This document shows, piece by piece, positions 1-64,000 of a stretch of 64,000 nt of DNA. The stretch is from assembly GCF_029582805.1 (NCBI RefSeq), contig NZ_JAKKUT010000008.1, forward strand, positions 310,001 through 374,000, in the 5' to 3' direction. The position numbers were made by a program, and so were the translations under genes. The notes beneath the pieces are model-generated. The model ran no database searches. It was given only the letters and a program-made list of their open reading frames with translations, and was not told where the DNA came from. Position 1 is the stretch's first letter; each line of letters starts with the position of its first letter. Source of the DNA: Candidatus Synechococcus calcipolaris G9 (GTDB lineage: Bacteria; Cyanobacteriota; Cyanobacteriia; Thermosynechococcales; Thermosynechococcaceae).

Positions 1-316
1 TAACAATAGCAAACCGTCAACACTACCCTTTGCAAGAACATACCAACTTAATGTGTGCAAACAAACATCAACAATTGAGGCAGTATCAGATGCTAGTTCA
101 TGTGGTCTTAACCAGGGAACCATAGCTTCTGCACTTCTTGCGATTGCTGCAATTTCTGGATCATCTGTGGACACTAAAATATCACAAATTTCCGTAATTT
201 CTTTTGAAATATCTATACTCCAAAGTAATGAGAGATTTATCTCCTAAAATACGAATATTTTTCCTAGGTAATCGCTTAGAACCTCCCCGTGCAGGGATTA
301 CTGCTAAAATTTTCAT
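1..316 (-). pseudogene. CMP-acylneuraminate (nonulosonate) cytidylyltransferase, frameshifted and cut by the window edge
   Basis: Reading leftward from ATG at 316, the product opens with the nucleotide-binding signature of CMP-sialic/legionaminic acid synthetases (MKILAVIPARGGSKRLPRKN). The frame then stops at 182-184. Skipping one A near 224-226 restores a long frame to position 1, with LWSIDISKEITEICD, then VSTDDPEIAAIA and VPWLRPHELASDT, all family-typical. The simplest reading is a one-base insertion (or two-base deletion), either a real mutation or a sequencing error. The start codon overlaps the HisH stop, so it belongs to the same operon. It is a paralogue of the intact synthetase at 4105-4809. 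The 3' end lies outside the window. Confidence 0.75.
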
Positions 317-954
317 AGTGCAATAAATTGCTGTAGTATTTTTAATCCAATCTCACCACTTTTCTCAGGATGAAACTGACATCCATAAATATTATCCCGG
401 GCAACTACAGCAGGAATGGAAATGCCTCCATAAATGCAATCTGCAATTCGATGCGCTTTATTTTCTGTGACAGCCATAAATGAGTGGACAAAATACACAG
501 AGCTTACTAAGGAGATCGTACTAAGTATTGTATCGTTCCAGTTTGATCTACTTTTTGCAAGCACTAAATTACTCCAGCCAATATGGGGAATTTTCTGAGG
601 AATACCAGCAGTTGATTTCTTAGGGACTGGAATTACTCGTCCAGGTATGAGATTAAGTCCCTGGGTCAAACCAAATTCCTCACTTTCACTCAAAAGAAGT
701 TGCATTCCCAAGCAAATTCCCAGGAATGGTATGCCTGCATTGACAACTTCGTGAACAACCTCCACTAAATGCCTGCGTTGTAGTTCTGCCATGGCATTAC
801 CAAAAGCGCCCACTCCAGGTAAAACTACTCTTGCCGCCGATAAAATATGTTTCGGATTGGATGTAACTTCTACATTTGCACCACAGTACTCTAAGCCTCG
901 CTGGACGCTGAGCAAATTACCTATACCATAGTCAATGACTGCAACAGTACTCAT
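313..954 (-). CDS. hisH: HisH-type glutaminase subunit for sugar amidation (HisH2/WbuY type)
   Basis: A class I glutamine amidotransferase of 213 aa that hydrolyses glutamine and channels ammonia to a synthase partner. The catalytic triad is visible: Cys81 in GICLGMQLL, and His195 and Glu197 in CQFHPEKSG. It is co-directional with, and overlaps by 4 bp, the HisF-like gene upstream, and a WbuX-type amidotransferase precedes both. In known O-antigen clusters (wbpG-hisH2-hisF2, wbuX-wbuY-wbuZ) this trio converts an N-acetyl group to an acetamidino group. A role in histidine synthesis is therefore less likely here, although sequence alone cannot exclude it. Confidence 0.88.
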   Translation of the reverse strand: MSTVAVIDYGIGNLLSVQRGLEYCGANVEVTSNPKHILSAARVVLPGVGAFGNAMAELQRRHLVEVVHEVVNAGIPFLGICLGMQLLLSESEEFGLTQGLNLIPGRVIPVPKKSTAGIPQKIPHIGWSNLVLAKSRSNWNDTILSTISLVSSVYFVHSFMAVTENKAHRIADCIYGGISIPAVVARDNIYGCQFHPEKSGEIGLKILQQFIAL

Positions 955-1712
955 AGATGGCGAACATCGATTCCTGCTAACTTAGCTATATTTCGTATTT
1001 CTGCTAGGGTTGAGCGATCGTAGTGAAGAATATCAGCCATAGCTACCGCATCAGCATCACCATGTTGAACAACATCGATCATATCTTCAGGTTTACCCAT
1101 ACCACCACTGGCAATGACTGGAATAGTCACAATTTGCGTGATCGCCCTAACTAAGCTAATATCAAATCCTTTGCGGGTTCCTTCTCGATCTACAGAAGTT
1201 AACAGGATTTCACCTGCACCCAAGGTAACACCCTGTTTAACCCAATCAATGACATCTAAACCAGTGCGTTCACGCCCATTATCTGTATAAACTTCCCAAT
1301 AATCTGGAGACATTTGCTTTGCTTCAATTGAAAGCACCATACACTGACTACCAAAGCGGTGGGCAATCTCAGTAATGAGACTTGGGTTAGCCACGGCAGC
1401 CGTATTAACTGCAACTTTATCAGCACCAGACCTTAATAAATGGTTAGCATCTTCTACAGATCTTATACCCCCGCCAACAGTAATCGGAATGAAAATATCC
1501 TTGGCGGCATTTTCAATAATATGGCTAAGGTTATTGCGTCCATAGAGACTTGCTACGCAATCCATATAAATTAATTCGTCAGCACCTTGTTGATAGTAGC
1601 GTTGGGCGTAATCTCCTGGTAAACCGATCACTCGCAATCCCTCAAGGTGAACCCCTTTGATTAGGTTAGTTCCCTTAATATCTAAGCGAGGAATTAAACG
1701 AATGTTTCTCAT
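951..1712 (-). CDS. wbuZ: HisF-like ammonia-channel subunit, glycosyl amidation-associated protein WbuZ
   Basis: A 253-aa TIM-barrel of the HisF/HisA family. The barrel-start motif PRLDIKG carries the usual Asp11, but the second catalytic acid of histidine-pathway HisF (Asp130) reads Glu130 (VLSIEAKQ). That departure, and residence between a WbuX-like and a HisH-like gene, fits the specialised WbuZ subgroup, which is thought mainly to deliver ammonia to the sugar amidotransferase. It lies 16 bp after wbuX and overlaps hisH by 4 bp (ATGA), so the three genes are almost certainly one operon. Confidence 0.88.
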
Positions 1713-1728
1713 CTCTTTGTTGTTAAAC

Positions 1729-3042
1729 TTAATGCCACACAGCGTGTCTTAATTTCCATTGTTGATTATCGAAATACCATAGATGTGGAGATCGAAAGGT
1801 ATCAGTCAAAAACTGAAAATATTTACGATCCATGATTGGCTGCTCAAACATTTGACTTGCATAAGGAAACTCTGCTTCAGGCAAGCTTAAATAGCGAAAA
1901 ATTTCATCAGCAAATCGCTCAGGAAATTCATGATCAAATCGTTTAACAAGGGCAATACCTTCATCACGATCAATATCACCGGATCGAATTTCTTGAGCTG
2001 CATCATAGGTTGCTCGTCCAATGCCAAATTTGATTCCCGTTGTATAGTAATGAAAATCATCAATACGATCGTCAATACTATTATATTTACTGTATGTACC
2101 TGGCGTTCGTTCAGGTGAAGCTTGAAATCCACCATTTTCAACGGCATAGTAGTAACAGCTTTGAGGATGCCATTTTAAGTAATATCCTAAATAATGAACT
2201 TCAATTTTCTTGTCAAGTAATTGATTTGGATCTGCTGGCAAGTAAGGCTGTAGGTCATTGTCTGTTAAACCAAATTTTTCCTTTAAGTCACTAATGGATA
2301 CCCCGCCAAGAAAAATTTTAGATTGATCTGTTACTGAAAAATATGCCCAATCTCGCTGAGCATTATCTGTATCACTAATTGGATTACCATACTCTGCTTC
2401 ATTTTCACCGTAAAAAACCAATGGAATGTTGAACAATAAAGCCATTTTAGGAGCCAATGATTTTTGCCCAAACATAAAGGCTTGAAAGGGGTGAAAGAGT
2501 AGCTCGGTAGATAATCGAGAGAGTAGCCGATGAACGCGCCCATTGGGTGTCATTAAGTAGTTATCAAAGCCAGCATGAATCCACGCTTGGAGGTTTTTCC
2601 ATCCCCACTCAGTATAAATATGGGGAGACCAGGTAACGGTCAGGGGATGCATCCCATATTTATATTTCAATACATGAGCTGCATAAAAACTATCTTTTCC
2701 GCCAGAGCCAGGAACAAGGCAATCATAGCTCCCGTCATTTTTACGGTATTTATCGCATAATTCTTTCAGTTGAAGATCTCGATCGCCCCAGTCAATATCA
2801 TTTTTCTTTCTTTTTGTATAATTACAGGCATCACAAATACCATTCTCATCGAAGTTGATGGTTGCTTTTTTTGTTTTTTGGGTATGTTGATATTCAACAG
2901 CAGAATTAGGACGTTGATTGGATATAACACAACTACGACAAAATTTTACCTCTTGAGGTAATCCATAAAAAGCTTTTAGATCTAGATTATCCTTGCAATA
3001 GTCATCTAGATCAATATTAGCAGGATAGGGAATAATATTCAT
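1729..3042 (-). CDS. wbuX: N-acetyl sugar amidotransferase (WbuX/WbpG/PseA family)
   Basis: A 437-aa PP-loop ATPase. Two CxxC pairs (Cys35/38, Cys70/73) probably bind zinc, and the ATP-pyrophosphatase loop SGGKDS is at 113-118. Family members adenylate an N-acetyl sugar and replace the oxygen with ammonia from a HisH/HisF pair, giving acetamidino sugars such as those on pseudaminic or legionaminic acid or ManNAc3NAmA. The two partner genes follow directly. It is separated from the SDR gene upstream by 238 bp of AT-rich DNA (3043-3280), which could hold its own promoter; no clear -35/-10 pair could be assigned. Confidence 0.9.
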   Translation of the reverse strand: MNIIPYPANIDLDDYCKDNLDLKAFYGLPQEVKFCRSCVISNQRPNSAVEYQHTQKTKKATINFDENGICDACNYTKRKKNDIDWGDRDLQLKELCDKYRKNDGSYDCLVPGSGGKDSFYAAHVLKYKYGMHPLTVTWSPHIYTEWGWKNLQAWIHAGFDNYLMTPNGRVHRLLSRLSTELLFHPFQAFMFGQKSLAPKMALLFNIPLVFYGENEAEYGNPISDTDNAQRDWAYFSVTDQSKIFLGGVSISDLKEKFGLTDNDLQPYLPADPNQLLDKKIEVHYLGYYLKWHPQSCYYYAVENGGFQASPERTPGTYSKYNSIDDRIDDFHYYTTGIKFGIGRATYDAAQEIRSGDIDRDEGIALVKRFDHEFPERFADEIFRYLSLPEAEFPYASQMFEQPIMDRKYFQFLTDTFRSPHLWYFDNQQWKLRHAVWH

Positions 3043-3280
3043 AGTTTTTTGGCACGGTATAGTGTTGAATGATTGACAATGAAATGATTTTTTATGAGGC
3101 TAAAAAAAGTAGTAAATAATTTCAGAATTTTCATTACCTACGGACAAGTAATTAGGATAAACAAAATATTGTCTGCGACAGAAAAAGCGCAAGTATGTTA
3201 ATATAATTAAACAATCTAAACACCAGAATACATCGATTTTTATTTTATTCATTATTGACATTTCTTATCCTTTGGAAGAA

Positions 3281-4108
3281 CTACCAAATATTTAAACCAC
3301 CATCCACAATAATATTCTGACCAGTAAGATAACTTGAGGCATCTGAAGCTAAATATAGTAAAGCACCAACCATCTCTGATGCTTGAGCCATTCTATTTAA
3401 TGGAACGCGATGAGAGTAACGAAGTTTAAATTCATTATTTTGTCCACTTTCAACCCCCCCTGGAGATAAACTATTCACTCGAATTCCTTCCCTTGCCCAG
3501 TAGGTTGCCAAATACTTAGTCAGGCCAATTACTCCTGCTTTAGACACACTATAGACAGCAGGCGTATTTATTTCTCGTCCCATATATAATGATTTTTCAT
3601 AAATTCGCTGGTCAGGAGCAATAACACCATAGATAGATGCTGTCTGAATTATACTACCTCCCTTCCCTTGCGTAACCATCTGCTTTCCAACAGCTTGGGC
3701 GACAAGGAACATTCCGTCTAAATTAACCGACATGATTTCACGCCACTGCTTAAGACTATATTCCTCGAATGAGGCAAAAAAGGCATCTAAATTATTAGAC
3801 TTTCCTGCTGCATTATTATGCAGAATGTTAATTTCTCCAAACTTAGAGATGACGCGGCTAACCATTTCAGTAACAGAATGGGGATCTGATACATCACAAG
3901 CTATTCCAGTTGATTCAACTTCATATCTTTCCTTAAGATTCATTGCCAACTCTTGTGCTTTCAATTCTTGAATATCAATAACTGCTACTTTAGCGCCTGC
4001 TTCTGCTAGACCGGCACAAAAGTGTTGCCCTAATATACCTACACCACCTGTTACGACTGCAACTCGATCTGTTAAATCAAACGATTTAAGATAAGATATT
4101 TCATTCAT
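3281..4108 (-). CDS. SDR-family oxidoreductase (PtmA-like, nonulosonate cluster)
   Basis: A 275-aa classical short-chain dehydrogenase. The nucleotide-binding glycine motif TGGVGILG is at 20-27, NNAAG near 98-102, and the catalytic Tyr186 and Lys190 lie in YSVSK. It overlaps the preceding CMP-sugar synthetase gene by 4 bp. SDRs of this type sit beside legionaminic-acid genes in Campylobacter (PtmA), so a role in making or modifying the nonulosonate precursor is plausible, but the substrate cannot be read from sequence. Confidence 0.85.
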   Translation of the reverse strand: MNEISYLKSFDLTDRVAVVTGGVGILGQHFCAGLAEAGAKVAVIDIQELKAQELAMNLKERYEVESTGIACDVSDPHSVTEMVSRVISKFGEINILHNNAAGKSNNLDAFFASFEEYSLKQWREIMSVNLDGMFLVAQAVGKQMVTQGKGGSIIQTASIYGVIAPDQRIYEKSLYMGREINTPAVYSVSKAGVIGLTKYLATYWAREGIRVNSLSPGGVESGQNNEFKLRYSHRVPLNRMAQASEMVGALLYLASDASSYLTGQNIIVDGGLNIW

Positions 4109-4809
4109 ACGCCAACACGTCTTCTTATAAGAAATTCAACAATTTCAAAGTCCAACTCAGTATCAATATCTATAGATCGCTCTTCTGGCATTACAAAAAT
4201 TTGAGTATCTATATTAAATATTGTAGGGTAATTAAATAAAATATCACGCCTCCAAACGTAAACTGAAGCATTCATATCAAAACACGCAGGTGAGTCTTGA
4301 CGGCGGATTATTGGCTTATTAAGTGACTTGACTAAACGAACAACGTTATTATGTCCTAATTCAACTAAATTGAAGTAAGGAGATCTTCTTGCTGGACTAC
4401 CTGTAATAACATTACCTATATTCTTAGCTTCAAGTAGATTAACAGCACCTTTAATATCTTCTGGCAAACGCAATGGTGATGTCACGTCTAAATCAACAAC
4501 TATATCTGTTTTTTGTTTACTTAGATACTCAACTGTTTCTACACAATGACGAATTGCATTTAACTTGGATGATGAATCAGTAGCAAGATTAGAAGGTCGA
4601 TCTACAAGAATATTTACACCATAACTTTGAGCTATATCCAGTATCTTTTTTGAATCACTACTGACAGCAATTAATTCAAATAATTGAGATTTTATTGCCT
4701 GCTCTACAGTATAAGCAATCAAAGGCTTTCCATGTAAATCACGAATATTTTTATTTTTAACTCCTTTAGAGCCTGCACGAGCGCAAATTGTACAAATTCG
4801 TTGTGTCAT
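4105..4809 (-). CDS. CMP-nonulosonate synthetase (PtmB/LegF-like cytidylyltransferase)
   Basis: A 234-aa cytidylyltransferase that activates a nine-carbon sugar as its CMP derivative. The P-loop-like signature CARAGSKGVKNKN is near the start, SSDS and DLDVTSPLR follow, and a late IDID motif fits the metal site. I chose ATG 4809 because it forms an ATGA overlap with the upstream oxidoreductase stop; an in-frame ATG at 4821 would add four residues. CARAGSKG rather than PARGGSKR resembles legionaminate-type rather than sialate-type enzymes. It is the intact counterpart of the broken copy at 1-316. Confidence 0.9.
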   Translation of the reverse strand: MTQRICTICARAGSKGVKNKNIRDLHGKPLIAYTVEQAIKSQLFELIAVSSDSKKILDIAQSYGVNILVDRPSNLATDSSSKLNAIRHCVETVEYLSKQKTDIVVDLDVTSPLRLPEDIKGAVNLLEAKNIGNVITGSPARRSPYFNLVELGHNNVVRLVKSLNKPIIRRQDSPACFDMNASVYVWRRDILFNYPTIFNIDTQIFVMPEERSIDIDTELDFEIVEFLIRRRVGV

Positions 4810-5732
4810 TGTTTTATCCAAACACAGAACTTTGATGCTTTTTCAGATGCTTCTATTGTTTTCAAGGTTTCAACCGCTTGTTTGAAATCACATAATACAT
4901 TATTTTTGTTTGAGACTATAGCTTGATGTTGTGCCCGATACGTCATATCTTTTTGCATAAATAATAATTTTTTTTCTTTACCATTGATACTAATTATATT
5001 ATTTAATAAATCAATGTATATACTTTTATTATTCATATTGATAGATATTTCTCGGCGTGGTATCTTATCAAGATAGTTAAGATGAATAGAGATCATTGGA
5101 CAAGACTCTGTTTCCATTAATATGGAATATCCATCTTCACTATCAATTTCAAGAGAACTAAATTTTCCACCAATAGCTGTTAGCCGTCGCCAAGCTCCAA
5201 ACAACCAAAATACATAATCTAGCTCATGACTAAGATCTCTAAGGACACCTCCACCCTGTGAACGTTGAGCAGAGTAGCTTACTCGATAATCCCTATTTGT
5301 GCGCCAGTTTGGAAGGTATGATCCAACATAAATATGAACCATTAATACCTCACTTTTATCTAACTTATCATCTAGGATTTGTTTCAATTTTTGTAATAAA
5401 GGATGAAATCTTAGATTATAACCGACTATATCCTGATTGAAGTTATTAAAAGGAATTTCCAAACACTTGTCAAACAATGGTTTTTCTACCATAACTACGC
5501 CACGAAAATCATTAGCAACTAGACTTTTAATATCATTAAAATGCTCACTTGTACGACTAGCTACAACCACATAATTAGGTTGCCAATCAATTAAAGCTTG
5601 GGTTATGTTTTGAAAAGATGGAAAATAATTAATTGAGCGACGGCTGAATACACCAACTTGACACCCTAATTCAGTTAATAAACGAGCATGGCGTTGGCCA
5701 ATCGAACCGTAGCCAATAATCAAAACTTTCAT
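4806..5732 (-). CDS. Gfo/Idh/MocA-family oxidoreductase
   Basis: A 308-aa NAD(P)-dependent sugar oxidoreductase. The N-terminal Rossmann motif IIGYGSIGQRHARLL is followed by the family EKP motif (VEKPLFDK) about a third of the way in, then an alpha/beta substrate domain. It sits 8 bp after the CBS-nucleotidyltransferase gene and runs into the CMP-sugar synthetase. Such enzymes recur in legionaminic-acid loci, where they probably act on an amino-sugar phosphate or nucleotide sugar. The exact reaction is unknown. Confidence 0.85.
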   Translation of the reverse strand: MKVLIIGYGSIGQRHARLLTELGCQVGVFSRRSINYFPSFQNITQALIDWQPNYVVVASRTSEHFNDIKSLVANDFRGVVMVEKPLFDKCLEIPFNNFNQDIVGYNLRFHPLLQKLKQILDDKLDKSEVLMVHIYVGSYLPNWRTNRDYRVSYSAQRSQGGGVLRDLSHELDYVFWLFGAWRRLTAIGGKFSSLEIDSEDGYSILMETESCPMISIHLNYLDKIPRREISINMNNKSIYIDLLNNIISINGKEKKLLFMQKDMTYRAQHQAIVSNKNNVLCDFKQAVETLKTIEASEKASKFCVWIKQ

Positions 5733-5740
5733 ATAAAAAA

Positions 5741-6787
5741 CTATTCTGGTTTATATTGAATTCGCTCGAGTTCTTTTATGTTTCCAATATCTAACCAAGA
5801 TTCATGAATGGGATAAACAATGGTACTTCCTCCCTGTTCCTTTACGCGATTAAAAAGCATTGGCATATCACAGTACTCATTGACCTCTAAAACATCTAAA
5901 GCTTTGGGACTAAGTACATAGATTCCAGCATTGATATTGCTACGAATTACCGGTTTTTCCTCAAATCGCCTAATATTTATGCCTTCCGTATGAACAACGC
6001 CAAATGGATTTTGCCATTCATGTAATTGTACAGCCATAGTTGCCGTAGCTCCGTACCGTAGATGAAAGTCAAGCATTTGTCCATAATGAACGTCTGTTAG
6101 TATATCCCCATTGCTCACCAAAAAAGGTTGATTGGGTCGTGTGGACAAAAGACTAATTGCCCCAGCCGTTCCCAGGGGAGATTTCTCACGGAGATAATCA
6201 ATTTTTACGTGCCATTGTTCACCATTGCCAAAGTAGTCTTCAATCATGTGAGCCAAGTAATGAACAGCTAAAATAAAATGCTTGAAACCCTCCCTTTTAG
6301 CACGCTCAATAATATGCTCTAGCATGGGTTTACCTTGTACAGGTAAAAGTGGCTTGGGGCAGTTTTCAGTGTGGGGCCGGAGCCGTGTTCCTTTTCCACC
6401 CGCCATAATGATCATAAGATTAGGGCGTTGGGGTAGAGTGAGTAGACGATCTAGTGAATGTAGACCAATCACCCGTCGCTGTTCATCCACAATGGGTAAG
6501 GAATGAATTAAATTAGTTTGCATCAGATCTAGGACACGATCGCGGGGCATTTGAGGCGGGACAACAAAGGGATGTTGATGAATAATCGGTTCAATTGAGC
6601 TATTTAAGCTAATTCCGCGTAATAGACCCCGGCGAATGTCCCCATCGGTAATTGTGCCAATCAACTGTTGCTCTGAATTGATCACCATCACGATTTGCAA
6701 GGTTGATTCATTCAGATTACAAATAGCCTCGTGAATTGTAGCATCTTTAGGTAAAAGTGCTTTTTTCCAGTTAATTATATTAGTCAT
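5741..6787 (-). CDS. CBS-domain sugar-phosphate nucleotidyltransferase (PtmE-like)
   Basis: A 348-aa two-part protein: a CBS pair at about residues 1-115 (VINSEQQLIGTITDGDIRRG and IVDEQRRVIGLHS), then an NTP-transferase domain beginning MAGGKGTRLRPHT with CPKPLLPVQGKPML. The same fusion is known as PtmE, a glucosamine-1-phosphate guanylyltransferase that starts the GDP-linked legionaminic acid route; that function is inferred from family and context. It overlaps the acyltransferase gene before it by 8 bp. The CBS pair may sense adenosyl nucleotides. Confidence 0.88.
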   Translation of the reverse strand: MTNIINWKKALLPKDATIHEAICNLNESTLQIVMVINSEQQLIGTITDGDIRRGLLRGISLNSSIEPIIHQHPFVVPPQMPRDRVLDLMQTNLIHSLPIVDEQRRVIGLHSLDRLLTLPQRPNLMIIMAGGKGTRLRPHTENCPKPLLPVQGKPMLEHIIERAKREGFKHFILAVHYLAHMIEDYFGNGEQWHVKIDYLREKSPLGTAGAISLLSTRPNQPFLVSNGDILTDVHYGQMLDFHLRYGATATMAVQLHEWQNPFGVVHTEGINIRRFEEKPVIRSNINAGIYVLSPKALDVLEVNEYCDMPMLFNRVKEQGGSTIVYPIHESWLDIGNIKELERIQYKPE

Positions 6788-7430
6788 GTTGGGTATTCAC
6801 CCCAACTTTTTGGGCTGGGCTGCCAGCAACAATCCAATGTCTAGGAATAGTTTTGGGAACAACTGTACCAGCACCAATAATTGAGTTTGCACCAATATGT
6901 AATCCTGGCAAAGTGACGGCTCCGGCCCCGATAAAGGTTGATTGTTCTAAGGTGATATTGCCACAGAGAATAGCCCCTGGTGATATAAAACAGTGATCGG
7001 CAACGACACAATCGTGATCTACACTAGCACGGGTATTAACAACAACATCTTGGCCAAGGGTGACTCCCGCTTGCACGATCGCCCCCGCCATAATTTGGCA
7101 GGACTCAGCGATGTTCGTTTGCTTTGAAATGATTGCTGTGGGGTGAATCACAGAACTAAAGGTATATCCCTGGCTGCTCCACTTGATGAATAGTTGGCGG
7201 CGAGACGCGATTGAGGGATTTGCGCCAATGCCATTAACTAGATGACAGGTGGCCGGATCAATTGACTCCAAAACGCGATCGCCCCCCAAAACAGGAATAT
7301 CATAAATCCTCTGCCCCACCTCTAACCCTGGATCTAAAATACCCGTAACTTGAACGCCGCTGGCTTGTAGGGCATCTAGGAGAACGCGGCCGTGGCCACC
7401 AGCCCCTAAAAGGTAGAGAGATTTAGCCAT
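6780..7430 (-). CDS. NeuD-like sugar O/N-acyltransferase
   Basis: A 216-aa sialic-acid O-acetyltransferase-family protein. The N-terminal Rossmann-like PglD_N domain starts LYLLGAGGHGRVLLDAL, and a left-handed beta helix of hexapeptide repeats follows (about residues 95-200). I chose ATG 7430, which overlaps the neuB stop by 8 bp (ATGGCTAA); the open frame extends to 7466 but the extra residues are not family-like. It probably acylates the nonulosonic acid or its precursor. Confidence 0.87.
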   Translation of the reverse strand: MAKSLYLLGAGGHGRVLLDALQASGVQVTGILDPGLEVGQRIYDIPVLGGDRVLESIDPATCHLVNGIGANPSIASRRQLFIKWSSQGYTFSSVIHPTAIISKQTNIAESCQIMAGAIVQAGVTLGQDVVVNTRASVDHDCVVADHCFISPGAILCGNITLEQSTFIGAGAVTLPGLHIGANSIIGAGTVVPKTIPRHWIVAGSPAQKVGVNTQHD

Positions 7431-8514
7431 CGAGAACCTGATCAATTTCAAAATCTTCGGGAGCAATCTTCCCTACAGTTTGCCAGTACAAAAAAGGCGA
7501 TCGCCCATGACCGGGACGTTTACAGGTAAGATTTTCAGGGGTAAAGTCCCCCCCCTTTTGGATAGACTGGCTGGCAACAATACTTTTACGGGCAATGTCA
7601 CGATTTTTCCATTCCGATGGCTGAGGAGATTTCACCCCATCCCCCAAGCATTGCTCAATATCACGGATTTGTTGCACCATTTGTTTGAGTTCGTCTGGTT
7701 CAAGGGAGGCTTGGTGATCGGGGCCCGGTAGACGGCGATCGCTTGTAAAATGCTTTTCTATTATTTTAGCTCCTCGGGCAATGGCCGCAAGGGCAATATG
7801 GATTCCTTGGGTGTGATCAGAGTAACCTACGGGTAATCGAAAGGCTGAGGCGAGAGTATCCATCGCACATAGGTTTACTTCCGCAAAGGGAGCCGGGTAT
7901 TCAGTAGTGCAATGCAAAAGGGTAACGCGATCGCCCAGTGCCGTTTGTCCCACATCCGAAGCAAAGGCCTGGTCAAAATCGCCCCGCCGTGGCAACTGTG
8001 TTTTCTCTGCAATAAACCCAAAGGCTAAAACACCCAGGGCAGCTTCCACCTCAGCTAAGGTACTCATGCCCGTTGAGAGAATAATAGTTTCGGCGGCACG
8101 GGCAATTTCCAGTAAAAAGGGCGCATTCGTAATTTCTCCAGAGGCTATTTTAACGGTCTTCAAACCAAAGGTCTGGGTAAGCAGGTGTAGGCTAGGCCCA
8201 TCGAAGGGGGTCGAGAGAAACTGGATTCCACGCATCTGAGCATGATCAATGAGGTCTTGATGATCTCCGATGCTCAGTTCTAATTGGCGAATCATCTCTA
8301 GCTGACTTTCTTGACGATCCGTGGTTTGAATTTGGTAGTCTGCCTTTGGGGCATAACGACTGACTAATTGCTCTGCCTGAAAGGTTTGAAATTTAACCGC
8401 GTCAGCCCCCGCATCTGCCGCAATATCAATCAGTTCCTTAGCTAACTGGCGATCGCCATTATGATTAACTCCAGCCTCAGCAATAATGAATGTAGAGTGG
8501 GTTCCAAACTTCAT
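7423..8514 (-). CDS. neuB: N-acetylneuraminate/legionaminate synthase NeuB
   Basis: A 363-aa enzyme condensing phosphoenolpyruvate with a six-carbon 2-acetamido sugar to give a nine-carbon nonulosonic acid. The TIM-barrel opens IIAEAGVNHNGD, KFQTF follows, and GYSDHTQGI with KHFTSDR are the family active-site segments. A C-terminal antifreeze-like SAF domain covers about residues 300-360 (RKSIVASQSIQKG). It is the first gene of the leftward operon and defines the cluster as a nonulosonate locus. Discrimination between sialic and legionaminic substrates is not certain. Confidence 0.93.
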   Translation of the reverse strand: MKFGTHSTFIIAEAGVNHNGDRQLAKELIDIAADAGADAVKFQTFQAEQLVSRYAPKADYQIQTTDRQESQLEMIRQLELSIGDHQDLIDHAQMRGIQFLSTPFDGPSLHLLTQTFGLKTVKIASGEITNAPFLLEIARAAETIILSTGMSTLAEVEAALGVLAFGFIAEKTQLPRRGDFDQAFASDVGQTALGDRVTLLHCTTEYPAPFAEVNLCAMDTLASAFRLPVGYSDHTQGIHIALAAIARGAKIIEKHFTSDRRLPGPDHQASLEPDELKQMVQQIRDIEQCLGDGVKSPQPSEWKNRDIARKSIVASQSIQKGGDFTPENLTCKRPGHGRSPFLYWQTVGKIAPEDFEIDQVLDG

Positions 8515-9015
8515 TACAACATCCCATTACCGAATCCTATTACCGACAGAGAACCTAGGCTAAATGGCTACTTTTAATATTTTTAGGGAATTTCATTAGC
8601 TTATTGAACTTAACAAATCAATAACCCCTTATCCTGAACTAAGTTTAGCCTAACACTAGGTCAGCATTCCATTTTATATCAGAGTCATTTTATTCTCAGA
8701 GAACGTCGAAAATACATTTATCCTTTACCCAGACTGCGGTGCTGGGGACAGAGGCCATACAGTAATGAATAAAGGGATAAATTATATGATAAGATTTTCT
8801 TGCCTTAAAAATCTTTGTCAACCATTGTCGATCCATTGCCAATAGCCTCATGTTTATCTCTACAGCCCCCCTTCCACCTCAATCTTTTCTGCAAATCTGT
8901 CCACCCTGATTACCTGGGTGCTCTACAGACAAATACTGAAACTTGCTTTCCCGTTGATTCCCAGGCCTGATGGGTAAGGGATTGTTCGTGGACTACGTAT
9001 ATTTATGGAGTCAAA
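8515..9015. other. Intergenic region between divergent neuB and SulP genes
   Basis: About 500 bp without a supportable gene. It must carry the divergent promoters for the leftward nonulosonate operon and the rightward SulP-Usp-BicA set. The neuB-proximal half is AT-rich. The final part holds GGAG at 9007-9010, the ribosome site for the TTG start at 9016. I see no riboswitch or convincing operator. Confidence 0.6.
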
Positions 9016-10485
9016 TTGAATATTAAAACCTTAAAACGGGAATGGTTCTCCAATGTTAAGGCGGATCTTTTGGCAGGGGCCGTCGTTGGACTGGCCCTAA
9101 TTCCCGAGGCGATCGCCTTTTCGATCATTGCCGGGGTTGACCCAAAGGTGGGACTGTATGCCTCATTTATTATTGCGGTGATGACCGCCTTTCTGGGGGG
9201 GCGACCGGGTTCTATTTCCGCTGCCACTGGGGCCATGGCTCTGTTGATGATTGATCTGGTCAAAGATCATGGGCTGGAATATCTTTTAGCAGCAACGTTT
9301 TTGACCGGAATCCTTCAGGTGATCTTTGGCCTACTAAAGCTGGGTCGTCAAATGAAGTATGTGCCTCGAGCCGTCATGATTGGCTATATCAATGCCTTGG
9401 CAGTGTTGATTTTCCTAGCCCAATTGCCCCAATTGATCAATGTGCCACCAGCGGTTTATGTACTCACGATTCTTTCCCTGGTGATCATCTACATTTTGCC
9501 CCGTTTCACGAAAGCGGTTCCCTCACCTCTGGTGGCCCTGGCCGTCATGACTATTGCGGCGATCGCCTTAAAATTAGAGGTTCCGACCGTGGGAGACATG
9601 GGGGAGTTGCCCGGTAGTTTACCCCTCTTTTCCCTGCCCCAAGTCCCCCTCAATTTAACGACCCTGAAAATTATTTTGCCCTACTCCCTCACCTTGGCGA
9701 TTGTTGGCTTGTTGGCATCCTTTTTAACCGCCGCTCTAGTGGATGAATTAACCGATAGTCCCAGTGATAAAAATCAAGAAGCCAAAGGCCAAGGGATTGC
9801 CAATATTGTCACCGCTTTCTTTGGGGGAATGGCGGGCTGCGGCATGATTGGTCAATCGGTCATTAACGTGCAATCCGGGGGACGGGGACGGCTTTCGACC
9901 CTTGCTTCCGGTGTGTTTTTACTCTTTGCCATTTTGGTGCTAAAAGATTGGGTCAGACAAATGCCGATGGCGGCCCTAGTTGCCGTAATGATCATGGTGT
10001 CGATTGGCACATTTCGCTGGTCATCCATTCGAAATTTGCGCCGGGTTCCCCGCACCGAGGTGGTGGTGATGCTAACCACGATGTTTGTGACGATTTTTAC
10101 CCGCAATTTTGCCCTAGGCGTTGCCACCGGTATTGTCATGAGTACGGTATTCTTTTCCCAAAAGATTGCCCTCCTAGTCGTTGTGGATAAGGTTTTAAGC
10201 GAAGATGGCAACCACCGCACCTATAAAGTTGCCGGACAGATTTTCTTTTTATCCAAAGAGGAGTTTCTGGAGTCCTTTGATTTTCGGGAACTGGTGGATC
10301 AAGTCACGATTGATTTATCCCAGGCCCATCTTTGGGATCAAGGGGCAGTGGAAGTGGTGGATAAAGCCGTGAGTAAATTCCGACGAAATGGGGCCGACGT
10401 AGAGGTGATTGGCTTAAATAAAGCCAGTGGTACCCTTTTTGATAAATTGGCCGTCCATAAAGGTTCAGTGGTCATACCGGACTAG
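9016..10485 (+). CDS. SulP-family inorganic anion transporter with STAS domain
   Basis: A 489-aa inner-membrane carrier. The first transmembrane span has the family sequence [17 protein letters not shown]; about a dozen hydrophobic spans run to about residue 385, and a STAS domain follows ([11 protein letters not shown]). Members carry sulfate, bicarbonate or dicarboxylates; the substrate here is unknown. The start is TTG: GGAG lies 5 nt upstream, and the nearby ATG at 9005 is out of frame and stops after four codons. The Usp and BicA-like genes follow in the same direction. Confidence 0.9.
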
Positions 10486-10520
10486 CCTCATTTACGTTTT
10501 AATATCAGGACTTAACTTAA

Positions 10521-11384
10521 ATGAAAAAGATTTTGATTTGTACCGATGGCTCGTCCTTTGCGGAAAATAGCTATCGTTATGGTGCCTGGTTTGCCCATCG
10601 CCTAGATGCCACGATTCATGTTCTCTGTGTGACGGATATTCGCAGTCAACAGGTGATTTCCACCGGAAATTTGAGCGGCAGTATTGGTATTGATGCCTCA
10701 GAAAATCTACTCCATCGATTAGTGGAACTGGAACACGAAAAAGCCAAGGTCAATAATCAGCGGGCTAAATTGATTTTGCAACAGGCAAATCAAGCCCTCC
10801 AAGGAGAAGGGATTCATCAGGTTCAGCTTTTCCATGAAACTGGATTTTTAGTGGATTGTTTTGAAAAATTTGAAGCAGATTCTGATCTCGTTGTTTTGGG
10901 AAAGCGGGGGGAAAATGCCAGTTTTGCCTCGGGCCATTTAGGAGCAAATTTAGAGCGGATTCTTCGTAGTAGTCATAAACCTTGCCTGGTGACATCACGT
11001 CAATTTACGCCCATCGAACGGGTTTTGATTGCCTACGATGGCAGTCCCACGGCCAAAAAAATGCTGCAATTTGTGACTCAGTCCCAACTCTTCCATGACA
11101 TTGATCTCCATGTGATTACGATTGGCAAGGGTAACCAGGATGGAATGGCGATCGCCCGCTTGAGTGAAGCAGAAACCAGCCTATCCGCCGCCGGACTCAA
11201 GGCTATCTATCAGTTACTCCAGGGAGAATCCGAGAAAGAAATTAGCCGCTATAGCAGTCAGCAGGATATATGTCTCCTCATCATGGGGGCCTATGGCCAT
11301 AGCCGCATTCGTCACCTCGTCATCGGCAGCACCACCGCCCAAATTTTGCGGAGCAGTCACATTCCTGTCTTAGTCTTCCGCTAG
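10521..11384 (+). CDS. Tandem universal stress protein (two UspA domains)
   Basis: A 287-aa soluble protein of two UspA domains, about 1-155 (ILICTDGSSFAENS at the start) and 160-287 (RVLIAYDGSPTAKK). The second ends with the ATP-binding segment MGAYGHSRIRHLVIGSTTAQIL, and the first has GKRGENASFASGHLG in the same place. Placement between two SulP transporter genes (35 bp after the first) suggests it modulates anion or bicarbonate uptake, as Usp domains do in some transporter operons; this is inference. Confidence 0.9.
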   Translation: MKKILICTDGSSFAENSYRYGAWFAHRLDATIHVLCVTDIRSQQVISTGNLSGSIGIDASENLLHRLVELEHEKAKVNNQRAKLILQQANQALQGEGIHQVQLFHETGFLVDCFEKFEADSDLVVLGKRGENASFASGHLGANLERILRSSHKPCLVTSRQFTPIERVLIAYDGSPTAKKMLQFVTQSQLFHDIDLHVITIGKGNQDGMAIARLSEAETSLSAAGLKAIYQLLQGESEKEISRYSSQQDICLLIMGAYGHSRIRHLVIGSTTAQILRSSHIPVLVFR

Positions 11385-11477
11385 GTCAGGTCTTGGGGCT
11401 TCAGTCCTTGGGAACCAGCCATGACAATACTCAACTATTTCTAGGTTAAGAATTTCTAAGTTAAGAGAAAACTTACG

Positions 11478-13217
11478 ATGTCTACATTAATCAATTCAAT
11501 TCACTTTCGCCATTGGCGTGGCGATTTATTTGGGGGCGTAACGGCCGCCATTGTCGCATTGCCTTTGGCCCTGGCCTTTGGAGTTGCCTCCGGCGCGGGT
11601 GCCATTTCTGGTTTGTATGGGGCCATTATCATCGGTGCCTTTGCGGCTCTTTTTGGCGGAACCCCCACCCAAATTTCTGGCCCCACCGGGCCGATGACCG
11701 TTGTCACAACGACGGTGATTACAACCCTGATGGCCCGCTACCCAGACACAGGCCTAGCCATGGCCTTTACGGTTGTGATGCTAGGGGGCATTCTCCAAAT
11801 TGTTTTTGGGGTGATGCGTTTAGGTCGCTACATTACCCTGATGCCCTATACGGTGATTTCTGGGTTTATGTCTGGGATTGGGGTGATCATTATTGTTTTA
11901 CAAATTCCGCCCCTGCTGGGACATACCGGCCCGGGTGCGGTTCTTGAGACATTGCAAAAACTACCGTCCTATCTCCAGGAGCCTAACCTGGTTGCCCTAC
12001 TTTTGGGACTGCTCACCTTAGGTATTGTGTTTCTATCCCCACCCAAACTAAATCGAGTGTTACCTTCGCCCCTGTTAGGTTTGGTGGCCATTACTCTGGT
12101 TTCTGTGATCTTTTTTGGCGATGCTCCCCTGGATCGAATTGGCCAAATTCCCAGTGGTTTTCCCCGCCCCCAACTGCCCACATTTCATTTGGCTGAATTA
12201 GGGGATATGCTCCGCTATGGTTTGATGCTAGGGGTTTTGGGGGCGATCGATTCCCTTTTGACCTCTTTGGTGGCGGATAGTATTTCCCACACCCAACACA
12301 AATCTGATAAAGAATTGATCGGCCAAGGCATCGGTAACTTAGTCTCCGGTCTTTTTGGCGGATTACCCGGTGCGGGGGCGACAATGCGAACGGTGGTAAA
12401 TGTTCAGGCCGGCGGCAAAACCCCCCTCTCTGGAATCATTCACGCCCTTATTTTATTACTGGTGGTGTTCTGGGCCGGGCCCTTAACCGCCCAAATTCCC
12501 AATGCGGTGTTAGCCGGACTCCTATTAAAAGTCGGGATTGATATTTTGGACTGGGGTTTTATTAAGCGGGCCCCGCGTCTTTCAATCAAAGGCACAGGAT
12601 TAATGTATTTGGTGCTATTTTTAACCGTATTTGTGGATTTAATTACGGCGGTGTTAGTGGGGGCATTTATTGCCAATATACTCACCATTAGCCGCTTAAC
12701 AGATGTCCAGAGTGATAATATTCAAGCCATTACGGATCCCACGGACTCTAGTAATCTGAGTCCAGCGGAACAGGATATTCTCAGTGCATCCGGTGGCGAT
12801 ATTTTATTGTTTCAGTTAGGTGGGCCGATGAGCTTTGGGGCAGCAAAAAGTATTTCGCGGCGGATGTCCTTGGTCAAAAATTATCAGGCCCTCGTCTTAG
12901 ATTTAAGTGAGGTTCCCACCATTGGAATTACCGCTGCTCTGGCGATTGAGTCCATTGTCCAGGATTCCCTCAGTCGTTCCCGAAATGTCTGGATTGTCGT
13001 CCACCCGGGACAGGTTAAAGATCGGATACAAGCTCTGGAACTCGAACGTTTTGTGAAGCCTCCTTTGACCACCGATAAACCTAGTACTGACAAAAAAGAT
13101 ATGCATAAACACAAAAAGGTCGGTGCGATCGCCCCCAAGCTGTATCAGGTTGAAAATCGCTTTTTAGCTTTACAGTCTGCATTGACATTAGTTCATCCCC
13201 AAGTGGGCGATCGCTGA
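11478..13217 (+). CDS. bicA: BicA-like sodium-dependent bicarbonate transporter (SulP family)
   Basis: A 579-aa SulP carrier resembling Synechococcus BicA, the low-affinity, high-flux Na+/HCO3- symporter of the plasma membrane. It shares the IHFRHWRGDLFGG opening, SGPTGPMTVV, and IDSLLTSLVADS, where Asp258 and Thr262 match the sodium/bicarbonate-site residues of BicA. GLFGGLPGAGATM follows. A STAS domain occupies about 430-545, with a longer Lys-rich tail than usual (TDKKDMHKHKK). Role: inorganic-carbon supply for carboxysomes. Sulfate transport is the main alternative. Confidence 0.88.
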   Translation: MSTLINSIHFRHWRGDLFGGVTAAIVALPLALAFGVASGAGAISGLYGAIIIGAFAALFGGTPTQISGPTGPMTVVTTTVITTLMARYPDTGLAMAFTVVMLGGILQIVFGVMRLGRYITLMPYTVISGFMSGIGVIIIVLQIPPLLGHTGPGAVLETLQKLPSYLQEPNLVALLLGLLTLGIVFLSPPKLNRVLPSPLLGLVAITLVSVIFFGDAPLDRIGQIPSGFPRPQLPTFHLAELGDMLRYGLMLGVLGAIDSLLTSLVADSISHTQHKSDKELIGQGIGNLVSGLFGGLPGAGATMRTVVNVQAGGKTPLSGIIHALILLLVVFWAGPLTAQIPNAVLAGLLLKVGIDILDWGFIKRAPRLSIKGTGLMYLVLFLTVFVDLITAVLVGAFIANILTISRLTDVQSDNIQAITDPTDSSNLSPAEQDILSASGGDILLFQLGGPMSFGAAKSISRRMSLVKNYQALVLDLSEVPTIGITAALAIESIVQDSLSRSRNVWIVVHPGQVKDRIQALELERFVKPPLTTDKPSTDKKDMHKHKKVGAIAPKLYQVENRFLALQSALTLVHPQVGDR

Positions 13218-13253
13218 GGATACTCTAAGCCCTCCGAGGACGTTATCAATCCT

Positions 13254-13694
13254 ATGATCTCCAAACAGCCTATTTCTACTAAACAGCCCCAGGCAAATTG
13301 GCCCATTCATCAGCTACCGGGACTGAAAGAATCCGATGCTGAAAAGCTCGAACACCATGGTATCGAGACTACTCGACAACTGTTACAAAAAACCCAACAG
13401 CCCGCCGATCTGGAAACCCTTGCAGCCCAGCTACAGGTTCATCTTCCGCGCCTGAAAAAATGGCGGGCCATGGCTGACTTGGCCCAAATTCCATCGGTTG
13501 GCTGTAAATACTGTGGCTTACTTCCCCACAGTGGCATTGGCTCTAGGCAACAACTCGCTAAAATTCCGGTTCATCGCCTTCACCAGCAGGTTCTGCGTTT
13601 TTATGTGAGTAATATGCAACGGCGAGATCTGTGTCCAGAAGTCAGTCGGGTAGCAACCTGGATTGCCCAAGCCCAACGATTTCCCCACCCTTAG
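13254..13694 (+). CDS. DUF4332-family protein
   Basis: A 146-aa protein with helix-hairpin-helix-like segments (LPGLKESDAEKLEHHGI and SGIGSRQQLAKI), as in DUF4332 proteins widespread in cyanobacteria. No catalytic motif is seen; a CxxC (CKYC, about residue 84) may bind metal. It follows the bicA-like gene by 36 bp with GAGGA upstream of its ATG, so it may be cotranscribed. Function unknown. Confidence 0.8.
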   Translation: MISKQPISTKQPQANWPIHQLPGLKESDAEKLEHHGIETTRQLLQKTQQPADLETLAAQLQVHLPRLKKWRAMADLAQIPSVGCKYCGLLPHSGIGSRQQLAKIPVHRLHQQVLRFYVSNMQRRDLCPEVSRVATWIAQAQRFPHP

Positions 13695-13697
13695 GTC

Positions 13698-13727
13698 AAA
13701 AAAAAGCCCATCCCCGTAGGGATAGGC
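13698..13727 (-). terminator. Rho-independent terminator of hli
   Basis: On the minus strand a stem GCCTATCCC / GGGATGGGC with a four-base TACG loop (plus-strand 13706-13727) is followed by eight T residues (13698-13705). It lies about 70 bp after the hli stop and just past the convergent DUF4332 gene. Confidence 0.85.
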
Positions 13728-13798
13728 ATCAAAAAGAGAGATTAAAGGCTTTAACTCAATGACCGGCCCGACCGAGCCTCGTCAACCCATGGGCAAAC

Positions 13799-14008
13799 CT
13801 AGAGACTGGTCAAAAAGCCAATGAGACCATGGCCCGTAATGACTTCCAGGGCCAAGAGAGAAACAAAGCCAATCATAGCTAGACGACCATTGAACAACTC
13901 AGCGTAGGGGGTAAAGCCAGACTGAGACTCGCTCATAACGTACATTTGAGGCTCGATGGCGAAATTGTTCATTTTCCCTTGGTCATCGATGATAGAACCG
14001 CTTCTCAT
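13799..14008 (-). CDS. hli: High-light-inducible protein (Hlip, CAB-like)
   Basis: A 69-aa thylakoid protein with one transmembrane helix carrying the chlorophyll-binding signature [12 protein letters not shown]. Hlips bind chlorophyll and carotenoid and protect photosystem II assembly under stress. I chose ATG 14008 because AGGAG lies 7 nt upstream; the longer frame to 14062 adds 18 residues that look non-coding. It is monocistronic with a strong terminator. Confidence 0.93.
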
Positions 14009-14138
14009 AATGGTGCTCCTGTTTGTTGCGTTTTCTTTACCTTTCTTAATATAAGTTAACACTTAGTTTACAAAATTGCAAGGGCAGGCCCATTCGGCTA
14101 TGGTGGTGGGTTAAAAAGAAGGGAATAGCCCCCATGTA

Positions 14139-14747
14139 TCAGTGCTTTGTAAAAAATTGCACGATTTGACTATAGGTATCTGGGGTATTAGCATCCCAAC
14201 CTAGACCCCATTCGGCCCTGCCGGGAATCGGCTCTATCTTGGAGCGGCTTTGGTGTAATAACTGCCGCAGGCCCGCTTGGCTCTCTCTTAAGTGCAACAA
14301 CTGGTGACGCCATGCCCCCACGAAGACAAGGGGGTGATCCCAGCGGCCATTTAAGGTTGGAACCAAAAGGCGATCGCCCTGGGCAACACTAGCACAACGT
14401 AACCGGGCGTAAAGCTGGGGTTGGCGGGGTTGATCAATGGCCGAGATGAGAATTGCACGGGTTTGCTGGGGCACCGCTTGCACGCCAGCAGCAATAGAAG
14501 TGGTTTTGCCTTGACTAGGATCAGGATTGAACACTAAATAGTCCTGGGGCAAGGTTCGCTTTCCCCAGTCCCAGTTATGGGGGCCCAAAACAATTCGGGG
14601 AATCCATCCCGTAGTTGCCAGGGTCTCTAGCAGCCATTGACCTAGGGGCTGGCCATTGAGCCAAGGTAGAGCGGCTTTGTCCTGACCCATCCGTTGGGAG
14701 TAACCTGCCGCTAGAACGATCGCATAGGCAAGGGGGGGCTTAGTCAT
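14139..14747 (-). CDS. MobA/MocA-like molybdenum-cofactor nucleotidyltransferase
   Basis: A protein of about 202 aa in the MobA-like NTP transferase family, opening AIVLAAGYSQRMGQDKA (nucleotide-binding LAAGxSxRMGxxK). Such enzymes (MocA) attach CMP to the molybdenum cofactor of hydroxylases. ATG 14747 overlaps the xdhC stop by 8 bp; a start at 14765 is possible. Position beside xdhC and the xanthine dehydrogenase genes supports a maturation role. Confidence 0.85.
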   Translation of the reverse strand: MTKPPLAYAIVLAAGYSQRMGQDKAALPWLNGQPLGQWLLETLATTGWIPRIVLGPHNWDWGKRTLPQDYLVFNPDPSQGKTTSIAAGVQAVPQQTRAILISAIDQPRQPQLYARLRCASVAQGDRLLVPTLNGRWDHPLVFVGAWRHQLLHLRESQAGLRQLLHQSRSKIEPIPGRAEWGLGWDANTPDTYSQIVQFFTKH

Positions 14748-15681
14748 GGCCGCGCCAATGGCCAATCAACTCGGCCACAATACTGACCGCAATTTCCTCT
14801 GGGGTTTCTGCCCCAATTTCCAGGCCAATGGGGGCGTGAAGAATCTCCTCCGGCAAAGGACTCCCATGGTGCTGATCATAAACTTGGCGCAGAGTGCTAA
14901 TGCGCTTGCGACTGCCTAAAATGCCCAGGTAATCCAACCGAGCAAAGCCATCCTTTAACTCGCCAAGGGTGTGCAGATCCTGGGGCAACCCCCGGGTCAC
15001 TAAAGCCACCCAGCGCGGCCCCTGCCAGGCATAAAAGGTATCTAGGGCATGGCTCAGGAAAGGAAAACAGCGAGTGCCCTCGGGTAAGGCATCAGCAGCT
15101 AACCAGGAGGGGCGATCGTCATAAACGATCATTTGCCACCCTAAGCCACTGGCCAAATGGCTAAGGGCACGGCCCACATGGCCAGCACCCACCACTAGCA
15201 ATACCGGCGGTGGCCAGAGCTGCTCAACAAAGAACTCTTGAGAGGGAAAGGGGTCTTTGGCTGTCAAGGCAATGGGAAACTCTCCGTGCAATTGGCAAAC
15301 TATGGGTACGGCTTGCCCTTGGCTTAACTGCTGGTGAATGTGCTTAATCGTAGAGACTAGGGTAAAGGTTTGGGCATCCAGGTACTGCACCCAAAGTCTC
15401 ATGGTGCCACCACAGATACCATCCCGGAGCTGCTGGGGATTCCCCCAAAGATCAATGTCCAAAACCTGGGCTTTGCCAGTTTGCATTACCTGTGCTGCTG
15501 CCACTATGACCTTAGCTTCGGCAGCCCCACCCCCAATCGTACCTACCCACTGGCCGCTGGGGGTGATTAGCATTCGCGCCCCTCCTTGACGGGGGGTTGA
15601 CCCCTGGCTGGTTACTACCGTAGCCAGTGCCACTGGCCCCTCTGCTAGGGCAGTTGCCAAGGCCTGCCAGAAATGAGTCAT
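14740..15681 (-). CDS. xdhC: XdhC/CoxI-family molybdenum hydroxylase maturation protein
   Basis: A 313-aa protein that binds Mo cofactor, protects it during sulfuration and loads it into xanthine-dehydrogenase-type enzymes. The N-terminal XdhC/CoxI domain has VTSQGSTPRQGGARM and TIGGGAAEA; the C-terminal Rossmann domain begins LLVVGAGHVGRAL and ends with GLEIGAETPEEIAVSI. It is transcribed divergently from the FAD subunit gene across 70 AT-rich bases and is followed by the mocA-like gene. Confidence 0.9.
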   Translation of the reverse strand: MTHFWQALATALAEGPVALATVVTSQGSTPRQGGARMLITPSGQWVGTIGGGAAEAKVIVAAAQVMQTGKAQVLDIDLWGNPQQLRDGICGGTMRLWVQYLDAQTFTLVSTIKHIHQQLSQGQAVPIVCQLHGEFPIALTAKDPFPSQEFFVEQLWPPPVLLVVGAGHVGRALSHLASGLGWQMIVYDDRPSWLAADALPEGTRCFPFLSHALDTFYAWQGPRWVALVTRGLPQDLHTLGELKDGFARLDYLGILGSRKRISTLRQVYDQHHGSPLPEEILHAPIGLEIGAETPEEIAVSIVAELIGHWRGHD

Positions 15682-15755
15682 AAACTTTTTATTAAAATCT
15701 CGAAAATGATTTAACTTTTGCTTATTCTAAGTACAGCTTAACAAATGGTATTGTG

Positions 15756-16583
15756 ATGGATCTCAATACGGTGAGCCGGGTCGTACAGCCGCGCACCCTG
15801 GCAGAAGCCCCGTTTCCCTGGTCGTCTGATATGGCTTGGCTGGCGGGGGGCACTTGGCTCTTTTCTGAGCCTCAAAGCCATTTAACCACCCTAGTGGATT
15901 TGCGTAGCCTCAATTGGCCCGATTATGAATTAAACGAATCGGGGCTGACGATTGGTGCTACCTGTGCGATCGCCACCTTGGCTGGGATGTCCCTGCCCAC
16001 CCACTGGTCTGCCGCAGAATTGGTTCCTGTCTGCTGTCAGGCTTTGCTGGCCTCGTTTAAGATTTGGAACGAAGCTACAGTGGGGGGCAATATCTGCTGT
16101 GGCTTGCCCGCCGGCTCTATGATTACCCTGAGTGTGGCCTTAGATGGAGTTGGCACCCTCTGGGGCCACGGCGGGCAGAGGCGTCAAGTGGCCATTGCCG
16201 ATTTTATTACAGGTGAAGGACAAAAAGATTTGCACCCCGACGAGGTCTTACGCAGTATTCACATTTCTGCCTCGGCCTGGCAACGGCGTTATACCTATCG
16301 TCGTTGTGCGTCTGGAGAGCAGGGGCGATCGATGGTGTTTTTAGTGGGGACGGTTGACCCCACCACTGACGAATTTGTGCTAACCCTTACCGCCGCAACT
16401 CAGCACCCCATGCAATTACGCTTTCCTAGTTTGCCTTCCTGGTCAACCGTACACAAGGCCCTAGACGAGCAAATTCCCTTTACCCTTTACCTCGAAGATG
16501 CCTATCGCTGCGCTACCTACCGCCAGCACATGACGTACTATTTTGCCGAACAAATTTTGGCAGAGTTGGCAGCGGATCCCTAG
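15756..16583 (+). CDS. FAD-binding subunit of a xanthine dehydrogenase-type enzyme
   Basis: A 275-aa medium subunit that carries electrons between the Fe-S clusters and the acceptor. The FAD loop ATVGGNICCGLPAGSM and the earlier AWLAGGTWL match the family, which is usually about 270-300 aa. I chose ATG 15756 over the adjacent GTG. The large subunit follows 49 bp later, so the two should be one operon. Confidence 0.87.
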   Translation: MDLNTVSRVVQPRTLAEAPFPWSSDMAWLAGGTWLFSEPQSHLTTLVDLRSLNWPDYELNESGLTIGATCAIATLAGMSLPTHWSAAELVPVCCQALLASFKIWNEATVGGNICCGLPAGSMITLSVALDGVGTLWGHGGQRRQVAIADFITGEGQKDLHPDEVLRSIHISASAWQRRYTYRRCASGEQGRSMVFLVGTVDPTTDEFVLTLTAATQHPMQLRFPSLPSWSTVHKALDEQIPFTLYLEDAYRCATYRQHMTYYFAEQILAELAADP

Positions 16584-16632
16584 GGGGAATTGTTGCTGTG
16601 GTTACCCTAGTGTTTAAGGAGTATCTATCCCG

Positions 16633-19338
16633 ATGCAATTTGAAGTAAATGGTAAGGGTTTTGCCGTAACCCCCACCAGTGGCCAGTGTCTACGCACCTT
16701 TCTGCGGGAACTGGGCTTTTTGGGGGTAAAAAAGGGATGTGATACCGGAGATTGTGGTGCCTGTACGGTTTGGGTAGATGGTAAACCCATTCATAGCTGC
16801 CTTTACCCGGCCTTTCGCGCCCAAAATCGCCACATTACGACCATTGAGGGGCTAGGTTCCCAGCAGCAGTTGCATCCCCTCCAACAGGCCTTTTTGGCTG
16901 CCCAGGGCTATCAATGCGGGTTTTGTACCGCTGGGATGTTAATGACCGCTGCCAGCCTAGAGTCCCTCTCCGGCGATGAGTTGCCCCGCTTGATGAAGGG
17001 AAGTCTGTGCCGCTGTACGGGCTATCGAGCCATCCAGGATGCCCTTGAGGGGATTGCCAACGTGGAAACGGAGCAGCCGGGCCAAGGGGTGGGAGCCTGT
17101 GTGGCCAACCCTTTAGGGCCAAGCATTGTCACTGGCCAAGCCCGCTATACTGCCGATGTGGCCATTGAGGACTTGCATTACTTAAAGGTGCTGCGATCGC
17201 CCCATGCCCATGCCCGCATTCTTAAAATTGATAAAACCCAAGCTCTAGCATTACCAGGGGTGCGGGCCATTTTCACCTGGGAAGATGTTCCGCGCAAGCG
17301 TTTTACCTCTGCCACTCACCACGATTACCGCGTTGATCCCGACGATACCTACGTTCTCGATCAAATTGTGCGCTTTAAGGGCCAGCGCATTGCTGCCGTT
17401 GTCGCCGACAGTGAAGCCCATGCCGAAGCAGCGGTGCGGGCCCTAGCCGTAGAGTATGAGATTTTTCCCGCTGTTTTTGATGCTGAAACAGCCATGGCTC
17501 CAGGAGCACCTATCCTACACCGGGACAGCGGCCCCGAATCTCGGATCATGCGCCCCGATCGCAACATTTTTGCCGAAATTCATGGCGAGCAGGGCAATGT
17601 GGCCGAGGGGTTTGCCCAGGCTGCTTATCTTTACCAAGACACCTATCAAACCAATCGCCAGCAGCATGTTCACCTAGAAACCCACTGTTCTGTCAGTTGG
17701 CTAGATGACCAGGGCCGTTTGCATGTGCGCACCTCTTCGCAAACGCCGTCCCTCACTAAGGAAAAGCTGTGTCATATTTTTGATATTTATCCAGAAAAAA
17801 TTCATGTCTTTAGTGAGCGGGTTGGGGGAGGCTTTGGCGGCAAGCAGGAGGTTCTCACCGAGGATCTGTGTGTCTTGGCCACCCTAAAAACAGGGCTGCC
17901 GGTTAAGTGGGAGTTTACCCGCCAAGAAGAGTTTATCGGTGGGGTGTGTCGCCACCCCATCAAGATTGATGTCAAGCTCGGGGCAGATGCAGCAGGTTAC
18001 CTAACTGCCATGCAGGTGCGGGTGGTTTCCAATACCGGGGCTTACGGCAACCACGGCGGTACGGTTCTATTTCGCTGCCTTGCTGAACCCCTTTCGATCT
18101 ATAACTGTGCCAACAAAAAGGGAGATGGCTACGCCGTTTATACCAATACCCTGCCTTCGGGGGCATTTCGCGGCTATGGAGCTGCCCAAATGTGTTTTGC
18201 CCTAGAGTCGGCCATTGATGAACTAGCCAAGCTAGTCGGAGATACCCCCTCGATGTTCCGTCACCGCAATATGATCCATCAAGGGGATGAAATTAACAGC
18301 ATCTATGAAGGGCCCCATGACTTAGATTTCAATAGCTATGGCCTGGATCAATGTGTGCAGTTGGTCGAGAGTGCCCTCCACAGCGATCGCGGCCTGGCGA
18401 AACCAGCCGAAGAAGATTGGTTAGAGGGGCGAGGCTGGGCCATGAGTATGGCGGAAACAATTCCAGGAGAGCACCGCAGCGAAGCCCACCTTTGGTTGCA
18501 GCCCAGTGGGGATTACCAGTTGGCCATTGGCTCCGCTGAGTTTGGTAACAGCATCATCACAGCCCACCGCCAGATTGCAGCCACCGTCTTGGGAACAACC
18601 ACGGGCCAAATTGACAGCCTCATTGCCGATACCGATCGCGCCCCCTTTGATAGCGGCACCTTTTCATCTACGGGGGTACCTGTGGCTGGTAAAGCGGTGG
18701 AGCTAGCTGCCCGCGCCCTAAAGAAGCAACTGTTAACCTGTGCCGCGAAGCACTGGCAGGTGGACATGAATCAGTGCTCCCTTGATGCAGAAGGCGTGTA
18801 CTGGGGCGATCGCCGGTTGGCCTTAACGGAGCTTTATACCCTAGCCCAACAGCAGGGCCATAAGCTGGAGGCCTGCCGCAAAGCCTACGCCACGCCGCGA
18901 TCGGTCTCATTCAATGTACAGGGGTTCCGGATAGCCGTCCATCGTATTTCCGGCGAGATTAAAATTCTGCACAGCGTTCATGCTTGTGATGCGGGTACAG
19001 TCATTAACCCCATGCAGTTGCGGGGACAAGTTGAAGGCGGCATTGTCCAAGCCCTTGGGGGGGCCTTGCAGGAAGAATTATTGCTAGATGAAACAGGGGG
19101 CGTTCGCAATGCAGCGATTCGTACCTATCGCATTCCCAGTTTTCCTGAAGCACCCCGAACAGAAGTCTTTTTTGCCCAAACCCAAGAATTAACAGAACCT
19201 TTTGGGGCCAAGGGAATAGCCGAAACCTCCTTTGACCCAGTGGCACCGGCCCTAGCCAATGCCCTAGCCGATGCAACCGGCGTGCGCTTTCCCCGCTTGC
19301 CGCTTCGTCCCGATAAACTCTATGAGTCCCTGATATAG
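16633..19338 (+). CDS. Fused [2Fe-2S]-molybdopterin xanthine dehydrogenase-family subunit (XdhD-like)
   Basis: A 901-aa fusion of the small Fe-S and large Mo subunits. The plant-type cluster uses Cys36, 41, 44 and 56; the second [2Fe-2S] uses Cys95, 98, 126 and 128 (CRCTG). The Mo-binding part starts about residue 150 and includes VGGGFGGKQE, AFRGYGAAQ and, near the end, PFGAKGIAETSFDP, whose Glu is the presumed catalytic base. This layout resembles E. coli XdhD and its relatives. Likely reaction: hydroxylation of hypoxanthine, xanthine or a related heterocycle. AAGGAG precedes the start by 11 nt. Confidence 0.9.
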   Translation: MQFEVNGKGFAVTPTSGQCLRTFLRELGFLGVKKGCDTGDCGACTVWVDGKPIHSCLYPAFRAQNRHITTIEGLGSQQQLHPLQQAFLAAQGYQCGFCTAGMLMTAASLESLSGDELPRLMKGSLCRCTGYRAIQDALEGIANVETEQPGQGVGACVANPLGPSIVTGQARYTADVAIEDLHYLKVLRSPHAHARILKIDKTQALALPGVRAIFTWEDVPRKRFTSATHHDYRVDPDDTYVLDQIVRFKGQRIAAVVADSEAHAEAAVRALAVEYEIFPAVFDAETAMAPGAPILHRDSGPESRIMRPDRNIFAEIHGEQGNVAEGFAQAAYLYQDTYQTNRQQHVHLETHCSVSWLDDQGRLHVRTSSQTPSLTKEKLCHIFDIYPEKIHVFSERVGGGFGGKQEVLTEDLCVLATLKTGLPVKWEFTRQEEFIGGVCRHPIKIDVKLGADAAGYLTAMQVRVVSNTGAYGNHGGTVLFRCLAEPLSIYNCANKKGDGYAVYTNTLPSGAFRGYGAAQMCFALESAIDELAKLVGDTPSMFRHRNMIHQGDEINSIYEGPHDLDFNSYGLDQCVQLVESALHSDRGLAKPAEEDWLEGRGWAMSMAETIPGEHRSEAHLWLQPSGDYQLAIGSAEFGNSIITAHRQIAATVLGTTTGQIDSLIADTDRAPFDSGTFSSTGVPVAGKAVELAARALKKQLLTCAAKHWQVDMNQCSLDAEGVYWGDRRLALTELYTLAQQQGHKLEACRKAYATPRSVSFNVQGFRIAVHRISGEIKILHSVHACDAGTVINPMQLRGQVEGGIVQALGGALQEELLLDETGGVRNAAIRTYRIPSFPEAPRTEVFFAQTQELTEPFGAKGIAETSFDPVAPALANALADATGVRFPRLPLRPDKLYESLI

Positions 19339-19356
19339 CGATCGCCGCTGGCAGGC

Positions 19357-19614
19357 TTACTTAAGTTGGGGAGATTGAGTCAAAGACCAGTGGTAGTCAA
19401 TTTCTCCACCCTTGCGCTGCCACTCTTCCTCAAGCTGTTTTTGTTGAGATAACGCCTTCCGTAATTGGACAATGACCCCTTGGACTTGAATATAGGCAGA
19501 ACTACGAATGTCTAAACTCGGCAATGACACTTGCTCTAAAAGCTGTAGGAGCAGTTCATAGTGAACATGGGACGGCAGGGAAATTGGTAATTCCGTTGAT
19601 TGAGATGGGCGCAC
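19357..19614 (-). CDS. Small conserved cyanobacterial protein (DUF5340-like)
   Basis: A helical 85-aa protein (LPSHVHYELLLQLLEQ, then VQLRKALSQQKQLEEEW, ending IDYHWSL). From memory this resembles DUF5340 of cyanobacteria, including the terminal HWSL. I prefer the GTG at 19614, which has GGAGG 11 nt upstream and gives the usual short length. The frame is open to an ATG at 19761, whose extra 49 residues look atypical. Function unknown. Confidence 0.55.
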   Translation of the reverse strand: MRPSQSTELPISLPSHVHYELLLQLLEQVSLPSLDIRSSAYIQVQGVIVQLRKALSQQKQLEEEWQRKGGEIDYHWSLTQSPQLK

Positions 19615-19833
19615 TAGAGAGTGAACCTCCGGGAAAAAAGAATGGAGAAGGCTGATATGCTTTTCATTTATATCATTATGCCCAATAATTCTATGCCCAA
19701 TGATCAAGTCCGTTAAGTTTAAGGCTTGAGAATTTTCCGGCTGAGAACTGTGACATCCCAAGCACCCATGGTAGTTCCATCAAGCAAGCGTATAAAATAA
19801 CGTTCAGTCCTAGAATATTCAGCCCTTGGGGAA

Positions 19834-20760
19834 ATGCACCTGATGCTCAGTCAAACTCGCCTCCGTTATGCCTACTATCCAGGCTGTGTAGCCCAGGGGG
19901 CCTGCCGGGAATTACACCTGTCTACCCAGGCGATCGCCCCCCTCCTAGATATGGAGTTAATTGAACTGAAACAGGCATCTTGCTGTGGTTCGGGCACATT
20001 CAAGGAAGATTCGTGGCTTCTGGAAGATACGGTCAATGCTCGGAACATTGCCCTAGCGGAAGAGCTAAACTTACCCCTGTTAACCCACTGCAGTACCTGC
20101 CAGGGGGTGATTGGCCATGTGGATGAACGCCTTAAGGAGGCCCAAAGCCAACGACCAGAGTATTTGGCTCAGGTTAACCAGTTATTGGACGAGCAGGGGT
20201 GTCATCCCTATCGGGGTAGTACGGACGTCAAACATATTCTCTGGGCGATCGTGGGTGATGTGGGACTGGAGACCCTAGGGAAAAAAGTTGTCCGCTCCCT
20301 GACCGGCCTGAAATGTGCCGCCTTCTATGGCTGTTATCTACTGCGAAGTCAAAAACAACTGCCCTTTGATCATCCCATTCATCCCCAGTCCTTGGAAAAT
20401 GTCTTTGAGACCCTAGGGGCCACCCCGGTGGACTACAACGGCCGCACCCAATGCTGTGGTTGGCCCCTGTCTAGCTACGCCACGGAAGAATCCTTTCGCA
20501 TGGCAGGACTGCGCCTCAAAGCAGCGATCGCCGCCGGTGCCGATTGTATTGTCACCCCCTGCCCCCTCTGTCATCTAAATTTAGATTCACGCCAACCGGA
20601 AATTGCAAACATTATGGGTGAATCCCTCCAGTTACCTATTTTGCATTTACCCCAATTGGTGGGGTTAGCCCTAGGGTTAGAACCAGCCCAATTAGGCCTG
20701 GGTAAGCACGTTGTCTCCACCCAGTCAGTTTTAGCAAAGCTTAAAAACTATAACGCATAG
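19834..20760 (+). CDS. HdrB-like CCG-domain protein
   Basis: A 308-aa protein with two cysteine-rich CCG domains, as in heterodisulfide reductase subunit B and the membrane-anchor-like subunit of some succinate dehydrogenases. Signatures are AYYPGCVAQG with ASCCGSGTF in the first half and FYGCYLLR with TQCCGWPLS and CPLCHLNLD in the second; these can hold a noncubane Fe-S cluster. Cyanobacteria carry such proteins without methanogenesis, and the partner is unclear. It converges on pheA with a 2-bp gap. Confidence 0.85.
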   Translation: MHLMLSQTRLRYAYYPGCVAQGACRELHLSTQAIAPLLDMELIELKQASCCGSGTFKEDSWLLEDTVNARNIALAEELNLPLLTHCSTCQGVIGHVDERLKEAQSQRPEYLAQVNQLLDEQGCHPYRGSTDVKHILWAIVGDVGLETLGKKVVRSLTGLKCAAFYGCYLLRSQKQLPFDHPIHPQSLENVFETLGATPVDYNGRTQCCGWPLSSYATEESFRMAGLRLKAAIAAGADCIVTPCPLCHLNLDSRQPEIANIMGESLQLPILHLPQLVGLALGLEPAQLGLGKHVVSTQSVLAKLKNYNA

Positions 20761-20762
20761 CT

Positions 20763-21617
20763 CTAAATATATAGATAATGATAACTGCCAAAAATCTTTA
20801 GAGTGTCCGTATAGGCCGCTAGTGCTTCTACGCCCTCAGCAATGGTGGCGGCGCGGCCATTCACCTCGAGATCTAGGAAAAATACATAATCCCCTAAGGC
20901 CCGCTTACTGGGGCGGGATTCAATACGAGAAAGATTTATTTGGCGATCGCCCAACAGATTCAGGGACTTGACTAGGGAGCCGGGTTCATTGGTCTTGAGA
21001 CTAAAGGCCAGGGAGGTATGGCTATCATCCGGCCCCGGTAAACCATCCCCTTGACTGCGGCTGAGAATCCAAAACCGGGTACAGTTGTGGGCAAAGTCTT
21101 GAATATCCGTCGCTAAAATTGGCAGATTATGGAGAGAGGCCGCCCAAGGGGCCGCGATCGCCGCCGCAGTGTTATCCTCCTGAACATAGACCAAGCCTTC
21201 AGTAGTGGAGGTCATTAACCGTTGCTCGGCCCAGGGTAACTGTTGTTGCAACCACTGTTGACATTGACCCAAGGCTTGGGGATGGGAGTAAATGATTTTA
21301 ATCTGCTCTAGACCCGTAGCATGGGTAATGAGGGTGTTGGCAATGGGACGAACGATGGCATGTTGAATGTGAAGATCCGGCCCCTGCCATAGGGCATCTA
21401 GGGTCATATTCACACTACCTTCCACAGAATTTTCACTGGGCACAATGGCCAAATCTGTCTCGCCAAGGGCAAGGGCCTTTAACGTGGCGGGAATACTTGA
21501 ATAGCTGTGTAATTCAACTGTTTGATCCTGTGTTTTAGTTAGCCATTGGGCACAAGCTTTGGCCGCTTCTTCGCTGTAGGTTCCGGCTGGGCCTAGATGG
21601 GCAAGGGATAGGGCCAT
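20763..21617 (-). CDS. pheA: Prephenate dehydratase
   Basis: A 284-aa enzyme converting prephenate to phenylpyruvate for phenylalanine synthesis. The periplasmic-binding-like catalytic domain opens LGPAGTYSEEAA and has the catalytic Thr of the TRF motif in NCTRFWIL; a C-terminal ACT domain with ESRPSKRALGDY gives phenylalanine feedback control. No chorismate mutase domain is present. Confidence 0.94.
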   Translation of the reverse strand: MALSLAHLGPAGTYSEEAAKACAQWLTKTQDQTVELHSYSSIPATLKALALGETDLAIVPSENSVEGSVNMTLDALWQGPDLHIQHAIVRPIANTLITHATGLEQIKIIYSHPQALGQCQQWLQQQLPWAEQRLMTSTTEGLVYVQEDNTAAAIAAPWAASLHNLPILATDIQDFAHNCTRFWILSRSQGDGLPGPDDSHTSLAFSLKTNEPGSLVKSLNLLGDRQINLSRIESRPSKRALGDYVFFLDLEVNGRAATIAEGVEALAAYTDTLKIFGSYHYLYI

Positions 21618-21701
21618 TAAGATATTGACAACCTATAAAAACTATCACCGTAATTATATCCAACCCACAGATAGGGCGATCGCTAAAACAGACCTGTGTT
21701 C

Positions 21702-21731
21702 TCATTAGTGTTATCATTAGTGTTATCATTA
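21702..21731. repeat. Short tandem repeat upstream of pheA
   Basis: The 12-mer TCATTAGTGTTA is repeated twice, with a partial third copy, in the 279-bp region between divergent pheA and the hemerythrin gene. It may be a simple slippage repeat; no regulator site can be assigned. Confidence 0.6.
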
Positions 21732-21896
21732 AAGAATAAATAAGATTGACGACAGCAATTGATGAAAAGTTTTACTATTCCCAAAAAGTATTGCGCTGTC
21801 CCATCAACCATTTGAGTTAAGTTAAAGCCGTTTTAGTCTATACAAGATTCTGAGCAACAGGAATCCGAAAAAACATTCTGGTAATGAGGTACGGAT

Positions 21897-22352
21897 ATGA
21901 CCGATATGGATCATTTAGCATGGCAAGACCAGTATGCCTTAGGCCATGGTGAAATTGATCAACAGCATCGAGCACTGCTCAGTTTATTAAGGCATCTCAG
22001 ACAGGCGATCGCAACCTCTGTCGATTCCACCACTATAGAAAACAGCCTTCAAGAAATCGTCAATGAAACCCTGAACCACTTTCGGGATGAAGAGAAACTG
22101 ATGGGGGGCAGCAACTACCCAGGGTATTTGGGACACAGGGCAGCCCACCAAAATCTTGAGGCAGCTATGGGAAAATTAGTTGCTACCTTTGAGGCAGATC
22201 CAGCTAGCTTTACCCTAGAGACAGTCGCAGCCTTGGGGGAACTTATCTTGCACCATATTTGTGAAGAGGATCAACCCATGGTGCAATTTCTCAACGCTCC
22301 AGATGCCACAGCCGCTACTGAAGGCAAATTGACCGCCGCCAGCCTTTTCTAG
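21897..22352 (+). CDS. Bacteriohemerythrin
   Basis: A 151-aa non-heme di-iron oxygen-binding four-helix bundle. Expected ligands are present: His24 (DQQHR), His61 and Glu65 (NHFRDEE), His80 and His84 (GHRAAH), His119/120 and Asp125 (HHICEED). It binds O2 reversibly and may buffer oxygen or sense it. The ATG at 21897 has GAGG about 8 nt upstream. No partner signalling domain is attached. Confidence 0.9.
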   Translation: MTDMDHLAWQDQYALGHGEIDQQHRALLSLLRHLRQAIATSVDSTTIENSLQEIVNETLNHFRDEEKLMGGSNYPGYLGHRAAHQNLEAAMGKLVATFEADPASFTLETVAALGELILHHICEEDQPMVQFLNAPDATAATEGKLTAASLF

Positions 22353-22472
22353 CGGTTTCGTCCTAATTGGAGATATTTCTTAGATATTGGCGGATACGGG
22401 CGCAGTTTGGGCCCATAATATGGCAGACTTTTGAAGAACATTACGTCATCCTACTCGTCGTTAAATTTTTCC

Positions 22473-24614
22473 ATGACTCAACCGAAGCGTGCATTAATTA
22501 CGGGCATTACTGGCCAAGATGGCTCTTACTTAACGGAATTGCTGCTCGATAAGGGGTATGAAGTCCATGGCATTATCCGACGCACCTCCACCTTCAACAC
22601 CGATCGCATTGATCACGTTTACGAAGACCCCCATAAAGAGTCTGCGAAGTTATTACTCCACTACGGTGATTTAACGGACGGAGCCACCCTGCGGCGCATC
22701 TTAGAAATGGCTCGGCCCGATGAAATTTATAATTTGGGTGCCCAATCCCATGTGCGAGTGAGTTTTGATGCCCCAGAATATACGGTGGATACCGTTGCCA
22801 TGGGTACATTGCGGCTTTTAGAAGCAGTGCGGGATTACCAACAGCGCACGAGCATTCCGGTGCGATTTTATCAAGCGGGTTCCTCCGAGATGTTTGGCCT
22901 CGTCCAGGCAGTTCCCCAGAGTGAAACCACACCCTTTTATCCTCGCAGTCCCTACGCTTGCGCCAAGGTCTATGCCCACTGGCAAACGGTGAACTATCGG
23001 GAAGCCTACGATATTTTTGCTTGTAACGGTATTTTGTTTAACCATGAATGCGTCACGGCCGAAACGCCGGTCATTATCCGCAAAGATGGCCTCATTGATA
23101 TTGTGCCCATTGAAGATATGGTTCCCCATCGCACCAGCGCGGAACATGGTCATCGCTACACCACGGATGTGCCCCTAGGCGATCGCTTTCAGGTTTGGGA
23201 TGCCCAGGGCTGGACAGACGTGACCTGCATGACGGCAACCTGGAATGGGGCCAAACAACGTGCCAATAAGCAGGTGCATCGAATTGCGGCCCGGGGAGCA
23301 ATTTATCAGGCCACCAGTGAGCATCAGGTTTTTATCCAAGGGGAAAATGGAGCGATCGCCCAACCCGCAGGAGACGTTAAAGTTGGTGATGCCTTGGCAT
23401 TGATTGAGTTACCCCCAGCAACGGAGCAGCTAGATTTAACCCAGTCTGAAGCCTGGTTGCTGGGCATTTTAGCGGCGGAGGGTTATGTTACCGAAGAGGG
23501 CAAGGTGACTGCCACCAATCAAGATGAGACCCTCTTAGGACGGATTGGGGCAACGTGGCGGAAGGTTACCGGGGGCTACTGCACCCACCATCAAACCCAA
23601 AGTGGTTTTGAGAATGGCCGACCCGTCATCCAACTCCACTTGAATGGAAATCGGGCCTATGGTCGCTATATTCGCGAATCCCTTTATACGCGGTCAGGTT
23701 ACAAACGCATTCCCAAACGAATTTTGAATGGAGGGGAACCAGAGCGACTTGCCTTTCTAGAGGGGTTTAATGCTGGGGATGGTCTGAAAAGTACCCCCTG
23801 TACCTACGAATTTCAAGGATTTCGCACCGCTTCAGCCGTGATGGCAGCCGGACTGTACTGGCTAGTGACGACCACACTTCAACAACGGATTACCCTGTGT
23901 ACCGAGGATCGGGATGGGCGATTATACTACCAACTCAATCTCAATTCCCCGGATGTTGTTGGTCAACAGGGACAACATTTACGCAAGCCTACTGAGGAAG
24001 TAGTAAAGGCAAATCCTATTGATTACGATGGCTGGCTCTTTGATTTTGCAACCACCTCAGGAACCTTCCATGCTGGGGTGGGCCAAGGTTGGATCCACAA
24101 TTCACCGCGACGAGGGGAGACCTTCGTTACCCGCAAAATTACCCGCGCCCTCGCTCGGATTGTGTTTGGTCTACAAAAGAAAATTTACCTGGGCAACTTA
24201 GATGCCAAGCGAGATTGGGGCTATGCCAAGGATTATGTTGAGGCCATGTGGCTGATGCTGCAACAGGAACGGCCCGATGACTATGTGATTGCCACGGGGG
24301 AAACCCATTCCGTGCGGGAGTTTTTAGAGACCGCCTTTGGTTTGGTCAATCTCAACTGGGAAGACTACGTGGAATTTGACCCGCGTTACCTGCGCCCAGC
24401 GGAGGTGGAGCTTTTGATTGGGGATTCCAGCAAAGCTCAAACCCAATTAAATTGGAAACCCTCGGTGACATTTAGGGAATTAGTAAAAATCATGGTGACA
24501 GCGGATCTGCGGGCGGTGGAGCGGTCTAAAAATGGATCATCTACCGATGAAAATACGCCGGAGTCAGTTCTGGATATTGTGGCCAGTCGTCAACTCATTA
24601 GTAAAGCTGACTAA
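22473..24614 (+). CDS. gmd: GDP-mannose 4,6-dehydratase interrupted by an intein
   Basis: The precursor is 713 aa; removal of the intein (residues 193-543) leaves 362 aa, the normal Gmd length. Gmd makes GDP-4-keto-6-deoxymannose from GDP-mannose. The extein has the NADP motif TGITGQDGSY, GSSEMFG, and the active-site Tyr161/Lys165 pair in YACAK. The intein splits the strongly conserved stretch LFNHE/SPRRGETF. ATG 22473 is preferred because MTQPKRALITG fits the family; a TTG at 22431 is in frame. fcl follows 9 bp later. Confidence 0.93.
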   Translation: MTQPKRALITGITGQDGSYLTELLLDKGYEVHGIIRRTSTFNTDRIDHVYEDPHKESAKLLLHYGDLTDGATLRRILEMARPDEIYNLGAQSHVRVSFDAPEYTVDTVAMGTLRLLEAVRDYQQRTSIPVRFYQAGSSEMFGLVQAVPQSETTPFYPRSPYACAKVYAHWQTVNYREAYDIFACNGILFNHECVTAETPVIIRKDGLIDIVPIEDMVPHRTSAEHGHRYTTDVPLGDRFQVWDAQGWTDVTCMTATWNGAKQRANKQVHRIAARGAIYQATSEHQVFIQGENGAIAQPAGDVKVGDALALIELPPATEQLDLTQSEAWLLGILAAEGYVTEEGKVTATNQDETLLGRIGATWRKVTGGYCTHHQTQSGFENGRPVIQLHLNGNRAYGRYIRESLYTRSGYKRIPKRILNGGEPERLAFLEGFNAGDGLKSTPCTYEFQGFRTASAVMAAGLYWLVTTTLQQRITLCTEDRDGRLYYQLNLNSPDVVGQQGQHLRKPTEEVVKANPIDYDGWLFDFATTSGTFHAGVGQGWIHNSPRRGETFVTRKITRALARIVFGLQKKIYLGNLDAKRDWGYAKDYVEAMWLMLQQERPDDYVIATGETHSVREFLETAFGLVNLNWEDYVEFDPRYLRPAEVELLIGDSSKAQTQLNWKPSVTFRELVKIMVTADLRAVERSKNGSSTDENTPESVLDIVASRQLISKAD
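23049..24101 (+). mobile_element. Gmd intein with LAGLIDADG homing endonuclease
   Basis: An in-frame 351-residue protein intron. Splicing residues are complete: Cys1 (CVTAETPV, block A), block B with TSEH at 89-92, block F around YDGWLFDF to TFHAG, and terminal His350-Asn351 before extein Ser+1. Two dodecapeptide motifs, LLGILAAEGY (137-146) and LEGFNAGDG (237-245), retain an acidic residue each, so the endonuclease could be active. HIP1-like octamers inside it (for example near 23180 and 23353) suggest long residence in cyanobacterial DNA. Confidence 0.93.
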
Positions 24615-24623
24615 CCTAAACCT

Positions 24624-25562
24624 ATGCGTAATCTCTCAGATACAAAGATTTTGGTGACGGGGGGGGCTGGATTCCTAGGGCAGCAGGTTGTCGCCCAATT
24701 ACTTCAGCAGGGAGCAACTAAAGAAAATATCACCCTTCCGCGATCGCGGGATTGGGATTTACGCTCCCTGGAGGCCTGTCAACAAGCGGTTCAGAATCAA
24801 GATTTAGTCATTCACCTAGCAGCCCATGTGGGCGGCATTGGCCTCAATCAAGCCAAGCCAGGGGAACTGTTCTACGACAATTTGATGATGGGGGCCCAAC
24901 TGATTCATTCGGCTTACCAGGTGGGGGTGAGGAAGTTTGTGTGCGTGGGTACGATTTGCGCCTACCCTAAGTTTACTCCGGTCCCCTTCAAGGAAGCGGA
25001 TCTCTGGAATGGCTACCCAGAGGAAACCAATGCCCCCTACGGAATTGCTAAAAAAGCCCTTTTAGTGCAGCTTCAAGCCTATCGACAGCAGTACGGGTTT
25101 AATGGCATCTATCTATTGCCCGTCAACCTCTACGGTCCCCGTGATAACTTTGATCCGAAAAGTTCCCATGTGATTCCGGCTCTGATCCGCAAAGTCTACG
25201 AAGCCCAACAACGGGGCGATCTCACCCTATCTGTCTGGGGAGATGGCAGTCCCACCCGGGAATTTCTCTATGTGGATGACGCGGCCCGGGGGATTGTCAC
25301 CGCGGCGATCGCCTACGGGGGAGCCGAACCGGTGAACTTAGGAACCGGCGAAGAAATTACCATCAAAGATCTGGTGATGCTGATCTGTGAATTAATGGAG
25401 TTCAGGGGTGAAATTGTCTGGCAAACCGATAAGCCTAATGGCCAACCCCGGCGGTGCTTAGATACGGAGCGGGCAAAGGACTATTTTAACTTTGAGGCGG
25501 AGGTCTATCTACGGGAAGGGTTAAGGCGCACGATTGAATGGTATCGTCAAAACCCGAGTTAG
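24624..25562 (+). CDS. fcl: GDP-L-fucose synthase
   Basis: A 312-aa SDR epimerase/reductase that turns the Gmd product into GDP-L-fucose. The Rossmann motif [13 protein letters not shown] is near the start; the catalytic Tyr and Lys are in APYGIAKKA, and the typical [14 protein letters not shown] follows. It is 9 bp after gmd, so both are one transcription unit supplying fucose for surface glycans. Length is normal. Confidence 0.93.
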
Positions 25563-25717
25563 GCGGCTTCAGCTATCGGTAAGGCTTGGTAGGAAAGTAT
25601 TCTGAGTGAGAATATCAGGTAGTCGTAGGCTCCTTCTAGAAGCTCCATTGATTCTGACCCGACAGCTAATTTTTTATTGACTAAAATGGGAATGCACTTC
25701 ACGACCGATCAGTAACT

Positions 25718-25903
25718 ATGTTAGAAGATAAACAAAAGAGAATAGTGGTTGCACCTCAGCCATCACTGGTTTCACACTCTTCACTACCACCTAATCGCGT
25801 TATTAGTGTTGAGCTAGAGGATGGGGAGGATGTCGAATGGATGTGGATGGCACTACCTGACGGTACAAAGTACGTCAGTGGATATACCATTGTCAAAAAA
25901 TAA
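25718..25903 (+). CDS. Small hypothetical protein
   Basis: A 61-aa reading frame with an acidic patch (VELEDGEDVEWMWMALPDG) and terminal basic residues. Its family is not recognised. It sits just upstream of a toxin-antitoxin pair in the same direction, in a stretch poorer in HIP1 than its surroundings. It may be a real small accessory gene; no functional inference is justified. Confidence 0.5.
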   Translation: MLEDKQKRIVVAPQPSLVSHSSLPPNRVISVELEDGEDVEWMWMALPDGTKYVSGYTIVKK

Positions 25904-25962
25904 AGCAGATGGTTCTAGCGCAGTGCATTGCTGCGATTATCTACGATCTTAAGGACGATAGA

Positions 25963-26190
25963 ATGAGAGTCTCCATTATCAATGAAGTGATCAAGCAGCT
26001 AGAAGTAATGCCGCAGCACCTACAACAACAAGTGCTTGAATTTACTCAAGCGTTAGCAACATCTGAAGTTCGAGGAACTCCAGGGCAACAATTGCTATGT
26101 TTTGCAGGTTCAATCCCTCCAGAGGATCTCCAATTAATGCGTGAGGCAATCGAGCAAGATTGTGAGCGGATAGATATTGATGGGTGGTAG
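25963..26190 (+). CDS. Putative antitoxin of a VapBC-like pair
   Basis: A 75-aa protein rich in helix-forming residues (INEVIKQLEVMPQHLQQQVLEF), resembling DUF2281-type antitoxin-like proteins of cyanobacteria. I chose ATG 25963 because AAGGA lies 7 nt upstream; the frame is open to 25909. Its end overlaps the PIN-domain toxin start by 11 bp, the usual coupled layout. Confidence 0.7.
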   Translation: MRVSIINEVIKQLEVMPQHLQQQVLEFTQALATSEVRGTPGQQLLCFAGSIPPEDLQLMREAIEQDCERIDIDGW

Positions 26191-26569
26191 GTTTTTGCTC
26201 GATACCAACATCGTTATTGCACTTTTTGCAGACGAGGTGATCGTCAAAGACAATCTTGCTCAAGCTAGTGAAGTTTTCATTCCAAGCATTGTCATTGGTG
26301 AGCTGTGTTATGGAGCCAGAAAGTCAGGACGAGTTAAAGCAAACTTAGCAAGAGTTGATAAATTAGTTGCTGGTAGCACAATATTGGTATGTGATGCTGA
26401 AACGGCTCAGCAATATGGCGAAGTTAAGAATAACTTGAGGCTCAAGGGTCGCCCACTGCCTGAGAATGATGTCTGGATTGCAGCCCTTGTCCTACAGCAT
26501 GATCTGATTCTGATAACACGAGATAACCATTTTCAAGAAGTGGAGAATCTGCAAATCGTAGTGTGGTGA
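26180..26569 (+). CDS. PIN-domain toxin (VapC family)
   Basis: A 129-aa ribonuclease-like PIN domain. Acidic metal-binding residues are present: Asp in FLLDTNIVI, Glu in IGELCYGA, Asp in CDAETAQQYG, and Asp in ENDVWIAA plus ITRDNHF. VapC toxins cleave tRNA or rRNA when their antitoxin is lost. The start is ATG 26180, overlapping the antitoxin stop. Confidence 0.88.
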   Translation: MGGRFLLDTNIVIALFADEVIVKDNLAQASEVFIPSIVIGELCYGARKSGRVKANLARVDKLVAGSTILVCDAETAQQYGEVKNNLRLKGRPLPENDVWIAALVLQHDLILITRDNHFQEVENLQIVVW

Positions 26570-26790
26570 GTAAAGCCGCCGCATAACAACCCGGTCGGAG
26601 CGGACTGTCGAAAGTCTCCGGTATAGATACCAAGATTGCTGACAGCCGATCAACCGGAATGTTCGACGCTCAGTTGTCTATGGGGTAACACCATTGAAGA
26701 ATTAGTCGTTGTATTTAGGTGCAGTCAGGGGTTCAGAGAATTATTGAGGAGAAGATTTTAAGCTTATGGACAGACAATACGGCTTTAGAC

Positions 26791-27354
26791 TCACTCTCTT
26801 AACCAGTTAAATAGAGCTTCTACGGTGAGGTTAAAGTCTTTAGCAAATTCTGGTACTGGCAATCGTGCCTTTGGTTCATCATAGGCAGTCGTTGGTTGAT
26901 CGGGTAGATAAACAAAAACTGATTGCTTATCTGGATCAATCAGCCAGCCCATCTGAGTTCCATGCGTGAGGCAGTACAGGATATTTTTGATGACTTTAGT
27001 TTGGCTCTGCTCAGGTGAAAGAATTTCGATGGTCCAATCTGGAGCAATGGAAAAAACATTTGCAACCCTACCATTTTCCTTGCGTGGAATTCGATTCCAC
27101 AGAAATACAGCAATATCAGGTACGGTTGAGCGTCCGCCAAAAGTACAACGCAACTCTGTGAAAGCCCGTGCAGTCTGTTTGGGTTTTACAGCCAAATTAA
27201 TTGCAGGTGCTAATTCAGTCTGGATTACGCTGTGCTCTCCTTGTGGCATTGGTTTCTGGATGATCAGTCCGTCAATGTACTCGCTGGCGGGTTTTGTCTC
27301 CGGCAACTGTAAAAAATTCTCTAGTGTAAGGGGTTTAGTAAAACTTTGCACCAT
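26791..27354 (-). CDS. Uma2-family (DUF820) endonuclease-like protein
   Basis: A 187-aa protein of the PD-(D/E)XK-fold Uma2 family, abundant in cyanobacteria. Family features are the early LTLENFLQLPET, the catalytic-region segments VPDIAVFLW and WTIEILSPEQSQTKV, and GWLIDPDKQSVFVY. The biological role is undetermined, possibly linked to transposition or DNA processing. It is transcribed toward the toxin-antitoxin pair; the 221 bp between them hold no gene I can support. Confidence 0.87.
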   Translation of the reverse strand: MVQSFTKPLTLENFLQLPETKPASEYIDGLIIQKPMPQGEHSVIQTELAPAINLAVKPKQTARAFTELRCTFGGRSTVPDIAVFLWNRIPRKENGRVANVFSIAPDWTIEILSPEQSQTKVIKNILYCLTHGTQMGWLIDPDKQSVFVYLPDQPTTAYDEPKARLPVPEFAKDFNLTVEALFNWLRE

Positions 27355-27463
27355 TTTAAGATTCCCTTAAGAGAAGCAGGCTATTACTAGTTTATTGGTT
27401 ATTCTACAGGTACATTAGGTCGTTGTTGCGGTCGAACGTTAGCGTGATCCATGGAGGTATCCT

Positions 27464-28258
27464 GTGCAAGATGGGCGTGTCATTGCCGATTCTTTGTCCC
27501 CAGCGGGCATTCGCTTAGTGACGTTGCAATTGACCTATCCTCGCTTTATCCATAGTGAACTGTTAACCCATCGCGTTTTTTCCCGCAATTCTGCCAGTTC
27601 TCGGGCCGTTCCCGTCACCAAAGTGATGGAGCAGGTGGAGCAGTATCCAGTGATTCCCTACCACTGGGGCCAAAATCAACGGGGGATGCAGGCGGCCGTA
27701 GAAATCGAGCAAAAAGATCAAGGGAAAAACATTTGGCTAGAAACCCGATTGGCGGTGCTAGAGGGGGCAAAAAAGTTAAATGAATTGGGGGTGCACAAAC
27801 AGGTCGTTAATCGAATGCTGGAACCCTGGATGTGGATGCAAACCGTGGTTAGTAGTACGGAATGGGATAATTTTCTCCACTTGCGGAATCATCCCGATGC
27901 CCAGCCGGAGATGCAACAGCTGGCTAAAATGATCCAAACCTTACTGGAGAACCATACTCCGACCCCGGTGGACGTAGGGACATGGCATTTACCCTACATT
28001 GCCGCCGAAGAACGGGACACCTTTAGCCTAGACCAACTGAAGTATATGTCCGTGGCCCGGTGCGCGCGGGTGTCCTACTATTTGCGGGATGGGCGGCGCA
28101 GTGACCCGGAATCGGATTTAACCCTATACGAGCGGCTGGCAGGATCGGAGCCAAAACACCTTTCCCCCCTAGAGCATGTGGCTGAATGTATGGGCGATCG
28201 CCAGGGGTATGCTAATTTTACTGGCTGGCGGCAGTTACGATTTCATGCCGAAGGCTAA
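27464..28258 (+). CDS. thyX: FAD-dependent thymidylate synthase ThyX
   Basis: A 264-aa flavoenzyme methylating dUMP to dTMP with methylenetetrahydrofolate and NADPH. The diagnostic motif is visible as THRVFSRNSASSRA near residue 36, followed by SSTEWDNFLHLR. The start is GTG with GGAGG 6 nt upstream at 27453-27457. It replaces ThyA, as in many cyanobacteria. The last 4 bp overlap the convergent permease gene. Confidence 0.9.
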   Translation: MQDGRVIADSLSPAGIRLVTLQLTYPRFIHSELLTHRVFSRNSASSRAVPVTKVMEQVEQYPVIPYHWGQNQRGMQAAVEIEQKDQGKNIWLETRLAVLEGAKKLNELGVHKQVVNRMLEPWMWMQTVVSSTEWDNFLHLRNHPDAQPEMQQLAKMIQTLLENHTPTPVDVGTWHLPYIAAEERDTFSLDQLKYMSVARCARVSYYLRDGRRSDPESDLTLYERLAGSEPKHLSPLEHVAECMGDRQGYANFTGWRQLRFHAEG

Positions 28259-29307
28259 CCATTTGCTGCCAACTGAATGCGCGGATCCACCCATTTAAGT
28301 AAAAGATCTGCCAATAGATTACCAATAATCAACATGGTCGCGCCCATCATCAGACTGGCCATCACCAGGTAAATATCTTGGGATTGGACGGCCTGCAAAA
28401 TGAGTCGCCCTAAGCCCGGCCAATTAAAGAAAAATTCGGCAATAAAGGCTCCGCTCAACAAACTGGCAAACTCAAATCCGAGGAGCGTCACTAGCGGATT
28501 AATGGCATTCCGTAGGGCATGGACATAGATAACCCGATGTTCCGGCAATCCCTTGGCCCGGGCCGTCTGAATATAATTTTGGCGCAGGACATCCAGTAAA
28601 TTGCCCCGCATTAAACGCTGTAGTCCGGCAAAACTGGTCAGACTCAAGGCTAGGGTGGGTAAAATTAAATGCCAGCCAATATCTAAAACTTTGCCTAACC
28701 CGGTTAGGTCATCGTGATCAATACTGGTCATCCCCCCCACAGGAAACAGGGGCGTATTCTGGGCCAGAAACAACAGGAGGAGGGCCGTAATAAAACTGGG
28801 AAATCCTTGGCCAATGTAGCTCACCACTTGTAACGTGCGATCGCTCCAACGATTTTGATTGATGCCCGCAATAACACCCAAGGGAATGGCTAAGCCCCAG
28901 GTGACAATAATGGAGGAAAAAGAGAGAAGTAAGGTAGCCGGAACCCGTTCCCACAAAAGAGATGCCACCGAACGCTGATAGACAAAACTGGTACCAAAAT
29001 TGCCATGGCGAATAATTTGCCACAACCAATTAAAATATTGCTGAAGGGCAGATTTATTTAAGCCAAATTGGGCTTCTAATTCGGCAATGCGTTCCGGGGA
29101 AATTTGGGGATTGGCTTTCAGGGTATCTAAATAATTGCCAGGAGCCAACTGAATAATGGCAAAACTAAGGGCAGAGGCCAGAAAAAGGGTTAAAATCGCC
29201 TGCAACAGTCGCTTGACAATAAATTGGCTCGTTTCACTAGTCAGACCACGGAAAACATTCTGCTGAAGGTGGTGAAATTTTAGGGAAGGGGCGGAGGTAA
29301 GGATCAT
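28255..29307 (-). CDS. ABC transporter permease, DppB/OppB type
   Basis: A 350-aa inner-membrane permease with an N-terminal extension of about 30 residues, first transmembrane span FIVKRLLQAILTLF, and the periplasmic region AELEAQFGLNKSALQQYFNWL typical of peptide/nickel importers. The coupling EAA-like loop (ARAKGLPEHRVIYVHALRNAI) is intact. No ATPase, second permease or binding protein lies beside it, so those must be elsewhere. Confidence 0.88.
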   Translation of the reverse strand: MILTSAPSLKFHHLQQNVFRGLTSETSQFIVKRLLQAILTLFLASALSFAIIQLAPGNYLDTLKANPQISPERIAELEAQFGLNKSALQQYFNWLWQIIRHGNFGTSFVYQRSVASLLWERVPATLLLSFSSIIVTWGLAIPLGVIAGINQNRWSDRTLQVVSYIGQGFPSFITALLLLFLAQNTPLFPVGGMTSIDHDDLTGLGKVLDIGWHLILPTLALSLTSFAGLQRLMRGNLLDVLRQNYIQTARAKGLPEHRVIYVHALRNAINPLVTLLGFEFASLLSGAFIAEFFFNWPGLGRLILQAVQSQDIYLVMASLMMGATMLIIGNLLADLLLKWVDPRIQLAANG

Positions 29308-29379
29308 AAATTAATGGGGGACAACAAGAGGGATTCAAATCGGTAGCGGTTTCTATTATCAGAATCAAGCCCTAGGTGC

Positions 29380-30519
29380 TTATAACATAGCAAAGAATGC
29401 TTTGATGGCATCAACCATATCTTGGACATGCTCGAGAGATAGATCGGGAAATAATGGTAAACGAAGTAAACGATCAGCAACACGATCTGTGTTGACCAAA
29501 TCGCCCTGGGTGCGTCCATAGCGCTGACCTGCTGGTGAGCTATGCAAGGGCACATAGTGGAACACACTCTTAATACCACTTTGCTTAAGGTAGGTAATCA
29601 GATCTGTGCGGACTGTTAGGTTGGGTAGCAAAATATAATACATGTGACCATTATGTTGGCAATGTTTGGGAATTTGAGGCCGACGAATTTTTGCGACTTC
29701 CTCTAACGATGCAAGTAGGTTATGGTAGTGATCCCAGATTTTAAGACGGCTTGCAATAATTTGATCAGCAAGTTCTAATTGAGCATAAAGAAATGCTGCA
29801 ATAATTTCTCCAGGAAGATAACTAGAACCAATATCTATCCAAGTATATTTATCTATTTCTCCTCTAAAAAACTGACTACGATTCGTACCTTTTTCACGAA
29901 TGATTTCGGCTCGTTCTACAAAACGATCTCGATTAATCAGGAGTGCCCCACCTTCTCCGGAGATAATATTTTTGGTTTCATGAAAGCTTAAGCATCCTAA
30001 ATCGCCAATGGTACCTAAGGGTTGATCCCTATAGCGAGCATATATTCCTTGGGCGGCATCTTCGATAACCAGCAAGTTATATTTAGTCGCTAACGTCTGA
30101 AGTTCATCCATTTCACAACCTACCCCTGCATAATGCACCGGGGCGATCGCTCGGGTTCTATGGGTAATGGCACTCTCAACTAGGGTTTCATCTAGGTTTA
30201 GAGTATCGGGACGAATATCCACAAAGACCGGCACTGCTCCCCTGAGAACAAAGGCATTTGCAGTAGAGACAAACGTATAGCTGGGCATAATCACTTCATC
30301 CCCTGGTTCTAAATCTGCCAAAATTGCTGCCATTTCTAAGGCAGAGGTACAGGAGTGCGTAAGTAAGGCTTTTGTACAGCCTAACTGTTGTTCTAACCAA
30401 GTATGACATTGATGTGTAAAAGAGCCATCACCTGCTAGTTGCCCCGATTGGTAAGCTTGGCCAATCAGTTCTAATTCGCGTCCAGTAAGAAAGGGATGAT
30501 TAAAGGGAATAGGTTTCAA
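29380..30519 (-). CDS. wecE: dTDP-4-amino-4,6-dideoxyhexose aminotransferase (WecE/RffA type)
   Basis: A 379-aa DegT/DnrJ/EryC1-family PLP enzyme. Lys183 in FHETKNIISGEGG is the PLP lysine, with EDAAQG upstream. WecE converts dTDP-4-keto-6-deoxyglucose, the RmlB product encoded nearby, to dTDP-4-amino-4,6-dideoxygalactose. The match with N-terminal NHPFLTGRELE and AGDGSFT is close to that family. It is the last gene of the polysaccharide operon. Confidence 0.9.
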   Translation of the reverse strand: MKPIPFNHPFLTGRELELIGQAYQSGQLAGDGSFTHQCHTWLEQQLGCTKALLTHSCTSALEMAAILADLEPGDEVIMPSYTFVSTANAFVLRGAVPVFVDIRPDTLNLDETLVESAITHRTRAIAPVHYAGVGCEMDELQTLATKYNLLVIEDAAQGIYARYRDQPLGTIGDLGCLSFHETKNIISGEGGALLINRDRFVERAEIIREKGTNRSQFFRGEIDKYTWIDIGSSYLPGEIIAAFLYAQLELADQIIASRLKIWDHYHNLLASLEEVAKIRRPQIPKHCQHNGHMYYILLPNLTVRTDLITYLKQSGIKSVFHYVPLHSSPAGQRYGRTQGDLVNTDRVADRLLRLPLFPDLSLEHVQDMVDAIKAFFAML

Positions 30520-30885
30520 TTAGCGACTGCCTACGACGATGCCAAACACAATAGCTGCCATCCCTAACATTTTAGGCAGGGTAATTGGCTCCTTAAAGAA
30601 TACCGCACTTAGGAAAAGTACCAAGACAAAAGCGAAGCTCATAAAGGGATAGGCATAGCTGAGGGGAAACTTAGTCATGGCAGCCATCCAACTGAGGGCC
30701 GCCAAAAATGCAGCAGCAAATCCACTGATAATCCAAGGATTGAGTAGTAAATATGCTAGATGGAGAAGTTTTTCAGCAGTCTGTTGAGGCAAGGGGCCGG
30801 CTAGGCTCACCTGCCATTTTATAATCATTTGCCCATATACAGTAAAAAATATCGTAAGAAAAATATATAAATGATTTGAAGTCAT
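30520..30885 (-). CDS. Small EamA/SMR-like membrane transporter
   Basis: A 121-aa protein with four predicted transmembrane helices (from HLYIFLTIFFTVYGQMIIKW to IVFGIVVGSR), like ArnE/ArnF undecaprenyl-linked sugar flippases and small multidrug-resistance proteins. Its stop immediately abuts the wecE start, and the operon context suggests export of a lipid-linked amino sugar (inference). Confidence 0.75.
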   Translation of the reverse strand: MTSNHLYIFLTIFFTVYGQMIIKWQVSLAGPLPQQTAEKLLHLAYLLLNPWIISGFAAAFLAALSWMAAMTKFPLSYAYPFMSFAFVLVLFLSAVFFKEPITLPKMLGMAAIVFGIVVGSR

Positions 30886-30926
30886 TTTTGCATTACCAAG
30901 AATTTTATAAAATCATTGTAATAGCA

Positions 30927-31622
30927 TCAATTTTCAGAAACGATATATTTAAGAATATCTGACTGTGGGACAAACATTAAAGTATCTATAATACTTACAA
31001 AATTTTCAAAGATAGGTAGATTTTGAAAATATTGCTTGTAAGGACCATAAGCTTTGTAAATTAGCTTAATATTGTTTTGACTAAATTTTTCTTCTTGACC
31101 ATCTAAATATTTTTTAGCTGCAATTCCTGAAATATACTCAGTTCCTCCAACTTGTTTAATGATTGAGATTAATCGGTCAACTCTATCTAATTCTAAAGAA
31201 AAATGACGAGAATCAGCAAATTGAGTAGTTATTTTAGAATACTTACATATTTTCATAATAATATATTGATTTAAGTCTGAAAGAAAGTTCCATTTATGCT
31301 TTAGGTAAATATCTTCAAGGAAATAAATTATTTCATTAAATTGTGGTGACTTACAATAAGTATGAATGATGGTTTTGAAGTGTTTCTCTTGCCAATGAAA
31401 ATCTTCTAATGTAACTTCACTTATTTTTAGATTTACTGATTTTTTATTAATAGGAATGGTTAACCAAAAAATACCGTTTTTAGAATACAATTTATTTCTA
31501 TTTCGCCAATCATTTTTTGTATATTGAACTTCATCTAAAAAACAAAAAAAATCGGCGTCATTTATTAAATCAAAGTAGCCTTTCCAAGGTATGTAATTTG
31601 ACTGTAAAATTACTACTTTCAT
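30927..31622 (-). CDS. WbqC-like family protein
   Basis: A 231-aa protein of the WbqC family found in O-antigen clusters. The hallmark N-terminus KVVILQSNYIPWKGYFDLI is followed by DEVQYTKNDWRNRNK. The biochemical role is not settled; family members accompany amino-sugar genes. It is very AT-rich compared with window housekeeping genes and sits 3 bp from the acetyltransferase gene. Confidence 0.88.
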   Translation of the reverse strand: MKVVILQSNYIPWKGYFDLINDADFFCFLDEVQYTKNDWRNRNKLYSKNGIFWLTIPINKKSVNLKISEVTLEDFHWQEKHFKTIIHTYCKSPQFNEIIYFLEDIYLKHKWNFLSDLNQYIIMKICKYSKITTQFADSRHFSLELDRVDRLISIIKQVGGTEYISGIAAKKYLDGQEEKFSQNNIKLIYKAYGPYKQYFQNLPIFENFVSIIDTLMFVPQSDILKYIVSEN

Positions 31623-31624
31623 AG

Positions 31625-32251
31625 CTAGTTCAACTTAAATGGTTTATTGAGAATTTTCTGTGGATTACCAATTACCCAAGCATCATCAGGCACATCTTGT
31701 GTAATAACTGTTCCAATACCAATATGGACATGATTGCCAATCACAATATCATTAGATATAACTGTTCCACTACCAACAAAAGACGCTTGGCCAATTTTTA
31801 CGTTTCCCGAAATAGTAACTCCAGGACTAATATAGGATCCATCTTGAATTTCACAATTATGAGAAATAGTAACTGAATTATTAATTAATACACCTTTACC
31901 TAAAAAAACTTCTTTGTCGAGATTACACATTGGGTAAATAAGAGATCCTGAAGATACATTTGCTAAAGGTGAAACATAGGCTGTAGGATGAACTAAATTA
32001 AGTAATTTTCCAGATGCATTACTAATTTCTGTTATCAATTTAAGTCTTAAGCTCATATGCTTATAACCAACACATAAAAGCCATAGAGAATTATTTATAT
32101 GATTGATATATTCGTTGAAATAAAAATGATTATTTGATGTTCTAGAAAGTTTATCGTCAAAGTAAAATCTTGGGTAATCATAGTTAGATGAATTGAGAAG
32201 TAATTCAACTTGCTTACCTAATTCACCGAATCCTAGAAAGCTTATATTCAC
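31625..32251 (-). CDS. PglD/NeuD-like hexapeptide acetyltransferase
   Basis: A 208-aa sugar N/O-acetyltransferase. A Rossmann-like nucleotide-sugar domain occupies about 1-85 and is followed by a left-handed beta helix (NSVTISHNCEIQDGSYISPG, then GQASFVGSGTVI). The presumed catalytic His is in ISHNCEI. Beside rmlAB and a wecE-like gene it could N-acetylate a dTDP-4-amino sugar. It is AT-rich and tightly packed between neighbours. Confidence 0.85.
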   Translation of the reverse strand: MNISFLGFGELGKQVELLLNSSNYDYPRFYFDDKLSRTSNNHFYFNEYINHINNSLWLLCVGYKHMSLRLKLITEISNASGKLLNLVHPTAYVSPLANVSSGSLIYPMCNLDKEVFLGKGVLINNSVTISHNCEIQDGSYISPGVTISGNVKIGQASFVGSGTVISNDIVIGNHVHIGIGTVITQDVPDDAWVIGNPQKILNKPFKLN

Positions 32252-33109
32252 TTACTTTACCGCTATAAAACCAACATATTTAAATATATTTCTTGTAATA
32301 GGTAAAGCTTTAATAAGATAGTCATGCATAACACTTGCATGCTGAAAGCGTAAATGATAATCCATAGAGGTATCATTAATAAGTTGAGCCTGCCCCAAAA
32401 ACCAATGATAGATAAAGTCTACTTGTTTAAAGCCTACGTCAAAAAGTTGTTCTTGTATATCTTCCTCTCTAATTCCACCCTGAACATGTTTTTGATGCTC
32501 AGCCTTAATAAATAGTTCCTTTGATATTCCAAATTGTTTTTCAATCTCTTCGCCTTTTTGATTTACAGCTTTAATTTCTCTTTGAATAATTTGATCATAA
32601 TTTTTTGATAAATCTAGTTGCTTTATACCATCCCAAAAATAAGCGTTTGGACTGAGATCAGCATAAAATAAACCTCCATTTTCTAGAGAGTTATAAACAT
32701 TGATCAACGTTGGCTTGATGGTGTATAAATGATCTAAAAACGAATAGGCTGTAGCTAAATTATAATAACCTTGTTGTAACTTTACATCACCTGTATCTGC
32801 ATTAATCAAAGAAATTTTTGCTTCTCCTGTTTTATCCACTTTATCGAGCATTGCTTGTGTAATATCAATCCCTATAATTTCCTCAACATATTTTTTGAGA
32901 ATATCAATCATAAAGCCAGTTCCACATCCAAAGTCAATAACTCGTTTAATTTGATGTTTTGTGATAAGTGATTGAATAATTTTCTCTACTCTTGCAATGC
33001 TTTCAGGTCTGTAATGTGGTTCAATCGTATTATAGTCATTAACCATAACTGAGTGAACAGCAACATTAGCCTCAATAGCTTCTTGATAAAACTTATTTTG
33101 TGTATCCAT
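32252..33109 (-). CDS. Class I SAM-dependent methyltransferase
   Basis: A 285-aa methyltransferase with the SAM-binding motif VIDFGCGTGFMIDIL (residues about 54-68), followed by acidic IIGIDITQ. The C-terminal half carries the substrate-binding part. The target could be a sugar hydroxyl, amine or carboxyl; nothing in the sequence decides. Start and stop adjoin the neighbouring genes. Confidence 0.85.
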   Translation of the reverse strand: MDTQNKFYQEAIEANVAVHSVMVNDYNTIEPHYRPESIARVEKIIQSLITKHQIKRVIDFGCGTGFMIDILKKYVEEIIGIDITQAMLDKVDKTGEAKISLINADTGDVKLQQGYYNLATAYSFLDHLYTIKPTLINVYNSLENGGLFYADLSPNAYFWDGIKQLDLSKNYDQIIQREIKAVNQKGEEIEKQFGISKELFIKAEHQKHVQGGIREEDIQEQLFDVGFKQVDFIYHWFLGQAQLINDTSMDYHLRFQHASVMHDYLIKALPITRNIFKYVGFIAVK

Positions 33110-33882
33110 TATTCTACTCTTTGCTTGAATTTTCGATTTTCAAAAGGTGCATAATATTCATCATAGTTGCTGGGAACTTGAGCATGGAAACCCAACTTTT
33201 GCTTTGCAATTTCTGAAATATTACTCAAATCGATATCTTTCATTGCTCTAGGTATATCAATACGTTGCTTCATCCATGGCCTAATCATATTAATTGTTAA
33301 GGCATGCCTCCAATCATTTGTAAAGTTTTGCCCTCCTGCATGCCAAATTCTAGCATTAAAAAAGAAAACATCTCCTGCTTTTGCAATTAACCTGTGAGCA
33401 TTATAGTAAAAATCATCAGACTTAGGCTGTGTTGAGATTTGTTGACTAAATGGTAGGAACCAAGTTGCTCCATTATCTAGAGTAAAATCATCAAGTAATA
33501 TTGTAGCTCCTATGTTGGTAATATATCCTGGGATAATACGTGGACAATCAGTGTGTATTCTTTGACTATAATTAGATTGATGGGGAGGCATAGACGAAGA
33601 TGTGTATGCATAAACAATACAGCCTTCTCCTAAAATCAAATTAAATGGTTCTCTAATCAGCTCAATATCAAAAATATCACAGAAAATTTTTCCATACAAT
33701 GAACATATTAAAACCATTCCATAATCCGAATAATCTTTTGTTCCATGATACTTAACTTCATGGTCAATTGCCTTTGTTAAATATATTTTTAATTGTGTAA
33801 TCAAGAAATCTGGCAGTACACCTTTTATAATAGAAAATCCTTGAGTTTGAATGTCTTGTATAAAGTCATCTTTGTTAAACAT
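33109..33882 (-). CDS. Phytanoyl-CoA dioxygenase-family protein
   Basis: A 257-aa Fe(II)/2-oxoglutarate oxygenase of the PhyH family. Likely iron ligands are His and Asp in RIHTDCPR and a distal His in RIWHAGGQN; NWRHALTINM near the C-terminus supports the 2-oxoglutarate site. In glycan clusters PhyH enzymes hydroxylate small molecules or sugar side chains. It overlaps the methyltransferase gene by a single base. Confidence 0.82.
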   Translation of the reverse strand: MFNKDDFIQDIQTQGFSIIKGVLPDFLITQLKIYLTKAIDHEVKYHGTKDYSDYGMVLICSLYGKIFCDIFDIELIREPFNLILGEGCIVYAYTSSSMPPHQSNYSQRIHTDCPRIIPGYITNIGATILLDDFTLDNGATWFLPFSQQISTQPKSDDFYYNAHRLIAKAGDVFFFNARIWHAGGQNFTNDWRHALTINMIRPWMKQRIDIPRAMKDIDLSNISEIAKQKLGFHAQVPSNYDEYYAPFENRKFKQRVE

Positions 33883-33892
33883 AATTTCTTGA

Positions 33893-34816
33893 CTAGATGT
33901 TTTTTGTTTCTTTGACTATAAATAAAGGTCTATTTTGAACTTCTTGTAAAATTCTGCCCACATACAATGAAGAAAAACCTATTAATACTATTTGAACTCC
34001 AGATAAAAATACAATAATAGCAACTATTGAAGCATAACCAGGTTGATAGTCTACAAAGAAAATTTTTGCTACAAGCAATGTAATTAGTGAAATGAAACCT
34101 GTAATAGCTAAAATAAAACCTAGTATAGATATCCAACGTAAGGGCAAATCAGAAAATGAAATAATTGATTCCATTGCCATTAGTAAACGTCTGTTTAAGT
34201 TATAAGAAGATTTTCCATCTTTTCGTGCTTGATGATTGATTGGTATGTAGATTTTAGAAAATCCCAGCCAGTTTTCTAAACCCGGCAAATATCTAGATTT
34301 CTCAGAAAGTTTATTGTATGAATTTATAAATCTTCTAGACATAATTCGCATTGTTGCCACGTTTAAGGGTATGTTTTGACCAGTTAATTTATTCAATAGG
34401 ATGTTAAATAAATACGAAGAAATTTGCTTGAGGTAATTATCTCTACGTTTTTGTCTTAACCCATAAACTACATCATACTTGCCTGACATTATATATGGTA
34501 AAAGCTTAAGCATTTCTTTGGGTGGATCTTGCTGATCTACATTCATCATGCATATTAAGTCACCTATTACATAGGCATAACCCGCTGAAACAGCTATATG
34601 TTGACCAAAGTTACGACTAAGAGAAATCATTTTAATCTGCGCATGTTTACTGGCAACGGTTTTTATGTTTTCTTCGTCAACTTCTCCACTTCCATCGATA
34701 ACGAAAAGTACTTCTATTAAATCTATTTCTTTTGGAAGCTTTAGTGAAAATACTTCTTCAATGAAATCCTTTGCAAGATAGCTATCTTTATATATGGGAG
34801 TTACTATGGAAAGCAT
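33893..34816 (-). CDS. Family 2 glycosyltransferase with C-terminal membrane anchor (ArnC/DPM1-like)
   Basis: A 307-aa polyprenyl-phosphate glycosyltransferase. The GT2 catalytic domain starts SIVTPIYK and has VIDGSGE, the SRNFGQHIAVSAGY segment and a metal-binding DQQDPP. Two transmembrane helices are near the C-terminus. It likely moves a nucleotide-activated sugar to undecaprenyl phosphate. ATG 34816 is preferred; the frame is open to an ATG at 34843. About 250 bp of AT-rich DNA precede it. Confidence 0.88.
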   Translation of the reverse strand: MLSIVTPIYKDSYLAKDFIEEVFSLKLPKEIDLIEVLFVIDGSGEVDEENIKTVASKHAQIKMISLSRNFGQHIAVSAGYAYVIGDLICMMNVDQQDPPKEMLKLLPYIMSGKYDVVYGLRQKRRDNYLKQISSYLFNILLNKLTGQNIPLNVATMRIMSRRFINSYNKLSEKSRYLPGLENWLGFSKIYIPINHQARKDGKSSYNLNRRLLMAMESIISFSDLPLRWISILGFILAITGFISLITLLVAKIFFVDYQPGYASIVAIIVFLSGVQIVLIGFSSLYVGRILQEVQNRPLFIVKETKNI

Positions 34817-35063
34817 TATTTTCTCTCTGTTGTCAGAATACATCTTGCTCTTATTGGTTGCCTCCTAAGTAATTTAAAAATATATGGGAATCTCTTCAAG
34901 ATATAGGGATATCGCAAACAAAATTATAATGACTTCAGCTTCTATCTTCAGCAGATCTAGTATTTTTTTGATGATTATATCTATTTACTCTAGTTTAATA
35001 TACTTATCGTAATCAGTTAATACAACTGGTAAGTGTTTGACCTGTTCTATTTCTGTATATTCC

Positions 35064-35945
35064 TTATAAAAAAGTATAACTGTTCTCCAAAATACTTAGT
35101 AAGTACTCGCCATAGCCACTTTTTAATAGAGGTTGGGCTAACTGTTTCAGTTGTTCTTCATCAATAAATCTCATCCGGTAGGCAATTTCTTCTACACAGG
35201 CAACCTTAAATCCCTGTCGCTGTTCTAGAGTTTGAATAAACATTGCTGCCTGCAAGAGAGATTCGTGGGTTCCCATATCAAGCCAAGTATACCCTCGCCA
35301 AAGCACCCTTATCCTCAATTTTTCTTGAGCTAAGTATAACCGATTTAGGTCGGTAATCTCGAACTCCCCCCGCAAAGATGGTTGTAGGGTTGCCGATAGA
35401 TGCGCTACTTGGGAATCGTAAAAATAAATTCCAGGTACGGCGTAGGATGAGCGAGGATACTCTGGTTTTTCTTCTAAATTGATCACTTTACCATTTTCAT
35501 CAAATTCAACGACTCCATAGGCCTTAGGATTGATGACACGATGGGCAAAAATAAGAGCGCCATCTTCGAGTTGGGATGCTTCCTGTAAAATACTGACCAA
35601 ACCATTACCATAGAAGAGATTATCCCCCAAGATTAAGCACACTGGTTGATGATCAATAAAGTCTTTTGCCAAAACAAATGCTTGAGCCAATCCCTCAGGG
35701 TGAGGTTGAACTAAATAGCTAAACTCTATTCCCCACTGACTACCATCACCCAGCAGTTGCTCAAATAGTGGAAGTTGCTGCGGACTGGAAATAATTAAAA
35801 TATTTCTAATTCCTGCCAGCATCAGAACTGACAAGGGATAATAGATCATGGGCTTGTCATACACTGGCATTAGTTGCTTGCTCACTACTTGAGTGAGGGG
35901 ATACAAGCGGCTACCAGAGCCTCCTGCCAATATAATACCTTTCAT
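35064..35945 (-). CDS. rmlA: Glucose-1-phosphate thymidylyltransferase
   Basis: A 293-aa enzyme making dTDP-glucose from glucose 1-phosphate and dTTP. The nucleotide-binding start is GIILAGGSGSRLYPLTQVV and KQLMPVYDKPMIYYPL follows, both diagnostic; LEEKPEYPRS and the late TWLDMGTHESL also match. It starts 9 bp after rmlB, and the pair feeds dTDP-4-keto-6-deoxyglucose to the wecE-like enzyme in the same operon. Confidence 0.95.
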   Translation of the reverse strand: MKGIILAGGSGSRLYPLTQVVSKQLMPVYDKPMIYYPLSVLMLAGIRNILIISSPQQLPLFEQLLGDGSQWGIEFSYLVQPHPEGLAQAFVLAKDFIDHQPVCLILGDNLFYGNGLVSILQEASQLEDGALIFAHRVINPKAYGVVEFDENGKVINLEEKPEYPRSSYAVPGIYFYDSQVAHLSATLQPSLRGEFEITDLNRLYLAQEKLRIRVLWRGYTWLDMGTHESLLQAAMFIQTLEQRQGFKVACVEEIAYRMRFIDEEQLKQLAQPLLKSGYGEYLLSILENSYTFL

Positions 35946-35954
35946 AGAATTAAA

Positions 35955-37031
35955 TTAGCGATCGCCATAGTTTTTATCCATCCAAGTTTGATAGGCTCCA
36001 GAGCGCACCTGTTGAACCCACTGGGGATGGTCAAGATACCACTGAATCGTTTTACGAATACCACTATTAAAGGTTTCCTGGGGAGACCAACCTAGTTCAG
36101 ATTCTAATTTAGAACAGTCGATGGCATAGCGGCGATCGTGGCCGGGACGATCCTTAACATAGGTAATTAAAGATCGGTAGGGAACCTTAGGATTGGGCAC
36201 TAATTCATCTAGCAAGTCACAAATTGTTTCTACCATAAACTGGTTCGTGAGTTCCATTTTACCGCCAATGGCATAGATAGAACCAGGTTGTCCAGCACAG
36301 AGAATGCAATAAAGGGCTTCGCAATGATCCGTCACGTAGAGCCAGTCGCGGATATTTTGACCATCTCCATAGAGGGGAAGGGGATGACCGTCTAATGCAT
36401 TCAGAACCATTAAGGGAATTAATTTTTCGGGAAACTGGTAGGGCCCATAGTTATTGGAGCAATTAGTTGTCAGGGTAGGTAAACCATAGGTGTGGTGGTA
36501 AGCCCTCACTAAATGATCTGCCCCTGCCTTAGAAGCGGCATAGGGACTATTAGGGGCATAGGGGCTATTTTCTGTAAAGGGTAAATCTTCAGGATTTAAG
36601 CTGCCGTATACCTCATCCGTAGACACATGGAGGAAACGAAATGTTGCTTGTTGAGTTGTGGGTAAGCCTTGCCAGTAACTAAGACTTGCTTCTAACAGCC
36701 GAAACGTACCCATAATATTGGTCTGAATAAACGCATCGGGTTCAAGAATCGAGCGATCGACATGACTTTCTGCCGCAAAATTTATTACCGCATCAGGTTG
36801 ATATTGCTCAAAAAGATGGAAAAGGAGTTGGGTATCGCCAATATTGCCTTTAATAAAAGAGTACTCTGAATCCGTGGTTAGAGAAGCTAAGTTAGACACG
36901 TTAGCCGCATAGGTTAGCTTGTCAAGATTAATAATTTTAGCCCACTGCTTCTGACGCGCCAGCAGGACAAAATTAGAGCCAATGAAGCCCGCCCCGCCGG
37001 TCACTAAATAAATAGGGGTATCAACACTCAT
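35955..37031 (-). CDS. rmlB: dTDP-glucose 4,6-dehydratase
   Basis: A 358-aa extended SDR converting dTDP-glucose to dTDP-4-keto-6-deoxyglucose. It shows the NAD motif VTGGAGFIGSNF, catalytic Thr-Asp-Glu in VSTDEVYGSL, and Tyr/Lys in SPYAASKAG. Its start overlaps the end of an unknown membrane-protein gene by 11 bp, linking it to the same leftward operon. Confidence 0.95.
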   Translation of the reverse strand: MSVDTPIYLVTGGAGFIGSNFVLLARQKQWAKIINLDKLTYAANVSNLASLTTDSEYSFIKGNIGDTQLLFHLFEQYQPDAVINFAAESHVDRSILEPDAFIQTNIMGTFRLLEASLSYWQGLPTTQQATFRFLHVSTDEVYGSLNPEDLPFTENSPYAPNSPYAASKAGADHLVRAYHHTYGLPTLTTNCSNNYGPYQFPEKLIPLMVLNALDGHPLPLYGDGQNIRDWLYVTDHCEALYCILCAGQPGSIYAIGGKMELTNQFMVETICDLLDELVPNPKVPYRSLITYVKDRPGHDRRYAIDCSKLESELGWSPQETFNSGIRKTIQWYLDHPQWVQQVRSGAYQTWMDKNYGDR

Positions 37032-37548
37032 TTTTACTAAACGTAAATAACTGATTCTGATCCTGCTCTAGGACATAAATCTGATCAAATCCTTTCTCTT
37101 TAGCAATTTTACATAGATCAGATAGGGGCATATTTTCCTGGGACTGGGGTGAGATTTGACTATAGTAGGAAAAGCCTACAGTGCTAATATTTTTCTCAAA
37201 AAAACAGTCGGGCAACCCACCAATAAGAGGAATACCAGAAACGGCTGGGATAATGAAAGGAGATGAAATACAGTTGTAATGGAGCCAGTTCCAAAATAAA
37301 TCATAATCTTTAGAAATGTATACGAGGGAGCGACGTTTTTCAACCACAGGTAACCGATCTAATGCTTTTAGCTGCTCATAAATTTCTATTTGCTCAGCAT
37401 TACTATAAGGCCGATTGCTATAGTACCACATGCTATATACACGGTAGGTTAAATTAATCATTGCTCCAACGATAAATGGAGCTAGTAAGATACTCCAGTA
37501 CAGTTTTTGGAGAGAAATTTCGCCAATTTTTCTGTAAATATTTTCCAT
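37021..37548 (-). CDS. Unknown membrane-anchored protein
   Basis: A 175-aa protein with one hydrophobic helix near residues 16-36 and a soluble C-terminal part containing three Cys. The family is not recognised. It starts 4 bp after the stop of a 534-aa multi-span protein. The pair could be two subunits, or a split form of one larger protein. It is co-directional with rmlB and so probably serves polysaccharide assembly. Confidence 0.65.
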   Translation of the reverse strand: MENIYRKIGEISLQKLYWSILLAPFIVGAMINLTYRVYSMWYYSNRPYSNAEQIEIYEQLKALDRLPVVEKRRSLVYISKDYDLFWNWLHYNCISSPFIIPAVSGIPLIGGLPDCFFEKNISTVGFSYYSQISPQSQENMPLSDLCKIAKEKGFDQIYVLEQDQNQLFTFSKNEC

Positions 37549-37552
37549 GGTT

Positions 37553-39157
37553 TTATTTCCTGGATTTTAGATCGGGAGAGTTTTTCAAAGCAGAAGACCG
37601 GTATAAAGTTTCTGGAATAATAGATAACAGTAAAACTCGAGAAACCCAAATTTGAACATCAAAGAAATTATAGGAATCATAAAAACCAAAAACAATACTA
37701 GGAATAACTCCCAACAAGCAAAATAAGAATAATATTTCTAAGTCCAAAAACTGGTTACTCTGAAACTTTGCTCGGACATTTTTAATGTGATGCACTCCCG
37801 CAAACCTAAATCGGAGAAAGGCATAAACAAAGGCCCAAAAGAATAGGAGGTAAAACCACCACAGGTGCAATAGGCTGTGATTGGCAACACGAAGATAACC
37901 AAAAAAATGAAATTGAGTGGTATATTCGCCTACTGCGGCAGAGGCATAAGCCATTTTAAAGCTGATAGAAAAGGCGATCGCCGAAATCACTAAACTAGCA
38001 ATAAGTGAGGGGCTGATATAGGTTTTGAGGCGATAAGCCATTAAAACAATAACAGCAAAGAATAAGGCTCCTGTAGAAATCTTGCTGAGGGTACATAGAA
38101 AAATCAACAATGGTAGTAAATAAAAGTAATAGTCCGAATAAAAACCTAATTCACTGGGTACGTCATGACTAATCGAATCATCACTCCCCAAGTCTTTTTT
38201 AATTAGAGACTTGGTTACCCGATTAAAAATTTTTGTTTGAGTAAAAACAGAGAAGGTAATAAACAGAAACAGAATTGAAAAGGTCAACGATGGCGGAAAG
38301 GTAATGGCCAACCAAATACCGGTCAACCGAGTTGGGAAAAACCCAAACATCAGCAAGGAAAAACAGAGCCAAAATTCCCAAGTTTTCCAAAAGGTTTGCT
38401 GTTTTTTTTCTCGATCTCTAAAAATGAGACGAATCTCAAATAGGAGATGAAGAAAAGCATGAAATAACATCGGAATAAAAATAACTGGAAAAATAATTTT
38501 GTAAGCGGTATAGGAATCCGTATTCACTAGATTTGCAAATTGGGCAATAAACCAATGGCTACCATAGTGGTAGGGAACATAGGGAATGCCATCTAGTCCA
38601 GTCGAGGAAAAGCCGTGGGTACGCATCATACTACTAATAGCAGCATGGAAAAAGGCTTCGTAGTCTGGTTGAGAATAGTAAGGGCTAGGGGGACTTAAAA
38701 ATTCATGTCCCCAAATTGAACCACTTAGAAATAATGAGAAAATAAAGCCAATAATCAGAAGAAATAGGATATCATTTTTTTTGAAAATTCTAATTGAACA
38801 ATAAATTTGCTGATAGAACAAGAAAATTACACCAATGATCAGTAATAATCCTGACCAAACATGATTAAATGAAAAGCCTGTTAATCCGATTAAACTGAGT
38901 AAGAGCGTAACTATGAGAAGATTAATATTTCTGTTAGATAGGAGAGGTCGCAGAATCGGTTTTTTATGAGATAAATCTACCAAGGCACTAGGTAGAAATA
39001 TGGTCAATAAAGATAATGCCATGACTAAGACGATGGGTGTCATGGGTTGATTTAACCTAAAGGTCATTAGGTAGTACATTAAAGCAATACCAACGGACAA
39101 GGTAGACACAAATAGGCTGATAAAAAAATTATCTCGCAAGCTCAAAATTGGCTTCAT
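37553..39157 (-). CDS. Large polytopic membrane protein, unknown function
   Basis: A 534-aa protein with about twelve hydrophobic helices and a soluble loop after helix five that contains YEAFFHAAISSMMRTHGFSS and PYHYGSHWF. Overall shape resembles GT-C glycosyltransferases or polysaccharide polymerases, but no diagnostic motif is secure. It is the first gene of the leftward polysaccharide operon. Confidence 0.7.
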   Translation of the reverse strand: MKPILSLRDNFFISLFVSTLSVGIALMYYLMTFRLNQPMTPIVLVMALSLLTIFLPSALVDLSHKKPILRPLLSNRNINLLIVTLLLSLIGLTGFSFNHVWSGLLLIIGVIFLFYQQIYCSIRIFKKNDILFLLIIGFIFSLFLSGSIWGHEFLSPPSPYYSQPDYEAFFHAAISSMMRTHGFSSTGLDGIPYVPYHYGSHWFIAQFANLVNTDSYTAYKIIFPVIFIPMLFHAFLHLLFEIRLIFRDREKKQQTFWKTWEFWLCFSLLMFGFFPTRLTGIWLAITFPPSLTFSILFLFITFSVFTQTKIFNRVTKSLIKKDLGSDDSISHDVPSELGFYSDYYFYLLPLLIFLCTLSKISTGALFFAVIVLMAYRLKTYISPSLIASLVISAIAFSISFKMAYASAAVGEYTTQFHFFGYLRVANHSLLHLWWFYLLFFWAFVYAFLRFRFAGVHHIKNVRAKFQSNQFLDLEILFLFCLLGVIPSIVFGFYDSYNFFDVQIWVSRVLLLSIIPETLYRSSALKNSPDLKSRK

Positions 39158-39236
39158 TCAGAAAGTCCTTTTATTTTTATCTGGAATTTACTAAAAACAC
39201 ACAAACTTATGTTTATAGATCATTGAAAATCAAGGT

Positions 39237-40022
39237 TTAGAAATTTCGTCGAGCAAATAGCCACGTTGCCATAGACAAAAGCAAAATTGTATAAATGATG
39301 CCGTATATTGCGTTCATTACTAATATCGATGGCTCTGGTAAGATACCATAAACTGCGTCATTCTTTAGGTTTAGGCGGGATAAATCGGGCAAAATCAGGT
39401 AAATACTCTGCATGATATGACGAACCGCCGAACTCTCCATGGTTTGACTGAGGGCAACAAGATTCTGGCTAAAGTGTCCCATAAAATAGAGGGCAATGGT
39501 CAGGAGCGTGGCAATTAGGGAACTGGTCATCACCCCCAACAACACAGCGGCGGCTGCCATGAGACATAGTTCTAGGGCAATAAATAGGGACGCTAAACTC
39601 AACGCACCTAGAGGATAGTCAAAGCCATTAAAACTATTAATAATGAAAAAAACAAGGGTCATTAAAGCCACTAAAACAGCTAAAACTCCGGCTAAACCTA
39701 GGTGTTTGCCAATAATAAATTCCCCACGACTAATGGGTTTGGCTAACATAACCAGAACCGTCCGTTTTTCAATTTCCTTATTGATGAGGCTACTACCGAC
39801 AAAGGCAACAATCACTAAACCAAATAGATCAATGGCTCCCATGCCAACATCTAAACTGATCTTGGACTGATTGCCGGCGGAGACTTCACTTAAGACCATG
39901 ACGGCTAAGGCATAGGCGATTGCAAAAACAGCCGTGACATATAAAATTCGTTCTCTGAAAATTTCTTGAAAAACATTGCGGGCAATGACCCAGATGCGAC
40001 CCACATTGACGGCTACGTTCAT
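39237..40022 (-). CDS. ABC-2 type transporter permease
   Basis: A 261-aa permease with six transmembrane helices and, near the N-terminus, the elbow region RNVFQEIFRERILYV. It has the family segment IEKRTVLVMLAKPISRGEFIIGK. ATG 40022 is preferred because a purine-rich GAAGGGAAG lies upstream; an ATG at 40061 is in frame. No adjacent ATPase is present. It follows bioF by 55 bp in the same direction. Substrate unknown. Confidence 0.85.
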   Translation of the reverse strand: MNVAVNVGRIWVIARNVFQEIFRERILYVTAVFAIAYALAVMVLSEVSAGNQSKISLDVGMGAIDLFGLVIVAFVGSSLINKEIEKRTVLVMLAKPISRGEFIIGKHLGLAGVLAVLVALMTLVFFIINSFNGFDYPLGALSLASLFIALELCLMAAAAVLLGVMTSSLIATLLTIALYFMGHFSQNLVALSQTMESSAVRHIMQSIYLILPDLSRLNLKNDAVYGILPEPSILVMNAIYGIIYTILLLSMATWLFARRNF

Positions 40023-40077
40023 GGATGCTTTCTTCCCTTCCAACAAGGACAACTCATGCAAATTATTTAGCTAACCA

Positions 40078-41274
40078 TCATTCTAAACAACCTGTTCCCC
40101 CTGAGGGTAGCAACTGCTCTAAACCCGCTAAAAGTGCTTCAATGTGAGCTTTGGTATGGTTGGCCATTAAGCTAATTCGCAGGCGACTGTGGGGGACGGT
40201 GGGGGGACGAATTCCACTAACCCAGAGACCGAGATCGCCCAAGGTGCGACTCCAGGCTAAAGCCGTTTGGGCATCAGGGGCGGTGAGACAGACAATGGGG
40301 CTGGGAATCCCTGGGGTGAGGCTAGGATTGTGAAGCCGATCTAATTTTTTCAGACCATGATGCAGTTGATCAATACGTTGCCATAGATTTTCCCTAGGTT
40401 GATTGTTATTTTGAATCACGTTTAGGGCAGCCAAGGCAGCAGCAGTATCGGCGGGAGATAGGGCTGTGGAATAGACCCAGGTGGCCGCCCGATGACGGAT
40501 AAATTCAATGAGCATCTGGGAACCGGCGACGTATCCGCCTAAGCTTCCTAGGGCTTTGCTGAGGGTTCCCACTTGAATCAGGGGTTGGCCTGAACAGTTG
40601 ACCTGCTCGATCCATCCACTCCCCCTAGGGCCAAAAACCCCCGTGGCATGGGCCTCATCCACGAGTACCATTGCCTGAAAATCCTGGGCTACCTTAAGGA
40701 GTTTGGGAATGGGGGCCAGGTCTCCGTCCATGCTAAAGAGGCTATCGGTGACAATGAGACAGCGGCGGTATTGGTGGCGATGGTGATGGAGCAGTTGCTC
40801 TAGGGCCGCAATATCTAAGTGGGGATAGTCTATGGTTTTGGCACCACTGAGTTTTGCACCGTTTTTAAGACTGGAATGGTTATAGCGATCTCCTAAAATC
40901 AAATCCCGTTGATCGACCACGGCGGCGATCGCCCCCAGGTTTGCCAAGTACCCAGAACTAAATACTAGAGCCGCTTCCGTACCCTTAAATGTGGCTAGGG
41001 CTTGCTCAAGTTCTTGGTGGATTTGCCGATGACCCGTTAGCAGCCGAGAGCCGGTGGCCCCTGTTCCCCAGATTTCCAAGGCATTTTGGCCGGCTTGAAT
41101 CACCTCCGGGTGGTTTGCCAATCCTAAATAGTTATTACTGGCAAAATTAATGAGTTCTCGGCCCTGAACCATGGCGATCGCCCCCTGACAGGTGGAGCAT
41201 TGGGGCTGACGATACCAATGGGCGCGGTGAATTGTTTTCAGGGCCGGAGCCAGCCAGTCATAGGGATCTTGCAT
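40078..41274 (-). CDS. bioF: 8-amino-7-oxononanoate synthase
   Basis: A 398-aa alpha-oxoamine synthase that condenses pimeloyl-ACP/CoA with alanine in biotin synthesis. It shows NFASNNYLGLA, GSRLLTGHR, DEAHATGVFG, and the PLP lysine in GTLSKALGSLGG. Other biotin genes are not in the window. A 2-amino-3-ketobutyrate ligase is the main alternative, but the match and context favour BioF. Confidence 0.88.
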   Translation of the reverse strand: MQDPYDWLAPALKTIHRAHWYRQPQCSTCQGAIAMVQGRELINFASNNYLGLANHPEVIQAGQNALEIWGTGATGSRLLTGHRQIHQELEQALATFKGTEAALVFSSGYLANLGAIAAVVDQRDLILGDRYNHSSLKNGAKLSGAKTIDYPHLDIAALEQLLHHHRHQYRRCLIVTDSLFSMDGDLAPIPKLLKVAQDFQAMVLVDEAHATGVFGPRGSGWIEQVNCSGQPLIQVGTLSKALGSLGGYVAGSQMLIEFIRHRAATWVYSTALSPADTAAALAALNVIQNNNQPRENLWQRIDQLHHGLKKLDRLHNPSLTPGIPSPIVCLTAPDAQTALAWSRTLGDLGLWVSGIRPPTVPHSRLRISLMANHTKAHIEALLAGLEQLLPSGGTGCLE

Positions 41275-41388
41275 GGGATGCGTTTAGGCAGTCTTAACCC
41301 TTAAAAATTAGAGATAGTCTCCAATCTAGCTAAAAATTGCCCTCAAAAAATGCGATCCTAGGACTGACGGTGCAGCAGGGCCCAACTC

Positions 41389-42762
41389 ATGACCATATCC
41401 TACGAAAGTAACTTTTTTCGTTTTTGGCGGCGGCAATGGCAGGGTCTAACGCACCAGTGGCACAGAACCCAACGGCAGGTGAGGTCTTCCCTTTCCTTTG
41501 GGGTACAGTCTTTGATCTATCCCTTTTTACAATTCCTTAAAAATCAACCCTGGTTGACCCCAACCCTTCAAGAACAGATTCATCATCAGGGACAGCACCT
41601 TCGGGCTAGTACACGACCCCCACACCCCCCCTCTGTAGATGAACCCCTAGATAGTATTCTGGCCAGCTTGGAATTTGAATGGCTTGCCCCTAGCCCCTCT
41701 CCCCTACAACTTAGTCCTGAGTCTCAGGGCACACCCAGGCTTAACAAGCAGTCTCCTGGCCGTTTTCAGCCCTTGGCCTGGGCACAACGATTGGGCCGGG
41801 GATTCATTCGCAGGATCCGTAAAACCGAGCCTCAGCCTATAGTGATTCAGTTAGACTCCTCTCGGTATATTGCTGGGATGCCCCAAACTCATACTTCGTT
41901 GCCCGCGTTTGCTCCGACTTCCCTAGCACCACTCCCATCATCTACCCTAACTTCCCCTAAACCCCTGTCCCTTGTTCAACGTCTGGGGCATTGGTTCGGA
42001 AAATTAACTCAACTCAGGAAACAGGGTCAAGGGTCTACGGAACTGCAAGTTATCGAAAAGGGATGCATTGAGAAAGAGTCTAGCCAATTAGCGATCGCAA
42101 CGATCAAAGGATCGATTCAGGGGGTGGCCTGTCAATTGGGCGATCGCCAGTTAGTTTTAGTGAATACTGCCAATCAAGTCTTGGCCCTCCTTAGTCCTGA
42201 GCAACAGCGAATTTTACATCACCGGATTTTTTGGCACGTAGCCCGCTATTACCAGCGATGTTGCCAATGGTCACGGCGTTGGGGCATCCAGGGTTCTAGT
42301 CGTCAATGTCCTAATCCTCAATTTCCAGGGAAAGAACCCCAGCGTGCGCCTGTCAAATCGTTGCCTGGGGCCCTCAATCTCTGGGAGCGATTTTCATTGT
42401 GGCTATCGGGCTTAGGCTTACCCACGGCCCAACCCCGTTTTGCCCTCGTTGGGTCAATTTCGCCAATAACCCCAGGGGCATCAATCTTTGAAGTAGAGAA
42501 CATAGAGAACACGATCGCCCCAGTCGCTACCGCCGTCAATGCCATCCATGAATTCAACAGAACGTCCCAACGGATGGAGAGCAGGGATCGCCAGTACGCA
42601 GAACAACTGATTATTGATATTGACGCGGCATTTATGGGCTATGAACTCCATTGGCTAGAGAAATGCCTCCTTTGGTGCGATCGCTGGCTGACGCGCCTAG
42701 AACACACCCTAGAGTGGTTCATTCAAGGGGTGATTCAATTCATCCTGGGAACGTTTCGCTAG
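41389..42762 (+). CDS. Hypothetical cyanobacterial protein
   Basis: A 457-aa protein with Trp/Arg-rich basic ends, low-complexity Pro/Ser-rich stretches at about 75-120 and 155-195, and a hydrophobic tail (LEWFIQGVIQFILGTF) that could be membrane-associated. The family is not recognised. Base composition and HIP1 sites match the chromosome. It stands alone between divergent bioF and a convergent TPR gene. Confidence 0.75.
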   Translation: MTISYESNFFRFWRRQWQGLTHQWHRTQRQVRSSLSFGVQSLIYPFLQFLKNQPWLTPTLQEQIHHQGQHLRASTRPPHPPSVDEPLDSILASLEFEWLAPSPSPLQLSPESQGTPRLNKQSPGRFQPLAWAQRLGRGFIRRIRKTEPQPIVIQLDSSRYIAGMPQTHTSLPAFAPTSLAPLPSSTLTSPKPLSLVQRLGHWFGKLTQLRKQGQGSTELQVIEKGCIEKESSQLAIATIKGSIQGVACQLGDRQLVLVNTANQVLALLSPEQQRILHHRIFWHVARYYQRCCQWSRRWGIQGSSRQCPNPQFPGKEPQRAPVKSLPGALNLWERFSLWLSGLGLPTAQPRFALVGSISPITPGASIFEVENIENTIAPVATAVNAIHEFNRTSQRMESRDRQYAEQLIIDIDAAFMGYELHWLEKCLLWCDRWLTRLEHTLEWFIQGVIQFILGTFR

Positions 42763-42825
42763 ATATTTTCCCGGACAATCAGAAATATTTTAAGCCAATA
42801 GATTCAAGCTGTAATCAGGTTGAGC

Positions 42826-43692
42826 CTATTCGGGAGTTGTTGCCGGTTCTAGCTGGGAAACCACCGCCTGCAACCGGGGATTGGCCAGCAGAGCTTGGGT
42901 ATCACTCACGAGGCGATCGCCCCAGAGATTTTCTCGCTGAAATTCCACCGTGGCATAGCGGCTATCCAGTTGGATCGCTTCTTCCGCTAGGGGGAGAGCC
43001 TGGGCCACCTGACCTTGCTTAAATAGGGCCGTGGCTAGGGCCAGTTTCGGTTCGCTAGCTTTGTCGTCCAGGTCAACCGCTGTTTGCCAGTTTTGAATGG
43101 CTTGACGAATATTTCCCTGCTCGTACTGAATTAAACCAATATTATTAAAGGCTGGCCAAAACTTCTTGTCTAGGTTAATGGCTTTGCGGTACTGAGCGAT
43201 CGCCCGACTGCCTTGGTCAAGCATCATATAGGCATTGCCCAGATTAAACCATTCCTCCGGGGTATCATCTTTGATGGCCAACCCCTGCTCTATCGCCCGC
43301 ACTGAGCGGCCATAGTCCTTAGTGCGAAAATAGGCTGAACCCAGATTAAAATACACCCCAGAATTTTCTTGGTTCAGGGCCAAGGATCGCTCTAGGGCCG
43401 TAATCGCTTCTTCGGCCTGGCCCACCGTCAGATGGAGTCCCCCCAATAGGGCCCATATCTCATAGGTATCCGGGGCCAGTTGGGCCGCTAATTTAGCCCG
43501 GACAAGGGCATCCCCAAATTGTTGAAATTGGGCGAGTTGCAACGCCTCTTGGGCCACTGTCAAGCCATCCCGCTCCATATCGGCTGGATTAGGCTCTAGG
43601 GTGCGTGGCAATAGAACCTGGGCCCTGGGGGCAGGGGCAGCAATACTGCTCAAGAGAATGGCTAAAATAAACGTTGATAAAAATTTAACCAC
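42826..43692 (-). CDS. Secreted TPR-repeat protein
   Basis: A 288-aa protein with an N-terminal signal peptide (LSTFILAILLSSIAAPAPRA) and about five TPR repeats between residues 45 and 250 (for example PEEWFNLGNAYMMLDQGSRA). It is probably periplasmic or lumenal scaffold. The last part (LWGDRLVSDTQALLANPRLQ) is seen in related cyanobacterial TPR proteins. No partner gene is obvious. Confidence 0.85.
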   Translation of the reverse strand: MVKFLSTFILAILLSSIAAPAPRAQVLLPRTLEPNPADMERDGLTVAQEALQLAQFQQFGDALVRAKLAAQLAPDTYEIWALLGGLHLTVGQAEEAITALERSLALNQENSGVYFNLGSAYFRTKDYGRSVRAIEQGLAIKDDTPEEWFNLGNAYMMLDQGSRAIAQYRKAINLDKKFWPAFNNIGLIQYEQGNIRQAIQNWQTAVDLDDKASEPKLALATALFKQGQVAQALPLAEEAIQLDSRYATVEFQRENLWGDRLVSDTQALLANPRLQAVVSQLEPATTPE

Positions 43693-43778
43693 GGAACTAA
43701 AGCCTTCCTGGAAATAGATCGGTTTGTTGCTATGAAAATAATCCTAGCGTCTTCCCTCTAGTCTACTGATCAATCAAC

Positions 43779-43808
43779 AAAAAAGACCCAACCATGATGA
43801 TCGGGCCT
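43779..43808 (-). terminator. Probable terminator of the IS110-like gene
   Basis: On the minus strand, an imperfect GGCCC/GGGTC stem (plus-strand 43785-43808) is followed by six T residues. It lies about 24 bp past the transposase stop. Confidence 0.6.
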
Positions 43809-43831
43809 TTAATCTGTGTCACGGGATGGTT

Positions 43832-45013
43832 TTATTCTGACAAGGCATCTAACAAGTCATAGAATAGCCACTCAACAGCCTTGCGGATAACCCGCGATCG
43901 CACTAACTTGATCGGCGTACCTGTTGCCTTCAGGCGGTCAAGTTCTAGGCTTACCTGTTGGCCGCGATCGCTCTTGGGCCGGCTACGCTTAACTTCTATC
44001 CTGGTAAAGAGCCACTGCCAGAGGGATAGGCGGCATAGGGTTGATCCTCCTGGTATCCAGCGTTCAGATTTACCGCTGGAGTCTTCCACCAGGCCCATGC
44101 CTAGCATTAGCTTAAAACTGTTGAGTGACCGATACCGCTTGCTAGGCTTGCCATTGTTCCCCTTCACTGTTTCCACTATTTCCAGTCCATCAGTACCTAG
44201 GAAATTCTCAAGCGGATAAATATGGCTCAAGATGCAACTAGCAACCCGATCACCAAAGCCATATTGACTAAAGACCCGTTGATAGGCGGCAAAACAAGGA
44301 TTGTGGTATAGGCCAACCATTTCGGCCTCAATCTGGCTGATCTTGTCTTCAATCGTGACTAATTGGTTAGCTAGGAATTGGGTAAAGTCACTCAATCCAC
44401 TGCCTATGCTGGATTCCAGGCAACGGCCATAGATCGTTTGCATCCTGGCAGGGATGGCCCGGCCGGCAATGAACCGCCATAGTGCCCCTTTGGTTTTAGA
44501 CTGCGATACCTCGGGCCATTCATGGCTTAACTGTTGTCTCAAGCGGTTCTTAATCTCAGTGGTTAGGGATTCAAGATAACGAATCTGTAAGCCCGATTGT
44601 CTCAACTGGTAGCCTGTTGAGTGTAGATCAAAGGCTAGGAAATAGCCTGATTGTCCTAAGTGGCACTGCCCGTACTGTGCCAATGCAAAGGCATCCGCTT
44701 GATCATTTTTGTTGGGCAGTCTTAGGGTCAATCGGTAGGATTTTAGTTGAGCATGACCAACCCAAAGCAGTTTTACTCCTGACCCTGCCAGATGATCGGC
44801 CCACAATTTTCCGTAGTGAACTCCTGTAGGCTCTAAAACGGCATAATCAGGTTTCAATGCAAGTAAGGCTTTAATTCCAGCGGATTCAGCATCATACCTA
44901 GCGATCATCTCCCTATTTTCCCTGAACCATTCTCTGGGCTGATCTACGGGATGATCCAAACTCGCAGCATAAATGAACGAGTTAGAAATATCTAACCCTA
45001 CAATTCTGGCCAT
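43832..45013 (-). CDS. IS110-like DEDD transposase/recombinase
   Basis: A 393-aa recombinase. The RuvC-like DEDD acids are at Asp8 (VGLDIS), Glu61 (VLEPTG), Asp104 and Asp107 (KNDQADAF), and a probable catalytic Ser324 lies in GGSTLCRL of the C-terminal Transposase_20 part. It is divergent from common IS110 proteins. The family includes bridge-RNA-guided transposases and the Piv invertases. IS110 ends usually lack inverted repeats, so its boundaries cannot be drawn. The 274 bp upstream are non-coding and structured. It may be an IS next to, or a working part of, the phage-like island. Confidence 0.85.
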   Translation of the reverse strand: MARIVGLDISNSFIYAASLDHPVDQPREWFRENREMIARYDAESAGIKALLALKPDYAVLEPTGVHYGKLWADHLAGSGVKLLWVGHAQLKSYRLTLRLPNKNDQADAFALAQYGQCHLGQSGYFLAFDLHSTGYQLRQSGLQIRYLESLTTEIKNRLRQQLSHEWPEVSQSKTKGALWRFIAGRAIPARMQTIYGRCLESSIGSGLSDFTQFLANQLVTIEDKISQIEAEMVGLYHNPCFAAYQRVFSQYGFGDRVASCILSHIYPLENFLGTDGLEIVETVKGNNGKPSKRYRSLNSFKLMLGMGLVEDSSGKSERWIPGGSTLCRLSLWQWLFTRIEVKRSRPKSDRGQQVSLELDRLKATGTPIKLVRSRVIRKAVEWLFYDLLDALSE

Positions 45014-45069
45014 TTAATTAACTCCATCGGGTGAATTTCCAACACTCCCCAATTTTTAGGCTCTGAATC

Positions 45070-45275
45070 ACCCAAACTGTCGCTATTCCCTCTCAAGCCC
45101 AAAGGGGAACAGATTTAGGCAAGTGGTTAGGCCGAGAAGACGCAAAGCCCTTAGGCCATTTCAGTCTCAAGCCCTACCACTTGCTTGCATCTGTGCCGAT
45201 CAGGGTTGGAAGCTGACCCGCGATCGCCCCAATGGATAGGGGCAATTTCGTTCCCTGGCTTCAAGGGAACTCATC
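45070..45275 (-). ncRNA. Candidate bridge RNA of the IS110-like element
   Basis: Immediately 5' of the recombinase the minus strand folds into several clean hairpins: a 7-bp stem with 7-nt loop (45250-45270), a 5-bp stem (45226-45243), a long stem of 9 bp extended by 4 more after one bulge (45119-45131 with 45172-45184), and a TTCCC/GGGAA stem (45086-45109). GGGCTTGAGA occurs twice (45091-45100 and 45165-45174). In IS110-group elements the region before the recombinase encodes a bridge RNA with internal guide loops. Assignment rests on position and structure only. Confidence 0.5.
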
Positions 45276-45287
45276 AGGCGGATTAAT

Positions 45288-45626
45288 CTAAAACGTGAAG
45301 TAATCAGCCTTGTTTAGGGATTCGTACTGGCTGGCTGTGTCAACGGCGGCATCCCAATCTGAGCTAGTTGATTCCTGTTCATTAGGAAAATTAGGGCAGG
45401 CTAGACGAACGATCGCGCGATCTGTGATGTCATCCAGAAACGCTAGGATGGCTCGCAGTCTGATCGCCCCCGCACCTGAAACTTGGATCCGTGACTCCCC
45501 GATCTGCAAAACAAAAATCATTGCTTTGCCTTCGGCCTGAAATTCAGTAATACAGTCAATCGCTTGTAAGTTAACCCAGTGGTTTCCCACCTTAAAAAAA
45601 GTTGGGATGTCTACAAAATCATTCAT
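45288..45626 (-). CDS. Small unknown protein, cassette A
   Basis: A 112-aa protein rich in beta-prone residues in the first 60 positions (VGNHWVNLQAIDCITEF, then FVLQIGESRIQVSG) and acidic after that. Its N-terminal half looks similar in pattern to the 78-aa protein at 45702-45938, and both have an almost identical 44-bp leader. Family not recognised. It is transcribed leftward, away from the regulator gene. Confidence 0.6.
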   Translation of the reverse strand: MNDFVDIPTFFKVGNHWVNLQAIDCITEFQAEGKAMIFVLQIGESRIQVSGAGAIRLRAILAFLDDITDRAIVRLACPNFPNEQESTSSDWDAAVDTASQYESLNKADYFTF

Positions 45627-45636
45627 GGCAGTTAGA

Positions 45637-45680
45637 GCGATCGTCAGTTCTTAGCCGCGATCGCGATACGGTGAAAAAAA
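45637..45680. repeat. 44-bp leader repeat, copy 1
   Basis: Matches 45949-45992 at 40 of 44 positions. It starts 10 nt before the ATG of the 112-aa gene and contains two GCGATCGC-like boxes plus an A-run. The two copies are 312 bp apart, each just upstream of one small leftward gene, as if a gene-plus-leader cassette had been duplicated. Confidence 0.75.
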
Positions 45681-45701
45681 AAGACAGTGACTCCAGGCGG
45701 A

Positions 45702-45938
45702 TTAAAAATCATCTGGGTTATCTTGTGGAGGATTTACGGCCCTGACCGAAAACACTGGAAAGTATTGCTCGATCCATTTCTCAAGCTCTAGGGCCTCTGC
45801 CATTTCGATAAACAGGGGATCGCCGTCCACAAAGTCTAAACGTACAATCTGAATCTCAGAATCTATCCACTCAATCCTTACTAAGTGTTCAAGGTTGAAC
45901 GTTGTTTGAATTCTGGGCAGAAATATAAAGTTAGGCAT
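45702..45938 (-). CDS. Small unknown protein, cassette B
   Basis: A 78-aa acidic protein (FNLEHLVRIEWIDSEIQIVRLDF, then MAEALELEKW). Family not recognised. It has its own 44-bp leader repeat and a GGCGGATTAA sequence at its 3' end that recurs after cassette A. Leftward transcription from the operator region suggests early or regulatory genes of the island. Confidence 0.55.
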   Translation of the reverse strand: MPNFIFLPRIQTTFNLEHLVRIEWIDSEIQIVRLDFVDGDPLFIEMAEALELEKWIEQYFPVFSVRAVNPPQDNPDDF

Positions 45939-45948
45939 GGGGGAATTA

Positions 45949-45992
45949 GCGATCGCCGGTTCTTAGCCGCGATCGCGTTAGGGTGAAAAAAA
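45949..45992. repeat. 44-bp leader repeat, copy 2
   Basis: Second copy of the repeat at 45637-45680, lying 10 nt before the ATG of the 78-aa gene and about 55 bp from the twin operators. A leader role (promoter, operator or processing site) is inferred from placement. Confidence 0.75.
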
Positions 45993-46048
45993 GATGAAAA
46001 CTCCCTGAGCGATTGCCAACCGGCGATCGCTTTGTTTGTTTTCTGGTT

Positions 46049-46093
46049 TAAGCGTAAATCAATTTACGCTTACCGTCAATCAGTTTACGGTAA
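46049..46093. promoter_or_regulatory. Twin palindromic operators
   Basis: Two 24-bp sites share three bases and have centres 21 bp apart, about two helical turns. Site 1 (46049-46072) is a perfect palindrome with 11-bp arms (TAAGCGTAAAT) and a CA centre. Site 2 (46070-46093) has the same 11-2-11 layout (first arm TTACCGTCAAT) with two mismatched positions. The regulator ATG at 46095 follows directly, so binding should shut off its own gene. Confidence 0.85.
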
Positions 46094-46094
46094 A

Positions 46095-46349
46095 ATGACT
46101 AAAAACTACTTATCACCGCTTATGCTACTCAGAACTAAAGTAGGCCTTACCCAGATTGAGCTTGCCGAAGCTTTAGGAGTAACTGAGGCCACAGTTAGAA
46201 ATTGGGAACGTGGCCGTAGCGTTCCACAGCTATCTATTCCACAGGTAAAGGCCCTTTGCAGAGTTTTGGCAATTTCACTAGACGATCTACCCGATAGCTT
46301 TGGCCCTCAACCGATTGAGACTAATCGCCAGGTGCTAGGTGATGGCTAA
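46095..46349 (+). CDS. Cro/CI-type helix-turn-helix regulator
   Basis: An 84-aa protein that is nearly all HTH_3 domain: LRTKVGLTQIELAEALGV, then TEATVRNWERGRSVP. It would bind the operators directly upstream as a dimer. ATG 46095 is chosen because it follows the operators; a TTG at 46032 would put them inside the gene. No ribosome site is visible, so translation may be leaderless. It overlaps the next gene by 8 bp. Confidence 0.87.
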   Translation: MTKNYLSPLMLLRTKVGLTQIELAEALGVTEATVRNWERGRSVPQLSIPQVKALCRVLAISLDDLPDSFGPQPIETNRQVLGDG

Positions 46350-46866
46350 AGAATTTCATCAGTTCACCATGGATGAGGCCCTGGAGGCCCAAGACCTGGA
46401 GCTTGCAAAAAAGCGATTCATTGGGGCCTACTTTGATCTAGATGAGCCAAAACAAGAATCAGAAGTTTTACCCGTTGCTGATGGTTTTGATCCGGTGGAA
46501 GTTAGGAAACTTCCCTTATGGCAGCAAATTTGTCGGATGACATTGCCTAAAAATCGGCATAACCCAAGCGATCGCCCCCCATTGAATCCCAGAGAAACCA
46601 AAGTAGTAGCTACTAAAAACCCCCCAAAGCCCCCAAAATGCCCCCAAGGGTTTTTAGGCGAATCAACCCAAGCCCAGGAGGATCAGCCTGTTTCTAGCGG
46701 TTCTGATGTATGCCAGAATCAATTAGACAGACTGAACCACGACAATCAAACCGCTGGATGGCTAGAACATCGTAGAGTTAATGGTCATGGCCCCTACCTT
46801 TACTATTGCTGGAGGGATGCCCATGGCAAACGCAAGGCAAAGTATCTAGGGAAGCAAAACCGTTAA
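46342..46866 (+). CDS. Unknown island protein with HGPYLYYCWRD motif
   Basis: A 174-aa protein: a charged N-terminal half, a Pro/Lys linker (NPPKPPKCPQGF), and a C-terminal segment HGPYLYYCWRDAHGKRKAKY resembling short domains in plasmid and phage proteins of cyanobacteria. Family not otherwise recognised. ATG 46342 overlaps the regulator stop, so they are cotranscribed. Confidence 0.65.
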   Translation: MAKEFHQFTMDEALEAQDLELAKKRFIGAYFDLDEPKQESEVLPVADGFDPVEVRKLPLWQQICRMTLPKNRHNPSDRPPLNPRETKVVATKNPPKPPKCPQGFLGESTQAQEDQPVSSGSDVCQNQLDRLNHDNQTAGWLEHRRVNGHGPYLYYCWRDAHGKRKAKYLGKQNR

Positions 46867-46919
46867 CAGCCCCATGCCTACAGCAAAGCGATCGGAGTAT
46901 CGCGGCGGCCCAACAACTA

Positions 46920-47477
46920 TTAGAGCAGCGCGATCGCCCGTTCTATTTCAGGCTTGGAAGTGTCTATGTATCGCTGTAGGTTTTCTAGGCTACGATGCCC
47001 ACTAACTTGCTGAATTACCCTTGCGTTCACTCCAGCCCTCGCCAATGTAGTGATCGCCCCCCTCCTGGCAGAGTGTGAAGAATAGCCAACCATCCTTAAT
47101 TTTTTGAAAGCCTGGGATAGAGCCAGTTTGTAAGTATCAGTGGGAACGGGCCGATTAGGATTCAGATAAGACGGGAACAGCCATGGGCCATCATCTAGGG
47201 GAATCTGACTCAATAGGCGGAATATGCTAGGTGTTACCGGAATTTCCCTAGTTACCCGATCCTTGCGGGTGGCCCGAGAAATTACGATCGCCGCTAACGG
47301 CTTGCCACGGGAATCAAAACAATCGGCCCGCCGTAACTGGCAGATGGCCCCGGCCCGTTCTACACAATGCCAAGTTAGCCCCAAGATAAATTTATGGGGT
47401 GGATTTAGGGCATTGTAAACCTTTGCAAAGGTTTCCGGTGTTAGCGGTTCTGCCTGGCCATTTCGATTAATTTTCAC
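46920..47477 (-). CDS. Short tyrosine recombinase/integrase (catalytic domain only)
   Basis: A 185-aa site-specific recombinase with the catalytic set Arg41 (ERAGAI), Lys72 region, His135-x-x-Arg138 (SSHSARRG), His161 (SGHRS) and Tyr170 (LQRYID). It lacks the usual arm-binding and core-binding N-terminal domains. It probably integrates or excises the island. It is transcribed leftward, divergent from the structural-like gene set. Confidence 0.87.
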   Translation of the reverse strand: MKINRNGQAEPLTPETFAKVYNALNPPHKFILGLTWHCVERAGAICQLRRADCFDSRGKPLAAIVISRATRKDRVTREIPVTPSIFRLLSQIPLDDGPWLFPSYLNPNRPVPTDTYKLALSQAFKKLRMVGYSSHSARRGAITTLARAGVNARVIQQVSGHRSLENLQRYIDTSKPEIERAIALL

Positions 47478-47546
47478 TACGTCTTTAACCGTTAGAATGC
47501 GATAAAATACGAATTGAAAATCTCCTAAACAGTTTCTCTAAACCCC

Positions 47547-47607
47547 AATCCCTTGAACTGGTAACGGTTCTAGGGATTCTTACTAATAGGTATTTTACTT
47601 AAAATAC
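47547..47607. promoter_or_regulatory. Two inverted repeats between integrase and rightward genes
   Basis: 47547-47578 has 12-nt arms (AATCCCTTGAAC and its near complement, one mismatch) around an 8-nt spacer. 47590-47607 is GTATTTT-ACTT-AAAATAC, a perfect 7-bp palindrome. They could be recombinase sites, operators, or a promoter switch for the divergent genes; no attachment-site partner was found. Confidence 0.6.
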
Positions 47608-47668
47608 GCTGTTGTCAGTGTTAAAAAACAAGGCTTATTCTGATAGTAATTCTAACGGAATAAAAAAA

Positions 47669-47977
47669 ATGACTGCATTCACTACAGCCAACATCCCTAG
47701 TAATGTGAATACCTTGGAAGAACTTGCAGCATGGGCAGCTTCAGCCCTAGCTGAGGTCAACCCATCCGCTACTATCGTGGTGGCCCCAGGTCAAGCGGCC
47801 CGGGCGGCAAACGTGCAAAGCGTGTTTTTTGAAAATCAATCAACCAACCCGGAACGGTTAGCGATCGTCCTATATCTCCCCTTGGTTGCTGGTTGGCGCG
47901 GTCAGGGAAAAATTTGGAGTAATGGGGTGGGCGAATTGTCAGCTACAGCATTACCAACTAGCTACACATCAAACTAG
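47669..47977 (+). CDS. Unknown protein, first rightward gene of the island
   Basis: A 102-aa protein, Ala-rich helix (NTLEELAAWAASALAEV) followed by beta-prone segments. ATG 47669 is chosen, with a weak GGA upstream; the frame is open to 47612. Family not recognised. Position at the head of the rightward set suggests an abundant or early structural product, but this is not shown. Confidence 0.6.
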   Translation: MTAFTTANIPSNVNTLEELAAWAASALAEVNPSATIVVAPGQAARAANVQSVFFENQSTNPERLAIVLYLPLVAGWRGQGKIWSNGVGELSATALPTSYTSN

Positions 47978-47987
47978 GTAAGGGTAG

Positions 47988-49467
47988 TTGATTCCCCCCC
48001 ATCTAGTTCCAGCGGCCGAAGCTTATAAAGAAGAATTACTACGCCAGCGTATCCAGGAGGCGCATCGGCCACTCCCTGACCTTGGGAAGATACCGAAGCA
48101 CCCAAACCCCCATCCTGGCTCTTTGCCCCCTCAGACCCCGGCCCCAACATAACACGGTAGGGCCCATTTCACTGCGATTTGAAAAGGTCGTAGGTCGCAC
48201 CGGCTGGTTTATGAGAAATGGGGCCGGCTCCACTTGGTTCGTTTCTGGAGTCACTCAAGGCGGCATTCTGAATGACATTCAAGGAGGTGAGGTATCGTTC
48301 TCGCCCGTAGGTCAGCCCCCAATCACGCCTAGCGATCGCTTTCCCCCAACCCCTAGGCCATCTCCTGGAGCTACCCCGGCCAGCCCCCAATCACGCCCCC
48401 CGGCCGTTCCTGGAGCATCACCGGCTAACCCCCTACCCAGTCCACAGCCAGAAGCCCCGGCGGCCAACCCTAATAATCCCGTTCCCCCGGCCGGGCCCAA
48501 CAATAGACCCGTACCAATTCCAGGCGATGCCAACCCGCCGGCCTGGCCATCCTCCCCTAACCCTGAACGGCCCCACGATCCGGCCTATCCCAACAATCCC
48601 CCGGACTACAACCCTAACGCCCCCTACTCTCCCCATGCCCCGGCAAGCCCCAACCCATTCAACCCCGATCAGCCTTTGGGTGATCCACCCGTTGAAACTG
48701 TCACCCCTAGCAATCCTGACCCCATCCCGTCGGCTACTGAGAACACAGGAACAACCCGGCAACCATCACCCCAACCCCAACCTTTACCCATCACATCCCC
48801 CGTACCAGGTGAGCAGGTCACATCTACCACTGACCCCAACCCCCAAGGCCAGGACAATCCCAACCCTAGCCCCAACCCAAATTATCAATTCACCCCCGGC
48901 CCGGAAAATCCAACAAACTCAGCAAGCGCGTGCCGGTTTGAGTTAGGGCCATACGGGTTAATTATGACCCTCCTAAACAAAATTCTGGAGGCCTTGAATA
49001 AGGAGGATGAACAAGGGGCGGCCAATGGGCCCCAGTTAGAACAAGTTCAGTTAGCCTACGTTACGGGGTCAAGTGGTAGTCGCCAACTAAACAGCCATCA
49101 GTTTCAAGTCTTGCCGGGTACAGTACCGGCCGCTACGATTCAAGATTTCAACCAAACGGCCCAATGGGCATTAGTTGATCCGGGCGACTATTCCCGGAAA
49201 ACCTACGAATTGTTAGGCGGGGGCACGATTTTTAATGAGAATCACCAAGCGGTGATCGCCCCTGAACAACAGGTTAGGCAATCCATAGATCAGATGGCCC
49301 CAGATGGTGAGAACCCCGGAAATATTCAAGTATTGGGAATTGCCGGCCTCATTACCGGAATCATTGGGGCGGTGGCATTTCGTCAAGGGTTGCACACATT
49401 CCCCCGGTCAATAGAAACATTTGATGAGGTTACAGGCGATCCGGCGGTAGCAGTGGCCAAGAATGCC
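47988..49467 (+). pseudogene. Truncated, deleted first copy of the large proline-rich protein gene
   Basis: From TTG 47988 (AAGGG upstream) a 54-codon frame runs into a stop at 48150-48152. That stop was created by a 443-bp deletion relative to the second copy (second-copy 49597-50039 missing between 48150 and 48151). The rest repeats the second copy's beta domain and Pro-rich region out of frame with this start. The chimeric open frame 48082-49662 has no plausible start and reads its first 22 residues in the wrong frame, so this copy is broken. Confidence 0.75.
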
Positions 49468-51356
49468 CTTATAAAGAAGAATTACTACGCCAGCGTATCC
49501 AGGAGGCGCATCGGCCACTCCCTGACCTTGGGAAGATACCGAAGCACCCAAACCCCCATCCTGGCTCTTTGCCCCCTCAGACCCCGGCCCCAACATCCCC
49601 TAAAATCCCACTCCCTAAAATCCCCAAATTACCCAAACTGCCCAAGCCACCAAGCGGGTTAGGTGGTTTGGGAAAATTGCTAGGGCCGGCCCTTGCCGTC
49701 CCTGTTTTGATTGATGAGGTTGGCAAGCTAGAGGATATATCTCGCCAAAGGCAAGCCAGACAGCGAGAGCTTGAAGACTTCTACAACAAAAAACTAAGGG
49801 ATGCTAACGATGGCTCACCCCTGGCTAACTTTCGGGATGTAGTCACTCGCACCGCGTTGGGGATGCCATTAGTTGACCTAAATCCCCCCGTCAAATATCC
49901 CCCCGGCGAAAATGGGCCCTTCTATCCAACAGAAGCCAGCGAAGCCATTACCTATACGGTCAAGTTTTCTAAAACTCAATATAGGCAGAGTGGCACAAGC
50001 GGAAACTGGATCACTTCGTCTAATGGTGGCACCTGGGGGAACACGGTAGGGCCCATTTCACTGCGATTTGAAAAGGTCGTAGGTCGCACCGGCTGGTTTA
50101 TGAGAAATGGGGCCGGCTCCACTTGGTTCGTTTCTGGAGTCACTCAAGGCGGCATTCTGAATGACATTCAAGGAGGTGAGGTATCGTTCTCGCCCGTAGG
50201 TCAGCCCCCAATCACGCCTAGCGATCGCTTTCCCCCAACCCCTAGGCCATCTCCTGGAGCTACCCCGGCCAGCCCCCAATCACGCCCCCCGGCCGTTCCT
50301 GGAGCATCACCGGCTAACCCCCTACCCAGTCCACAGCCAGAAGCCCCGGCGGCCAACCCTAATAATCCCGTTCCCCCGGCCGGGCCCAACAATAGACCCG
50401 TACCAGTTCCAGGTGATGCAAACCCGCCGGCCTGGCCATCCTCCCCTAACCCAGAGAGACCCCATGATCCGGCCTATCCCAACAATCCCCCGGACTACAA
50501 CCCTAACGCCCCCTACTCTCCCCATGCCCCGGCAAGCCCCAACCCATTCAACCCCGATCAGCCTTTGGGTGATCCACCCGTTGAAACTGTCACCCCTAGC
50601 AATCCTGACCCCATCCCGTCGGCTACTGAGAACACAGGAACAACCCGGCAACCATCACCCCAACCCCAACCTTTACCCATCACATCCCCCGTACCAGGTG
50701 AGCAGGTCACATCTACCACTGACCCCAACCCCCAAGGCCAGGACAATCCCAACCCCCAAGGACAGCCTAACTATCAGTTCACCCCCGGCCCGGAAAATCC
50801 AACAAACTCAGCAAGCGCGTGTCGGTTTGAGTTAGGGCCATACGGGTTAATTATGACCCTCCTAAACAAAATTCTGGAGGCCTTGAATAAGGAGGATGAA
50901 CAAGGGGCGGCCAATGGGCCCCAGTTAGAACAAGTTCAGTTAGCCTACGTTACGGGGTCAAGTGGTAGTCGCCAACTAAACAGCCATCAGTTTCAAGTCT
51001 TGCCGGGTACAGTACCGGCCGCTACGATTCAAGATTTCAACCAAACGGCCCAATGGGCATTAGTTGATCCGGGCGACTATTCCCGGAAAACCTACGAATT
51101 GTTAGGCGGGGGCACGATTTTTAATGAGAATCACCAAGCGGTGATCGCCCCTGAACAACAGGTTAGGCAATCCATAGATCAGATGGCCCCAGATGGTGAG
51201 AACCCCGGAAATATTCAAGTATTGGGAATTGCCGGCCTCATTACCGGAATCATTGGGGCGGTGGCATTTCGTCAAGGGTTGCACACATTCCCCCGGTCAA
51301 TAGAAACATTTGATGAGGTTACAGGCGATCCGGCGGTAGCAGTGGCCAAGAATGCC
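48022..51356. repeat. Tandem duplication, units of 1446 and 1889 bp
   Basis: Unit 1 is 48022-49467 and unit 2 is 49468-51356. They agree apart from the 443-bp deletion in unit 1 and a few clustered differences (near 48524-48562, 48862-48888 and 48930). Direct repeat R1 is 48022-48150/49468-49596 (129 bp) and R2 is 48151-49467/50040-51356 (1317 bp). Most differences around 48540 are synonymous, which suggests divergence or recombination rather than an assembly duplicate. Confidence 0.9.
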
Positions 51357-52154
51357 GTAGATGTCACCCTAACCACTAACTCAACGGGTAAGGCGATCAT
51401 GACGGGGTTAAAGAAGGCCCAACAATTCCTAAACACCATTAGTCAAAGGCTTCACTTTGATCGCGTGACCAATTATCTAACCTTGATCACTACCCTACAT
51501 AATGGGGCGATGCTATCTAGAAATTTGGGAATCTCAATCCTATTTCTGCTAGACAATGCTTTACAGATTCCTGGCTGGCAACCAAAAGACGAGGAGGGCA
51601 ACGTGATCAGCGTTGCTCAGTTATTGGGGTCTACTGTAGAGCAATTCCTAATTTCAATCATGGGGGAAGAACTCTATAACGGCGGTGTCAAAACTTGGCA
51701 TCAGTTGAACAGAATCTATCAAGCGGCCGCGAATATTGTTTGGTCTATTCAATCCATCGGCTATTCAATCCTAGAAGCAATCGAAATTGTAGGGGAATAC
51801 GTTGCAAAAATTGGTAATGCTCTTAAGCGGTTTAGGGCAGTAGGGGAGCGGGCCTATAGCTGGATGAATCCCCGGCCCAATTTTTCCAATAGATTTTTTA
51901 CCAGACTTCAGGCCACCCAGGAATTAGTAGATAACCTGGACGCGATCGCCGGGGAAGTGATCAACATTCAGAGCCAAACAGAATTACTAGGCACTCAGAA
52001 GCAGGAATTAATGGACGCTCTCGCCGGGGATACTCCAGAGGGTGAAATTGCCGATAACACGGCGATCAAGGATGACTACGAATCGGCATTAGATGATAGT
52101 CAATCCCCGGAAATTGAGGATTCACACTTATACCCCCCATCTCCAGAGGATTAA
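49569..52154 (+). CDS. Large proline-rich, phage-like structural or adhesion protein
   Basis: 861 aa by the longest frame, but TTG 49569 has no ribosome site and lies inside a frame that once began at 47988. Layout: Pro/Lys N-terminus; hydrophobic Gly segment (LGGLGKLLGPALAVPV); coiled region; beta domain about 130-215; a linker of about 200 residues dominated by Pro, Asn and Ser; then a helical C-terminal half with hydrophobic segments and an acidic tail. Family not recognised. It could be a virion spike, adhesin or scaffold. The duplication may leave it poorly translated. Confidence 0.65.
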   Translation: MPPQTPAPTSPKIPLPKIPKLPKLPKPPSGLGGLGKLLGPALAVPVLIDEVGKLEDISRQRQARQRELEDFYNKKLRDANDGSPLANFRDVVTRTALGMPLVDLNPPVKYPPGENGPFYPTEASEAITYTVKFSKTQYRQSGTSGNWITSSNGGTWGNTVGPISLRFEKVVGRTGWFMRNGAGSTWFVSGVTQGGILNDIQGGEVSFSPVGQPPITPSDRFPPTPRPSPGATPASPQSRPPAVPGASPANPLPSPQPEAPAANPNNPVPPAGPNNRPVPVPGDANPPAWPSSPNPERPHDPAYPNNPPDYNPNAPYSPHAPASPNPFNPDQPLGDPPVETVTPSNPDPIPSATENTGTTRQPSPQPQPLPITSPVPGEQVTSTTDPNPQGQDNPNPQGQPNYQFTPGPENPTNSASACRFELGPYGLIMTLLNKILEALNKEDEQGAANGPQLEQVQLAYVTGSSGSRQLNSHQFQVLPGTVPAATIQDFNQTAQWALVDPGDYSRKTYELLGGGTIFNENHQAVIAPEQQVRQSIDQMAPDGENPGNIQVLGIAGLITGIIGAVAFRQGLHTFPRSIETFDEVTGDPAVAVAKNAVDVTLTTNSTGKAIMTGLKKAQQFLNTISQRLHFDRVTNYLTLITTLHNGAMLSRNLGISILFLLDNALQIPGWQPKDEEGNVISVAQLLGSTVEQFLISIMGEELYNGGVKTWHQLNRIYQAAANIVWSIQSIGYSILEAIEIVGEYVAKIGNALKRFRAVGERAYSWMNPRPNFSNRFFTRLQATQELVDNLDAIAGEVINIQSQTELLGTQKQELMDALAGDTPEGEIADNTAIKDDYESALDDSQSPEIEDSHLYPPSPED

Positions 52155-52158
52155 CCTA

Positions 52159-52971
52159 ATGAGTTTGCCAGAAGACTTTGATCCGTGTGCCCATCTCTAC
52201 AGCGTGTTCCTGTCTGCCCATAACCGCTTAGTCAGAGATGAGTTTAAGGATATAGACGATGATGATTTAACCGTACCCAGAAGTAGCCTAAGAATCGCTT
52301 GCCTGGTAGAGCGTGAGGATTCGGCCCCCATGTTGCTCCTTAGACTATGGCTGTTTTATGGGATTGTGCGAAAAATGGCCGATATGCAGGCCCCAATCTA
52401 TGGCCTGCCTACGGATCAGTATCAAGAACAGCAAACCTTTAGGCCCCTGGTTAAACTTCACTTCAGACAAGACCCGGAGGCCGTACCTAGCGATCGCTCT
52501 CCAGTGAGGGCCGATGTTAGTTTTAGGCTTCGCAATGAAACTTACCAAACAATCACCCCGGCTAAATTAACCCAACTAGCAAACCGGATCAAAGTACAGT
52601 TTGGCGGCGGTGAAGGTTGGCGGTGGTCACGCGGCAAAAAACTAATTACCTACAAGCAACCAGAGAACGGGTTCAATTTCCAAATCTATGCCCTAAGTCA
52701 AGCTGAAGCGGTTGGACTAATCCAAAAAATTTGTGCTGTTGCTGAGGTTCCCTACGATGCCAGTTTGATTGTTGAACACTCCAGTAGCCAAAATTACCCA
52801 GAGTTAGGGCCACCGGCCGTTATCCTTCAGGAATCAATCAGGCTACCCGCTAGACGTAGGACGGCCTTTGTCAGATTCAGATGGGCCAGCATTTCGATAT
52901 GGGGCCTCACCCATGATCGCGTTCTAGTAGCTCGGGCCACTGATCGCCGGAATCCAATAGTTGAATTTTGA
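52159..52971 (+). CDS. Unknown island protein
   Basis: A 270-aa protein with a helical N-terminal third (LLLRLWLFYGIVRKMADM) and a mixed C-terminal part rich in Arg and aromatic residues (GEGWRWSRGKKLITY). ATG 52159 is chosen, 4 bp after the large gene; the frame is open to 52093. It ends before a perfect AACCC-TATA-GGGTT inverted repeat at about 52990-53003. Family not recognised. Confidence 0.7.
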   Translation: MSLPEDFDPCAHLYSVFLSAHNRLVRDEFKDIDDDDLTVPRSSLRIACLVEREDSAPMLLLRLWLFYGIVRKMADMQAPIYGLPTDQYQEQQTFRPLVKLHFRQDPEAVPSDRSPVRADVSFRLRNETYQTITPAKLTQLANRIKVQFGGGEGWRWSRGKKLITYKQPENGFNFQIYALSQAEAVGLIQKICAVAEVPYDASLIVEHSSSQNYPELGPPAVILQESIRLPARRRTAFVRFRWASISIWGLTHDRVLVARATDRRNPIVEF

Positions 52972-53067
52972 CGTAACAGCACAGGACGAACCCTATAGGG
53001 TTTGTTAGCTTCGTTTGCAGTCTAGGGCAGTGGTTAAAGTGGTTTTACAACTAATTCAGGTTCCACA

Positions 53068-53610
53068 ATGGGCAGACGGCACGGATCACGATATTTACGA
53101 ATTTTGCGCGGGCCTAGCGGTACAGCAAAGCAAATGCTACTCAGCTATTTAGATGGTTCCCGTGAAGTGTCTTATCCAGAACGGCGCGTCCCACGGCCTG
53201 ATCCGGCTCAAGTCTTGGTTCCCACCTTTAATCCTGATTTTTTAGCAGAAGGGAAAAAACTGATCCAAGAGGTTAACTCACAGCGGTTTGTCGCTCCCAT
53301 CACGACCTATGTAAACGCGGCCCGCTGTACCCTACGGGCCGGCGGTGATACTACAGGCGTTCGGCTTCGTGGATTCTTGGCCCCACGGGTATCTATCGTT
53401 ACTGGCCGTCAGGCCCAATCTGAGAACCGGGAAACATCTAAGCTTACCGGACAATCCTATATCAAATACGGTGGCCAGGGTGTGGTCGTTCCCTTTGGGC
53501 CGGCCACTGAAACGGAAACGGAAATGGAAGCGGTAGCTGCAATCTTGAATACAGCGAAGGCGGCAAATATCCGTAATCTGGTTAGCTACATTCCCGGTAC
53601 GGTTTACTAG
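53068..53610 (+). CDS. Unknown island protein, basic N-terminus
   Basis: A 180-aa protein starting MGRRHGSRYLRILRGPSG, with mid-chain Arg-Gly-rich segments and a beta-prone C-terminal half (GGQGVVVPFGPATETE). It could be a capsid-associated or nucleic-acid-binding protein, but no family supports that. It is followed 2 bp later by the next gene. Confidence 0.65.
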   Translation: MGRRHGSRYLRILRGPSGTAKQMLLSYLDGSREVSYPERRVPRPDPAQVLVPTFNPDFLAEGKKLIQEVNSQRFVAPITTYVNAARCTLRAGGDTTGVRLRGFLAPRVSIVTGRQAQSENRETSKLTGQSYIKYGGQGVVVPFGPATETETEMEAVAAILNTAKAANIRNLVSYIPGTVY

Positions 53611-53612
53611 GG

Positions 53613-53849
53613 ATGAATGGGCAGCTTCTATTCAGTCAGTTAGAGGTTAATCCTGATTTTTTGGGGATTAACCTAACGAATCCTGACCCGTCAGAGGTTG
53701 CCCATTATGTTAACCGGAATCAGATTTTGGCCCGGGCCATTAGGGGCGAAGGTGATCCAGACGATTATTTAGAATGCTTGCTAGATCAAGGAATTAACGT
53801 AGATCAATTTCTGAGTCACTCAGATGATATTCTGAGGCCGTTTCTATGA
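53613..53849 (+). CDS. Small acidic island protein
   Basis: A 78-aa strongly acidic protein (GEGDPDDYLECLLDQGINVDQF). Family not recognised. Its last bases overlap the next start as ATGA, which supports real translation as part of the packed rightward operon. Confidence 0.65.
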   Translation: MNGQLLFSQLEVNPDFLGINLTNPDPSEVAHYVNRNQILARAIRGEGDPDDYLECLLDQGINVDQFLSHSDDILRPFL

Positions 53850-54310
53850 ATATGCCCCCCATTACTGGAAATTGGGGCCAGTATGGGAACTGGAAAACCT
53901 TGCAAACCATTGTTAAGACCGCCGATCCTGATACTCCCCCTGAGTTTGCATTCCCCCTAGAACCAGAAGAAATAATTACCCCTAACTACTTGCTACTGGT
54001 TGGATGTTCTAGTCCGATCGCTAAACCCCATTGGCAGTTTGGCGGGATGCTACGCGGTGGATACCTGCTAAATCAGCATGGTTCGGCCCAAATTGGGGAA
54101 GTAGCCCTATTTTCTAGCTACAAAATTCCTCTCAACTATTACCAAATCTGTTTTATTCCCCCCAATGGATCAGACTTCTATTTTTGGAAATACTTTATCC
54201 CCCCCTGGATATGGGACATCAGAATAGAATTTTGGTATTTCGATAGTGACTATCAATTCCTTGATCCTCTGATGCTAGAACAAATCCATGATCAGACCGT
54301 AAATGTGTAG
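53846..54310 (+). CDS. Unknown aromatic-rich island protein
   Basis: A 154-aa protein unusually rich in Trp, Tyr, Phe and Pro (NWGQYGNWKTL; DFYFWKYFIPPWIW), so a compact beta or surface-exposed fold is likely. Family not recognised. It overlaps the preceding gene by 4 bp and precedes the possible holin by 15 bp. Confidence 0.65.
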   Translation: MNMPPITGNWGQYGNWKTLQTIVKTADPDTPPEFAFPLEPEEIITPNYLLLVGCSSPIAKPHWQFGGMLRGGYLLNQHGSAQIGEVALFSSYKIPLNYYQICFIPPNGSDFYFWKYFIPPWIWDIRIEFWYFDSDYQFLDPLMLEQIHDQTVNV

Positions 54311-54325
54311 GACTAGGAAACAGTA

Positions 54326-54568
54326 ATGGCCACAGATGATCTATGTCAGAATTTAACCCTTCGCATTGGGGAACTGCTAGGGATGCTGCAAAGTTTGCAG
54401 TCTCGCATTACTAGCCTAGAAGAATGCGATCGCCGTCAGTACCAATTAATTGCCATTCTGGTAGCGGTAAATTTGGGATTAAATAACCCCCTGACTAATC
54501 AACTTTTTAACATTCAGGATGGCCCGGCGGCCCAGTGGGCCTGTGAAGCCCAGGAGGATCAACGGTAA
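54326..54568 (+). CDS. Possible holin-like protein
   Basis: An 80-aa protein: a heptad-like coiled coil (LLGMLQSLQSRITSLEE), then a short hydrophobic stretch (LIAILVAVNLGL), then an acidic tail. That layout recalls XhlA-type holin/anchor proteins, and its stop overlaps the lysozyme gene start. The hydrophobic stretch is only about 12 residues, so the call is tentative. Confidence 0.5.
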   Translation: MATDDLCQNLTLRIGELLGMLQSLQSRITSLEECDRRQYQLIAILVAVNLGLNNPLTNQLFNIQDGPAAQWACEAQEDQR

Positions 54569-55494
54569 TGATTAGTTTGCGGTTTCAACCAACACCGATC
54601 ACTGACCACGGCCTGATCCGGTGGCATCTCTCCTTAATGAATGGAGATCGCCCAGTGGATCAAATCAATGCCTATAGCGGTTCACCCTATGCCCAGGCAC
54701 TAAATACAGGGTCACGCGATTTTCCTGGTAGCTTGCGGCCTCTCCCTCCTGGTCGCTGGAAAATTGGGCCCATTGAAGATGCTGGATCATCATGGGGCGA
54801 AGCGATCGGGCGTTACTGGATTGATCTGCTACCCATGGCAGGTACTCAAACCTATGGGCGATCAGCGTTCGGTATCCACCTAGACGCAAACCACCATCAA
54901 CCTAGGGGCCGTGGTAGTGCTGGCTGTATTGTCACCCCTAGGGAAGCCGATCTAGAGCGGGTATTAGGTTGGCTACGGGCCAAGGCAAAGCCTGAATTTC
55001 TAGTGTGTTCCCATTCAACAGCGATCGCCGCCGGACAAGTAACTTACAACATCACCGCAGCGCGGCGGGCCTGGCTGGATACGATCGCATGGGCAGAGGG
55101 AACCGACGGGCCTCATGGCTACCGTACAATTTTCAGTTATAAATTTTTCTCTGATTTCTCAGACCATCCACGGCAGATTCAAAAATCTGGCCCCTTGTCC
55201 AGCGATGCCGCTGGCCGGTATCAGTTTCTCTCAACAACATGGGATGAATGTAAACACGCCCTTGATCTCCCTGATTTTTCTCCAGCAAGTCAGGATCAAG
55301 CGGCCCTATGGCTCATTGACAAGAAACGGGAAGCCTTAGAATTTTGCGATCAATTAATGATAGGGCCGGCATTAGATCGGCTTTCCTATGAATGGGCCAG
55401 CTTACCGGCGGCCAGTGGTAGGGGGCGATATGGCCAACCGATTAAATCTGTTCCCCAAATTAGGGCAAAACTTAACCAACTACTCAAGGGTTAG
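54568..55494 (+). CDS. Endolysin: L,D-transpeptidase-like plus lambda-R-like lysozyme domains
   Basis: A 308-aa bifunctional peptidoglycan protein. Residues about 1-145 carry His104 and Cys120 in GIHLD and GSAGCIV, the YkuD/Tlde1-type catalytic pair. Residues about 165-308 match phage lambda endolysin R (lytic transglycosylase): IAWAEGTDG with the catalytic Glu177, FSDFSDHPR, AAGRYQFLSTTWDE and FSPASQDQAALWLI. No signal peptide is seen, so a holin would be needed. This gene is the clearest phage marker of the island. Confidence 0.87.
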   Translation: MISLRFQPTPITDHGLIRWHLSLMNGDRPVDQINAYSGSPYAQALNTGSRDFPGSLRPLPPGRWKIGPIEDAGSSWGEAIGRYWIDLLPMAGTQTYGRSAFGIHLDANHHQPRGRGSAGCIVTPREADLERVLGWLRAKAKPEFLVCSHSTAIAAGQVTYNITAARRAWLDTIAWAEGTDGPHGYRTIFSYKFFSDFSDHPRQIQKSGPLSSDAAGRYQFLSTTWDECKHALDLPDFSPASQDQAALWLIDKKREALEFCDQLMIGPALDRLSYEWASLPAASGRGRYGQPIKSVPQIRAKLNQLLKG

Positions 55495-55752
55495 AGATCG
55501 CCCCTTAACTAATTGGGGATTCAGTCTAATGCAGGAAAACGCCAAGGGTACTCGGTGGCCCCTATTGTGCCATACTCCCGCCCCTTAGATGGGGTAAATT
55601 AACTGGGTGCGGTTCTTCTGGGCGGTTGTTCCTTAGGGTGGGTATGGGAGACTTGAGTGATCCTCAACTAGATTTGTCCCCAACTCAGCCCCGACTTGTC
55701 CCCAGATTCAACCTGTTAAAGGCTCTCTTTTTCTTTTGTAGGACTTCAGTAA

Positions 55753-56382
55753 ATGGATTTTCCCCTAGATATTTTTGATGGCGATCTTTCCAGTGCAGCC
55801 TTGGACACCTTCCTAGCTAGCGATCGCCTGGCCATTGATACGGAAACCATGGGACTGAACCCCGCCCGCGATCGCCTTTGTTTAGTGCAACTCTGTGATG
55901 TCCAGGGAAATGTTGCCGTGATTCGGGTCGTTCGTGGACAGAAGGAGGCCCCCCACCTGAAAACCTTACTGGAGCAGCCCAACTGTCTCAAGATTTTTCA
56001 CTTTGCCCGCTTTGATCTGGCCACCCTGCGTCATCACCTGGGTATTCAGGTTGCCCCGGTATTCTGCACCAAGATTGCCAGTAAATTAGCCCGTACCTAT
56101 AGTCCCCGCCATGGTCTCAAGGATTTAGTTTTGGATATTACCGGTGTTGAACTGGATAAATCTGCCCAAAGTTCTGACTGGGGAAATGCGACCAATCTCT
56201 CGGAGACCCAACTGCGTTATGCTGCCAATGATGTTCGCTACCTGATTCCCCTCCAGACAGAACTCACTGAAATGCTAGAGCGGGAAGGACGCTGGCCCCT
56301 GGCCCAGGATTGTTTTCAGGCCCTCTCGATCATGGTGAATTTGGATTTGGCAGGGTTTGACCGTATTTTTGATCATTCCTGA
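55753..56382 (+). CDS. rnd: Ribonuclease D-family 3'-5' exonuclease
   Basis: A 209-aa DEDDy exonuclease without the HRDC domain of full RNase D. Catalytic acids are Asp29 and Glu31 (AIDTETMG), Asp in FHFARFDLA, and the Tyr/Asp pair in LRYAANDVRYL. It trims RNA 3' ends. It converges on the TPR gene with a 10-bp overlap. The 258 bp before it mark the right edge of the phage-like island and contain no gene I can support. Confidence 0.9.
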   Translation: MDFPLDIFDGDLSSAALDTFLASDRLAIDTETMGLNPARDRLCLVQLCDVQGNVAVIRVVRGQKEAPHLKTLLEQPNCLKIFHFARFDLATLRHHLGIQVAPVFCTKIASKLARTYSPRHGLKDLVLDITGVELDKSAQSSDWGNATNLSETQLRYAANDVRYLIPLQTELTEMLEREGRWPLAQDCFQALSIMVNLDLAGFDRIFDHS

Positions 56383-58247
56383 TGCTCTTCTTGAGTCATT
56401 TCCCCTAGAACCGTCTTCACTTGGGCGATCGCCTCCGACCAATTGCCGCGATCGGGTTGACGAAATAACCGCGCCGTCGGATACCAGGGCGAATCTTGGC
56501 GATTCCATAACCACCGCCAATCGGAAACATGGGGCAATAGGATGAACACTGGCTTGGCGATCGCCCCGGCCAGGTGAGCCACCACCGTATCCACCGTAAT
56601 CACCAGATCCAGTTGCTGAATTAATGCCGCCGTATCTGCCAAATCATTCAGGTAGGGGCTACAGTCCGTGATGCCCGCCGCCGCGAGTTGCTCAAGTTCC
56701 GCTGGCGATCGCTCCTTTTGTAAACTGTAGAATCTCACCCCCGGTATTTCCCCTAGGGCTAGAAATTCCTCCAAGGCGCAGGATCGTTTTGCCGCCGTTT
56801 TCGTAACTGTGCGACTGGCCCAAACCAGGCCAACGGTGCGATCGCCCTCTAAGGTTAAGGGAGACGGGGGGGGAGTCAGATACGGGACAGAGCTAGGAAT
56901 GGTCTCTAGATCAATGCCTAAGTACTGGGGCAAGCTCAACAACGGACTATGGTAATCAAACTGGGGTAGATCATCCCCCGGTTCCAGAAGGGTGACACCA
57001 GCTAAACTCTGACACAGACGGGATAGGGCCGGATACCCTTCAAAGAGAACCCGCGCTCCGTTCTGGTGCAATATCGGTAAAAATCGGCAAAACTGAATAC
57101 AGTCCCCTAAGCCCTGTTCAGCATAAACAAAAATGGTTTTTCCCGCTAAGTCCGATCCCTGCCAGCGGGGTTGGGGATACTGGCGCAATGGGGTGTCCCG
57201 ATGCCAACGCCATTCGTACTCCCGCCAGCCTTGGTCAAAATCTCCCTGCAACAGCAACAACATGCCCCGATTCAGGCGCAGTTCCGCATCCGTGGGCAGG
57301 AGATGAATAGCTTGGTTGTAGTGCTCCAGGGCCGGGCCTAAGTCACCCATTTCAAACAAGGCCGTGGCTAGACCACTGTGGGCCATCCCATTCATGTGAT
57401 CTAAACTCAGACAACGCTGATAGTGGGTAACGGCCCCTAGGAGATCATTTTCCGCTAAGCAGAGATGGCCCATTTGCAGGAGGGCTTGGGGGTGTTTGTT
57501 ATTGCGGAGTAATACTTCCCCGTAGCGATCGCGGGCGGCGGTTAAATTCCCATGGCATTGTAGAGCATAGGCCAAATTGTAGTGGGCTGCTAATAATTCT
57601 GGGTTGGCCGTAATCGCTCCTTGAAATTCTGCAATGGCATCGGTAAGGCGGTTTAGCTCTAGATAGAGACTACCCAAATTGTTGTGGGCATCGGCATCCT
57701 CAGGGTTGAGATGGAGAGCCTGTTCATACCAGGCGATCGCTTCGCTGAGTTGACCTAACCCATGGAAACAAATCCCGAGGTTATACAATGCACTGACTAA
57801 ATCAGGATTCCGGGCCAGGGCTGCCTGATAACTGGCGATCGCTTCGGGAAATTGCCCTAGGTCTAGATAGGCATTCCCTAAATTATTGTGGGCTTCGGCC
57901 CAGTCTTGATTCACCTCTAGGGCCCGTTGGTAATGCTCAATGGCTTCACCGGTACGGCCTTGATGGTGCAGGAGGAGGGCAAAACTATAATGGGCCGGGG
58001 CATACCAAGTATCCAGGGCGATCGCCTGCTCGTAGTATTTTCTCGCTTCCAATGGTGCCCCAACCTGCTCCGCCACCAATCCCAACAAATAAAATCCTTC
58101 TGCCTGGGGATTATTTTGCACAAAACGCTCCGCCAATTGACGCGCCGCAGTCCATTGCTCCTGCTGATACTGTTGCCAGGCTTGGTGAAGAAGGGAACGT
58201 TTCCGCCACATGGAGGTCAGCCCTAGGAGAAGTAAAGTCATGAACAA
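56373..58247 (-). CDS. TPR-repeat glycosyltransferase
   Basis: A 624-aa protein: about nine TPR units in residues 15-345 (for example AEAHNNLGNAYLDLGQFPEA), then a GT9/GT41-like domain with AEQGLGDCIQFCRFLP and DLVITVDTVVAHLAGA. Such proteins glycosylate surface structures or proteins. ATG 58247 gives a hydrophobic first dozen residues; ATG 58211 is possible. Confidence 0.85.
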   Translation of the reverse strand: MFMTLLLLGLTSMWRKRSLLHQAWQQYQQEQWTAARQLAERFVQNNPQAEGFYLLGLVAEQVGAPLEARKYYEQAIALDTWYAPAHYSFALLLHHQGRTGEAIEHYQRALEVNQDWAEAHNNLGNAYLDLGQFPEAIASYQAALARNPDLVSALYNLGICFHGLGQLSEAIAWYEQALHLNPEDADAHNNLGSLYLELNRLTDAIAEFQGAITANPELLAAHYNLAYALQCHGNLTAARDRYGEVLLRNNKHPQALLQMGHLCLAENDLLGAVTHYQRCLSLDHMNGMAHSGLATALFEMGDLGPALEHYNQAIHLLPTDAELRLNRGMLLLLQGDFDQGWREYEWRWHRDTPLRQYPQPRWQGSDLAGKTIFVYAEQGLGDCIQFCRFLPILHQNGARVLFEGYPALSRLCQSLAGVTLLEPGDDLPQFDYHSPLLSLPQYLGIDLETIPSSVPYLTPPPSPLTLEGDRTVGLVWASRTVTKTAAKRSCALEEFLALGEIPGVRFYSLQKERSPAELEQLAAAGITDCSPYLNDLADTAALIQQLDLVITVDTVVAHLAGAIAKPVFILLPHVSDWRWLWNRQDSPWYPTARLFRQPDRGNWSEAIAQVKTVLGEMTQEEHQE

Positions 58248-58256
58248 AGATTTAGA

Positions 58257-59003
58257 TTATCCCAAAGTATTGGGATCAATACCCAGTTCTTCCAGCTTTT
58301 GCGCCAAGGCCTCAGCCCGCTGTTGCTCCCGCTCTGCCCGTTCCCGTTCCGTCTCCGCCTGCTCCGAACTCCAAAACAACAGATTTCCCTCCCTATCCCA
58401 CCAACGTAGCCAAGTTATAGTTTGTCCCAACCGTTTCCCCTGCCAGGTGCCGAGAAAGAGATTCATCTCAGGGATCCAAAATCGTCCATGGGCATCGGCC
58501 GTTTTCAGATGGTATTGGTTTCCCTCTAATCGACGCAGTTCCAGACGCAGGGTATAGGGATCAAAAGTGACGTAGTTAGGAACCTTGAAGATTTGCTCAT
58601 AGACATAGAGTTTGCCGTAGGGGGGGGTGGAACGGAGGGATAGTTCCCCATTGTCTTCATCGGAGAGGAATTCCATCACCACTGCCACAGGATCCCCTTC
58701 CAAATAGGGCGTATAACTGCGTCGCAACGTTCCAGGGATCACCGTTTGAACCTGGGGGACGTAGAGCCAGTCAGGGGCCTTAACCACGACGCGATTGTCC
58801 ACCCTTGCCACCAAGGCAAAATTACTGGCAATGAGCATCTCTGGCTGAATGAATCCATAGGAACCCAGGGCTTCGGTTAGGGCCGCCGCCAGCAACGGTT
58901 GTTGAATATTTTCCACCGGCTCATCCGCGAGAACATAATCCTTCGGCAAGGACTCCCAGGTGACCAGTGGCGGCGATTGCACCGGATTAATTTGGAGTAC
59001 CAT
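58257..59003 (-). CDS. Uma2-family (DUF820) protein
   Basis: A 248-aa Uma2 protein with KAPDWLYVPQV and VVMEFLSDEDNGE in the nuclease-like core, and the C-terminal ALAQKLEELGIDPNTLG tail common in cyanobacterial members. ATG 59003 is favoured because GGAGG lies 10 nt upstream; the frame is open to 59096 but that part looks non-coding. Function unknown. Confidence 0.87.
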   Translation of the reverse strand: MVLQINPVQSPPLVTWESLPKDYVLADEPVENIQQPLLAAALTEALGSYGFIQPEMLIASNFALVARVDNRVVVKAPDWLYVPQVQTVIPGTLRRSYTPYLEGDPVAVVMEFLSDEDNGELSLRSTPPYGKLYVYEQIFKVPNYVTFDPYTLRLELRRLEGNQYHLKTADAHGRFWIPEMNLFLGTWQGKRLGQTITWLRWWDREGNLLFWSSEQAETERERAEREQQRAEALAQKLEELGIDPNTLG

Positions 59004-59202
59004 TAAATTTTGCCCTCCATTGGAAATCCCATTGGAAATATATCGTCTTCTGGGATAGGGATGTTTCCCTTGAGGGCTAATCCCATCCCTTGACATTCAT
59101 TCTAAACGGTCGCCAAGTGAAAAATCCGGGAAAAATACAGCTATGGATCGCGATCGCCCCAGGGGTAGGATAGAAAGTCGAGACCCAGTTCAGGAGTTTA
59201 AA

Positions 59203-60378
59203 TTGAGTCAAGATGCCATTGCCCCCCACGGCGGTACATTAATTCATCGCATTGCCAATCCAGCCCAACGCCAAGAATTTCTGGATCAAGCCCACTTACT
59301 CCCTCGCTTAGTCCTAGATGAGCGGGCCGTTTCCGACTTGGAACTCATTGCCATTGGTGGCTTTAGTCCCCTCATTGGTTTCATGGGCCAGGCGGATTAT
59401 CAACGGGTGGTCAAGGACATGCACCTTGCTAATGGGTTGCCCTGGTCAATTCCGGTGACGCTTTCGGTGCGCCAGGAGGAAGCCGCCCCCTTGCAACTGG
59501 GTCAGTTAGTCCGCTTGGATAATGCCCAGGGTAAATTTTTAGGGGTGTTAGAACTCACGGAAAAATATACCTACGACAAAACCGAAGAAGCCGGGTGCGT
59601 TTACTTAACTGAGGACGAAAAACACCCCGGTGTCAACGTCGTCTATCGCCAAGGGGATGTGAATCTGGCAGGGCCCATTTGGCTCCTAGAGCGGCATCCC
59701 CATCCCCAGTTTGGCCAATACTGCATTGATCCAGTGGATTCTCGCGCCCTCTTTCGGGAAAAGGGATGGCAAACCATTGTCGGATTTCAGACCCGGAACC
59801 CCATTCATCGCGCCCACGAATACATTCAAAAATGTGCCCTAGAAACGGTGGATGGCCTGTTTTTGCATCCCCTCGTCGGGGCCACCAAAGCCGATGATAT
59901 TCCTGCGGATGTGCGGATGCGCTGCTATGAAATTATGTTGAACCATTACTTTCCCCAGGATCGGGTTATCTTAGCGATCAATCCGGCGGCCATGCGCTAT
60001 GCCGGCCCCCGGGAAGCGATTTTCCATGCCCTATTGCGGAAAAACTACGGCTGCACCCACTTTATTGTGGGCCGGGATCATGCGGGCGTGGGTGACTATT
60101 ACGGCACCTATGATGCCCAGCATATATTTGATCGGTTCCAACCAGGGGAACTGGGGATCACCCCGATGAAATTTGAACATGCCTTCTATTGCACCCGCAC
60201 CCAATCCATGGCCACGAGTAAAACCAGTCCCAGTGGCCCCAGTGAGCGCATCCACCTATCGGGAACAAAGGTACGGGAAATGCTGCGCCGGGGTGAATTG
60301 CCTCCTCCCGAATTTTCACGGCCGGAAGTTGCCGCCGAATTGGCCCGGGCGATGGAGCAGCCGGCATTATCTAATTAA
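59203..60378 (+). CDS. sat: Sulfate adenylyltransferase (ATP sulfurylase)
   Basis: An enzyme of about 391 aa forming APS from sulfate and ATP, first step of assimilation. Motifs: [11 protein letters not shown] (ATP/sulfate site), [12 protein letters not shown] and [15 protein letters not shown] prefer TTG 59203, which has AGGAG 6 nt upstream and gives the familiar [10 protein letters not shown] start. ATG 59143 would add 20 residues that resemble leader DNA. It starts divergently from the Uma2 gene. Confidence 0.92.
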
Positions 60379-60409
60379 AGTTAATTGAAAGTGTGACCTA
60401 GAGCGTGTT

Positions 60410-61090
60410 TTGAAGGGACATTTGCTGAGAAATCCACGGGTTTGGTTAGGGGGGTTGATCCTTGCGGGTTTGGGCCTGGTGCTGGTGGGGCCCCTGCGTT
60501 GGTTATTTGACTATGGGGCCCTAGTCGAAGCCATTCGCAGTTGGGGCAATCAAGCGGTTATTCTCTTTGTTCTCCTCTTTGCCCTGACCACGAGTTTAGG
60601 GATTCCGGCGACCCTGTTTCCCATTGCCGGGGGGGCCATTTTCGGTCTGTTCTGGGGGAGCCTATGGTCACTGTTAGGGGCCACCTTGGGGGCGATCGCT
60701 GCCTTCGGGTTAGCGCGGTATCTTTTCCATGACTGGCTACAACGACGTTTGGGTCATCATCGATTTATGGAACGGTTTAATCAAGCTGTGGTTGCCAATC
60801 CATTTATTTTTGTGCTTGCCGTGCGGGTAACCCCCTTTTCCCCCTTTAGTATTGTTAATTTTCTCTTTGGTCTGACCCATATTCAAGCCTGGCACTACAG
60901 CCTAGCCACATTCATTGGTTTAATTCCCAGTATTGTGGTCTATACCTGGTTTGGGGTGGCCGGCGATCAGTTGCTCACCACTGGCAACCTACTGCCCTTG
61001 GTGGGGGCAAGCCTCAGCTTATTGGTACTTACCCTTTTACCCTTAATTTGGAAACGTTTTCGCAAACACAAGGTAAACACTCCGGATTAG
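60410..61090 (+). CDS. TVP38/TMEM64 (DedA-like) membrane protein
   Basis: A 226-aa polytopic protein with about five to six helices. The SNARE-associated/DedA core is seen in [21 protein letters not shown] and [18 protein letters not shown]. Members are lipid scramblase-like. Start is TTG 60410, or TTG 60422 with AAGGG 4 nt upstream. It follows sat by 31 bp in the same direction. Confidence 0.86.
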
Positions 61091-61124
61091 CCAGATAATG
61101 GAACCGTTGATCCGGAAATTTACG

Positions 61125-62000
61125 ATGACAGAGCAACCCAAAATTGGCATTATTGGTGGCAGTGGTTTGTATAAAATGGCGGCCCTGGAAAATATCCGCG
61201 AAGTTCCCATCGAGACTCCCTTTGGTTCCCCCTCCGATGCCTTTATTGTGGGTCACTTAGACGGTACCCCCGTGGCCTTTTTAGCTCGCCATGGCCGGAA
61301 TCATCACCTCCTACCCACGGAAATTCCCTTTCGGGCTAATATTTATGGCTTTAAGTCCTTAGGTGTGGAATACTTAATTTCTGCCTCAGCGGTTGGCTCC
61401 CTCAAAGAAGAAGTGAAACCCCTAGATATGGTGGTGCCGGATCAGTTTATCGATCGCACCCGGAATCGTATTTCCACCTTTTTTGGCGAGGGAATTGTCG
61501 CCCATATTGGTTTTGCTAATCCCATTTGCCCCGGACTCGCGGAGGTTTTAGCCACGGCGATCGCCGAACTTAATCTACCGGATGTGAATCTCCACCCCCA
61601 GGGAACCTATATCTGTATGGAAGGGCCTGCCTTTTCCACCTTGGCCGAGTCCCATCTCTATCGCAGTTGGGGCGGAACCATTATCGGCATGACGAACTTA
61701 CCGGAAGCAAAACTGGCCCGAGAGGCGGAAATAGCCTATGCTACTCTGGCCCTCGTCACCGATTACGACTGCTGGCATCCCCAACACGAAACCGTCACCG
61801 TTGAGATGATTGTCGGCAACCTCCAGCGCAATGTCAGTAATGCCCAAACCATTATTCGTACTGCGGTCAAGGCTCTGACGGAGAATCCTCCCCCATCCAA
61901 AGCCCATGGAGCCCTGAAAAACGCGATTATGACCCCCCTAGATCAGGTTCCTGCCGCCACCAAAGAGAAATTGGGCCTGTTGTTAGCCAAATATCTCTAG
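61125..62000 (+). CDS. mtnP: S-methyl-5'-thioadenosine phosphorylase
   Basis: A 291-aa phosphorylase of the methionine-salvage pathway: methylthioadenosine plus phosphate gives adenine and methylthioribose 1-phosphate. It has [31 protein letters not shown] and [13 protein letters not shown], and a DYDCWH motif in the base-binding part. ATG 61125 gives the usual start; ATG 61098 adds nine residues. Confidence 0.92.
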
Positions 62001-62034
62001 TACCCTAATACATAACCTGTGGTTCATCGGCGAG

Positions 62035-63486
62035 GTGAAGGTGAAGTTTCAGCAATACGATCCGGAACACTTTTTTGACGAATGGTTTCTTGAGCCAGGC
62101 GTTCCCCGCCCCATTGTTGACCCCTTGATTAGCCGGATTCGCGCCCTGCCAGAGGGAGAACTCCAGCGGCGACAGCGGACGGCCCAACAGGCGATGCTGG
62201 ATATTGGTGCTACGTTCAATGTCTATGGCGAAGAAGAAGGGGCCGAGCGGGTCATGCCCTTTGATGTGATTCCTCGGGTGATTCCCCATCAGGAATGGCA
62301 ACGGTTAGAAGCAGGTCTGAAGCAGCGCATCCATGCCCTCAATTTATTTATTGCCGATGTCTATGGTGATCAAAAGATCATTCACGATGGCATTATTCCC
62401 CGAGAACTGATTGAATCGGCCAAGGGCTATTTACCACCCTGTATGGGGATTAAGCCCCCTGCGGGAATCTGGTGTCATGTCACCGGTACGGATCTGGTAC
62501 GGGATGAGCAGGGCCAGTGGTACGTCCTAGAGGATAACCTGCGGTGTCCCTCTGGTATTTCCTACGTGCTAGAAAATCGGCGGGTGATGAAAAGCACCTT
62601 TCCCCTAGTATTTAAGCAAATGGAAATTCAACCGGTGGATGAATACCCCAGCCATCTGTTGGAGACCCTTCTGACGCTGGCATCCCCTGGATTGCCCGAT
62701 GCAACGGTGGTCGTCCTGACCCCGGGCCTCTATAACTCGGCCTATTTTGAGCATTCCTTTCTGGCCCAGCAGATGGGAGTGACCCTGGTGGAGGGGCGAG
62801 ATCTCGTCGTGGTCGATGGCTATGTGCAAATGCGAACCACCAAGGGACTGAAGCGGGTGGATGTGATCTATCGGCGTATTGATGATGATTTCATTGATCC
62901 GGCAGTCTTTTGTCCCGATTCGATGCTGGGGGTGAGGGGATTAACGGAAGTGTACCGCAATGGGCGGGTGGCGATCGCCAATGCCCTGGGAACGGGGGTT
63001 GCCGATGACAAGGTGATTTACGCCTATGTGCCCCAGATGATCAACTACTACCTGGGGGAAGAGATGCTCCTGCCCAATGTGCCCACCTACCTCTGTTGGG
63101 AACCGGATCAACTGGAGTATGTCCTCGATCACCTCGAAGAACTAGTGGTGAAGGCCGCCAATGAATCCGGGGGCTATGGCATGTTAATGGGAACCCAATC
63201 CACCCCAGAGCAACGGGCCGACTTTGCCGAACGGATTAAGGCCAATCCCCGCAACTATATTGCCCAACCCACCCTATGTCTCTCCCGTGTGCCCACCCTG
63301 ATGGGCGATGAATTTGTCGGCTGCCATGTGGACTTACGGCCCTACGTCCTCTACGGTGAAGATATTTATGTTCATCCCGGTGGTTTAACCCGTGTCGCCA
63401 TGAAACGGGGGTCTCTGGTGGTGAACTCATCCCAGGGGGGAGGCAGTAAGGATACCTGGGTACTGTGCCAGGAAGATCAATGCTAA
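62035..63486 (+). CDS. Circularly permuted ATP-grasp type 2 protein
   Basis: A 483-aa DUF404/DUF407-type ATP-grasp protein, with GTDLVRDEQGQWYVLEDN, RCPSGISYVLENR and LVVKAANESGGYGM as core motifs. It is often next to an alpha-E helical protein gene and linked to peptide or amide-bond formation, substrate unknown. The start is GTG 62035 or 62041. In this genome the next gene is a small unrelated protein, so any alpha-E partner is elsewhere. Confidence 0.9.
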   Translation: MKVKFQQYDPEHFFDEWFLEPGVPRPIVDPLISRIRALPEGELQRRQRTAQQAMLDIGATFNVYGEEEGAERVMPFDVIPRVIPHQEWQRLEAGLKQRIHALNLFIADVYGDQKIIHDGIIPRELIESAKGYLPPCMGIKPPAGIWCHVTGTDLVRDEQGQWYVLEDNLRCPSGISYVLENRRVMKSTFPLVFKQMEIQPVDEYPSHLLETLLTLASPGLPDATVVVLTPGLYNSAYFEHSFLAQQMGVTLVEGRDLVVVDGYVQMRTTKGLKRVDVIYRRIDDDFIDPAVFCPDSMLGVRGLTEVYRNGRVAIANALGTGVADDKVIYAYVPQMINYYLGEEMLLPNVPTYLCWEPDQLEYVLDHLEELVVKAANESGGYGMLMGTQSTPEQRADFAERIKANPRNYIAQPTLCLSRVPTLMGDEFVGCHVDLRPYVLYGEDIYVHPGGLTRVAMKRGSLVVNSSQGGGSKDTWVLCQEDQC

Positions 63487-63523
63487 TCGGTGCTAACGAA
63501 GTACTAGCTATGGGTATGAATGT

Positions 63524-63937
63524 ATGGATTTGACTGAACCATCCCTCACCAAACTCACGGAATTTTTGGCGGACTGCGGGGCCCTAGGCTTACTTCGCCT
63601 CGTTGTTACCAATGATACAGCGGTGTTAGAAGTCCAATCTCCCCTGGAAAACGTCTTTTATGCGGATCTAGCCAAGGGCCACTACGCAAATATGCACGCT
63701 GAGGCCTTTGAGTTTCATTTGAACCTCAACCAAATCAGCACGATTCGCTTTGAGTCGGGCCAGGCAAAGCGGGGCAATTTTTCAACCTATGCCATTCGTT
63801 TTTTAACCACCGATGGTAAATCGGCCCTGAGTGCCTTTTTGCAGTGGGGTAAACCGGGGGAATACGAAGAGGGCAAAGTTGATGCCTGGCAGGCCTTGCG
63901 GCAAAAGTATGGCGAAGAATGGAAAATTCAGGGGTAG
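63524..63937 (+). CDS. Conserved cyanobacterial protein, possibly ChuX/HutX-like
   Basis: A 137-aa protein with a late segment (YAIRFLTTDGKSALSAFLQWGK, then VDAWQALRQKYGEEW) that resembles cyanobacterial ChuX/HutX heme-utilisation-like proteins. The family link is from memory and uncertain. It lies 37 bp after the ATP-grasp gene, perhaps cotranscribed. The final 63 bp of the window hold no gene. Confidence 0.7.
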   Translation: MDLTEPSLTKLTEFLADCGALGLLRLVVTNDTAVLEVQSPLENVFYADLAKGHYANMHAEAFEFHLNLNQISTIRFESGQAKRGNFSTYAIRFLTTDGKSALSAFLQWGKPGEYEEGKVDAWQALRQKYGEEWKIQG

Positions 63938-64000
63938 GGTTTCTGGGGATAACCGGGGAAAAATCTCTGGGGCCCGTCTTCTGACCGCCCCCTAGAATCC

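What the first reader, a model, noticed from the sequence alone, without database searches (positions are those of the whole stretch)
45070..45275. Candidate bridge RNA before a divergent IS110-like recombinase
The 274-bp non-coding region upstream of the DEDD recombinase folds into several hairpins, including a long bulged stem around a large internal loop. GGGCTTGAGA appears twice in separate loops. IS110-group transposases use an RNA from exactly this position whose loops pair with target and donor DNA.
Basis: partly seen in the sequence, partly recalled or inferred. Interest (0 to 1): 0.65.

Follow-up and report, generated by a model that had tools for sequence, protein, structure and literature searches.

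The report
Ribozyme-cut guide RNA of DNA-island recombinase
A cyanobacterial DNA island of about 12 kb carries its own integration enzyme and a guide RNA whose loops spell out both the island's ends and the spot where it inserted, and this RNA begins with a self-cutting hammerhead ribozyme, a combination I found in none of the literature I could search.

Summary

The non-coding stretch 45014-45287 (minus strand) is an IS110-type bridge RNA. It has two paralogous internal loops, and their four guide arms match the four DNA half-sites. In the window the right junction reads AGAGG|GAA|GACGC (43759-43747) and the left junction, 11.8 kb away, reads AGACT|GAA|TCCCCA (55527-55514). Both are exact; the last arm pairs with one bulged base, much as in IS621.

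The same holds across cyanobacteria: 28 right junctions (24 with an exact target arm, none worse than 1 mismatch), 15 left junctions, and a held-out set of 5 (4 exact). For one element, base-perfect empty sites exist in relatives.

(1) The recombinase and RNA are the integration module at one end of large (about 5-19 kb) gene-bearing islands, not a simple IS. (2) The RNA starts with a type I hammerhead ribozyme that Rfam misses: 24 strict hits upstream of these genes, none elsewhere in 1.47 Mb. Its loop II pairs with the RNA's first hairpin, with covariation. Cleavage at 45222/45221 would create the bridge RNA's 5' end.

Not shown: transcription, cleavage or recombination in the laboratory.

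The parts
43755..55519 (-). The integrated island (about 11.77 kb between the two GAA cores); recombinase at its right end (minus-strand reading)
   Evidence: Junctions matched to guides; flanked by host TPR gene 42826-43692 and RNase D-like gene 55753-56382
43832..45013 (-). DEDD (RuvC-like) recombinase, 393 aa, IS110_2 family; candidate catalytic D8, E61, D104, D107 and S313
   Evidence: NF051857 433 bits; profile matches PDB ISCro4 9t56 E=4e-8 and IS621 8wt6 E=3.5e-6; invariant residues
45014..45287 (-). Non-coding leader = hammerhead ribozyme + bridge RNA
45218..45283 (-). Hammerhead ribozyme, type I topology (stem I open): stem I ATCCGC/GCGGGT, CUGAUGA 45277-45271, stem II 45270-45250, GAA 45249-45247, stem III 45246-45223, C17 at 45222; predicted cut between 45222 and 45221
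   Evidence: Strict pattern in 24/49 DEDD leaders and nowhere else in 1.47 Mb; stems covary
45198..45217 (-). 5' stem-loop of the bridge RNA; its GGCTTC-like strand pairs with hammerhead loop II (GAAGCC)
   Evidence: Own pairs beat 10,000 permutations
45160..45167 (-). Left target guide AGACT + core GAA (loop 1, 5' arm)
   Evidence: Equals the DNA at 55527-55520
45136..45143 (-). Right target guide GCGTC + core complement UUC (loop 1, 3' arm)
   Evidence: Complements GAAGACGC at 43754-43747
45086..45093 (-). Left donor guide AGAGG + core GAA (loop 2, 5' arm)
   Evidence: Equals the DNA at 43759-43752
45065..45075 (-). Right donor guide UUGGGUGA + UUC (loop 2, 3' arm); pairs with GAATCCCCA with one bulged U
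   Evidence: the discontiguous pairing resembles IS621's (PMC11208160)
45056..45101 (-). Donor-binding loop hairpin used for covariance model R1
   Evidence: 42.5 bits, E=4e-7; pair counts
45029..45034 (-). UCACCC upstream of the recombinase start codon, complementary to the right donor guide GGGUGA; possible self-inhibitory or translational switch
   Evidence: 5 or more Watson-Crick pairs in about 70% of elements, with changes on both sides in G206a, G206b, G111b, G142c
43747..43759 (-). Right junction AGAGG|GAA|GACGC (left donor, core, right target), 77 nt after the stop codon
   Evidence: Only exact match in the window; no RNA from another genome scores as well (0/48)
55514..55527 (-). Left junction AGACT|GAA|TCCCCA (left target, core, right donor)
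45288..45626 (-). 112-aa small gene directly upstream, same direction; probably co-transcribed
   Evidence: small upstream genes in the same place in relatives
46920..47477 (-). Mini tyrosine recombinase (185 aa) of the island
   Evidence: PF00589 E=1e-14; conserved in islands
47612..55494 (+). Island cargo: small MTAF gene, large Pro-rich proteins, unknown proteins, endolysin-like protein (54568-55494)

Best explanation
The region encodes a bridge RNA for the adjacent DEDD recombinase, and together they integrate (and presumably excise) the whole 11.8-kb island. A transcript coming from the upstream small genes is cut by the hammerhead at 45222/45221, giving a 3' product that begins with a short stem-loop, then a target loop, then a donor loop, then the recombinase message. 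The recombinase binds this RNA. Loop 1 pairs with the chromosomal target (AGACT-GAA-GACGC) and loop 2 with the joined ends of the circular island (AGAGG-GAA-TCCCCA). Both loops contain the shared 3-nt core, and strand exchange at the core inserts the island without loss or duplication. Shown by sequence: RNA fold and covariation, ribozyme core and its tertiary pairing, match of all four arms to both junctions, empty sites. Inferred: the circular intermediate, co-transcription, actual cleavage, recombination chemistry, and self-inhibition by the UCACCC segment.
For: Guides: 28 elements with a right junction (25/28 exact left-donor arm; 24/28 exact and 4/28 one-mismatch right-target arm; permuted pairings reached at most 8/28 in 10,000), and 15 left junctions with 5/5 target and 5/5 donor. 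Unbiased left-end test: in 15 elements with the end motif GAATCCCCA upstream, the 5 nt before it equal that element's own left target guide. Held-out set: 5/5 right junctions (4 exact) plus one exact left junction. Core changes together in RNA and DNA: GAA, GAT, AAA, GTA, GTC. Six places in relatives align ungapped through the G276a site, three with the exact predicted target AGGGTGAACGAAA, and the joined flanks restore a pirin gene. Two copies of one element sit at two sites sharing only the guide-defined target. Covariance model R1: all 49 matches in 1.24 Mb lie in leaders of these genes. Hammerhead: 24 strict matches, none elsewhere; stems vary in compensating ways; loop II pairs with the 5' stem-loop, sum 130 against a permutation maximum of 122. 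Fold family: PDB IS621 and ISCro4.
Against: No expression, cleavage or recombination data. About 18 of 48 leaders lack a detectable hammerhead by the relaxed scan; some of these have one by eye, but lineages such as G190, G100 and G047 appear to lack it, so it is not essential to all members. Guides were not identified in some divergent lineages (e.g. G009, G043, G052, G205, G336). The match search itself selects good matches, although the permutation, held-out and empty-site controls address that. No base-level empty site was available for the window's own island (nearest relatives about 65-70% identical in protein). Only one element has base-perfect empty sites.
Confidence: 0.9

Rival explanations
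1. The RNA is a bridge RNA, but the hammerhead mainly controls recombinase expression (cutting the message) rather than maturing the guide RNA.
For: The ribozyme lies in the 5' leader of the recombinase message; Perreault et al. 2011 suggest gene-control roles for bacterial hammerheads from their contexts (PMC3088659); the UCACCC segment before the start codon hints at translational control.
Against: The cut lies upstream of the whole bridge RNA and leaves RNA and reading frame together on the 3' product; loop II is tied to the bridge RNA's first stem-loop; the 5' end cannot come from the circle-junction promoter used by IS621, since the other island end is more than 10 kb away.
Confidence: 0.25
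2. An ordinary short IS110 insertion sequence happens to sit at the edge of an unrelated island or prophage remnant.
For: Canonical IS110 elements are short; W and C1 share 98% identity upstream and then diverge at 45194, as if a separate element were inserted there.
Against: The guide-matched left end is 11.8 kb from the right end, beyond all cargo, and 4.6-19 kb away in 14 other elements; the divergence starts inside the RNA, after the ribozyme and first stem-loop; the same cargo genes recur beside divergent recombinases; in G276a the empty sites lack the whole 19 kb.
Confidence: 0.03
3. The mini tyrosine recombinase at 46920-47477 integrates the island and the DEDD gene is a passenger.
For: Tyrosine recombinases are the usual island integrases, and one is conserved in many of the islands.
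Against: The junctions differ in every element exactly as that element's RNA guides differ, which a tyrosine integrase would not explain; several islands show no mini tyrosine recombinase match in the stretch scanned (e.g. G177, G190b).
Confidence: 0.03

Closest known systems
IS621 / IS110-group insertion sequences with bridge RNA (PMC11208160, PMC11208158)
   Same: RuvC-like DEDD domain plus C-terminal serine domain; RNA encoded 5' of the recombinase gene; order 5' stem-loop, target loop, donor loop; two guides per loop with the core in all four pairings; discontiguous right donor pairing; clean insertion
   Different: Element is about 5-19 kb with cargo, not a short IS; the RNA lies more than 10 kb from the left end, so a circle-junction promoter cannot make it; hammerhead at the RNA's 5' end; 3-nt core that varies between elements (GAA, GAT, AAA, GTA, GTC) instead of CT; protein is a separate clade
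IS1111 group / seekRNA (PMC11187229)
   Same: DEDD transposase guided by an RNA from the element's non-coding region
   Different: IS1111 places the RNA in the right end after the gene (PMC11208160); here it precedes the gene
Bacterial hammerhead ribozymes (PMC3088659)
   Same: Invariant core CUGAUGA...GAA...UH, three stems, tertiary loop contact; published cases are often near integrase genes of prophages
   Different: Not recognised by Rfam 15 at gathering score; fused to a bridge RNA, and the tertiary contact is made with the bridge RNA's own first stem-loop
NCBIfam NF051857 transpos_IS110_2
   Same: All 10 recombinases of the first alignment match it
   Different: The model's description names only an IS110 family transposase; it records no RNA, no island and no ribozyme

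Membership tests
IS110-type bridge RNA-guided recombinases | DEDD RuvC-like domain and C-terminal catalytic serine | tested here: met
   D8, E61, D104, D107, S313 invariant; profile matches IS621 and ISCro4. AlphaFold model too weak to use (pLDDT 56)
IS110-type bridge RNA-guided recombinases | Structured RNA next to the recombinase gene with two internal guide loops | tested here: met
IS110-type bridge RNA-guided recombinases | Guides complementary to target and donor, core included in all four pairings | tested here: met
IS110-type bridge RNA-guided recombinases | Insertion without target duplication beyond the core | tested here: met
   Ungapped base-level empty sites of G276a; supporting synteny at the G190b site
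IS110-type bridge RNA-guided recombinases | Circular intermediate; RNA binds recombinase; recombination activity | not testable with these tools
   Needs experiments
IS110 insertion sequence (simple IS) | Short element with only the transposase gene | tested here: not met
   Distance between cores 4.6-19.0 kb in 15 elements, with cargo genes
IS110 group (as opposed to IS1111) | RNA in the left end, driven by a promoter formed at the circle junction | tested here: not met
   RNA is 5' of the gene, but the left end lies 10.5 kb upstream of the recombinase start in the window
Hammerhead ribozyme, type I | Invariant core nucleotides, stems I-III, H at the cut site | tested here: met
Hammerhead ribozyme, type I | Loop II to stem I tertiary contact | tested here: met
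   Covarying pairing between loop II and the stem-loop after stem I
Hammerhead ribozyme, type I | Recognised by Rfam hammerhead models | tested here: not met
   No hit at gathering score; best 13.6 bits for type III. Taken as limited model sensitivity
Hammerhead ribozyme, type I | Self-cleavage | not tested
   Needs an in-vitro assay

The most novel reading that the evidence does not exclude
A previously undescribed class of cyanobacterial integrative elements uses a bridge RNA-guided recombinase as its integrase, and its guide RNA is born by hammerhead self-cleavage; the ribozyme and the guide RNA form one tertiary fold, so cleavage, guide folding and recombinase translation may be coupled into a switch.
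Probability: 0.5. Interest if true: 0.93.

Novelty: new variant of a known kind. Interest (0 to 1): 0.88.

Why it matters
Bridge RNA systems have so far been described, in the papers read here, for short insertion sequences. Here natural evolution uses one to place gene-bearing islands of up to 19 kb at sites spelled out by 5+3+5 nt, with several natural 3-nt cores in different members; this is directly relevant to programmable insertion of large DNA. The hammerhead gives a way to define the guide RNA's 5' end without a junction promoter, which explains how an RNA far from the element's end can be made, and gives a concrete biological job for a bacterial hammerhead, whose functions have remained unclear. 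Each step can be tested with simple assays.

Tried and rejected
Rfam gathering scans of the window and of eight loci found nothing; the hammerhead came from reading the aligned leaders and was then tested by pattern and covariation. A donor site just upstream of the recombinase start (the UCACCC motif) was considered and rejected: the left donor guide has no match there, while the real left end TCCCCA is far away; it is kept as an RNA-RNA pairing. A fixed GAA core was first assumed; other elements use GAT, AAA, GTA or GTC. No relatives of the recombinase in IMG/VR or INPHARED, none of p180 in IMG/VR, none of the large protein in INPHARED, and no exact ribozyme pattern in viral contigs; one full-length relative on a plasmid. 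An empty site for the window's island was sought through the two flanking genes: in the relatives where both were found they lie far apart or on different contigs. AlphaFold model with 5 sequences was poor, so no fold search was made. For elements of the G205/G308/G333 clade a different core (AAC) and loop order are suggested, not resolved. For element G201b the joined flanks turned out to lie inside a toxin-antitoxin gene; that junction was not pursued further.

Full report
WHAT WAS CLAIMED AND WHETHER IT IS THERE. The stretch 45014-45287 lies between the DEDD recombinase gene (43832-45013, minus) and a small gene (45288-45626, minus) and holds no gene. GGGCTTGAGA occurs exactly twice in the window, both here on the minus strand. 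Read on the minus strand the RNA folds well beyond shuffles (z -3.2).

THE PROTEIN. The window protein falls below the Pfam PF01548 cut-off but matches NCBIfam NF051857 (transpos_IS110_2) with 433 bits; the main IS110 model NF033542 gives 55 bits (cut-off 140). A profile of ten relatives finds only two solved structures, ISCro4 and IS621 transposases (E 4e-8 and 3.5e-6). Candidate acidic residues D8, E61, D104, D107 and serine S313 are invariant (their catalytic role is inferred from IS621). In a tree the island proteins fall on one side of a branch (100/99) and canonical cyanobacterial IS110 proteins on the other. A search of 390 genomes of the class found relatives in 40.

THE ISLAND. The recombinase sits at one end of a recurrent island: DEDD gene, RNA, small genes, HTH gene, mini tyrosine recombinase, then a cargo block with a large Pro-rich protein, unknown proteins and in the window an endolysin-like protein. 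This genome has three such islands, at the window and at the starts of two contigs. Nearly all relatives have a non-coding gap of about 200-300 nt before the recombinase start.

THE GUIDES. The RNA has two similar loops. Loop 1: left arm AGACT-GAA, right arm GCGUC-UUC. Loop 2: left arm AGAGG-GAA, right arm UUGGGUGA-UUC. As in IS621 (PMC11208160), a left arm should equal the top strand left of the core and a right arm should complement the top strand right of it. After insertion the right junction should be left-donor + core + right-target, and the left junction left-target + core + right-donor. The window reads AGAGG|GAA|GACGC 77 nt after the recombinase stop and AGACT|GAA|TCCCCA beyond the last cargo gene, 11,768 bp away. 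The right donor pairs fully if one U is bulged; IS621's right donor guide also pairs discontiguously.

STATISTICS. For the window, RNAs of other elements scored lower than its own RNA on its right flank (0/48 reached it). Over 28 elements the right-target arm matches its own flank exactly in 24 and with one mismatch in 4; random re-pairing never exceeded 8 of 28 in 10,000 trials. These junctions were selected for matching, so three independent checks were made. First, the end motif GAATCCCCA was searched without using the target guide: in 15 elements that have it, the preceding 5 nt equal that element's own left target guide (one of these elements has a second copy of the motif, and one further hit, in the divergent element G205 about 32 kb away, was set aside). 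Second, five elements not used before (a plasmid of Aphanizomenonaceae TIOX110 and four Okeania/Microcoleaceae loci) gave 4 exact and 1 one-mismatch right junctions and one exact left junction. Third, for element G276a six genomic places in the same genus align without a gap through the predicted target, three with AGGGTGAACGAAA exactly, and the joined flanks restore a pirin gene. For G190b the joined flanks extend an EAL-type gene, and five same-genus genomes are contiguous there, though diverged at the junction itself. The core changes in step in RNA and DNA: GAA in most; GAT in C1, AAA in G035a, GTA in G177, and GTC in C7, where the target side fits but the left donor arm has a core mismatch. 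All three islands of this genome thus fit their own RNA, with three different cores.

THE RIBOZYME. The first part of the leader reads stem I - CUGAUGA - stem II - GAA - stem III - UC|GCGG. A strict pattern (three stems plus all core letters) matched 24 of 49 leaders and nothing else in 1.47 Mb. A relaxed scan finds 30 of 48, with 7 hits elsewhere in 2.2 Mb; several more are visible by eye. Stems II and III vary widely with pairing kept (the scan required pairing, so the variety of pair types is the evidence). Loop II pairs with the stem-loop just after the cut: GAAGCC/GGCTTC in this genome, GATCC/GGATC, GACGT/ACGTC, GACGC/GCGTC, AACGC/GCGTT, GACAC/GTGTC elsewhere; no permutation in 10,000 reached the observed sum. 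Rfam does not recognise it. Some lineages appear to lack it.

HOW IT PROBABLY WORKS. Shown by sequence: RNA architecture, guide-DNA matches, precise insertion, ribozyme core and tertiary pairing. Inferred: the transcript starts upstream, probably with the small genes; the hammerhead cuts at 45222/45221; the 3' product carries the bridge RNA and the recombinase frame; the RNP joins the circular island to the target at the shared core. IS621 makes its RNA from a promoter formed where the circle's ends meet (PMC11208160); here the RNA is more than 10 kb from that end, so another way to define the 5' end is needed, and the ribozyme supplies it. In most elements a segment before the start codon complements the right donor guide, including the bulged base (G206a, G206b, G111b, G142c change both sides), suggesting self-inhibition or translational coupling; this is a hypothesis.

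NOVELTY. It works like, and by every tested core feature belongs to, the bridge RNA-guided IS110 superfamily. It differs in being the integration module of large islands, in varied 3-nt cores and in the hammerhead. No paper in the held library joins hammerheads to IS110 or bridge RNA; preprints outside it were not searchable. I rate it a new variant of a known kind with high interest.

Noticed in passing
window 45194-46043 against L017 2611-3460 and L018: W and C1 islands are 98% identical up to 45194, including the ribozyme and first stem-loop, and then have unrelated guide loops and recombinases (45% identical); C7 breaks at the same place. The guide-plus-recombinase block looks exchangeable as a module.
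   Followed up: partly
window 48022-49596 and 49468-51356: A 1.32-kb piece of the large Pro-rich gene is duplicated (98.5%) between two identical 129-bp direct repeats; contigs C1 and C7 end in the same gene, so it may be variable or an assembly problem.
   Followed up: no
L082 (G207) leader: The 3' arm of loop 2 is a copy of the 3' arm of loop 1 (CCGTCTAGGGCTTTTCACAATTCATAGGC twice), as if one guide had been converted into the other.
   Followed up: no
L024/L099 (G035b): The recombinase start is split by an insert bounded by an inverted repeat (GAGGATGTTTTAAAA/TTTTAAAACATCCTC), MITE-like.
   Followed up: no
L100, L069, L070, L073, L091, L093: The cargo block (small MTAF gene, large protein, p292, p180) is inverted relative to the recombinase in these islands compared with the window; the mini tyrosine recombinase next to it might be an invertase.
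   Followed up: no
L063, L064, L074, L075, L087, L088, L089: Leaders without a hammerhead carry in its place two alternative overlapping hairpins (e.g. CTCAGCA..TGCTGAG then TGTGTCCAAAGCA); possibly a degenerate or different processing element.
   Followed up: no
L090 (G333b), L092 (G308): A site matching both arms of one loop (TACGG|AAC|ATTTA, match extending further) lies about 140 nt after the recombinase stop, with the right arm preceding the left in the RNA: a possible different loop order or use in this clade.
   Followed up: partly
L110 13998-15179 (CP150887.1): One full-length relative sits on a 178-kb plasmid of Aphanizomenonaceae TIOX110 with both junctions and a ribozyme intact.
   Followed up: yes
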